A stretch of DNA of 33,102 nt. It comes from Actinomycetota bacterium (GTDB lineage: Bacteria; Actinomycetota; Aquicultoria; Aquicultorales; Aquicultoraceae). The stretch spans positions 1 through 33,102 of the forward strand of contig JACUUO010000017.1 of the NCBI GenBank assembly GCA_014859275.1, written 5' to 3'. Below, piece by piece: positions 1-33,102 of this stretch. The notes under the pieces are model-generated. The model worked only from the letters and a program-made list of their open reading frames with translations, was not told the DNA's origin and searched no databases. Both the position numbers and the translations under genes were made by a program. Position 1 is the stretch's first letter. Each line of letters opens with the position of its first letter.

Positions 1-144
1 TAGCCGGTTCATTTCCGGTTCCGGCTCTGATTCTATCACTGTCTGATTCTATCACGATCTATTTTTTTGCACAGAAACACGGGAAGTTAACACGTGGGAA
101 AAATTAAGTTTTGGTAAACATCGTGTGGCTGGTAAAGCATAGAA
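1..144. other. left-edge intergenic with a 14-bp direct repeat
   Basis: This is non-coding sequence downstream of the Rrf2 gene. The 14-mer TCTGATTCTATCAC occurs twice, at 26-39 and 42-55, with a period of 16 bp. On the minus strand each copy contains TAGAAT, a -10-like word, so this could be part of the promoter of a gene lying beyond the left edge. Rrf2 genes are often followed by a cysteine desulfurase gene, but nothing of such a gene is visible here. Confidence 0.4.
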
Positions 145-567
145 TTAGAGCTCATTTAACTTTTGCAGTTGGCGCTCAACCATATCCGTTAGGGTTAAAG
201 AAGCCAGGATGTTACGTGTGGAATCTTGTACCTCTTTCCACACGTCGTAGGTAGCGCACTTGCTGATTCGGGAGCACGCCTCTGGGTTATTCAGACAATC
301 TACCGGAGTCAGATTTTCCAGCGCCTGTACAATTTGCAATAAGTTGATATCATCGGGAAGCCTGGCCAGTGTATAGCCCCCGCCAGCACCGCGAATGCTC
401 TTTATTAAACCTGCCGTCCTTAATGGTTGGATTAGCTGCTCTAAGTATTTTATAGAAAGCTCTTGCCTCTGAGCCAGCTCCCTTAAAGAAACAGGACCCT
501 TTTCATAGTTTAAAGCGATATCTAGCATCGCTCGGGCACCATAGCGCCCTCTAGTCGACATCCTCAT
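145..567 (-). CDS. Rrf2 family transcriptional regulator (IscR/CymR-like)
   Basis: This 140-residue protein has the Rrf2 layout: an N-terminal winged helix-turn-helix (about residues 1-65, with the typical STRGRYGARAMLD start and the GGGYTLAR wing) and a C-terminal dimerisation helix. Cys91, Cys98 and Cys104 fall almost where IscR and NsrR hold their Fe-S cluster (C-x6-C-x5-C here), so a redox- or Fe-S-sensing role is plausible. CymR-type members lack these cysteines. The first ATG is preferred because GGAGG lies five bases upstream. A palindromic operator sits about 90 bp upstream, which suggests autoregulation. Targets probably include Fe-S or sulfur genes, but none is in the window, so the exact subfamily is not settled. 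Confidence 0.92.
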   Translation of the reverse strand: MRMSTRGRYGARAMLDIALNYEKGPVSLRELAQRQELSIKYLEQLIQPLRTAGLIKSIRGAGGGYTLARLPDDINLLQIVQALENLTPVDCLNNPEACSRISKCATYDVWKEVQDSTRNILASLTLTDMVERQLQKLNEL

Positions 568-631
568 AGTGTCCTCCAGCTGAAATCCGGAAGCTCGCCA
601 GCTTAATCGAAGTAAATTTAAAAATTACTAC

Positions 632-661
632 TTGACAAGCACGCTGCACTGTCGATAGAAT
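632..661 (+). promoter_or_regulatory. plus-strand sigma70-type promoter divergent to the Rrf2 gene
   Basis: A perfect TTGACA (632-637) and TAGAAT (656-661) are separated by 18 bp. The promoter points right, away from the Rrf2 gene, into a region with no plus-strand ORF up to the convergent cupin gene. Its -10 box abuts the Rrf2-type operator. Confidence 0.6.
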
Positions 662-683
662 ACCTAGTAGCATACTAGGATAT
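660..683. promoter_or_regulatory. candidate Rrf2-type operator
   Basis: The interrupted palindrome CCTAGTA-N3-TACTAGG (663-679), flanked by ATA and TAT ends, has the size and AT-flanked form of IscR/Rrf2 operators. It lies between the divergent promoters and overlaps both -10 regions, so one bound dimer could shut off both transcripts. Assignment to the adjacent Rrf2 protein is inference. Confidence 0.6.
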
Positions 684-708
684 CTATTGTAATTCTACGA
701 TCCGTCAA
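681..708 (-). promoter_or_regulatory. promoter of the Rrf2 gene
   Basis: On the minus strand, TTGACG (703-708) is followed after 16 bp by TAGATA (681-686). The -10 box overlaps the palindromic operator. The leader to the ATG at 567 would be roughly 105 bases. Confidence 0.45.
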
Positions 709-1007
709 GCACAGTCTTCCTTAAAATCATGGGAAGCATATGGCTACGCTGATAGGCTATGCAAATATTTACAGGTCTTTCACTCAGCCACGTTAACAAG
801 TTAACAGGGAGGAAGATGACATCCGCTCTTTTTACAAGGCGCTCAAAATTATCGGTTTATACCCCCTCAAGCCCATATGATGAGCCAGATTACCAGGAAG
901 CATTGTAAATGTCATCTTCCTTCCAAAAAACTACCCTAACTAAACCTAGCGGGACTAGGTTTATCCTCAGTAAGAGCCCTGGCCTTAACCAACCTTTTCC
1001 GTGGTTT
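684..1007. other. gene-free region with large inverted repeat; possible small RNA
   Basis: No ORF is supportable here. Arms at 807-822 and 909-924 are complementary at 15 of 16 positions, and inside them 832-837 pairs with 903-908 after an asymmetric internal loop, giving a long imperfect hairpin of about 118 nt. A second hairpin with a 9-bp stem follows at 941-963. The plus-strand promoter at 632-661 would transcribe all of it. I could not match it to a known riboswitch, 6S, SRP or tmRNA consensus. Confidence 0.4.
941..963. terminator. 9-bp stem hairpin, possible terminator of the cupin gene
   Basis: TAAACCTAG and its complement enclose a five-base loop. Read on the minus strand it lies about 45 bp after the cupin stop codon, but the T-run (six Ts) comes only 12 bases after the stem. 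On the plus strand there is no T-run. It is a weak terminator candidate for either strand. Confidence 0.35.
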
Positions 1008-1352
1008 TTACAACTCTAGTTCGCGGCCATAATCATCGGCTAAGCGATGATTGTCATCCTCGTTGTTATAGCCAAAGGCGATCTCGAGAATCCTCGCCGG
1101 GCGGTCGCCCACCGATATCAGCCTGTGCACAGTACCGGAAGGTATAAAGAACTCCTCGCCTATCTTTGCATCATGAAGTTGCTCGCCTATCTGAACCCTA
1201 ACTCCCTCGTCTAAAACAACCCAGGCATCGCTTCTAAGATTATGCCAGTGAAGGCTGGTTTCCTGGCTTGAGTTTAGCGTTAGAAGCTTTACGGAGCAGG
1301 TCTTATTATATGCATACTGCTTATAAAATCCCCATGGTTTTTCTACTTTCAT
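1008..1352 (-). CDS. stand-alone cupin, type II phosphomannose isomerase C-terminal family
   Basis: This 114-residue protein aligns by eye with the C-terminal isomerase domain of bifunctional ManC/AlgA-type enzymes: KPWG at 5-8, the H35-x-H37 metal pair, IPSGTVHR at 70-77 giving His76, and the closing DDYGR at 106-110. The usual metal-ligand Glu of the HxH motif region seems to be Asp42. The guanylyltransferase domain is absent, so this is a complete small cupin rather than a truncation; its length equals the domain. Likely activity is mannose-6-phosphate isomerisation or another sugar-phosphate or metal-binding cupin role; the substrate cannot be read from sequence. GGGGAT lies five bases before the ATG. 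The neighbours give no sugar-pathway context. Confidence 0.85.
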   Translation of the reverse strand: MKVEKPWGFYKQYAYNKTCSVKLLTLNSSQETSLHWHNLRSDAWVVLDEGVRVQIGEQLHDAKIGEEFFIPSGTVHRLISVGDRPARILEIAFGYNNEDDNHRLADDYGRELEL

Positions 1353-1411
1353 AAACTATCCCCATTTAACATCTAACCATTTATATTATCCTGGTGCAAG
1401 TGTATCGGTTA

Positions 1412-1876
1412 TTATTGAATTGTCTTTACCAGATTGGCCATCTCGATTGCCGATATCGCAGCCTGCCATCCCTTATTGCCATTCTTGGTGCCTGCGCGCT
1501 CGATCGCCTGCTCGATATTATCGGTCGTCACAATACCGAACACGATCGGAACCCCCGAATCGAGATTGACCTTCGCAATTCCTTTGGCGACCTCACCCGC
1601 GACATAATCAAAATGAGGGGTCGAGCCGCGAATAACCGCACCTAAGCAGATTACCGCGTTATAGTGGCCGCTCTCAGCCATCTTCTTTGCGACTAACGGA
1701 ATCTCAAATGCACCTGGCGTCCAGGCGACATGGATATTTTCCTCGATTGCCCCGTGTCTCTTTAAAGCATCACAAGCCCCATCGAATAGCCTGGTTCCGA
1801 TGAACTCATTGAAACGGCTGACAACAATCGCAAATTTTAAGTCCTCTGCGATTAGATTACCTTCATAAGTCTGCAT
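1412..1876 (-). CDS. ribH: 6,7-dimethyl-8-ribityllumazine synthase
   Basis: It condenses 5-amino-6-ribitylamino-uracil with 3,4-dihydroxy-2-butanone 4-phosphate, the penultimate step to riboflavin. The 154-residue protein carries SRFNE (20-24), TPGAFEIP (53-60) and [13 protein letters not shown] with catalytic His88, plus the C-terminal [11 protein letters not shown] stretch. The ATG at 1876 is chosen because GGGAGG stands a few bases before it; the longer frame (to 1930) adds 18 residues unlike the family. It is the last gene of the rib operon, about 60 bp after ribBA. It should form an icosahedral or pentameric shell like its relatives. Confidence 0.97.
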
Positions 1877-1935
1877 TAAACAACCTCCCGAATTTATTCT
1901 AAGATTAATGCGGTTAACCGCTATTAGCACTATCT

Positions 1936-3213
1936 TTACTTATTGCCCTTTGTCTTACCGCCGGACATCTCTGGCTCCTTCATACCAAGGCCCTCCACAG
2001 ATTGATCCATCACTCCCCAATCCAGCAAATGGTCCATCTTGTCTTTCTTTGTCTGGAGGTAATGGATATTATAATCGGTCGGCCTTACCTGTAACGATAC
2101 CCTCTCCACAATATTTAAACCATAACCCTCAAGGCCTACGATCTTCTTAGGATTGTTTGTCATAAGGCGTATCGAGGTCAAGCCCAGATCTGCAAGTATC
2201 TGAGCACCCATACCGTAATCCCTGAGATCGGCAGGAAAACCCAGCTCGTTATTCGCCTGTACAGTATCACGCCCGCTCTCCTGGAGTTCGTAAGCACGAA
2301 GCTTATTTAAAAGACCGATTCCTCTACCTTCATGCCCCAATATATAGAGGAGTACGCCCTGTCCTTCACTCTCAATCATGCTTAAGGCAGCCTCAAGCTG
2401 ATCGCCGCAATCGCAGCGGAGTGAATGGAATATATCACCCGTTAAGCATTCGGAATGAACCCTGACGAGAACATTCTCTTTTCCATCAACATCTCCCTTA
2501 ACGAGAGCAAAATATTCCTTTCCATCAAGTGAGCAGCGATAGCCGATCGCCTTAAAGACGCCAAAGTTTGTTGGAAGGGCTACTTCTGCAATACGCTCGA
2601 CCAATTTCTCGTTTCTGCGTCTGTACTTAATCAAATCAGCGACGCTTACCAACTTAAGCCCAAATTTCTCCGCAACTCCTTTTAGTTGCGGAAGCCTTGC
2701 CATTGTGCCATCTTCATTCATGATCTCGCATATGACACCAGCCGGGAATAGCCCCGCTAGCCTTGCAAGATCAACGGCTGCCTCCGTGTGGCCTGCTCTC
2801 TCAAGAACGCCGCCTCTCTTTGCTCTAAGTGGAAAGACGTGGCCCGGCATCGAGATATCCTCAGGCTTGCTATTTGGATCAATAACCGTCTGTATGGTTA
2901 CCGCCCTATCCCTAGCTGAAATTCCAGTGGTAATCTTATCCTTAGCACCGATTGAAACGGTAAAGGCCGTACCCTGAGCGGATGTATTATTGTACACCAT
3001 CGCTGGTATCTCTAAGGCGTCGAGCCTCTCGGGTGTGCACGGCATGCAGATAAGCCCGCGGCCATTTTTCGCCATGAAGTTTACTGCCTCAGGCGTAACC
3101 TTCTCGGCAGCCATTATAAAGTCACCTTCGTTCTCTCGATCCTCATCATCAACAACGATGATGATCTTGCCTTCTCGTATATCTTGCAAGGCTTCCTCAA
3201 TGTTGTCCAACAC
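1936..3213 (-). CDS. ribBA: bifunctional 3,4-dihydroxy-2-butanone-4-phosphate synthase / GTP cyclohydrolase II
   Basis: This 425-residue fusion supplies both precursors of riboflavin: ribulose 5-phosphate to DHBP, and GTP to the pyrimidine. The N-terminal RibB domain (1-200) has [10 protein letters not shown] at 22-31 and [11 protein letters not shown] with His142. The RibA domain (about 207-400) has the zinc cysteines C256, C267 and C269, and GHEGRGIGL at 293-301. The start is GTG with AAAGGTG eight bases upstream; an upstream ATG is out of frame. A tail of about 28 residues after the usual KKDKMDHLL end is longer than typical. It lies between ribE and ribH. Confidence 0.97.
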
Positions 3214-3251
3214 GTTGCATTCACCTTTCTTGTTAATTAGCTACCAATCTC

Positions 3252-3896
3252 TTATGCGAATCCATATTCGCGCAGCTTATCGACGGTAAGTCTTGAATCC
3301 TGCCCCTGCCGATTGCCGGTGAACTTTTCTACATACTTCCCAATCAAATCAGCCTCTAGATTAACCCTATCGCCAGGGCCTTTGATGCCAAGAGTCGTAA
3401 CCTTTGCCGTATGCGGAATGATAGATACGGTAACGTGATCTTTACCGTAATCGATAACCGTTAGGCTTATCCCGTCAACTGCAATCGATCCCCTCTCAAT
3501 TAGGTAATGGGTGATCGTTGCTGGGACGGTGATTTTTATTATGAACGCATTTTTCTGGCTCGTTTTGGATTTGATCGTTCCAACACCATCCACATGCCCT
3601 GAGACCATGTGCCCGCCGAGCCGGCTCGATAGGGTCATTGCTCTTTCAAGATTAACCATCTCGCCTGCTTTAAGTTCGCTTAAATCCGTCTTGGCGATGG
3701 TCTCCGGCATGACATCAACGGTAAAGCTACCACCGGTTTTTGTTGTAACTGTAAGGCAGATTCCGTTTACCGCAACCGAATCGCCTATCTCAAGGTCTGA
3801 TACAAGCTTAGGAGCCATTATCTCCAGTACGAATTGATCCCCGCCGCGCTTTATGGACTGAATCGTACCGAGTTCTTCGATTATGCCTGTAAACAC
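3252..3896 (-). CDS. ribE: riboflavin synthase, alpha chain
   Basis: It dismutates two lumazines to riboflavin. The 214-residue protein shows the two lumazine-binding repeats: MFTGIIEE at the start, SVAVNGICLTV (40-50) with Cys47, then SRLGGHMVSGHVDG, and the second-repeat SIAVDGISLTV with VNLEADLIGKYVE near the end. The start is GTG with GAGG eight bases upstream. It lies between ribD and ribBA; the 120-bp gap to ribD holds short heptamer repeats and a strong hairpin. Length is normal for the family, with a short non-conserved C-terminus. Confidence 0.97.
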   Translation of the reverse strand: MFTGIIEELGTIQSIKRGGDQFVLEIMAPKLVSDLEIGDSVAVNGICLTVTTKTGGSFTVDVMPETIAKTDLSELKAGEMVNLERAMTLSSRLGGHMVSGHVDGVGTIKSKTSQKNAFIIKITVPATITHYLIERGSIAVDGISLTVIDYGKDHVTVSIIPHTAKVTTLGIKGPGDRVNLEADLIGKYVEKFTGNRQGQDSRLTVDKLREYGFA

Positions 3897-3921
3897 TTCT
3901 CTTACCTCGTTCCTTTGTATT

Positions 3922-3945
3922 AGCTGTCAGCTATCAGCTGCCAGC
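3922..3945. repeat. heptamer short tandem repeat (AGCTNNC type)
   Basis: Three exact 7-bp units (AGCTGTC, AGCTATC, AGCTGCC) plus a partial fourth lie between ribE and ribD. The same unit family recurs at 5148-5168 and 5255-5289, on the other side of ribD. Confidence 0.7.
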
Positions 3946-3960
3946 ATGTGGGTATGAAAT

Positions 3961-4002
3961 GAGGGTGTTTACCCTCACCTACCCCTCCCATCGAGGGAGG
4001 GG
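3961..4002. repeat. two adjacent palindromes in the ribD-ribE gap
   Basis: GAGGGT-GTTT-ACCCTC (3961-3976) is followed by CCCCTCCC-N5-GGGAGGGG (3982-4002). Neither has a T-run on either strand, so they look more like REP-type intergenic palindromes than terminators. They could still stabilise the rib mRNA between ribD and ribE. Confidence 0.5.
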
Positions 4003-4016
4003 AACTCTCCCTTCTA

Positions 4017-5114
4017 TTACCGTGGATATGCCTCAATAAGCAAATCACTACCGAGCTGCTCAATGCGCTCGATTTTTACCTCCTTTATCGATTTTAACTT
4101 TCCGCCGATTAAATCCACGCCACGCTCGCCTATAAGCTTAGGTGCAACGAAGATCAAATACTTATCTACAAGGTCGGCTCTGATAAACGATGCAATCAAA
4201 TTGCCTCCACCCTCAACAATCAAACTCGATACCTCACGTCCCCCAAGTTCTTCAAGAAGCAATTCGATGTCGACCGATCCATTCCAGGTCCCAAGTTTAA
4301 TTACCTCTAGGCCCTTTATCTTTAAGTCTTCGATGTTGCGAGGCAACGCGAGTGGGGTTGTAGCAATAATTGTCTTGACGTCGCACGCAGTGCTGGAAAT
4401 CTTACTATCCAGCGGAAGCCTTGCTCTGGAATCAACAACGATACGAACCGGGTTTCTCACATCATCCCTCTCCAGCCTGGTCGTAAGGAGGGGATCATCG
4501 GCAAGAACGGTTCCTATACCGACCATTATGGCATCATACTCATTCCTAAGCTCGTGCACCCTTTTTTTAGCCTCTTCCCCCGTAAGAGAAGTAGAAGCGC
4601 CAGGCGCTTCGGCAATCTTTCCGTTTATACTTATCGCTGCTTTTACAGTTACGAACGGGCGCCCGGTGGTTATGTGCTTTATGAACACCTCGTTCTGCTT
4701 TGCAATCTTATCGGCTAGAAGCCCATACTCAACCTCAATACCGGCATCTATCAGACGCTTTATACCGCTGCCCGCACACTTCGGATTGGGATCAATCATC
4801 CCAACTACGACCTTTTTTATACCCGCATCAATAATCGCTTCTGTGCACGGAGGCGTCCTTCCGGAGTGATTGCATGGCTCTAGCGAGACAACCATAACCG
4901 CCCCTGTTACATCTTCGCTCGCGTTCCTTAGCGCATTTACCTCAGCATGAGGTTCGCCCGCCCTCTTATGGTAGCCCTCGGCTACTATCCGACCATCTTT
5001 TAGGATTACCGCGCCAACCATAGGATTGGGACTAGTTGCTCCACGACCCATCTCCGCAAGCTCAACCGCCCGTCGCATATGTTTTTCGTAATTCTCTAGT
5101 TCCACATACTCCAT
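4017..5114 (-). CDS. ribD: bifunctional riboflavin deaminase/reductase
   Basis: It catalyses the second and third steps from GTP toward riboflavin: deamination, then side-chain reduction. The 365-residue protein has an N-terminal cytidine-deaminase-like domain with zinc ligands His56 (HAEVNAL, with Glu58), Cys81 and Cys90 (SLEPCNHSGRTPPC), and a C-terminal NADPH reductase domain from about residue 150 (TVKAAISINGKIA; VEGGGNL). It is the first gene of the rib operon, about 190 bp downstream of the riboswitch terminator. The ATG at 5114 has GGGAG only four bases upstream, so an in-frame GTG three codons later is possible. Length is normal. Confidence 0.96.
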   Translation of the reverse strand: MEYVELENYEKHMRRAVELAEMGRGATSPNPMVGAVILKDGRIVAEGYHKRAGEPHAEVNALRNASEDVTGAVMVVSLEPCNHSGRTPPCTEAIIDAGIKKVVVGMIDPNPKCAGSGIKRLIDAGIEVEYGLLADKIAKQNEVFIKHITTGRPFVTVKAAISINGKIAEAPGASTSLTGEEAKKRVHELRNEYDAIMVGIGTVLADDPLLTTRLERDDVRNPVRIVVDSRARLPLDSKISSTACDVKTIIATTPLALPRNIEDLKIKGLEVIKLGTWNGSVDIELLLEELGGREVSSLIVEGGGNLIASFIRADLVDKYLIFVAPKLIGERGVDLIGGKLKSIKEVKIERIEQLGSDLLIEAYPR

Positions 5115-5147
5115 GTTTCTCCCACGATAGGTTCATTTGGCTATTAA

Positions 5148-5168
5148 AGCGATCAGCTTTCAGCTTTT
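5148..5168. repeat. heptamer short tandem repeat
   Basis: Three 7-bp units (AGCGATC, AGCTTTC, AGCTTTT) lie just upstream of ribD. They belong to the same family as 3922-3945. Confidence 0.55.
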
Positions 5169-5254
5169 CAAAGCACTTGAATGATGGCTTTCCTGTTAAA
5201 ACTTCGGGTGTAATTATACTTGCCCACTACCTAAAATCTCTTATGTCGCTCTTT

Positions 5255-5289
5255 TGCTGGTAGCTGATGGCTGGTAGCTGACAGCTATT
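5255..5289. repeat. heptamer short tandem repeat in the ribD leader
   Basis: Five consecutive 7-bp units of the form NGCTGNN (for example AGCTGAT, GGCTGGT) lie between the riboswitch terminator and ribD, within the transcribed leader. Confidence 0.7.
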
Positions 5290-5300
5290 TACCTACAAAC

Positions 5301-5329
5301 AAAAAAGCACCTGGGAGAAAGCCAGGCGC
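5301..5329 (-). terminator. intrinsic terminator of the FMN riboswitch
   Basis: Read on the minus strand, GCGCCTGG pairs with CCAGGTGC (one G-U pair) around a seven-base loop, followed by six Ts. It lies about 40 nt after the riboswitch aptamer and about 190 nt before ribD, which is the arrangement of a transcription-attenuation riboswitch. An AT-rich hairpin (5337-5359) stands between aptamer and terminator. Confidence 0.85.
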
Positions 5330-5370
5330 AGCCAAAATACATACATTAAATATGTATTTAAGCCTTAACC

Positions 5371-5519
5371 CTCTCCCATCCAGACTATACTGTCGGCCCC
5401 GGAATCTCACCGGATCAGCCTACCTGGATCGCTTTGAGCGGAACTTATCATCCTGCGATCGCATCTCGGCTCGCGGGCTTTACCGCCGGTCGGGAATTTC
5501 ACCCTGCCCCGAAGGTCCT
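5371..5519 (-). ncRNA. FMN riboswitch (RFN element)
   Basis: The minus strand carries the conserved RFN segments in order: CTTCGGGGCAGGGTGAAATT, CCGACCGGCGGTAAAGCCC, GCGAGCC, then CCGGTGAGATTCCGG, and GCCGACAGTATAGTCTGG followed by GGGAGAG. It precedes ribD-ribE-ribBA-ribH and is followed by an intrinsic terminator, so high FMN is expected to stop transcription of the riboflavin operon. Confidence 0.96.
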
Positions 5520-5536
5520 GTATTTAATTATCACTA

Positions 5537-5566
5537 AGTGTACCAAATGCTGAGTATATTATGCAA
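5537..5566 (-). promoter_or_regulatory. promoter of the rib operon
   Basis: On the minus strand TTGCAT (5561-5566) and TACACT (5537-5542) are spaced 18 bp apart. The -35 box starts right after the rpe stop codon and the expected transcription start lies about 10 bases before the riboswitch aptamer, so the position fits well. Confidence 0.6.
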
Positions 5567-5567
5567 G

Positions 5568-6236
5568 TTAAATAGATGCGGCCTTACGTATACCCCTTAC
5601 CGCCTCAGGTATATCCTCTGTGCAGAAAACCGCTGATCCGGCTACTAGGATATCGGCGCCTTTCAGCACTACTTTATTGGCATTTGCAGCTGAGATACCT
5701 CCATCGACCTCTATTTTTACGTCCAGTCCTCTAGTATCGATCATGTGCCGAACGACCTCGATCTTATCGGGGGAGCTTGAAATGAACTTTTGACCGCCAA
5801 AACCGGGGTTGACTGACATGATCAAAACAAAGTCCAAATCCTCAAGCACGTGGTGAAGATGTGTTACTGGAGTAGCCGGATTGATCGCTACTCCCGCCTT
5901 CGTACCCGGATATTCCTTTATTCTTTGAATGATACGATGCGCATGGTGAGTCGCCTCAACGTGAAACGAGATCCATGATGCCCCTGCCTCGATGAACCTA
6001 TCGATATACTTCTCGGGATCGCTAATCATCAGATGCACATCAAGTGGCAAATTCGTACTCCTTTTTAACGCCTCTACGACCAGTGGGCCGATGGTGATAT
6101 TGGGCACGAAATGGCCATCCATCACATCTACGTGAAGAAGATCAGCCCCACCTCTAGCTACCTTCGCGATCTGCTCAGCAAGACAAGAAAAATCCGCAGA
6201 AAGTACTGATGGGGCTATTAATATTTTTTCATTCAT
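5568..6236 (-). CDS. rpe: ribulose-phosphate 3-epimerase
   Basis: It interconverts ribulose 5-phosphate and xylulose 5-phosphate in the pentose phosphate pathway. The 222-residue TIM barrel has IAPSVLSADF at 7-16, the metal ligands His35 and Asp37 (LLHVDVMDGHFVPN), His68 (DVHLM) and catalytic Asp178 (EVDGGI), and SVNPGFGGQ in the phosphate loop region. Length is typical. The ATG has AAAGGG upstream. It follows rsmB by about 85 bp. Ribulose 5-phosphate is also the RibB substrate, so its place just before the rib operon makes metabolic sense, although that operon has its own promoter. Confidence 0.97.
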   Translation of the reverse strand: MNEKILIAPSVLSADFSCLAEQIAKVARGGADLLHVDVMDGHFVPNITIGPLVVEALKRSTNLPLDVHLMISDPEKYIDRFIEAGASWISFHVEATHHAHRIIQRIKEYPGTKAGVAINPATPVTHLHHVLEDLDFVLIMSVNPGFGGQKFISSSPDKIEVVRHMIDTRGLDVKIEVDGGISAANANKVVLKGADILVAGSAVFCTEDIPEAVRGIRKAASI

Positions 6237-6320
6237 TAAATCCCTTTCAGGCTGGCAATATGTCTACCCCCCATATTAGTATAAAACCGGTAAAATTTGC
6301 TAGCAAAAATAATTCCCCCA

Positions 6321-7664
6321 CTACTCTTCCCTCCTAAGCCTTGCTATAAATAGACCATCGATGCCATGTTTGTATGGTAGAAGCTGTATCACGCCGTCTT
6401 TCACATCTGCACGCAGCGCCTCGGGAAGATACGGCGAGACATCTTCGACGTAAAAGTCTTCCCTCACCCTTAAAAGCCTCTCAACCACAAGCCTGGTCTC
6501 CTGCTTAGTCAGGGTACAGACGGAGTAGACGAGTACGCCACCTGGTTTCACCAAATCTGCGGCAGATACTAGCATATCTGTCTGCAAATGCGAAAGCCCA
6601 TCGATCTGCTCGGGCTTTTTCGCCCACCGTGCATCCGGTCTACGTGAGAGCACACCTAAGCCTGAGCAAGGCGCATCTAAAAGTATCCTGTCGACTGGCT
6701 TCTTTACGACCGGCCTTAGTTTGGTCACATCGGCCTTCAGCGCAAGCGCGATGGTCGCTCCCATCCTCTCAATGTTCTGCTTCATTAGGTTGACCCGGTT
6801 CGGGTTTATATCGACCGATATAATCTGGCCCTTGTTCTGCATTAACTCGGCCATGTGGGTGGTCTTGCCACCCGGTGCAGCTGCAGCATCAAGCACGGTT
6901 TCACCCGGCTGAGGATCAACAACATGGCTTATTACCATCGAGCTCTCATCCTGGACGTAAAAATAGCCTTCCTTAAATTGCGGGAGTTTGCTTATATCAC
7001 CTACACCCCTGATGGACAAGGCCTCTTTTAAATACCTGCCCGGCTCGACTTCCCAACCCGCCTGCCTTAAGACCTCCGAGAGTTTTTCGGGGGTTACTTT
7101 CAGGGTGTTCACCCTGATAGTCAACCTTGGTATGCGATTATTAGCCTCACAGAGAGCTTCGGTCTCCTCGATTCCGAACTCCTCAACCCACATCTTGACC
7201 ATCCACAAGGGATGAAAATATTTGAGCGATATATACTTAAGCGGGTCTTTTTCTCTATTAGGCCAGGGAAGTTTCTCCTTTTCGCGAGCGATCGTTCGTA
7301 GAAGACCATTTACGAATTTGGAGATACCCGGATGGAAATATTTCTTAGCTAATACTATCGCTTCGTTGACCGCCGCACGGTCCGGTACGTCCATGTAGAT
7401 AATCTGGTAGCTGGACATGCGAATCAAATCGAGGACTAGATCCGGTATCTTCTCCAACCTCTGCTTTGAATACCGCTTAATAATCCAGTCCAAAGTCCCC
7501 TTTGCTCGAAGCGTACCATAGGTTAATTCAGTTACAAAAGCCCTGTCTCTCCTGTCTAGGCCGCTCTCCTGTAGCTTTTTTGGTAAAAGCAGGTTTGCAT
7601 AGCTACCGGTTTTATGAACGCGGTGGATAACTTCGAGCGCAACTTCTCTTGATGTTTTTGGCAT
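6321..7664 (-). CDS. rsmB: 16S rRNA (cytosine-5)-methyltransferase B
   Basis: It methylates C967 of 16S rRNA (E. coli numbering). The 447-residue protein has an N-terminal NusB-like RNA-binding domain (about 1-140) and a C-terminal SAM-dependent methyltransferase domain: DAAAAPGGKTTHMAEL (259-274) as the SAM loop, DAPCSG with Cys333, and VYSVCTL with the catalytic-pair Cys383. It sits after fmt, as in many bacteria where fmt-rsmB are co-transcribed; the 35-bp gap suggests the same. The start is ATG with AGGAG close upstream. Confidence 0.96.
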   Translation of the reverse strand: MPKTSREVALEVIHRVHKTGSYANLLLPKKLQESGLDRRDRAFVTELTYGTLRAKGTLDWIIKRYSKQRLEKIPDLVLDLIRMSSYQIIYMDVPDRAAVNEAIVLAKKYFHPGISKFVNGLLRTIAREKEKLPWPNREKDPLKYISLKYFHPLWMVKMWVEEFGIEETEALCEANNRIPRLTIRVNTLKVTPEKLSEVLRQAGWEVEPGRYLKEALSIRGVGDISKLPQFKEGYFYVQDESSMVISHVVDPQPGETVLDAAAAPGGKTTHMAELMQNKGQIISVDINPNRVNLMKQNIERMGATIALALKADVTKLRPVVKKPVDRILLDAPCSGLGVLSRRPDARWAKKPEQIDGLSHLQTDMLVSAADLVKPGGVLVYSVCTLTKQETRLVVERLLRVREDFYVEDVSPYLPEALRADVKDGVIQLLPYKHGIDGLFIARLRREE

Positions 7665-7699
7665 TAACTCCTATCTCCTGGAGATTCTATTAAATGGTG

Positions 7700-8647
7700 C
7701 TAATCATGGACCCTATGTCCTAGCCTATCCCCAACTTTAATCCTGTACCCGCGGACAAATTCCTCCCCGCCCATCTTCCTTTTATTTGCGGGCTGTACCT
7801 CCGCTAAAAGTAGAGATTCGGTTGCCGTAGCGATATAGAGCCCCCTATTTTTATCGACATGAACTACTGTACCCGGTTCCCCGCGCTCAACCTCTGGCGC
7901 GGGCGAGACCCACCATACCTTAAGAAGCATGTCGTCGACATGGGTATGGGCTCCCGGTTTTGGATTAAGCGCCCTTACCTGATTAAAAATAACCGCAGCT
8001 GGTTTGCCCCAGTCGATTTCGACATCTGCGTCAGTTATCTTACTAGCATAAGTCACCTTTGACTCATCCTGCTTCATCGGGGTTGCTGTCCCTACCTCTA
8101 TATCGTCCAGGATTTTAACCGTCAGCTCAGCTGCTAAATCAGATATCCTCAACCCGATAGCCTCTGCGGTATCATCCGGCCCGATCTCGACCTCCTGTTG
8201 AAGGAGTATATCACCTGCATCAAGCTCCATAACCATCTGTATAACCGTGACCCCAGTTACCTCATCGCCAGCCATTATCGGCCTCTGGATAGGAGCGGCG
8301 CCGCGCCATCTCGGAAGAAGCGATGGGTGGACATTTATGATACCGCGCTTGGGAAGATCGAGAAGCCATTGAGGTATAATTTTCCCGTAAGCAAAGACAA
8401 CGCCGATGTCTGGTTTTAACTCTTCCACTCGTATCCTAAATACCTCATCCTTCAGCGTAAGCGGCTGAATTACGGGGATACCCTCTGAAAGCGCAAGCAG
8501 CTTTACCGGTGAGGCAATTATCTTTCGCTGGCGGCCTGCGGGTTTATCGGGCTGAGTTATAACGAGAACAACCTCGTGCTTCGATTCAATGATGCTCTTT
8601 AGGGTTGGGACCGCAAGCTGCGGGGTACCCATGAAAAACACGCGCAT
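7700..8647 (-). CDS. fmt: methionyl-tRNA formyltransferase
   Basis: It formylates initiator Met-tRNA using 10-formyltetrahydrofolate. The 315-residue protein has the N-terminal formyltransferase domain with MGTPQLAVPTL near the start, Asn105 and His107 in NVHPSLLPRWRGAAPIQ, and ELDAGD at 141-146 carrying the catalytic Asp. An OB-fold tRNA-binding domain occupies about 205-315. AGAGGT precedes the ATG by four bases. Its partner def lies about 140 bp upstream, the usual pairing of formylation and deformylation genes. Confidence 0.97.
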   Translation of the reverse strand: MRVFFMGTPQLAVPTLKSIIESKHEVVLVITQPDKPAGRQRKIIASPVKLLALSEGIPVIQPLTLKDEVFRIRVEELKPDIGVVFAYGKIIPQWLLDLPKRGIINVHPSLLPRWRGAAPIQRPIMAGDEVTGVTVIQMVMELDAGDILLQQEVEIGPDDTAEAIGLRISDLAAELTVKILDDIEVGTATPMKQDESKVTYASKITDADVEIDWGKPAAVIFNQVRALNPKPGAHTHVDDMLLKVWWVSPAPEVERGEPGTVVHVDKNRGLYIATATESLLLAEVQPANKRKMGGEEFVRGYRIKVGDRLGHRVHD

Positions 8648-8789
8648 TTTTACCTCTTTTAAGGGGGTGAATAAGCCGCTTTCTTATGCCTTTATCCCCG
8701 TGCCTATATTATTAGCTAAGAACCGGGCGCCAGCGTCCACAGCCGGCAGGGCATCCGGCTATTGGCTACTTTCCTGTTGGCTATCCTAA
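8648..8789. other. def-fmt spacer with palindrome and short repeats
   Basis: The 142-bp gap has no gene. It contains GCCGG-N8-CCGGC and two GGCTANT heptamers, and looks like the other repeat-filled spacers of the window. Confidence 0.4.
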
Positions 8790-9287
8790 CTAAATCAGCG
8801 GTGTCTTGCTCGCCAATTCTTTAAGTGCCCTTCTGCGCTCTTCAGGACTCGTTCTATCTAGTATGATAATGCCGCTTAGGTGATCCACCTCATGCTGTAA
8901 AGCACGGGCAAGGAGACCATCGGTCTCAAATTCAACGGTCTCACCACGTTCGTTTTGGGCCTTAAACCTGATTTTGACCGACCGGGTGACCACCATTTGA
9001 ATCTCGGGAGAAACGCTTAAGCACCCCTCTTCGCTATCCTCCACCTCTTCGCTGTACCAAGTAATCTCAGGGTTGATGAAGGCCATCAAATCCTCATCGA
9101 CGTCGACGACCGTCACCCGCTTTAGGACTCCTATCTGGTTCGCCGCAAGGCCGACTCCCGGCGCAGCATACATTGTATCGGCCATATTCTTTATCAGCTT
9201 ATGGATTTCCTCATCTATATTTTTAACTGGCAGCGTTTTCTCTTTTAACACTGGATCAGGAAATTTTCTTATCGGCAAAACCGCCAC
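8790..9287 (-). CDS. def: peptide deformylase
   Basis: It removes the N-formyl group from nascent proteins. The 165-residue protein has the three family motifs: GVGLAANQIG (44-53), EGCLS with metal ligand Cys89, and QHEVDHLSG with His132, catalytic Glu133 and His136. The start is GTG with GGAGG eight bases upstream. It lies between priA and fmt. Nothing unusual is seen; the metal is probably iron, as in most bacterial deformylases. Confidence 0.97.
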   Translation of the reverse strand: MAVLPIRKFPDPVLKEKTLPVKNIDEEIHKLIKNMADTMYAAPGVGLAANQIGVLKRVTVVDVDEDLMAFINPEITWYSEEVEDSEEGCLSVSPEIQMVVTRSVKIRFKAQNERGETVEFETDGLLARALQHEVDHLSGIIILDRTSPEERRRALKELASKTPLI

Positions 9288-9358
9288 TTCTTGTTCCTCC
9301 CCTTATGTAGCCCATAAATCACGGGACGCTAGCTATAATTATCGGCTACGAGCCAGTT

Positions 9359-11803
9359 CTAGAGTACCCATATCGGGTCCACGTCTACGGACAAAATTAC
9401 CATGTTTTGGTACTTCTTGGGCACGAACCGTCGAAAATTATCTTCCAGAAAGCTTTTTACTGTCAAGTCATCCCGCACTTTCAGCAGTATATGCCAGCGA
9501 TACTCTTTCTTTATCTTAAGCAGTGGTGCAGGTGAGGGACCAACAATATCGGCAGAACCGGTAAGGCTGGCTGCTTCAATTATCTTGGCGGCCCGCCTGG
9601 CCAGGCCAACTACTGCTTCTGGCTTGTGACCGGAGAACAGCAGCCTGATAACAGTAGAAAATGGAGGGTAGGAGAGCTCGCGCCTGAATTCAAGTTCAGT
9701 TTTATAGAATTCATCGTAATCGCCGGTCAGGACCGCCCGCAGGGGGTAACTGTCGGGCACGTATGTCTGAATGACGACTTTGCCGGGCTGCTCACCCCTA
9801 CCGGCCCGCCCGGCCACCTGCATTAAAAGCTGGAAGGTGAACTCACCGGCCCGAAAATCCGGTAGGTGAATGGAGGTATCTGCATTAACGACTCCCACAA
9901 GAGTGACCTCCGGAAAATCTAGCCCTTTAGCTATCATCTGAGTCCCCAGAAGAATTGCCGATCTCTCTTCCTTAAATCTGGCCAATCCCTTCTGATGGGA
10001 GTCTTTACGCGCTGTAGTGTCGGCATCCATTCTGATTATCGGGGTATCGGGGTAAAAGCGGTGAAGTTCCGTCTCAACCCGCTGCGTTCCAGAACCCGGG
10101 TATTTAATAGCATGACCGCTGCACTTCGGGCATGTATCAGGTGCTTTTAGTGTAAAATTGCAGTGATGGCAGCGTAAGCTATGGTTAACCGAGTGATAAG
10201 TAAGGGATATCTCGCAGTTGCAGCATTTGGGCACAAAGCCGCACTCCTGACAGAGGATAAAATTTGAGAAACCCCGCCTGTTTAGGAAAAGAATCGCCTT
10301 TTCACCAGCTTTAAGGGTATCTTCCAGTCTGCTCCTGAGCAGATTACCTAGAATAGGCCTTTCCTTTCCATAAGGCTCATCCCTCATATCGACAATCTCT
10401 ATCCTCGGGAGATCCCTTTTCTGGACGCGCTCCCTTAAGAAGAGCGGCCTGTATAAACCCACTTCTGAATGCCGCTTGGTTTCAAGAGATGGCGTGGCGC
10501 TTCCCAGCACCACGCATGCGCCTTCTAAACTTGCCCTTTTTATCGCGACCTCTCTCGCGTTATATCTTGGATTTCTCCCCTGTTTATAGCTCGCTTCATG
10601 CTCCTCATCGACGATGATGATGCCAAGTTTTGATACTGGCGCAAATACAGCTGATCGAGCCCCGACTACTACCCTATACCTGCCCTCCTGGATACCCCGC
10701 CACTGATCAAACCGCTCACCTGCACCCAGGCCGCTATGGAGCACCGCGACCGCCCTACTAAACCTCGCCTTAAATCTCGCGACAGCCTGCGTAGTCAGTA
10801 CTATCTCAGGAACTAAAACGATAGCACTCTTTCCCAAATCAAGAACCCTTTGGATGGCTCTTAGATAGACCTCAGTCTTGCCGCTTCCAGTTATGCCCTG
10901 CAGTAGAAATACATCGTTTGAACCGCGCTCTATAACTTTGATTATCGCTGAAAGGGCGACCTGCTGCTCATCGGTCAACGCCACCATCTTATCCTTCTGG
11001 GAAAAGTAAAGTTTGGGCTCCCGGCTAACCGGGCGCTCTTCCACGCGCACAAACCCGCGCCCTACCAATGCCTGAAGCGAGGAGTAAGGAGCTCTAACTT
11101 CATCCAGTAGTCGTGCCACCTGGATGGCGCCGTGCAGAAATAGCATCTCCATAATCTTTCGCTGCTTGGGCGCCCGTTTTAGCTCAGCCAATAGGGTTTC
11201 GTTAGCAGTCTCGGTTGAAACCAGAAGGGCGTACCGCGCGCTTATCTCGTTAATTTTTGGCCTCTCGATCCCGTAGTATCGCTCAATCAAACCGGAATCC
11301 TGGAGCCTCTTTATGATCGAGGAGATATCCCTGCCTCCACAAGCCTCCTTCAACATATCCACCCGAGTATCGCCCTCTAGGCCTTTTAGAGTGTCAAATA
11401 TCTTGCTCTGGCGTGGCGTTAGGTCGTGCTCCGGATGCCCAATTATTCTGACCGATTGGATAACCTTTCTTCCATGCCCCGGGGGGAGTGCAAGCTTTAG
11501 GGACTCACCCATCGTTGACAGGTAGTAATTGGCAACCCAATGGCAGAGTTTGACCATGCGCTCGTCAAAAACCGGTCTCTCATTAATGACGGCCTCTATG
11601 GGGAGGAGATTTTCTATCTCTGAGTGATCGGAAATTCCAACAACATAGCCGATCTGCTTTGTTGAACCAAAAGGGACTAAGACCACCGATCCCACGCATA
11701 TCTCTTGAGCGAGCCCGGTAGGAACTAGATAATCGAAAATACGGTCGATTTTCCTTACTGGAAGATCGACGATAACTTTAGCTACAAATGGTTCTTGAGG
11801 CAA
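9359..11803 (-). CDS. priA: primosomal protein N', replication restart helicase
   Basis: PriA recognises stalled or recombined forks and reloads the replisome. The 814-residue protein has an N-terminal 3'-end-binding domain (about 1-105), then a winged-helix region, Walker A GITGSGKT at 303-310, DEEH at 399-402, GSATPS at 434-439, and a zinc region with cysteines at 518, 521, 527, 530, 545, 548, 558 and 561. Motif VI-like QVAGRAGRG is also present. Both ATPase and zinc sites look intact, unlike the Mycobacterium PriA proteins, which I recall as degenerate in the helicase motifs. The start is TTG with AGGAG eight bases upstream. Confidence 0.97.
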   Translation of the reverse strand: MPQEPFVAKVIVDLPVRKIDRIFDYLVPTGLAQEICVGSVVLVPFGSTKQIGYVVGISDHSEIENLLPIEAVINERPVFDERMVKLCHWVANYYLSTMGESLKLALPPGHGRKVIQSVRIIGHPEHDLTPRQSKIFDTLKGLEGDTRVDMLKEACGGRDISSIIKRLQDSGLIERYYGIERPKINEISARYALLVSTETANETLLAELKRAPKQRKIMEMLFLHGAIQVARLLDEVRAPYSSLQALVGRGFVRVEERPVSREPKLYFSQKDKMVALTDEQQVALSAIIKVIERGSNDVFLLQGITGSGKTEVYLRAIQRVLDLGKSAIVLVPEIVLTTQAVARFKARFSRAVAVLHSGLGAGERFDQWRGIQEGRYRVVVGARSAVFAPVSKLGIIIVDEEHEASYKQGRNPRYNAREVAIKRASLEGACVVLGSATPSLETKRHSEVGLYRPLFLRERVQKRDLPRIEIVDMRDEPYGKERPILGNLLRSRLEDTLKAGEKAILFLNRRGFSNFILCQECGFVPKCCNCEISLTYHSVNHSLRCHHCNFTLKAPDTCPKCSGHAIKYPGSGTQRVETELHRFYPDTPIIRMDADTTARKDSHQKGLARFKEERSAILLGTQMIAKGLDFPEVTLVGVVNADTSIHLPDFRAGEFTFQLLMQVAGRAGRGEQPGKVVIQTYVPDSYPLRAVLTGDYDEFYKTELEFRRELSYPPFSTVIRLLFSGHKPEAVVGLARRAAKIIEAASLTGSADIVGPSPAPLLKIKKEYRWHILLKVRDDLTVKSFLEDNFRRFVPKKYQNMVILSVDVDPIWVL

Positions 11804-11857
11804 AGACGGTACTCCTTGTTATCCAGTACTGCGGTGCTGCAGTGCCAATATCCATTC

Positions 11858-11924
11858 GTAGTTGCCCCATTTATGGGGCGAGCTCTCATCCTACATAACA
11901 CGTAGTTGCCCCATTTATGGGGCG
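11858..11924. repeat. two direct copies of a palindromic element
   Basis: GTAGTTGCCCCATTTATGGG plus GCG occurs at 11858-11880 and again at 11902-11924. The core GCCCCAT-TT-ATGGGGC is self-complementary. A diverged copy in opposite orientation lies at 28836-28856 (CCCGAT-GA-ATCGGG followed by CAACTAC). Confidence 0.8.
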
Positions 11925-11969
11925 TGCTTTAGCAGTGTTGCAGTTAAGTGTAAGCACAAGGTGTGGGTC

Positions 11970-12006
11970 TGAGATTCTTCGGTCGCTACCGCTCCCTCAG
12001 AATGAC
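11970..12006. repeat. REP-like element (GAGATTCTTC...CAGAATGAC)
   Basis: The element begins TGAGATTCTTC and ends CTCAGAATGAC around a variable GC-rich core. Related copies lie at 28703-28741 (same orientation) and 28511-28550 (inverted). From memory, repeats of this type are widespread in bacterial intergenic DNA. Confidence 0.65.
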
Positions 12007-12014
12007 GGAAAAGC

Positions 12015-12042
12015 TAGTAGTTAGTAGTTAGTAGTTCATAGA
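12015..12042. repeat. heptamer array (TAGTAGT)
   Basis: Three identical TAGTAGT units are followed by one diverged unit in perfect 7-bp phase. Confidence 0.75.
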
Positions 12043-12070
12043 GTAGTGCCCACATCTCTTACCCTCATCA

Positions 12071-12110
12071 ACATTGGCACATTCGCACCTTGGCACTTTA
12101 GGACAGTACC
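12071..12110. repeat. octamer array (ACNTTNGC)
   Basis: Five 8-bp units in phase, beginning ACATTGGC and ACATTCGC and ending ACAGTACC. A second, similar array of four units lies at 12168-12199, and a third begins at 28905. Confidence 0.65.
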
Positions 12111-12334
12111 CACATCTCTTGCTTCCACTTGGCCATTGACTAATACCCACACTTCCTACCCTCACTGACATTGGCCCCTTGGCACCTCAAGACAGTACCC
12201 ACACTTCATTCCCACACTCTGCAGCACTGCAGCACTAGGTAACTATTCCCACATCTCTTACCCACACTAACTGGTAACTGCAGCACTGGATAACTCTACC
12301 CACGTCTCTTTCCCACACTCTCGACCCACATCCC

Positions 12335-12373
12335 TGGTAACCCGGTAACCTGTAACCCGGTAACCGATTTACC
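12335..12373. repeat. octamer array (NGGTAACC) next to the metK stop codon
   Basis: TGGTAACC and CGGTAACC units (one shortened to 7 bp) run to within about 8 bp of the metK 3' end. The same family recurs at 28259-28306 and 28960-29015. Confidence 0.7.
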
Positions 12374-12380
12374 GAGTATT

Positions 12381-13613
12381 CTATCCCAACGTCAAAAGGT
12401 CCTCATCCAGTTCTTTTATACCAGCTTCCTCACGAAGTACCGCCGCTTTGTCTATCCTTTCCCAGGTAAAGTCATCATCGGAGCGACCGAAATGGCCATA
12501 GGCTGCCGTCTTCTTGTAGATCGGCCTCCTTAAATTCAGGTTGTCAATAATTGCCGCCGGTCTTAAATCAAAGTGCCTCCCAATGAGTTCTTCGATGTCG
12601 CCAACCGGGATTTTTTCCGTGTCGAATGTCTCGACCGAAATGGAGACCGGATGCGCAACCCCGATTGCGTAGGCAACCTGGACCTCACAGCGGTCTGTAA
12701 GGCCCGCGGCAACCACGTTCTTCGCCACATACCTCGCCGCATAAGCACCGGAGCGATCGACCTTGGTCGGGTCCTTGCCGGAGAACGCGCCTCCGCCATG
12801 GCGGGCAAGGCCGCCGTAGGTATCTACTATGATTTTGCGCCCGGTAAGCCCAGTATCGCCCTGGGGGCCGCCTATTTCAAACCTGCCCGTCGGGTTAATC
12901 AGGATCTTGACCTTGTCATAATCGATCAATCTCCTTGGAATGATCGGCTCTATCACCTTTTCTATCAGGGCCGGCCTAAGCTCGCCATCTATATCGATAC
13001 CCGGCGCATGCTGGGTGGATATGACGATAGTTTCCACTTCAACCGGCTTCCCATCCTCGTAAGCGATGGTTATCTGGGTTTTACCATCAGGGCGAAGATA
13101 TGGGATCGCCCCGGACTTCCTCACCTCGGATAGGCGATGCGCCAGCTTATGAGCAAGGGTAATAGGTAGAGGCATCAACTCCGGAGTCTCGTTACAAGCA
13201 TAACCAAACATCATGCCCTGATCACCCGCACCCTGCTTGTCAAGATTCTCATCAATCCCCAGAGTCCGGTTTTCATAGGCGCAGTCAACGCCCTGTGAAA
13301 TATCGGGTGATTGCGGATCAATACTGGTAATAATTCCGCAAGTATCGCAGTCGAATCCAAATTTTGCCCTCGTATAGCCGACGTTACGGATAGTCTCTCT
13401 GACAACATTTGGTATATCAACATAAGTGCACGTGGTAACCTCACCGGCAACCACCACCAGACCGGTAGTTACAAGAGTTTCGATGGCAACTCTTGCCATC
13501 GGATCATCAGTGTAGATTGCATCCAAGATTGAATCGGATATCTGATCCGCAATCTTATCCGGATGTCCCTCTGTCACCGATTCGGATGTGATTAAATAGC
13601 GTTTACTGGACAA
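12381..13613 (-). CDS. metK: S-adenosylmethionine synthetase
   Basis: It makes SAM from methionine and ATP. The 410-residue protein has [16 protein letters not shown] (12-27) with His17 and Asp19, [12 protein letters not shown] at 128-139, and the P-loop-like [17 protein letters not shown]. The start is TTG, placed by GGAGG seven bases upstream; the Shine-Dalgarno follows directly after the riboswitch terminator. Expression is expected to be turned off by SAM through the SAM-I riboswitch upstream. SAM also feeds SpeD, encoded at the other end of the window. Its place between coaBC and priA is the actinobacterial order. Confidence 0.98.
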
Positions 13614-13630
13614 ATTGATACCTCCTATTC

Positions 13631-13666
13631 TAAAAAAGACCCTCGAGCCTGAAAGTGCTCGAGGGT
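13631..13666 (-). terminator. intrinsic terminator of the SAM riboswitch
   Basis: On the minus strand, ACCCTCGAGC and GCTCGAGGGT form a perfect 10-bp stem with an eight-base loop, followed by CTTTTTT. It lies between the SAM-I aptamer and the metK ribosome binding site. Confidence 0.92.
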
Positions 13667-13690
13667 TTATATGCTAGTACTGTAAACCTT

Positions 13691-13837
13691 CTCTCATCTT
13701 TCAGAACCTTGTAATCGAAAGATCAAGCTTTTCGCTTCTGCAGGAATTAGCACCTTAAAAACGTTAGCATAAGCTAATCCGTCTCCAGGTTGCCGAGGCT
13801 TCACCGGGCCAGTCCCTCCACCTCTCTGGATAAGAGC
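13691..13837 (-). ncRNA. SAM-I (S-box) riboswitch
   Basis: The minus strand shows the S-box core: CTTATCCAGAGAGGTGGAGG, GACTGGCCC, TGAAGCC-CGGCAACC, then P3/P4 stems and a closing AGATGAGAG. It precedes metK and is followed by a strong terminator, so SAM should cause early termination. A possible promoter (TTGAAA at 13865-13870 with a weak TAAACA at 13843-13848) would start transcription close to the aptamer; it overlaps an ACCGG-N4-CCGGT palindrome. Confidence 0.96.
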
Positions 13838-13889
13838 CGCTATGTTTACCGGCCAGCCGGTAATTTTCAACGTCCAGGTTAAAAGATAT

Positions 13890-13912
13890 TCTGTTAACTG
13901 CAGGTTAACAGA
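13890..13912 (-). terminator. hairpin after coaBC, possible terminator
   Basis: TCTGTTAAC-N5-GTTAACAGA is a perfect 9-bp stem about 40 bp after the coaBC stop codon. Read on the minus strand it is followed by ATATCTTTT, a short and imperfect T-run. It may separate coaBC from the riboswitch-controlled metK unit. Confidence 0.45.
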
Positions 13913-13952
13913 TACAACAGCCCGAAGTCAAGTAGCAGCAGGTAACTTGAAT

Positions 13953-15176
13953 TTAGTCAGCGGCATCGCGCTTAAGCGCTCCAACCAACCAGTCCATAAT
14001 CCTTCCAGCCAAGTCGGATTTTCGATACGTTTTAAGATCGCCCATCGGTCCGCTGCGATCGATCAAAATGGCCAGATTTAGATCGCTTCCAAACCCGACG
14101 CCGGGCTTTCCTATGTTGTTAGCAACTATTAAATCAAGGTTTTTCTTCTTGAGCTTTTCCACCGCGCTCTCGATAATATTTTCCGACTCCGCAGCAAATC
14201 CGACTACAATCCTGCGCCCTTCTTTCTCGGATACCATCTGCAATATATCCGGATTTAGTCCAAGCCCGAGGCTCTTCGGCATCTTTTCCTTTTTTATCTT
14301 TTCAACACTCTCCTCGGATGGCCTGAAATCGGCGATGGCCGCCGCCATAATAACGGCATCAGCTTGCGGCAGGTAGTCCAGCACTGCCTGCTTCATCTGC
14401 CGAGCTGTTTCAACGTTTACAACCTTTATGCCGTAAGGCGGCCTCAAACATGTCGGCCCGGAGATCAGGACCACATCGCCCCCACGCGCCTCCGCCGCCT
14501 CCGCGATTGCATACCCCATCTTCCCTGACGAGCGATTTCCAATAAAGCGCACCGGGTCGATCGGCTCATGCGTACCACCTGCGGTTACCAGGATGGTCTT
14601 GCCTTCTAGTCCCCGCACCACTGTAAGGAGGTTCTTAAGGTAATCTATGATCGTCTCAGTCTTTGGAAATCTTCCGATCGCCTCTTCCTCTCCACAGGCG
14701 AGCCTCCCTACTTCCGGCTCAATTATGTGAATGCCACGTTCTCTAAGAGTCTCCAGGTTGTGCTGGGTCGCCTTGTTAAGCCACATGTAGTTATTCATCG
14801 CTGGGATCATGACGACGGCACTCCTTGTGGCTACAATTGTGGTTGAGAGGGTATCATCAGCTATACCACAGGCGGCCTTTGCTAATATATTTGCGGTAGC
14901 GGGAGCGATAACAATTACATCCGCTTCCTCGCTTATCGATATATGGTATATCCGCCCCTGCGGATTGGAGGCGAACAGATCGGTTATTACCGGTTGGCAC
15001 GTTATCGATTGAAATGTAATTGGGCTTACGAACTTCACCGCGTTCTCGCTCATGATAATCTTAACCGTTGCCCCCGCCTGTGTAAGTTCGCTGGCAAGGT
15101 CAACCGCCTTATATGCGGCAATTCCGCCCGATACGCCCAACGCTATTGTTTTTCCTTTGAATATATACTCAGTCAT
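13953..15176 (-). CDS. coaBC: bifunctional phosphopantothenoylcysteine decarboxylase / phosphopantothenate-cysteine ligase
   Basis: It performs two consecutive steps of coenzyme A synthesis. The 407-residue protein has the FMN-dependent CoaC domain (1-190) with GVSGGIAAYK (14-23), active-site His78, PAMN at 125-128 and Cys161 in RLACGEEE, and the CTP-dependent CoaB domain (from about 193) with VTAGGTHEPIDPVRFIGNRS and the later AAIADFRP. The start ATG has only a weak GAGACC upstream. It follows rpoZ by 18 bp, so it is probably in the mihF-gmk-rpoZ-coaBC transcript. Length is normal. Confidence 0.97.
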   Translation of the reverse strand: MTEYIFKGKTIALGVSGGIAAYKAVDLASELTQAGATVKIIMSENAVKFVSPITFQSITCQPVITDLFASNPQGRIYHISISEEADVIVIAPATANILAKAACGIADDTLSTTIVATRSAVVMIPAMNNYMWLNKATQHNLETLRERGIHIIEPEVGRLACGEEEAIGRFPKTETIIDYLKNLLTVVRGLEGKTILVTAGGTHEPIDPVRFIGNRSSGKMGYAIAEAAEARGGDVVLISGPTCLRPPYGIKVVNVETARQMKQAVLDYLPQADAVIMAAAIADFRPSEESVEKIKKEKMPKSLGLGLNPDILQMVSEKEGRRIVVGFAAESENIIESAVEKLKKKNLDLIVANNIGKPGVGFGSDLNLAILIDRSGPMGDLKTYRKSDLAGRIMDWLVGALKRDAAD

Positions 15177-15194
15177 GCAATTTGGTCTCGGTGA

Positions 15195-15437
15195 TTACTT
15201 GATGCCCTCAACGAATCTCTCATAAGTGACCTTTCCCTGCGCAATCTCCTCGAGAGAAATACTTAAGGGCTTGCCTGAGATCGCTTCTATCTGAGGCGGT
15301 CTTACCCTTACTAGATCATGACGCTTTATTGCGTTGAAATAGTCATTTACCTGCCTCGCCCTTTTGGCGGCGGCAATGACTAGAGTATACTTGCTATCAA
15401 ACTTATCTAAGAGCCTATTGATATCCGGCCTTGCCAC
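15195..15437 (-). CDS. rpoZ: RNA polymerase omega subunit
   Basis: This 80-residue protein stabilises beta-prime in RNA polymerase. It has the omega signature near the N-terminus (RPDINRLLDKFDSKYTLVIA followed by AKRAR), and its place between gmk and coaBC is the conserved bacterial arrangement. The start is GTG with a poor Shine-Dalgarno, and translation may be coupled to gmk, which ends 18 bp upstream. Confidence 0.95.
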   Translation of the reverse strand: MARPDINRLLDKFDSKYTLVIAAAKRARQVNDYFNAIKRHDLVRVRPPQIEAISGKPLSISLEEIAQGKVTYERFVEGIK

Positions 15438-15455
15438 TTAACTATCACCCACACT

Positions 15456-16025
15456 TTAATTTTTAGATCTTTCGGCCTGCACGACCTCGACCAACTCACT
15501 GGCGGCCCTGTTTATGTCATCATTTATTACCACATAATCGTATGTTTTAGCAAGCAGCATCTCCATTTCCGCATTTTTCAGCCGGCGTGCTAACTCAGCC
15601 TCCGTTTCGGTATCTCTCAGCTTGAGCCGTTTTGCTAATTCCTCCACCGAAGGTGGTTCGATAAAGATACGCACTGCCTCAGGCATCTTTTCTTTCACGC
15701 TGGTTGCGCCCTGGACATCTATCACAAGCACAACGTCTCTTCCTTCTGACAGTTCTTTTTTGATCGTAGATTTCAGGGTGCCATAGCGGTTGCCATGAAC
15801 TACCGCCCACTCAAGAAAATCATCGTTTTCGATATGTTTCCCGAATTCCGCTTCCGACATGAAGAAATAATCGGTGCCATCCACCTCGCCAGTGCGCGGT
15901 TTTCGCGTCGTCGCTGAAACCGAGCGTGTAAGGGAAGGGACTCTTTTTAGCAGCTCAGCCGTAAGAGTCCCCTTCCCAGCTCCTGATGGACCTGATATAA
16001 CGAAAACTTTTGGGTCCATATCCAC
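15456..16025 (-). CDS. gmk: guanylate kinase
   Basis: It phosphorylates GMP to GDP. The P-loop GPSGAGKGT is at the N-terminus, followed by the GMP-binding SVSATTRKPRTGEVDGTDYFF segment region and DVVLVIDVQGA. Three starts are possible: GTG 16034 without a Shine-Dalgarno, GTG 16025 with AGGTG six bases upstream (chosen), and ATG 16019, which would fit the usual family N-terminus equally well. It is almost contiguous with mihF, whose stop codon lies at 16039-16041, so the two are surely co-transcribed. Confidence 0.96.
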   Translation of the reverse strand: MDMDPKVFVISGPSGAGKGTLTAELLKRVPSLTRSVSATTRKPRTGEVDGTDYFFMSEAEFGKHIENDDFLEWAVVHGNRYGTLKSTIKKELSEGRDVVLVIDVQGATSVKEKMPEAVRIFIEPPSVEELAKRLKLRDTETEAELARRLKNAEMEMLLAKTYDYVVINDDINRAASELVEVVQAERSKN

Positions 16026-16038
16026 CCGGTTCACCTAT

Positions 16039-16350
16039 CTATTTGCTCACCGAGCTAATCAATGCTTCTCTTTGCTTGCTTCCAAGCCCCTGGACCCTCC
16101 TGGTTGGGCTGATGCCAGCATCCTGCATAATCTTCTGGGCCCTGGCTTTCCCTACACCGGGTAGTGATTCAAGCAAACTACTGACCTTCATTCTGGAGAT
16201 TATCGGATCATCGGTCTTCGATATAATATCCTTAATGCTTACCTCTCCGCTTTTTAGTCTCTTCCTGAGATCTGCTCTTTTCTGCCTGGCCTCTGCGGCT
16301 TTTTTCAGAGCTTCCTGCCTCTGCTCCTCAGTTAGTTTCGGTAACGGCAT
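16039..16350 (-). CDS. mihF: integration host factor, actinobacterial type (MihF)
   Basis: This 103-residue nucleoid protein is specific to Actinobacteria; relatives bind and bend DNA and support phage integration and chromosome organisation. Seen here: a basic, helical N-terminal half (TEEQRQEALKKAAEARQKRA) and a helix-two-turn-helix-like segment with LPGVGKARAQKIM (63-75) followed by GISPTRRVQGLGSKQR. A strong AAGGAGG precedes the ATG, and the neighbouring gmk is its usual partner. Together with the gene order it is the best lineage marker in the window. Confidence 0.95.
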   Translation of the reverse strand: MPLPKLTEEQRQEALKKAAEARQKRADLRKRLKSGEVSIKDIISKTDDPIISRMKVSSLLESLPGVGKARAQKIMQDAGISPTRRVQGLGSKQREALISSVSK

Positions 16351-16388
16351 AATTCCTCCTTAAGTTGGGTGGTTGGATTTTAATGGTG

Positions 16389-16394
16389 ATTATA
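16389..16394 (-). promoter_or_regulatory. probable -10 box of the mihF-gmk-rpoZ-coaBC operon
   Basis: TATAAT on the minus strand lies about 40 bp before the mihF ATG. The -35 partner is poor (TTTATC at 17-bp spacing), so only the -10 is confidently called. Confidence 0.45.
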
Positions 16395-16857
16395 AAAATA
16401 GCTAGCTAGATGATAAACAATACCTTAGGAATCATGTCATATATGCCTGTTGTGCCTAGTGATATCCGTCCGGTGTAGTTCTCACTTATCCAGCGCCCAA
16501 GGTTCAGCTATGATTGTTGCCAAAGATTGCAGTGGTTCATTAAAAACTTTGTCCTTAACCCCTATCAATCAAGCTAGCAACTCCAAAGACTGTACCTCCC
16601 TCCCTTCTCGCTAACTTTGATAACCTTTCTTAGAAATCCCCAGACAGTTAGATCACTCTTAAAATAAAACCCTTCTGACCTGGACGTTTAGATAATTCTC
16701 CCCGTATGATCATTTTTCCTTCTTTCTTACCAAGGAAAAATAAAAATATCACGCAGTTAACCAAAAATAATACTACCAACAACCGATTAATAAAACCTGT
16801 GCTTATACTCTCTTGTTTCCAGGCCGTATCGCAACTATACTGCTAAAATTTTCCGTT
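16395..16857. other. pyrF-mihF intergenic region, no gene recognised
   Basis: No credible ORF, tRNA or riboswitch is seen. An AT-rich hairpin (TTTTTCCTT/AAGGAAAAA, 16713-16740) has no T-run on either strand. The part after pyrF is AT-rich. Unlike the other gaps, this one holds no obvious 7-8 bp tandem arrays. Confidence 0.5.
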
Positions 16858-17583
16858 TTATGGTAGTGCGCTTTTAATTTCGGTTACAATCTCAACGGCA
16901 GCCCTTGCAGGGTTAGCTGCTTCAAGTATAGGCCTGCCGACCACTAGGTATGACGAGCCAGCCTTAATCGCATCACTCGTGCTCATGACCCGTTTCTGAT
17001 CCTGCACTGCCTCCGTTGAAGATCTTATCCCGGGCGTGACGATAATAAAATCCTCTCCCATCGCTTTTCTTATGCTTTTAACTTCTAGGGGTGAAGCCAC
17101 AACACCATCCAAGCCGCTCCTTTTTGCCAACGCAGCAAGGGTAACAACTTGTTCCGAAATCGGGCCTTTTAATCCTATTTCCCCAGCTCGCATTCGATTT
17201 AAACTGGTCAGAATGGTTACACCCAATAAAATAGGGGGTCGAATCCCAAACTTATCAGCTGCTTCCCTCACTGACGCAGCCGCTATTTCCATCATATCAA
17301 CCCCGCCCATCGTGTGAATTGTGGTCATATCCACGCCCATTTTTACGATCTCGCGACATGCCTTGGCAACCTGGTCCGGGATGTCATGAAGCTTTAGGTC
17401 GAGAAAAACCTTGACGCCCCAGCTTTTCAGCAAGTCCAATACACCGCGCCCTTCAGCCAGGAATAGCTGCAGGCCAACCTTATAAAAAGTGGCTTTATCT
17501 CCAATTTTCCCGCAGATTAAAGCAACATCATCTTTATTTATAATATCTAACGCAACAATCAAGCGCTCTCTCGGTTCTAGCAA
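16858..17583 (-). CDS. pyrF: orotidine 5'-phosphate decarboxylase
   Basis: It performs the last step of UMP synthesis. The TIM barrel has IVALDI near the start and the catalytic K-D-x-K-x-x-D region VFLDLKLHDIPDQVAKA, with the phosphate-binding TPGIRS and VVGRPI near the end. The open frame could begin at a TTG at 17592, but GGGGAG is then only one base away; the TTG at 17583 with a ten-base spacing is preferred (241 residues). It is the subfamily of short group I enzymes, not the long form I recall from mycobacteria. It ends the pyr operon, after pyrD. Confidence 0.96.
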   Translation of the reverse strand: MLEPRERLIVALDIINKDDVALICGKIGDKATFYKVGLQLFLAEGRGVLDLLKSWGVKVFLDLKLHDIPDQVAKACREIVKMGVDMTTIHTMGGVDMMEIAAASVREAADKFGIRPPILLGVTILTSLNRMRAGEIGLKGPISEQVVTLAALAKRSGLDGVVASPLEVKSIRKAMGEDFIIVTPGIRSSTEAVQDQKRVMSTSDAIKAGSSYLVVGRPILEAANPARAAVEIVTEIKSALP

Positions 17584-17660
17584 GAATAACAAGCTCCCCT
17601 GGTAAATATAGGCGATTCAAACGGAGGATACAACACCTTCTAGCGAAGAATGCAAGAATG

Positions 17661-18575
17661 TTATACTTTAACCTTGCCGATTATCTGGCGAATATCCGAC
17701 ATATTCCGCTGTCTTAGAAAACTCTCAATACCATCTATTATCTCGATCATCACGCGGGGGTTTACAAAATTAGCGGTCCCGATGGCAACAGCTGTCGCTC
17801 CAGCCAGCAGGAACTCGATTGCATCAAGCGTCGAGTTGATACCCCCGATGCCGATTATCGGTACCTTGACCGTCTGTGCTACCTCCCAGACCATGCGTAC
17901 AGCAACCGGTTTTATCGCCGGACCACTCAACCCCCCGGTAATGTTACCCAGATGTGGCTTGAATGTATTGGTATCAATTGACATACCCACAAGCGTGTTT
18001 ATGAGCGATACCGCATTGGCACCCCCGTAGACGACGGCCTGGGCTATTTTTGATACATTGTACACGTTCGGCGTCAGTTTTACTATAAGCGGTAGGTCAG
18101 TATTATATCTTGCAGCTGCCGTTACCTGCTCAGCAAGCCTTGAGGATGCGCCAAACGCGATTCCCCCCGCCTTAATGTTGGGGCAAGAGATATTGAGTTC
18201 GATTCCGCTTATTCCTTCAACACCCTTGATCTCCCGGCAGAGTTGTGCGTACTCTTCGAGGGTGTTGCCCGCAATATTGATTATTATCGGCACGTCAAAT
18301 TGGCGCAAATATGGTAGATCATGCTCAATAAAATGATCGATACCCTCGTTCTGAAGACCGATTGAATTCAGCATACCGGAGGAAACCTCGTACAGCCGGG
18401 GTGGTGCATTTCCATCTCTCGGTCTTAGGGTGACCGTTTTTACAACTAAAGCGCCCAGGCAATTAAGATCGATAAACTCGCTATACTCGCGCCCGGCACC
18501 AAAGGTACCGGATGCGGGCATAACTGGATTTTTCATTTTAATTCCTGCAATGTTAACGCTCAAGTCTATACTCAT
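17661..18575 (-). CDS. pyrD: dihydroorotate dehydrogenase, class 1B catalytic subunit
   Basis: It oxidises dihydroorotate to orotate. The 304-residue FMN barrel has the class 1 motifs MPASGTFGAG (19-28), KTVTLRPRDGN, and NISCPN with catalytic Cys131; class 2 enzymes have Ser there. Together with PyrK directly upstream it forms the NAD-dependent 1B heterotetramer, which does not need quinones and suits an anaerobe. The well-known aerobic Actinobacteria use class 2 enzymes, so this is a difference from their otherwise identical operon. The ATG start is clear. Confidence 0.97.
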   Translation of the reverse strand: MSIDLSVNIAGIKMKNPVMPASGTFGAGREYSEFIDLNCLGALVVKTVTLRPRDGNAPPRLYEVSSGMLNSIGLQNEGIDHFIEHDLPYLRQFDVPIIINIAGNTLEEYAQLCREIKGVEGISGIELNISCPNIKAGGIAFGASSRLAEQVTAAARYNTDLPLIVKLTPNVYNVSKIAQAVVYGGANAVSLINTLVGMSIDTNTFKPHLGNITGGLSGPAIKPVAVRMVWEVAQTVKVPIIGIGGINSTLDAIEFLLAGATAVAIGTANFVNPRVMIEIIDGIESFLRQRNMSDIRQIIGKVKV

Positions 18576-18611
18576 GCTACACCGAACATTACTAATGGAC
18601 CAGCCTAATAG

Positions 18612-18773
18612 CTAATCCTCTTCTCCCTCTTCCCAGATGATTCTCTTTAGGGTCTCTTTCTCTTTGCTTCGCTTGTAGCCTTCGCCGCGATGGATTCTTG
18701 TTCCGGGGTTTATCTGCCAGGTTTTTCTTTCCTTTTTTGGCTCAACCTGGATCCGAAACTTTTGCCGTCTCAC
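18612..18773 (-). CDS. small basic protein of unknown function between pyrK and pyrD
   Basis: A 53-residue frame begins at GTG 18773, with GGGGG eight bases upstream, inside the end of pyrK (32-bp overlap), and stops 36 bp before pyrD. The product is highly charged: a Lys/Arg-rich body with the core TWQINPGTRIHRGEGYKRSK and an acidic end (EEGEED). Short proteins of this look (W-x-I-N-P-x-T-R followed by K-x-Y-x-R) occur in Firmicutes and Actinobacteria as uncharacterised conserved families, as far as I recall. No function can be assigned; position suggests co-expression with pyrK/pyrD or simply coupling of their translation. Confidence 0.6.
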   Translation of the reverse strand: MRRQKFRIQVEPKKERKTWQINPGTRIHRGEGYKRSKEKETLKRIIWEEGEED

Positions 18774-19581
18774 ACCTATAACCCCCAAGCAAAGTCGGCT
18801 CAATCTCTTCCTTGTCCCATATAATATCGCGCGCATCAAACACCGGCCCATCTTTGCAGACCATCTTATATCCCTGCCTGGTTACACATGCACAACCCAA
18901 ACATACCCCCACACCACATGCCATTTTCGTCTCAAGCGAAACCTGGCACTTGACCCCGAATTCATCCGCAGTCTGTGCCACCTTCCTCAGCATCGGCTCA
19001 GGACCGCACGCATAAATAATTTCAGGTCGTATATAATGAATAGTGCGGTTTAAAAGATCGGCAACCGTCCCGTTATGCCCAGAACTTCCATCATCTGTAG
19101 CTACGTATGTCTTTTTCCCTATCCGTTTGAAATCTATATAACGCAATAGCTTGGTTTTGGTCTGTGCCCCGAGCATGGGATAGAACTTAACTTGCTCGTT
19201 AGTGAGCTCTTCCGCCAGATATAGAAGAGGAGCTAATCCGAGCCCACCAGCAACCAGCAGGGCTGATGTAATCCTTTCTGAGTATTTAAAGCCATTGCCT
19301 AGAGGACCGATCACATCCAGGATATCGTATACCTTCACCCTGGATAGCGCTTCCGTACCCCTACCCACAACCCGAAATAGTATTTCAAAAGCTTTACCGG
19401 GAACGATGCGATGGATGCTAAATGGCCTTCTAAGTATAAAATTCCCACCTTGATTGCACGCTATATGAACAAACTGACCTGGTTTAGCATTCTCTGATAT
19501 CACGGGCGAAACAATCGTAAGGCTAAAAACCCCGGGTATCACTTCTTCTTTTGCGATAACATCTGCATTAACTTGGAACAT
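18742..19581 (-). CDS. pyrK: dihydroorotate dehydrogenase electron transfer subunit
   Basis: PyrK passes electrons from PyrD to NAD+. The 279-residue protein has the FAD motif RRPFSIH (51-57), the nucleotide-binding GGLGLAPLLYL (112-122), ACGPEPML (191-198), and a [2Fe-2S] site C222-x4-C227-x2-C230-x11-C242. The last 25 or so residues extend past the usual end and overlap a small downstream gene. The ATG has GAGG upstream. It sits between carB and pyrD in the pyr operon. Confidence 0.96.
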   Translation of the reverse strand: MFQVNADVIAKEEVIPGVFSLTIVSPVISENAKPGQFVHIACNQGGNFILRRPFSIHRIVPGKAFEILFRVVGRGTEALSRVKVYDILDVIGPLGNGFKYSERITSALLVAGGLGLAPLLYLAEELTNEQVKFYPMLGAQTKTKLLRYIDFKRIGKKTYVATDDGSSGHNGTVADLLNRTIHYIRPEIIYACGPEPMLRKVAQTADEFGVKCQVSLETKMACGVGVCLGCACVTRQGYKMVCKDGPVFDARDIIWDKEEIEPTLLGGYRCETAKVSDPG

Positions 19582-19663
19582 GACATCCTCAAAGAGTATT
19601 AAGATTAATTTTACTTTATAACAGTAACAGCAGGGATCTACAATTCAAAAAGAGATTATTTAG

Positions 19664-22600
19664 CTACTCCATGCTAATCCTGGCCTCCGGGCTCAGGATC
19701 CTAGGCTCTAGACCCTGGTCGTGATAACCCTGTATAGCCTTGACGTCTAGCTCCCCTCCTATCAAGGCCTCTATCCCCTGAACTACAGCTGAAGCAGCGG
19801 CTATGGTAGTTATGCATGGAATCCCATATGCCGCTGCGGTAGTTCGAATCTCGTACCCATCAATCCTGGTGCCTTTACCCCAAGGTGTGTTAATTACTAG
19901 ACCAACCGTTCTGTTCTTGATAAGGTCGACAACGTTCGGTCTGCCCTCTTGAACCTTTTTAGTCGCCTTGGCACTGACGCCATTTCTGCTCAGCATATTT
20001 GCCGTTCCCTTAGTCGCATATATCTTAAAGCCAAGTTCATAAAGCTTCTTGGCCAGGAATATTATCGATCTCTTATCTCTATTACGTACGCTTATAAAAA
20101 CGCTACCTCTGGTTGGAAGATTAAGTCCTGCGCTTATCTGGGCCTTTGCAAACGCGTCCCCAAAAGATTTATCGATTCCCATGACTTCGCCGGTGGATTT
20201 CATCTCGGGACCGAGCACTGTATCGACCTCCGGAAAACGCCCAAAAGGCAATACCGCCTCCTTTATTGAAATGTGATCAATGGATAGGGCTTCAATATAT
20301 CCCATATCTTTAAGGGACTTACCTGCCATCACTCTCGCCGCAATTTTAGCGATCGGCATCCCTATCGATTTACTTACAAACGGCACTGTTCTCGATGCGC
20401 GGGGGTTAACCTCAAGGACGTAGACGATCTCATCCTGGACAGCACACTGGATGTTGAGCAAGCCGCGCACACTCAACTCCTTCGCCAGCTGTACAGTATA
20501 CTCCTTTATCTGATCGATAATATCCTCGCTTAAGGTATAGGGTGGTATAACGCATGCGCTGTCGCCAGAATGTACGCCCGCCTCCTCGATATGTTCCATA
20601 ATTCCGCCGATCAGAACGTCCTCCCCATCACAAACAGCGTCCACATCGACTTCGATGGCCCCTTCCAAGAATTTGTCTATTAGGATTGGATGATCTGGCG
20701 ATGCCTTTACCGCTTTTAAAATGTATGATTCGAGCATGTCCTCAGAGTAGACTATCTCCATTGCTCTACCGCCTAGAACATAAGACGGCCTAACGAGCAC
20801 TGGAAAACCGATTCTCCTGACAACTTCGAGGGCCCCCTCGTATGAGATAGCCGTGCCATTTGGCGGTTGGTTGATCTTTAATTTCCTCAGCAGCACCTCA
20901 AACCTTTTTCTATCCTCAGCTAAATCAATGCTATCCGGGGATGTACCGATAATGGGAACACCCGCCTTACCGAGCGGCCCGGCAAGCTTCAGGGGCGTCT
21001 GGCCTCCGAATTGAACGATGACCCCTTCCGGTCTCTCCCGCTCCACGATATTCATTACATCCTCGTAGGTGAGCGGCTCAAAGTAGAGCCGGTCGGATGT
21101 ATCATAATCCGTCGATACAGTCTCCGGGTTACAGTTAACCATTATCGTCTCATACCCCTCTTCCTTAAGGGCAAACGAGGCATGGACGCAGCAATAATCA
21201 AACTCGATGCCTTGGCCAATTCTATTCGGCCCGCTGCCTAGAATTATAATCTTAGGTTTATCCGAGTGCCTCACCTCACACTCGGACTCATAGGTCGAGT
21301 AATAATAGGGCGTATATGCCTCAAATTCGGCCCCACAGGTATCAACCGTTTTAAAAGTGGCAATGATACCGTCGTCCATGCGTCTCTTGCGAACCTGATC
21401 CTCGCGTGAGCCAGTAAGGTAGGCTATCTGATAATCCGAAAACCCATGCCTTTTTGCCTCACGCAGAAGCTCACCAGGCATATCCTCCAGCCTATATCCA
21501 CGTATTTCTTTCTCAACCTCAACTAGCTGGTAAATCTGATCGATAAACCACGGATCGATTTTTGTTAGATCGTTAATCTTGTCAACGCTCATACCAGCCT
21601 CAAGCGCATATTTGATGTAAAAAAGCCTGTCCTGATTTGGAACGGCGAGTTTAGTATTGAGCTGATCGGCATGTATCTCATCCTTACCGTCAGCACCCAA
21701 CCCGTAACGATCTATCTCTAGAGACCTTATCGCCTTCTGAAGTGATTCCTTAAAAGTACGACCAATCGCCATCACTTCACCGACCGATTTCATCTTAGTC
21801 GTAAGAGTTGGGTCAGTCTCCGGAAACTTCTCAAATGCCCAGCGTGGAACCTTGGTGACCACGTAATCGATCGTCGGCTCAAAAGATGCCGGGGTCTCCT
21901 TGGTGATATCGTTTGATATCTCATCCAGGGTATAGCCCACTGCAAGCTTGGCCGCCATCTTAGCGATGGGAAAACCTGTCGCCTTTGAAGCGAGGGCGGA
22001 GCTGCGGCTGACCCGGGGATTCATCTCGATAACCGCTATCCGGCCGTTTCCGGGGTGAATGGCGAACTGAATATTTGATCCACCAGTTTCGACGCCGATC
22101 TCGCGCATGATGGTAATTGATGCATCGCGGAGCTTTTGGTACTCAACATCGGTCAGGGTCTGGGCGGGGGCAACGGTGATGCTATCGCCCGTGTGAACCC
22201 CCATCGGATCGAAATTTTCAATCGAGCAGATGATAACAACGTTATCGTTAAGGTCTCGCATGACCTCAAGCTCATACTCCTTCCACCCGATAACCGATTC
22301 CTCTATCAGAACTTCAGAGACCGGGCTGAGCATGAGCCCGTTTGATACTATATTTATATATTCTTCCTGGTTAAATGCTATACCGCCACCGGTTCCGCCC
22401 AGTGTAAAACTCGGTCGGATAACCAGCGGAAATCCTAGCTCGTCGGCAAGTTCGAGCGCATTATTTAGGTTATATGCGAAACCGCTTTGTGGAACCTCCA
22501 GGCCGATCTTCTGCATTGCGGCCTTAAACTCGCTTCTATCCTCGGCTTTTCTGATTGCTGGAAGCTTTGCCCCGATAAGCTCAACGCAGTATTTATCGAG

Positions 22601-22921
22601 CACCCCGCTCTCGGCAAGAGCAACGGCGGTATTTAAGCCAGTCTGGCCGCCAAGGGTGGGAAGAAGCGCCTGCGGCCTCTCCCTGGCGATAATTCTCTCA
22701 ACCACCTCGGGTGTGATCGGCTCAATATAGGTGCGGTCGGCAAATTCAGGATCGGTCATGATAGTTGCGGGATTGCTATTTACCAGCACAATCTCAAAGC
22801 CATCTTCCTTAAGCACCTTACACGCCTGGGTGCCCGAGTAATCGAACTCACAAGCTTGGCCGATAATTATCGGCCCAGAACCGATAATTAGGACTTTCTG
22901 GATATCGTTTCTTCTCGGCAT
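19664..22921 (-). CDS. carB: carbamoyl-phosphate synthase large chain
   Basis: It makes carbamoyl phosphate from bicarbonate, ammonia (channelled from CarA) and two ATP. The 1085-residue protein has the internal duplication: first half opening with [22 protein letters not shown], second with [20 protein letters not shown] at about 550, each followed by an ATP-grasp domain, then an MGS-like allosteric domain at the end. About 17 residues follow the usual QGYH end, encoded by six exact 7-bp repeat units (19675-19716). GAGG lies two bases before the ATG. It is downstream of carA by 144 bp. Confidence 0.97.
19675..19716. repeat. heptamer array inside the carB 3' end
   Basis: Six consecutive 7-bp units of the GGGTCCT-like family (for example AGACCCT, AGGCTCT, GGATCCT on the plus strand) lie within the carB reading frame and encode its C-terminal tail. 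The family matches 23041-23068 and 24246-24266. Confidence 0.6.
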
Positions 22922-23065
22922 AACCTCTACTTTCTATCATTCATTCCTTATGAAACTTTAATAATTTGCCTTGTATAAACGTTGTACCCTAACCTGAGAA
23001 GGGTCCCGAGGCCAGGGCCCAGGGGTAAGGCAAGGGGCGTCCCTGGACCCCGGACCCTAGTCCCT
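22922..23065. repeat. carA-carB spacer with GGGTCC-type heptamers
   Basis: From the carA stop codon into the spacer, four in-phase 7-bp units (23041-23068, such as CCCTGGA and CCCCGGA) are seen; the carA TAG stop lies inside the first. Further G/C-rich words of the same kind continue to about 22990. No separate gene is present. Confidence 0.6.
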
Positions 23066-24232
23066 CTATTCCTTGGCCATCATCTCAATAAACTGGTCAA
23101 ATAAGTACCTTGCATCGTGTGGCCCGGGGGACGCCTCCGGATGATACTGGACAGAGAAGGCCGGTGCCTCAAGGCATCGCAACCCCTCAACGGTACCATC
23201 GTTAAGGTTAATATGGGTAATCTCCACCGAACCAAAATCGCTCTTCCCGGGCCATCCACCTCGCGGGATGGTCTGGCCAACCTGCCAGGGCTTTTCCTCA
23301 ACGGCAAGTGAAGCCGGGGCGACGGCAAACCCATGATTCTGGCTTGTTATTTCAACCCGTCCGTTAAGTAGATTCTTAACCGGCTGGTTCCCCCCACGAT
23401 GACCGAATTTCAGCTTATAGGTTTCTCCACCGATCGCAAGCGACAGCAGTTGATGCCCAAGACAGATTCCGAAGATGGGCTTCTTGCCGATAAGCTCGCG
23501 GATCGTCTCTATCGCATAGGTTACAGCGGCTGGGTCTCCGGGGCCGTTCGATAAGAATATGCCATCCGGGTCCATCGCCAGCACATCGCCCGCAGGTGTA
23601 TTGGCGGGCACTACCATCATGTCGCAGCCTGCATGTGCCAGGCAGCGGACGATATTCGTCTTAATCCCAAAATCAAAGGCCACTATCTTGTACTTGCCCT
23701 TGCTGCTATCGGTCCATGAGTACGGCTCGTCCGCCGTAACATCCTTTACAAGATCGACTCCGACTATCGAAGACACATTTTTAGCTCTTTCAATAACATT
23801 GGAAGCGCTCGTGTCGCTTACCGATATTACGCCCCGCATAGCGCCAACGCTTCGGATGTGCTTCGTAAGTGCTCTGGTATCTACGCCTTCAATGCCGACT
23901 ATCCCGTGTTCAATTAGAAATTCGTGCAGCGATCCTTCTGCGCGCCAGCTGCTATAAATTGCCGATGCCTCGCGGACGATAAATCCCTCTACAAAGGGCC
24001 TTCTTGATTCATGATCAGCCTTATTCACGCCATAGTTTCCTATTAGCGGATATGTCATCGTAACAATCTGTCCGGCATAGGATGGATCGGTCAATATCTC
24101 CTGGTATCCAGTCATGCTCGTGTTAAAGACTACCTCACCCATCGTATCAGTACCCGCACCGAAGCTATATCCATGGAATACCCTTCCATCCTCAAGTGCC
24201 AGGATTGCCTTCTTCCTATTAAGAATACCCAT
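23066..24232 (-). CDS. carA: carbamoyl-phosphate synthase small chain
   Basis: The glutaminase subunit supplies ammonia to CarB. The 388-residue protein has the N-terminal CPSase small-chain domain (1-150) and a class I amidotransferase domain with nucleophile Cys257 (FGICLGHQ), His364 and Glu366 (QYHPEAS). Residues about 312-334 (rich in Trp, Pro and Gly) look like an insertion compared with the usual direct step from the SLxx loop to [12 protein letters not shown]; the underlying DNA is palindromic (23231-23299). The ATG has AAGGAG four bases upstream and overlaps the pyrC end by 14 bp. Confidence 0.97.
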
Positions 24233-25583
24233 GGTTCTCCTTCCAAGGGTCTAGGACCCTGGACCCTTCTACAGAACCATCAACAAACACTTTACCCTTT
24301 ATAACAGGCTTGCCTGCGCTAAATACGTCAGTTACAAGGCCTTTTAGCCTCCATCCTGTATACGGCGTGTTGATGCTTTTCGACTCAAACTTACTAGGGT
24401 CAACCTCATGCTGAACGTTACTGTCTATTATTACTATATCGGCATCATCTCCAATACCGAGCCTGCCCTTAGCAATGCCAAGTATTTCTGCCGGGCCTAC
24501 GCTCATTTTCCCAATGGCTTCGCTTAATCCAATAACGTCCCTATCGACAATCTCCGTTAATATAAGCGCGAGGGTAGTTTCAAGGCCAATTAAACCAAAC
24601 GGGGCGAAATCGAATTCCACCTCTTTCTCATGACGGGCATGCGGCGCGTGATCGCTCGCAATTGCATCAATCACTCCATCTCTTAAACCCTGGCGCAGCG
24701 CCGCAACATCTTCGGCGGTGCGAAGTGGAGGATTCACCTTAAAGTTGGTATTGTAGCCCTGCAGATTCTCGTCCGTTAAGGTGAGGTGATGCGGGGTGAC
24801 CTCGCATGTTACCCTAATCCCCTGCTCTTTAGCCCGTTTCACCAGATCAAGGCTTCCGGCAGTACTTAGATGTGCTATATGCAACCTGCCGCCCGTAAGC
24901 CCGGCAAGGATTATGTCCCTTGCCACAATAACTTCCTCTGCAGCCGCCGGTATCCCCTTAAGCCCGAGGGTAGTCGAGTAATAACCCTCGTGCATCTGCC
25001 CACCGCGGGCTAGAAAGCCATCCTCGGCATGAGATATAACCGCTTTATCCCATATCTTCGTATACTCGAGAGCCCGCCTCATCAGCTGGCTATTCATAAC
25101 GCACTTACCATCATCCGAAAATGCCACCGCCCCAACATTAACCAGTTCGCCCATCTCGGAGAGACGTTCCCCTTCAAGGCCACTGGTAATTGACCCTATC
25201 GGGAAGATATTTCCAAAACCGACATCTGCCGCCTGGCGCTTAATATACTCGACAACCGGGGCGGAATCTATAACCGGGTCGGTATTCGACATGCAGGCGA
25301 TACTCGTAAACCCGCCCCTTGCTGCGGCCCGGAGCCCGCTTTCAATGGTCTCCTCATCGGTGCGGCCAGGGTCACGCAGGTGTACATGCATATCGACTAA
25401 TCCCGGAGTCACCAGCTTGCCTGAAGCATCGATAATCTCTGCCCCCGCTGTAACTTCCTTACCTGCCAGATCCCTGCCAATAGCAGCAACTATATTCCCC
25501 TCGATGAGGATGTCCAATATTTCATCCGCATTGTTTGCCGGATCGATAACACGCCCGCCCTTTACTAAATACTTACTCGTCAT
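24219..25583 (-). CDS. pyrC: dihydroorotase, type I
   Basis: It cyclises carbamoyl aspartate to dihydroorotate. The 454-residue amidohydrolase has the zinc pair His66/His68 ([10 protein letters not shown]), SDDG around 156-159, His185 (SHAED), His238 (IAHLS) and Asp311 (ASDHAPH). The last 14-16 residues are encoded by a GGGTCC-type heptamer repeat (24246-24266) and by the carA ribosome binding site, and they look dispensable. Type I dihydroorotases often associate with PyrB, whose gene overlaps this one by 11 bp. Confidence 0.97.
24246..24266. repeat. heptamer array inside the pyrC 3' end
   Basis: Three in-phase 7-bp units (AGGGTCT, AGGACCC, TGGACCC on the plus strand) form part of the pyrC reading frame, just before the carA start. 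Confidence 0.6.
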
Positions 25584-26505
25584 CTCTTACACCACCCAGG
25601 AGTAAATATAGTACTGCCATCCTTACGGCGACCCCGTTTGCCACCTGAGCCGTTATTACCGCCTGCCGCATATCCGCTACATCCGGCGCAATCTCAACTC
25701 CCCGGTTGATAGGCCCGGGATGCATAACTATTAGATCCGGTTTTGCCATCTGCAGGCGTTTCTTATTTATGCCAAAGAGAGAAGCGTATTCGCGAATAGA
25801 TGGAAAGAGCGACTCTCCCTGCCTCTCTAGCTGTATCCTCAGGAGATATAAGATATCGACCTCGGGAAGTACGGGGTCCAAGTCATATGAAACTTTTACA
25901 CCGAGCGAATCAATACCCTTTGGGATGAGAGTTGGCGGGCCGATAACGATAACTTCCGAGCCCATCTTCTTAAGAGCCAGGATATTTGATCTTGCAACCC
26001 TACTGTGCAGGATATCTCCGACTATCGCAACCTTTAGCCCATTGAGCGTGCCAAATTCCTGGCGTATGGTAAGCAAATCTAGAAGTGCCTGCGTCGGGTG
26101 CTCATGTGAGCCATCCCCGGCATTTACTACGCTGCATTCCATGTATCTCGCCAAAAGCGCCGCCGAACCGGATGCCGAGTGCCTTATAACCACCATATCC
26201 GATGCCATTGCTTCTATTGTTTGGGCGGTATCCTTGATGCTTTCGCCTTTGACGATTGCACTTGTGCTCTTTGAAATATTTACGGTATCGGCACTCAGGC
26301 GCTTTGCAGCTAGCTCAAACGATGTCCTTGTCCTGGTGCTCGGTTCAAAAAAGAGGGTGACGATAGTCCGTCCCCTCAATGTCGGAACTTTCTTGATCAG
26401 CCTCTCCGATATCTCCCTAAATGACTCAGCCATATCAAGAATAAGTGTTATCTCATCGCCAGTTAATTGATTTATACTTACTAAATCCTTATGTCTTAAC
26501 CCCAA
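25573..26505 (-). CDS. pyrB: aspartate carbamoyltransferase catalytic chain
   Basis: It joins carbamoyl phosphate and aspartate. The 310-residue protein has the carbamoyl-phosphate motif [12 protein letters not shown], the SAIVKGES lysine loop, [15 protein letters not shown], and [11 protein letters not shown] near the end. No pyrI regulatory-chain gene is present, as expected for a PyrR-controlled, unregulated trimer possibly complexed with PyrC. The start appears to be TTG (26505) with GAGG ten bases upstream. The 66-bp gap from pyrR holds octamer repeats. Confidence 0.97.
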
Positions 26506-26556
26506 CTTCTTTATACCTCAAACCTCGGAGGCAAAGCCCCCGGCTTTACTACTTCC

Positions 26557-27126
<570 letters not shown>

Positions 27127-27144
27127 TTACTCCCTGCTTAGCGC

Positions 27145-27179
27145 AAAAAAATACCTTCACCGCAGGCTGCATGAAGGTA
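27145..27179 (-). terminator. pyr operon attenuator terminator
   Basis: TACCTTCA and TGAAGGTA form an 8-bp stem with a 12-base loop, followed on the minus strand by seven Ts. It lies between the PyrR-binding motif and the pyrR ribosome binding site. Confidence 0.9.
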
Positions 27180-27224
27180 GGTAAACTCAAGCAAGTTCGC
27201 GCATATTCTATTACCATCCTTACC

Positions 27225-27238
27225 AGCCTCGCAGGACT
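27225..27238 (-). promoter_or_regulatory. PyrR-binding RNA motif
   Basis: The minus-strand sequence AGTCCTGCGAGGCT matches the known PyrR anti-antiterminator consensus ARUCCNGNGAGGYU at every position. It lies about 15 nt after the expected transcription start and about 45 nt before the terminator. Confidence 0.92.
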
Positions 27239-27257
27239 AGACTTAAAGGTCTCACTA

Positions 27258-27286
27258 ATATTATCAGAAACCCGGATATAGTGCAA
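27258..27286 (-). promoter_or_regulatory. promoter of the pyr operon
   Basis: TTGCAC (27281-27286) and TAATAT (27258-27263) are spaced 17 bp apart on the minus strand, just upstream of the PyrR-binding motif. Confidence 0.75.
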
Positions 27287-27356
27287 CCGAAAGTTGGAAA
27301 ATTTGTTTAGTGAAATTATCGAATGAGGGTGAGCAGTACTAATGCGCGAGGGTCGA

Positions 27357-28325
27357 TCATATATGCAAATCTTCGCTCGATTGAGCTTCAGCTGGCTCAC
27401 CCCAATCCTCGTCTTCCATCTCGCGCAGGCGCCTCCGCTTCCTTATTGGGGCGATGATGATGGCCAGGATGATAAGAGCGCCCATCAGGTACCATCCGAT
27501 ATCCCGCAGTTGCATCAACCAGATACTAATAATCTGGCCGCGCGCGTAATCCTTCCACTCGGCGTTTAATTCATCCTGGTTACTGCCGAGGGCTCGTATC
27601 AGTGCACTATCAAAAACCTCCCCAGCCTGAAGCCTCCCGATCACTTCATAGAGCTTGGCCTCACCGAACTTGTCGGTAATAAAGTTAACCATCAGATACC
27701 CTTGAGCATAATCCTGTGGTCTTGCAGGCTCATCCCATGAAGATTTTGCAGGCCCTAAAAAATCATGGATGTCCTTAGCAAGGGCATATTTCTCAAGCCG
27801 AGCGGCCTCAATACCGGGTTGAGATTCATGAATGGCGAGTCCTTCGACAAACCATCGCGGAACGGTGTCTAACCTGGGTACGCTGTTCGTAAAGATGATA
27901 TGATTTATCTCATGGGCTAAAATTACGGTTGAGTTTCCCACTCCCTGGAGGACAGCGATCAGATTACGGCTGGGTTGCGCGTAGCCAGCTGCGTTAGCTG
28001 AAGGGCTCCCTGCCAAAAACGCAGAGCGATCGGTATAGATGTATAGATCAATCTTTTGCGCTTGATTATGGTTGTACCGAGCAGCCATATCAACATAGAC
28101 CGCCTCCGCTACCCGGCCGATATCTTCAATGCTCGCCCTCTTCGACGCATGGATTTTAAAATGCGGGGTTTCCAGAGTAGCCCAGTCGCTCTGAGTTACA
28201 ACGGCAAAGGCACTGGCTGCTTGGATAAGTATCATAACTGTAAGTAACGTTGCTGCTATGATCACCCGATAACCCGGCCACCAGGTAACCCGGTCACCAG
28301 ATAACCTGTGGTCTCTTACCCACAC
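27357..28325 (-). CDS. membrane-anchored HExxH (peptidase MA-like) metallopeptidase
   Basis: The protein has an N-terminal hydrophobic segment (about 21-42; signal peptide or anchor), an extracytoplasmic gluzincin-like domain with HEINH (138-142) and the downstream WFVEGLA segment carrying the likely third zinc ligand Glu161, and a second membrane helix (about 277-293) followed by a basic stop (RKRRR) and an acidic cytoplasmic tail. This is the pattern of peptidase MA family proteins, whose substrates are unknown. The start is uncertain: residues about 7-22 are encoded by six 8-bp repeats (28259-28306), and a GTG at 28265 within the last repeat would give a shorter protein. It lies upstream of the pyr promoter and is probably transcribed separately. 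Confidence 0.85.
   Translation of the reverse strand: MWVRDHRLSGDRVTWWPGYRVIIAATLLTVMILIQAASAFAVVTQSDWATLETPHFKIHASKRASIEDIGRVAEAVYVDMAARYNHNQAQKIDLYIYTDRSAFLAGSPSANAAGYAQPSRNLIAVLQGVGNSTVILAHEINHIIFTNSVPRLDTVPRWFVEGLAIHESQPGIEAARLEKYALAKDIHDFLGPAKSSWDEPARPQDYAQGYLMVNFITDKFGEAKLYEVIGRLQAGEVFDSALIRALGSNQDELNAEWKDYARGQIISIWLMQLRDIGWYLMGALIILAIIIAPIRKRRRLREMEDEDWGEPAEAQSSEDLHI
28259..28306. repeat. octamer array overlapping the peptidase gene start
   Basis: Six exact 8-bp units of NNGNNACC or NNATNACC type (CGGTCACC, AGGTAACC and others on the plus strand) overlap the 5' end of the peptidase reading frame. Confidence 0.7.
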
Positions 28326-28510
28326 TTCCTACCCACACTCCAATTTACTACTCACCTACTCACCGATCTTCTGCGGCACTGGACAACTATCCATTCCTAT
28401 CTTCCACACCACTTCTTCTAGAATCATAAAAGTGCTATTATATATCATCCTGAGCCTAAGCACTAACGCTACCACCTGTCATCCTTAAAGAGCCGTAAGG
28501 CTCCCAACTT

Positions 28511-28550
28511 GTCATCCTGAGCCGTAGCAAAGCGGAGGCGAAGGATCTCA
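28511..28550. repeat. REP-like element, inverted copy
   Basis: It begins GTCATCCTGAGC and ends GCGAAGGATCTCA, the reverse-complement form of the elements at 11970-12006 and 28703-28741. Partial copies occur nearby (around 28443 and 28475). Confidence 0.6.
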
Positions 28551-28702
28551 ATCGTATTTTCTATATTCTTAAGCATTAGAATGCCTCTGTATCAACCAAC
28601 ACCTTATTGGTTATATACTGTCTAGTGGCATAATAATGAGGGTATTATTTAGATTCTTTAAGCCTTAAACCATTGTAAACCCTTAAGAATAGTGAATATA
28701 CT

Positions 28703-28741
28703 TGAGATTCTTCACTCCGCTTACGCTTCGTTCAGAATGAC
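28703..28741. repeat. REP-like element
   Basis: It begins TGAGATTCTTC and ends TTCAGAATGAC with a core rich in CGCTTACGCTTCG, matching the element at 11970-12006. Confidence 0.65.
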
Positions 28742-28835
28742 ATTTTCTTACGCTGTGTTCAGACCTGTCCTGAGTGAAGCCGAAGGGATGACAGGTTCGC
28801 ATAGGTATAGGGTGCTGTAGCACCAGCAGAGATCA

Positions 28836-28856
28836 CCCGATGAATCGGGCAACTAC
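28836..28856. repeat. diverged, inverted copy of the GTAGTTGCCC palindromic element
   Basis: CCCGAT-GA-ATCGGG followed by CAACTAC corresponds to the reverse complement of the elements at 11858 and 11902, with compensating changes that keep the stem. Confidence 0.6.
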
Positions 28857-28959
28857 ATGCTATATGGCACTGGGTAACTATTCCCTCACTTCCTACCCTC
28901 ATCGACATTGGCACTTTGGCACATCCAAGACAGTACCCCACACTCTCGACCCACATTCC

Positions 28960-29015
28960 CAGTTACCTGGTCACCTGGTCACCCGGTAATCCGGTAATCC
29001 ATTCACCGACTCACC
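28960..29015. repeat. seven-unit octamer array
   Basis: Seven exact 8-bp units (CAGTTACC, TGGTCACC twice, CGGTAATC twice, CATTCACC, GACTCACC), mostly of NNNTNACC form. The array ends 7 bp before the -35 box of the nuclease promoter. Confidence 0.75.
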
Positions 29016-29022
29016 AATCTCC

Positions 29023-29051
29023 TTGACCCCGTTCACTCACTTCGGTAAACT
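29023..29051 (+). promoter_or_regulatory. promoter of the nuclease gene
   Basis: TTGACC (29023-29028) and TAAACT (29046-29051) are spaced 17 bp apart, about 47 bp before the start codon. The spacer contains TTCACTCAC, similar to the neighbouring octamers. Confidence 0.55.
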
Positions 29052-29098
29052 AAGTTGGGTATATAGTTAGTGCTCGTCCCTAACCCGCAGGAGCAGAT

Positions 29099-30331
29099 GT
29101 GAGACTCAGCTATTCGGCCATCTCAACATACCAGAAATGTCCCCTCTCCTACAAATTTCTATACGTTGATAAGTTTCCTACTAAGCCATCGCATTATTTG
29201 AGCTTTGGCAGTAGCATTCACTCAGCGCTGGAATTCTTCTATAGCATAGAGCTGCCGGAACCGTGCAGCCTGGAGAGGCTCTTGGAAGAGCTGGACAACG
29301 TCTGGCTGCGTGATGGATATGAGAGCGAAGTCCAGGAGCAAGAGTATAAGGAAAAAGGCCGGGCGATTCTCACCCGATTCTACTGGGAAAATCTACCCTC
29401 GTTTACCATACCAGTCGCCGTTGAGAAGCGATTCTCGCTGGATATAGATGGCATTACCCTCGTTGGTGTAATCGACCGTATTGATCGGCTAGCCAACGGC
29501 GGGCTGGAGATCATCGATTATAAAACGAATGATAAGCTGCCGCCAAAGACCAAGATCAATACCGATCTGCAGCTCCCCATCTATCATATGGCAGCGGAAA
29601 CGATATATGGAATAGCGCCTCAAAAGGTCACCCTATACTTCCTGGTGCCAAACGAGAAGGTCAGTGCTCGAAAGACTAAAACCGATATAAAGAAGGCACA
29701 GAACACTATCCATAAGGTGGCAAGTGGAATCCGTGGAGAAAAATTCGACCCCCTTAAAAATCCCTTATGCCCCTGGTGTGACTTTATTGAGCTCTGCCCA
29801 CTTCACGTAAACGATCCGGTTATCTTGGTAAGGGCAGCGGCCAACGGGAAGATATTAGGGAGCAAGGGCTCAAGGGAGGGCAAACCCGAAGCCGGAATTA
29901 GAGATCTAAAACAAAATGCAACAGAGACCGCGGTTAAGGAGCTGAAACAGAGTGCAATAGAGATAGAAAGAGTGGTCGATGAGTATCTTGAGCTTGTGGA
30001 GCGGATTAGCAGCGCCCGCTTGAGGCTCAATGAACTCCAGAGCATCATCCACAACTACTGCGAAGCAAACGAACTCACATCGATCAGCGGTAAACACGGC
30101 AAATTGGCCCGCCGGGCCCAGAGGGTCACCCATTACAACGTCAATAAGTTGCGTGAGCTGCTTGAGCCCCGCGGTCTCTGGGAGAAGATAATCGATGTTA
30201 ACGGCCAGCTTCTTAAGAAACTTCTCGACGACGAGACCTCCCAGGGTGAGCTGCGCAAGCTCATCGATACCGCCAAAGAAGTCGAAGAAATTAGCTATGC
30301 GCTATATATAAAAGATCGCGGTAACCCTTAA
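29099..30331 (+). CDS. PD-(D/E)XK nuclease family protein, RecB/Cas4-like with Fe-S cysteines
   Basis: The first 240 residues form a RecB-type exonuclease domain: His41 (GSSIHSALEFF), Asp126 (GVIDRID), Asp140-x-Lys142 (IIDYKT) and QLPIY (158-162). Cys14 together with Cys224, Cys227 and Cys233 should bind a [4Fe-4S] cluster, as in Cas4 and AddB. A linker (about 245-266) is encoded partly by 8-bp repeats; a long helical C-terminal part (270-410) follows, including a 12-residue duplication (DLKQ/ELKQ). The start is GTG with AGGAG five bases upstream. No cas or helicase genes are nearby, so it is a free-standing DNA repair-type nuclease; its partner is unknown. It is the only clear plus-strand gene. 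Confidence 0.88.
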   Translation: MRLSYSAISTYQKCPLSYKFLYVDKFPTKPSHYLSFGSSIHSALEFFYSIELPEPCSLERLLEELDNVWLRDGYESEVQEQEYKEKGRAILTRFYWENLPSFTIPVAVEKRFSLDIDGITLVGVIDRIDRLANGGLEIIDYKTNDKLPPKTKINTDLQLPIYHMAAETIYGIAPQKVTLYFLVPNEKVSARKTKTDIKKAQNTIHKVASGIRGEKFDPLKNPLCPWCDFIELCPLHVNDPVILVRAAANGKILGSKGSREGKPEAGIRDLKQNATETAVKELKQSAIEIERVVDEYLELVERISSARLRLNELQSIIHNYCEANELTSISGKHGKLARRAQRVTHYNVNKLRELLEPRGLWEKIIDVNGQLLKKLLDDETSQGELRKLIDTAKEVEEISYALYIKDRGNP

Positions 30332-30349
30332 TCATGGGTGCATGTTCAA

Positions 30350-31228
30350 CTACAGCTCTCCCCTAAAACAATACCCGATAAGCTTATAAATCAACTTTGC
30401 GGCCAAAAAATTGCTGGCTACGTTACCGGGGATTGGAGTGAGTTCAACCACATCGAAACCGATAACCTTCTTATGAAAGGTTACCTCGCGTAAGATATCG
30501 AGAACCTCATACCAGCGTAGGCCACCCGGCTCTGGTGTACCAACCGCCGGCACCTCGGATGGATCAAAGACATCCATATCGATGGTTATATAGGCGGTAT
30601 CGCTTAGCGCATCTACAATATCCTCGAAACCGTAGTAGCCATAGTGATACCGCCTTGCCGTCACCGAAAAAATATCGTTTGCCTTGATAAACTTGGCCTC
30701 TTCTTTGCTGGTACTTCTTATTCCTACCTGGGCAATCTTTACTCCCTCGTCGCAGATGCGCCTCATAACACAGGCATGGCTATATTGCGTACCTTCATAC
30801 TCTTCGCGCAGGTCGGTGTGGGCGTCAAGCTGGAGTACGCTTACATTAGGATAAAAGTCCTTAATTGCCTGGATTGCGCCAAGGGTAAGCGAGTGCTCGC
30901 CGCCAAGCATGACGGGAAATTTGCCTGCCTCGATCACCTCAAGAAAAACGCGCCTTACCATCTCAGCTTGGCGTTTAGGTCCATCCATATTAGGTATTAT
31001 CTCGTTAAACGTATGAATACCGACCTTTTCATAAATCTCGGTCTCCAGTTCCTCATCATAGAGCTCTACCTGGTGGGATGCGTTAATTACGGCAACTGGC
31101 GCTTCACGGGCGCCCGACCTAAAAGAAGTGGTCGAATCATAAGGAAAAGGCAGAATCACAACCTTAGATTCTTCAAAAGAATTGTGCTTATCTATCCCCA
31201 AGAAATTGAAGGGTAGAGATGTATACAT
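30350..31228 (-). CDS. speB: agmatinase-like ureohydrolase
   Basis: It probably hydrolyses agmatine (or N1-aminopropylagmatine) to putrescine (or spermidine) plus urea. The 292-residue protein has the binuclear manganese ligands His112 (GGEHS), Asp135, His137 and Asp139 (DAHTD), Asp217 and Asp219 (TIDMDVFDP), and the VGTPEPGG loop. The start ATG has GGAGG five bases upstream. It has its own promoter and is separated from speD by a terminator. It is convergent with the nuclease gene with 18 bp between them. Agmatine versus aminopropylagmatine as the substrate cannot be decided from sequence. Confidence 0.92.
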   Translation of the reverse strand: MYTSLPFNFLGIDKHNSFEESKVVILPFPYDSTTSFRSGAREAPVAVINASHQVELYDEELETEIYEKVGIHTFNEIIPNMDGPKRQAEMVRRVFLEVIEAGKFPVMLGGEHSLTLGAIQAIKDFYPNVSVLQLDAHTDLREEYEGTQYSHACVMRRICDEGVKIAQVGIRSTSKEEAKFIKANDIFSVTARRYHYGYYGFEDIVDALSDTAYITIDMDVFDPSEVPAVGTPEPGGLRWYEVLDILREVTFHKKVIGFDVVELTPIPGNVASNFLAAKLIYKLIGYCFRGEL

Positions 31229-31280
31229 CCGGGCCTCCGCGTTAAAGAATTAGCTCGCCTGATAACGGAGCACTAAACAT

Positions 31281-31311
31281 ATTATACCGCCACACACAAG
31301 ATTGGTGTCCA
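31281..31311 (-). promoter_or_regulatory. promoter of speB
   Basis: TGGACA (31306-31311) and a perfect TATAAT (31281-31286) on the minus strand, spaced 19 bp apart, lie about 53 bp before the speB ATG. Confidence 0.55.
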
Positions 31312-31336
31312 CTGTAAATATTCTCCAAAAACCAAT

Positions 31337-31372
31337 AAAAAGAATCCTCCCCGCCTTTTGAGGGCGAGGAGG
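31337..31372 (-). terminator. intrinsic terminator after speD
   Basis: CCTCCTCGCC and GGCGGGGAGG (one G-U pair) form a 10-bp stem with a seven-base loop, followed on the minus strand by ATTCTTTTTATT. It ends the DHS-like/speD transcript. Confidence 0.88.
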
Positions 31373-31418
31373 TTAGTTGAATAGCATACAGCCCACCTTG
31401 TCTTGGCCTACATTATCT

Positions 31419-31769
31419 TTAAAATCTCGGAACTCTGTTGATGATTATATCTCTTTCCCCGATGTCGAGCTGCCGACAGATCGACTCAAGAATCTTTTCG
31501 CAGCTGGTAGGACCGCAGGTAAAAACATCGAGCGCCATCTTGCCATCATCAGCATAGGTATGAATAGAGACATGGCTCTCATCAAGCATGATAAAGGCGG
31601 TGCAGCCAGGCGATGAATTATGACCAAATCTGTATCTCGACTGGTTGATAATATTGGCACCGGCCTCATTCGCTGCATTAACGATCGTTTGGAGCAGCAA
31701 CCTATCATCGATAAGTACATCTGATGACATGTTATGGATGTCGGCGATTAAATGATTACCCTTGTTCAT
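31419..31769 (-). CDS. speD: S-adenosylmethionine decarboxylase proenzyme (class 1B)
   Basis: It makes decarboxylated SAM, the aminopropyl donor for spermidine. The 116-residue proenzyme should cleave itself between Glu64 and Ser65 (LDESHVSIHTY), turning Ser65 into the pyruvoyl cofactor; His70 and Cys85 (DVFTCG) are the expected processing and catalytic residues. This short form is typical of archaea and many Gram-positives, unlike the long E. coli enzyme. Its ATG overlaps the stop codon of the DHS-like gene (ATGA), so the two are translationally coupled. No aminopropyltransferase gene (speE) is in the window. Confidence 0.96.
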   Translation of the reverse strand: MNKGNHLIADIHNMSSDVLIDDRLLLQTIVNAANEAGANIINQSRYRFGHNSSPGCTAFIMLDESHVSIHTYADDGKMALDVFTCGPTSCEKILESICRQLDIGERDIIINRVPRF

Positions 31770-32806
31770 CTCTCAATCCTTTCTAGTTGATCTTCAACCC
31801 AACTAAAATTTCTTTCTCTATAGAAATCCTTATTGGATTGTATAAACGCACCCACAACGAGCGGCAATCCGATGGTCGAGTCTATATATACGGTTGCCAT
31901 CTGCGCATCTTTGGTTATTTTTCCCCAAGATTGCGCTTCTTCGAATGTACAACCGCTTAGACCACCCCATTTCGGATCATCAGTAGTAATCTGGACGGCA
32001 TATTTGTGACCATCGATTCCCCTGTAGCCCATTGTATCCAGTAGCGGCTCCAGCTGCTGGATATAATTTTTCGGCACGCCACCGCCAACATAGATTGCGC
32101 CAGTCGTCTCCGATTTGAGTTTTATCTGGGCAATCTCATAATTATCTCTAATTTGATCTATACAAAACCTTTGGCCTTGACTATTTGAACCCTTTTGAGC
32201 GTAAAGGTGAGTCAGACTTATACCAATAGCGCTATCGCAAAGCGCGGGGCAGAATACCGGAACGCCCTCTTCGTAAGCAGCGCGAAGTATTGAGTTAGGG
32301 TCCTGGATTTTAGAGCCTAAGTAGGCTAAAAACTCACGCGAAGAATGAGCGCGAGGTTCAAGTTCGGAGGCTAGCTTTGAAATGAAAAGCTCAACGGTCC
32401 CGAATTCCTGGTTATCGACATAGGTATCGTAGATGCGATCGACCTTAAGATCTTCAAGAGTGGCATCATCAATATGCGCTGACCCAATGTAGTGATGGAA
32501 CCCCATACTCTCGATAAAATCATGGGTCAAATTGGCACCAGTTGAAACCAGCACATCTACAAGATGGTTCTTAACCATGTCCCGAATTACCCTACGCAGC
32601 CCCCCCGGAACAATAGCACCAGCTATACCGAGGAAAATCGTCGCTGTTTCGTCCTTTTGCATATTTTCAAGAACAATTCTTGATTTGGCGAGATTGCGGC
32701 TCTGAAAGGATGTTGCCTCAAATCCTCGTAATAGCTGGTCCAATCCATCAATGCTATACAGATCCAGATGCTGAATCGGGTGTTTTAGTAAATCCTTTTT
32801 TTCCAA
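31766..32806 (-). CDS. deoxyhypusine synthase-like protein (possible homospermidine synthase)
   Basis: This 346-residue protein is a clear deoxyhypusine synthase homologue: FLGIAGAIVPGGLR (58-71) and VSTGANLTHD (87-96) for NAD binding, VPVFCPALCDSAIG, and the C-terminal WGGLSGCTFEEAQSWGKI with Lys296 at the position of the eukaryotic catalytic lysine. Bacteria lack eIF5A, so the protein substrate is missing; the likely role is aminobutyl transfer from spermidine to a small amine such as putrescine, giving homospermidine. Overlap with speD supports a polyamine role. The start is TTG with AGGAGG five or six bases upstream. Confidence 0.9.
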   Translation of the reverse strand: MEKKDLLKHPIQHLDLYSIDGLDQLLRGFEATSFQSRNLAKSRIVLENMQKDETATIFLGIAGAIVPGGLRRVIRDMVKNHLVDVLVSTGANLTHDFIESMGFHHYIGSAHIDDATLEDLKVDRIYDTYVDNQEFGTVELFISKLASELEPRAHSSREFLAYLGSKIQDPNSILRAAYEEGVPVFCPALCDSAIGISLTHLYAQKGSNSQGQRFCIDQIRDNYEIAQIKLKSETTGAIYVGGGVPKNYIQQLEPLLDTMGYRGIDGHKYAVQITTDDPKWGGLSGCTFEEAQSWGKITKDAQMATVYIDSTIGLPLVVGAFIQSNKDFYRERNFSWVEDQLERIER

Positions 32807-33044
32807 CTGACCTCCTAGAAAACTAAATATTTATGTAAATATCCGATCATACTCAACCAGCTTATAATAACGCTAAAACATTCAATACTCAATATTTTTA
32901 TTGCCATGCAAAAGGTTGCATAACAAAAGCCTGCACTAATTTTCGAAAAAATATATCATCAGTTGCTCGAATAATTAGCACAAGCTTATTAAGTAAACAA
33001 TATATAGAATAATGATTTAATGCGCTGCAGTCAACAAATTATTC
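32807..33044. other. AT-rich upstream region of the DHS-like gene
   Basis: No gene is seen. It holds the DHS-like promoter and, further upstream, an ATGCAA-N4-TTGCAT dyad (around 32906-32921) without a T-run. Confidence 0.5.
32864..32892 (-). promoter_or_regulatory. promoter of the DHS-like/speD operon
   Basis: TTGAGT (32887-32892) and TATTAT (32864-32869) on the minus strand are spaced 17 bp apart, about 58 bp before the TTG start. Confidence 0.55.
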
Positions 33045-33102
33045 CTAATTCTCCTTAAGATACATTCTCTCCAGGCTATCTAGAACTTCCCGTAAATCCT
33101 GC
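33045..33102 (-). CDS. 3' end of an unidentified gene, cut by the window edge
   Basis: An open minus-strand frame enters from the right edge and ends at TAG 33045-33047. The visible C-terminus, QDLREVLDSLERMYLKEN, is charged and looks like an amphipathic helix. Too little remains to name it; it would lie upstream of the DHS-like gene in the same direction. Confidence 0.5.
   Translation of the reverse strand, partial: QDLREVLDSLERMYLKEN

What the first reader, a model, noticed from the sequence alone, without database searches (positions are those of the whole stretch)
31419..32806. Deoxyhypusine-synthase homologue translationally coupled to SpeD in a bacterium
The DHS-like gene and speD overlap by ATGA and share one promoter and one terminator. 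DHS chemistry normally needs the eIF5A protein, which bacteria lack, yet the catalytic lysine (Lys296) and NAD-binding motifs are intact. The pairing suggests a route in which SpeD-derived spermidine becomes the aminobutyl donor for homospermidine or another polyamine. No speE is in the window, so either it lies elsewhere or the DHS-like enzyme has a different amine pathway. That the enzyme makes homospermidine is inference.
Basis: partly seen in the sequence, partly recalled or inferred. Interest (0 to 1): 0.6.

Follow-up and report, generated by a model that had tools for sequence, protein, structure and literature searches.

The report
Arginine-to-homospermidine gene cluster in Aquicultoraceae
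Three neighbouring bacterial genes very probably turn arginine into the polyamine homospermidine, using a SpeD relative repurposed as an arginine decarboxylase and a hypusine-enzyme relative that joins small amines; the same kind of cluster has already been described in other bacteria and archaea.

Summary
The two genes are real and placed as described: a deoxyhypusine-synthase (DHS) homologue (32806-31766, minus strand, TTG start) whose stop overlaps the start of a SpeD homologue (31769-31419) as ATGA. Catalytic Lys296 is intact. The overlap, a promoter and a terminator hairpin are conserved in relatives (Aquicultoraceae, Actinomycetota). The genome has no SpeE, no speA/speC-type decarboxylase, no archaeal PvlArgDC and no eIF5A domain. 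This SpeD lacks the proline that marks true AdoMet decarboxylases (HTYAD instead of HTWPE) in 10 of 10 Aquicultoraceae; 6 of 6 SpeDs from other families of the class keep it, and 5 of those 6 genomes carry SpeE. Best reading: arginine -> agmatine (SpeD acting as arginine decarboxylase, SpeDA) -> putrescine (SpeB) -> homospermidine (DHS homologue, SpeY type). This gene set was described by Li et al. 2023 (PMC10407285). Open: whether the DHS homologue joins two putrescines or two agmatines (caldomycin route, PMC10981699). Extra: in a sister genus the DHS gene is a decayed remnant while speD-speB stay intact. A new member of a known kind.

The parts
31766..32806 (-). DHS homologue (SpeY-like), 346 aa, TTG start; likely NAD-dependent homospermidine-forming enzyme
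   Evidence: PF01916 337 bits; Lys296, Glu290, Trp294, Asp191, Ser284 conserved; human DHS D243/D313/D316/H288 replaced by I196/W280/L283/N247; purifying selection
31419..31769 (-). SpeD homologue, 116 aa, likely pyruvoyl-dependent arginine decarboxylase (SpeDA)
   Evidence: PF02675 79 bits; equivalents of T. maritima Ser63, His68 and Cys83 kept (Ser65, His70, Cys85), Pro71 replaced by Ala73
31766..31769 (-). ATGA stop/start overlap between the DHS homologue and SpeD
   Evidence: conserved in relatives with an intact DHS gene
30350..31228 (-). SpeB, agmatinase (agmatine ureohydrolase), 292 aa
   Evidence: TIGR01230 253 bits against cut-off 174; metal motifs GGEHS, DAHTD, TIDMDVFDP in the sequence; conserved downstream of speD
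32864..32892 (-). sigma-A type promoter TTGAGT-17-TATTAT
   Evidence: conserved in Aquicultoraceae loci, even in the genus that lost the DHS gene
32916..32934 (-). conserved block GCAGGCTTTTGTTATGCAA upstream of the promoter, possible regulator site
   Evidence: present in the loci with an intact DHS gene, degraded in the genus with the DHS remnant; function not tested
31346..31372 (-). intrinsic terminator-like hairpin between speD and speB
   Evidence: hairpin conserved in five aligned loci with a G-C to A-T pair change in L006, T-run weak in L004

Best explanation
The cluster is a self-contained homospermidine pathway starting from arginine. The SpeD homologue cleaves itself to make a pyruvoyl group and decarboxylates L-arginine to agmatine (SpeDA, not AdoMet decarboxylase). 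SpeB hydrolyses agmatine to putrescine and urea. The DHS homologue (SpeY type) uses NAD and Lys296 to carry an aminobutyl group as an enzyme-imine and transfers it to a second putrescine, giving homospermidine. No AdoMet, spermidine synthase or PLP decarboxylase is needed. Shown here: gene content, linkage and its conservation, catalytic residues, and absence of the recognised alternative enzymes from the genome. Inferred: all three substrate specificities.
For: Single SpeD in the genome with no SpeE. The only PF02784 protein is LysA (477 bits), beside hom and argS. No OKR-type decarboxylase, PvlArgDC or eIF5A. Agmatinase over its curated cut-off is the next gene. The proline diagnostic of AdoMetDC (PMC10407285) is Ala here. 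Control inside the class: 10/10 Aquicultoraceae SpeDs lack it; 6/6 SpeDs from other families have it, and 5 of those 6 genomes have canonical SpeE. S-PM2 phage SpeD, shown to be AdoMetDC (PMC9992855), also has it. The three-gene cluster is conserved in all family genomes with this DHS type. Acidic residues of human DHS are absent. In genus g2 the DHS gene is a remnant but promoter, speD and speB remain, as expected if SpeD and SpeB form a working arginine-to-putrescine unit. Published precedent: Marinimicrobia speD-speB-speY cluster with proven arginine decarboxylase, and SpeDAs in speY/speB clusters from several phyla.
Against: No enzyme of this family from Aquicultoraceae has been assayed. 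The DHS homologue passes no curated equivalog cut-off (best NF002006 at 374 of 434 bits; SpeY model NF001980 only 211 of 450), so its substrate is not assigned by homology. SpeD passes the AdoMetDC model TIGR03330 narrowly (80.5 against 75.65). The proline rule comes from one paper. The assembly is 98.2% complete, so a missed SpeE is possible though unlikely given the parallel absence in G006 and G010; several other relatives carry 500-620 aa membrane-fused PF01564 proteins of unknown role.
Confidence: 0.65

Rival explanations
1. [quoted passage not shown]
For: CdmS also replaces human Asp243/Asp316 by hydrophobic residues (Phe204/Leu286); here they are Ile196/Leu283 (PMC10981699). The model named for this activity (NF002699, 309 bits) scores above the SpeY model NF001980 (211 bits). 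Agmatine maker and ureohydrolase are both in the cluster.
Against: The NF002699 cut-off (500) is not met. The same model covers a Sphingomonas protein next to a PLP decarboxylase gene, so it does not prove agmatine use. In genus g2 speB is kept after loss of the coupling enzyme, which suggests direct agmatinase activity.
Confidence: 0.22
2. SpeD is a true AdoMet decarboxylase and spermidine is made with an unrecognised aminopropyltransferase; the DHS homologue then uses spermidine as donor.
For: SpeD passes TIGR03330; some relatives have distant membrane-fused PF01564 proteins.
Against: No PF01564 match at all in this genome, G006 or G010; proline missing; no recognised source of putrescine or agmatine would exist in the genome.
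Confidence: 0.05
3. The SpeD homologue is an ornithine decarboxylase (SpeDC), giving putrescine directly, and SpeB has another substrate.
For: SpeDC enzymes also lack AdoMetDC activity and occur in SpeE-less genomes; a second, arginase-like PF00491 protein is present.
Against: The paper associates SpeDC with genomes lacking a route from agmatine to putrescine and gives a Gln/Thr/Phe/Tyr signature; there is no Gln between the pyruvoyl Ser65 and Cys85 here. Exact logo positions could not be read, so this is not a full test. SpeB passes the agmatinase cut-off.
Confidence: 0.06
4. The DHS homologue modifies a protein (eIF5A-like or EF-P).
For: Catalytic Lys and fold family shared with DHS.
Against: No eIF-5a domain found (the model also missed Haloferax, so sensitivity is limited); polyamine gene linkage; substrate-site acidic residues lost.
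Confidence: 0.02

Closest known systems
speDA-speB-speY homospermidine clusters (Ca. Marinimicrobia, Capsulimonas corticalis, Solirubrobacter sp., Ca. Woesearchaeota; Li et al. 2023, PMC10407285)
   Same: Same three genes, no SpeE, SpeD lacking the AdoMetDC proline, agmatinase present
   Different: Aquicultoraceae lineage; order DHS-SpeD-SpeB with ATGA coupling and a terminator hairpin before speB; activity not assayed
SpeY, DHS-like homospermidine synthase (Anabaena; Burnat et al. 2018, cited in PMC10407285)
   Same: DHS homologue with catalytic Lys, in a bacterium without evident eIF5A, polyamine role
   Different: Scores well under the curated SpeY-type model NF001980 (211 of 450 bits); forms a separate clade with Nitrospirota homologues (52-54% identity)
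Caldomycin synthase CdmS of Thermus thermophilus (PMC10981699)
   Same: Two Asp residues of human DHS replaced by hydrophobic residues; agmatine maker and ureohydrolase at hand
   Different: Under the model cut-off (309 of 500 bits); Ile in place of Phe204; Thermus also has SpeE and a true SpeD
Human and archaeal deoxyhypusine synthase
   Same: Sequence family, equivalents of Lys329, Glu323, Trp327, Asp238 kept
   Different: D243, D313, D316, H288 not kept; no eIF5A substrate found

Membership tests
speDA-speB-speY homospermidine cluster | SpeD homologue, agmatinase and DHS homologue clustered | tested here: met
speDA-speB-speY homospermidine cluster | No SpeE and no canonical SpeA/SpeC in the genome | tested here: met
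SpeDA arginine decarboxylase | Self-processing residues Ser63/His68/Cys83 kept, AdoMetDC proline not kept | tested here: met
SpeDA arginine decarboxylase | Decarboxylates arginine, not AdoMet or ornithine | not testable with these tools
   needs an enzyme assay
SpeDC ornithine decarboxylase | Gln/Thr/Phe/Tyr signature in the central region | tested here: inconclusive
   Positions are only in a figure that is not held; no Gln between Ser65 and Cys85 of the window SpeD
AdoMet decarboxylase class 1b | Conserved proline after HTW, and a SpeE partner in the genome | tested here: not met
   HTYAD; no SpeE
SpeY / DHS-like homospermidine synthase | Over curated model cut-off NF001980 | tested here: not met
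   210.7 of 450 bits; so 'works like SpeY' is inference from the gene neighbourhood
Caldomycin synthase (NF002699) | Over curated model cut-off | tested here: not met
   308.8 of 500 bits; Trichormus and Sphingomonas homologues pass
Deoxyhypusine synthase superfamily (PF01916) | Domain match over cut-off and catalytic Lys | tested here: met
   337 bits against 27; Lys296
Protein-modifying deoxyhypusine synthase | eIF5A substrate in the genome | tested here: not met
   no PF01287 match
Agmatinase SpeB (TIGR01230) | Over curated cut-off | tested here: met
   253.3 of 174.3 bits

The most novel reading that the evidence does not exclude
The Aquicultoraceae/Nitrospirota DHS clade has its own substrate specificity (agmatine coupling to caldomycin fed by a SpeDA enzyme, or another mixed amine), giving a SpeDA-driven route free of AdoMet and PLP that has not been shown in any organism; its loss in a sister genus leaves a putrescine-only pathway.
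Probability: 0.25. Interest if true: 0.45.

Novelty: new member of a known kind. Interest (0 to 1): 0.25.

Why it matters
It adds a lineage of uncultured subsurface Actinomycetota to those that appear to make homospermidine from arginine without AdoMet or PLP, and shows that the automatic names 'deoxyhypusine synthase' and 'adenosylmethionine decarboxylase' are both misleading here. The sister genus with a decayed DHS gene is a natural deletion that could separate the roles of putrescine and homospermidine.

Tried and rejected
AlphaFold2 on a 7-sequence alignment gave mean pLDDT 56 with the active-site region (235-312) below 50, so no structural claim is based on it and no fold search was run. 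An Rfam scan of 28000-33102 found no riboswitch or other RNA family, so the conserved upstream block is not a catalogued RNA element. The PF02784 hit as a possible arginine or ornithine decarboxylase was rejected: it is LysA. The PF01564 hits in relatives as SpeE were judged unlikely: low scores, 500-620 aa membrane fusions.

Full report
OBSERVATION. The DHS homologue starts at TTG 32806 behind AGGAGGT and ends at 31766; the SpeD homologue runs 31769-31419 and shares ATGA with it. Pfam gives DS 337 bits and AdoMet_dc 79 bits. dN is about 0.03-0.17 between relatives with dS mostly above 1 or saturated, and the ATGA junction is present in every relative with an intact DHS gene that was checked. 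This is a maintained, coupled pair and not a chance arrangement.

The next gene on the same strand, 31228-30350, is agmatinase (TIGR01230, 253 bits over a cut-off of 174). A hairpin with a T-run at 31372-31346 lies between speD and speB; it is conserved in relatives, with a two-sided pair change in L006, so speB is probably read through at a reduced level or has its own start (inference). A sigma-A type promoter at 32892-32864 is conserved in the Aquicultoraceae loci, with a further conserved block (GCAGGCTTTTGTTATGCAA, 32934-32916) upstream of it.

THE ORGANISM. Named relatives at 84-87% DHS identity are Candidatus Aquicultor secundus and other MAGs, mostly labelled Actinomycetota. The genome is 2.83 Mb in 299 contigs, 98.2% complete. 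The named records L004-L007 appear to be the same genomes as G010, G005, G006 and G008, judged by identical match values, so they are not counted twice: seven genomes in the family, the window's own included, carry the intact cluster.

GENOME INVENTORY. One SpeD; no SpeE; no OKR-type decarboxylase; no archaeal pyruvoyl arginine decarboxylase; no eIF5A domain (the model missed Haloferax among the controls, so sensitivity is not perfect). The single PF02784 protein is diaminopimelate decarboxylase LysA (477 bits), next to hom and argS. A second PF00491 protein is arginase-like but below cut-off. So unless SpeD makes agmatine or putrescine, no recognised enzyme in the genome does.

SPED IS PROBABLY AN ARGININE DECARBOXYLASE. 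Li et al. 2023 (PMC10407285) showed that SpeD homologues in genomes lacking SpeE can be arginine (SpeDA) or ornithine (SpeDC) decarboxylases, that most SpeDA genes studied lie in clusters with speY, often with agmatinase, and that a proline fully conserved in true AdoMetDC is not conserved in SpeDA. The window SpeD keeps the residues equivalent to T. maritima Ser63, His68 and Cys83 (Ser65, His70, Cys85), but has HTYAD where T. maritima and Aquifex have HTWPE. The class gives its own control: all ten Aquicultoraceae SpeDs have HTYAD; all six SpeDs of other families in the class have HTWPE, and five of those six genomes also carry a canonical SpeE (180-219 bits), adjacent in three. The sixth (G023, 79% complete) has no SpeE found. 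Synechococcus phage S-PM2 SpeD, a proven AdoMetDC (PMC9992855), also has HTWPE. SpeDC cannot be fully excluded because the signature positions are only in a figure, but the Gln of that signature has no candidate between the pyruvoyl Ser and the Cys here, and agmatinase is the next gene.

DHS HOMOLOGUE. It keeps Lys296, Glu290, Trp294, Asp191 and Ser284, but human D243, D313, D316 and H288 are I196, W280, L283 and N247. It reaches no curated equivalog cut-off: NF002006 374/434, NF002699 (caldomycin synthase) 309/500, NF001980 (homospermidine biosynthesis protein) 211/450. It forms a clade with two Nitrospirota proteins at 52-54% identity, separate from the NF002699 type and from human/haloarchaeal DHS. 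The Nitrospirota copies have no speD or speB match in the DNA held around them. Two chemistries fit: two putrescines to homospermidine (SpeY), or two agmatines to caldomycin followed by SpeB (CdmS; PMC10981699). The CdmS active site also replaces D243 and D316 by hydrophobic residues, which fits, but similar replacements occur in a Sphingomonas protein encoded beside a PLP decarboxylase gene, so they do not separate the two.

A NATURAL DELETION. In genus g2 (G001-G003; L049, L050, L052) the promoter, ribosome site and TTG start are kept, but the DHS gene is reduced to parts of its first and last ~80 codons, with about 560 bp of the middle missing, shifted frames and no SWGK lysine motif; the intact speD ATG follows, then speB (tblastn E 6e-16 for the C-terminal part in L049; part of speB in L049 reads N). 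In G004 no SpeD was found. These genomes carry a second, very divergent DHS-family protein (23-25% identity, catalytic Lys kept), which G009 has in addition to the intact cluster. Retention of speD-speB without the DHS gene suggests that the two make putrescine on their own, which slightly favours the SpeY order; replacement by the divergent paralogue cannot be excluded.

VERDICT. A coupled, conserved polyamine cluster of a published kind (speDA-speB-speY) in a lineage for which I found no polyamine paper in the library searched.

Noticed in passing
L049:1000-1486, L052:1000-1486, and the stretch upstream of speD on the minus strand of L050: Decayed DHS gene between an intact promoter and intact speD-speB in three genomes of a sister genus.
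   Followed up: yes
L016-L019 and L022:1486-2460: Divergent DHS-family protein (about 24% identity, Lys kept, Tyr/Asn/Asp at DHS substrate positions) in genus g2 and G009; in L022 it lies next to a gene resembling a PP2C/SpoIIE-type phosphatase. Function unknown.
   Followed up: partly
window 32916-32934: Block GCAGGCTTTTGTTATGCAA upstream of the promoter, conserved in genomes with an intact DHS gene and degraded where the gene is lost; possible regulator site, no Rfam match.
   Followed up: partly
L060:526-2241: Membrane-fused spermidine-synthase-like protein; proteins of this kind (500-620 aa) occur in several Aquicultoraceae but not in this genome; role unknown.
   Followed up: partly
window 29099-30331: PD-(D/E)XK nuclease (Cas4/AddB-like, with a DUF7376 match) downstream of speB on the opposite strand, also conserved downstream of speB in L006.
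   Followed up: no
window 26572-33102: The cluster sits between the end of an rluD-like gene (contig edge) and a pyrR-like gene, suggesting insertion into an lspA-rluD-pyrR neighbourhood.
   Followed up: no
L035:3536-6038: Trichormus variabilis plasmid A carries a DHS homologue over the caldomycin-synthase model cut-off (592 bits) next to ornithine aminotransferase rocD and feo iron genes.
   Followed up: no
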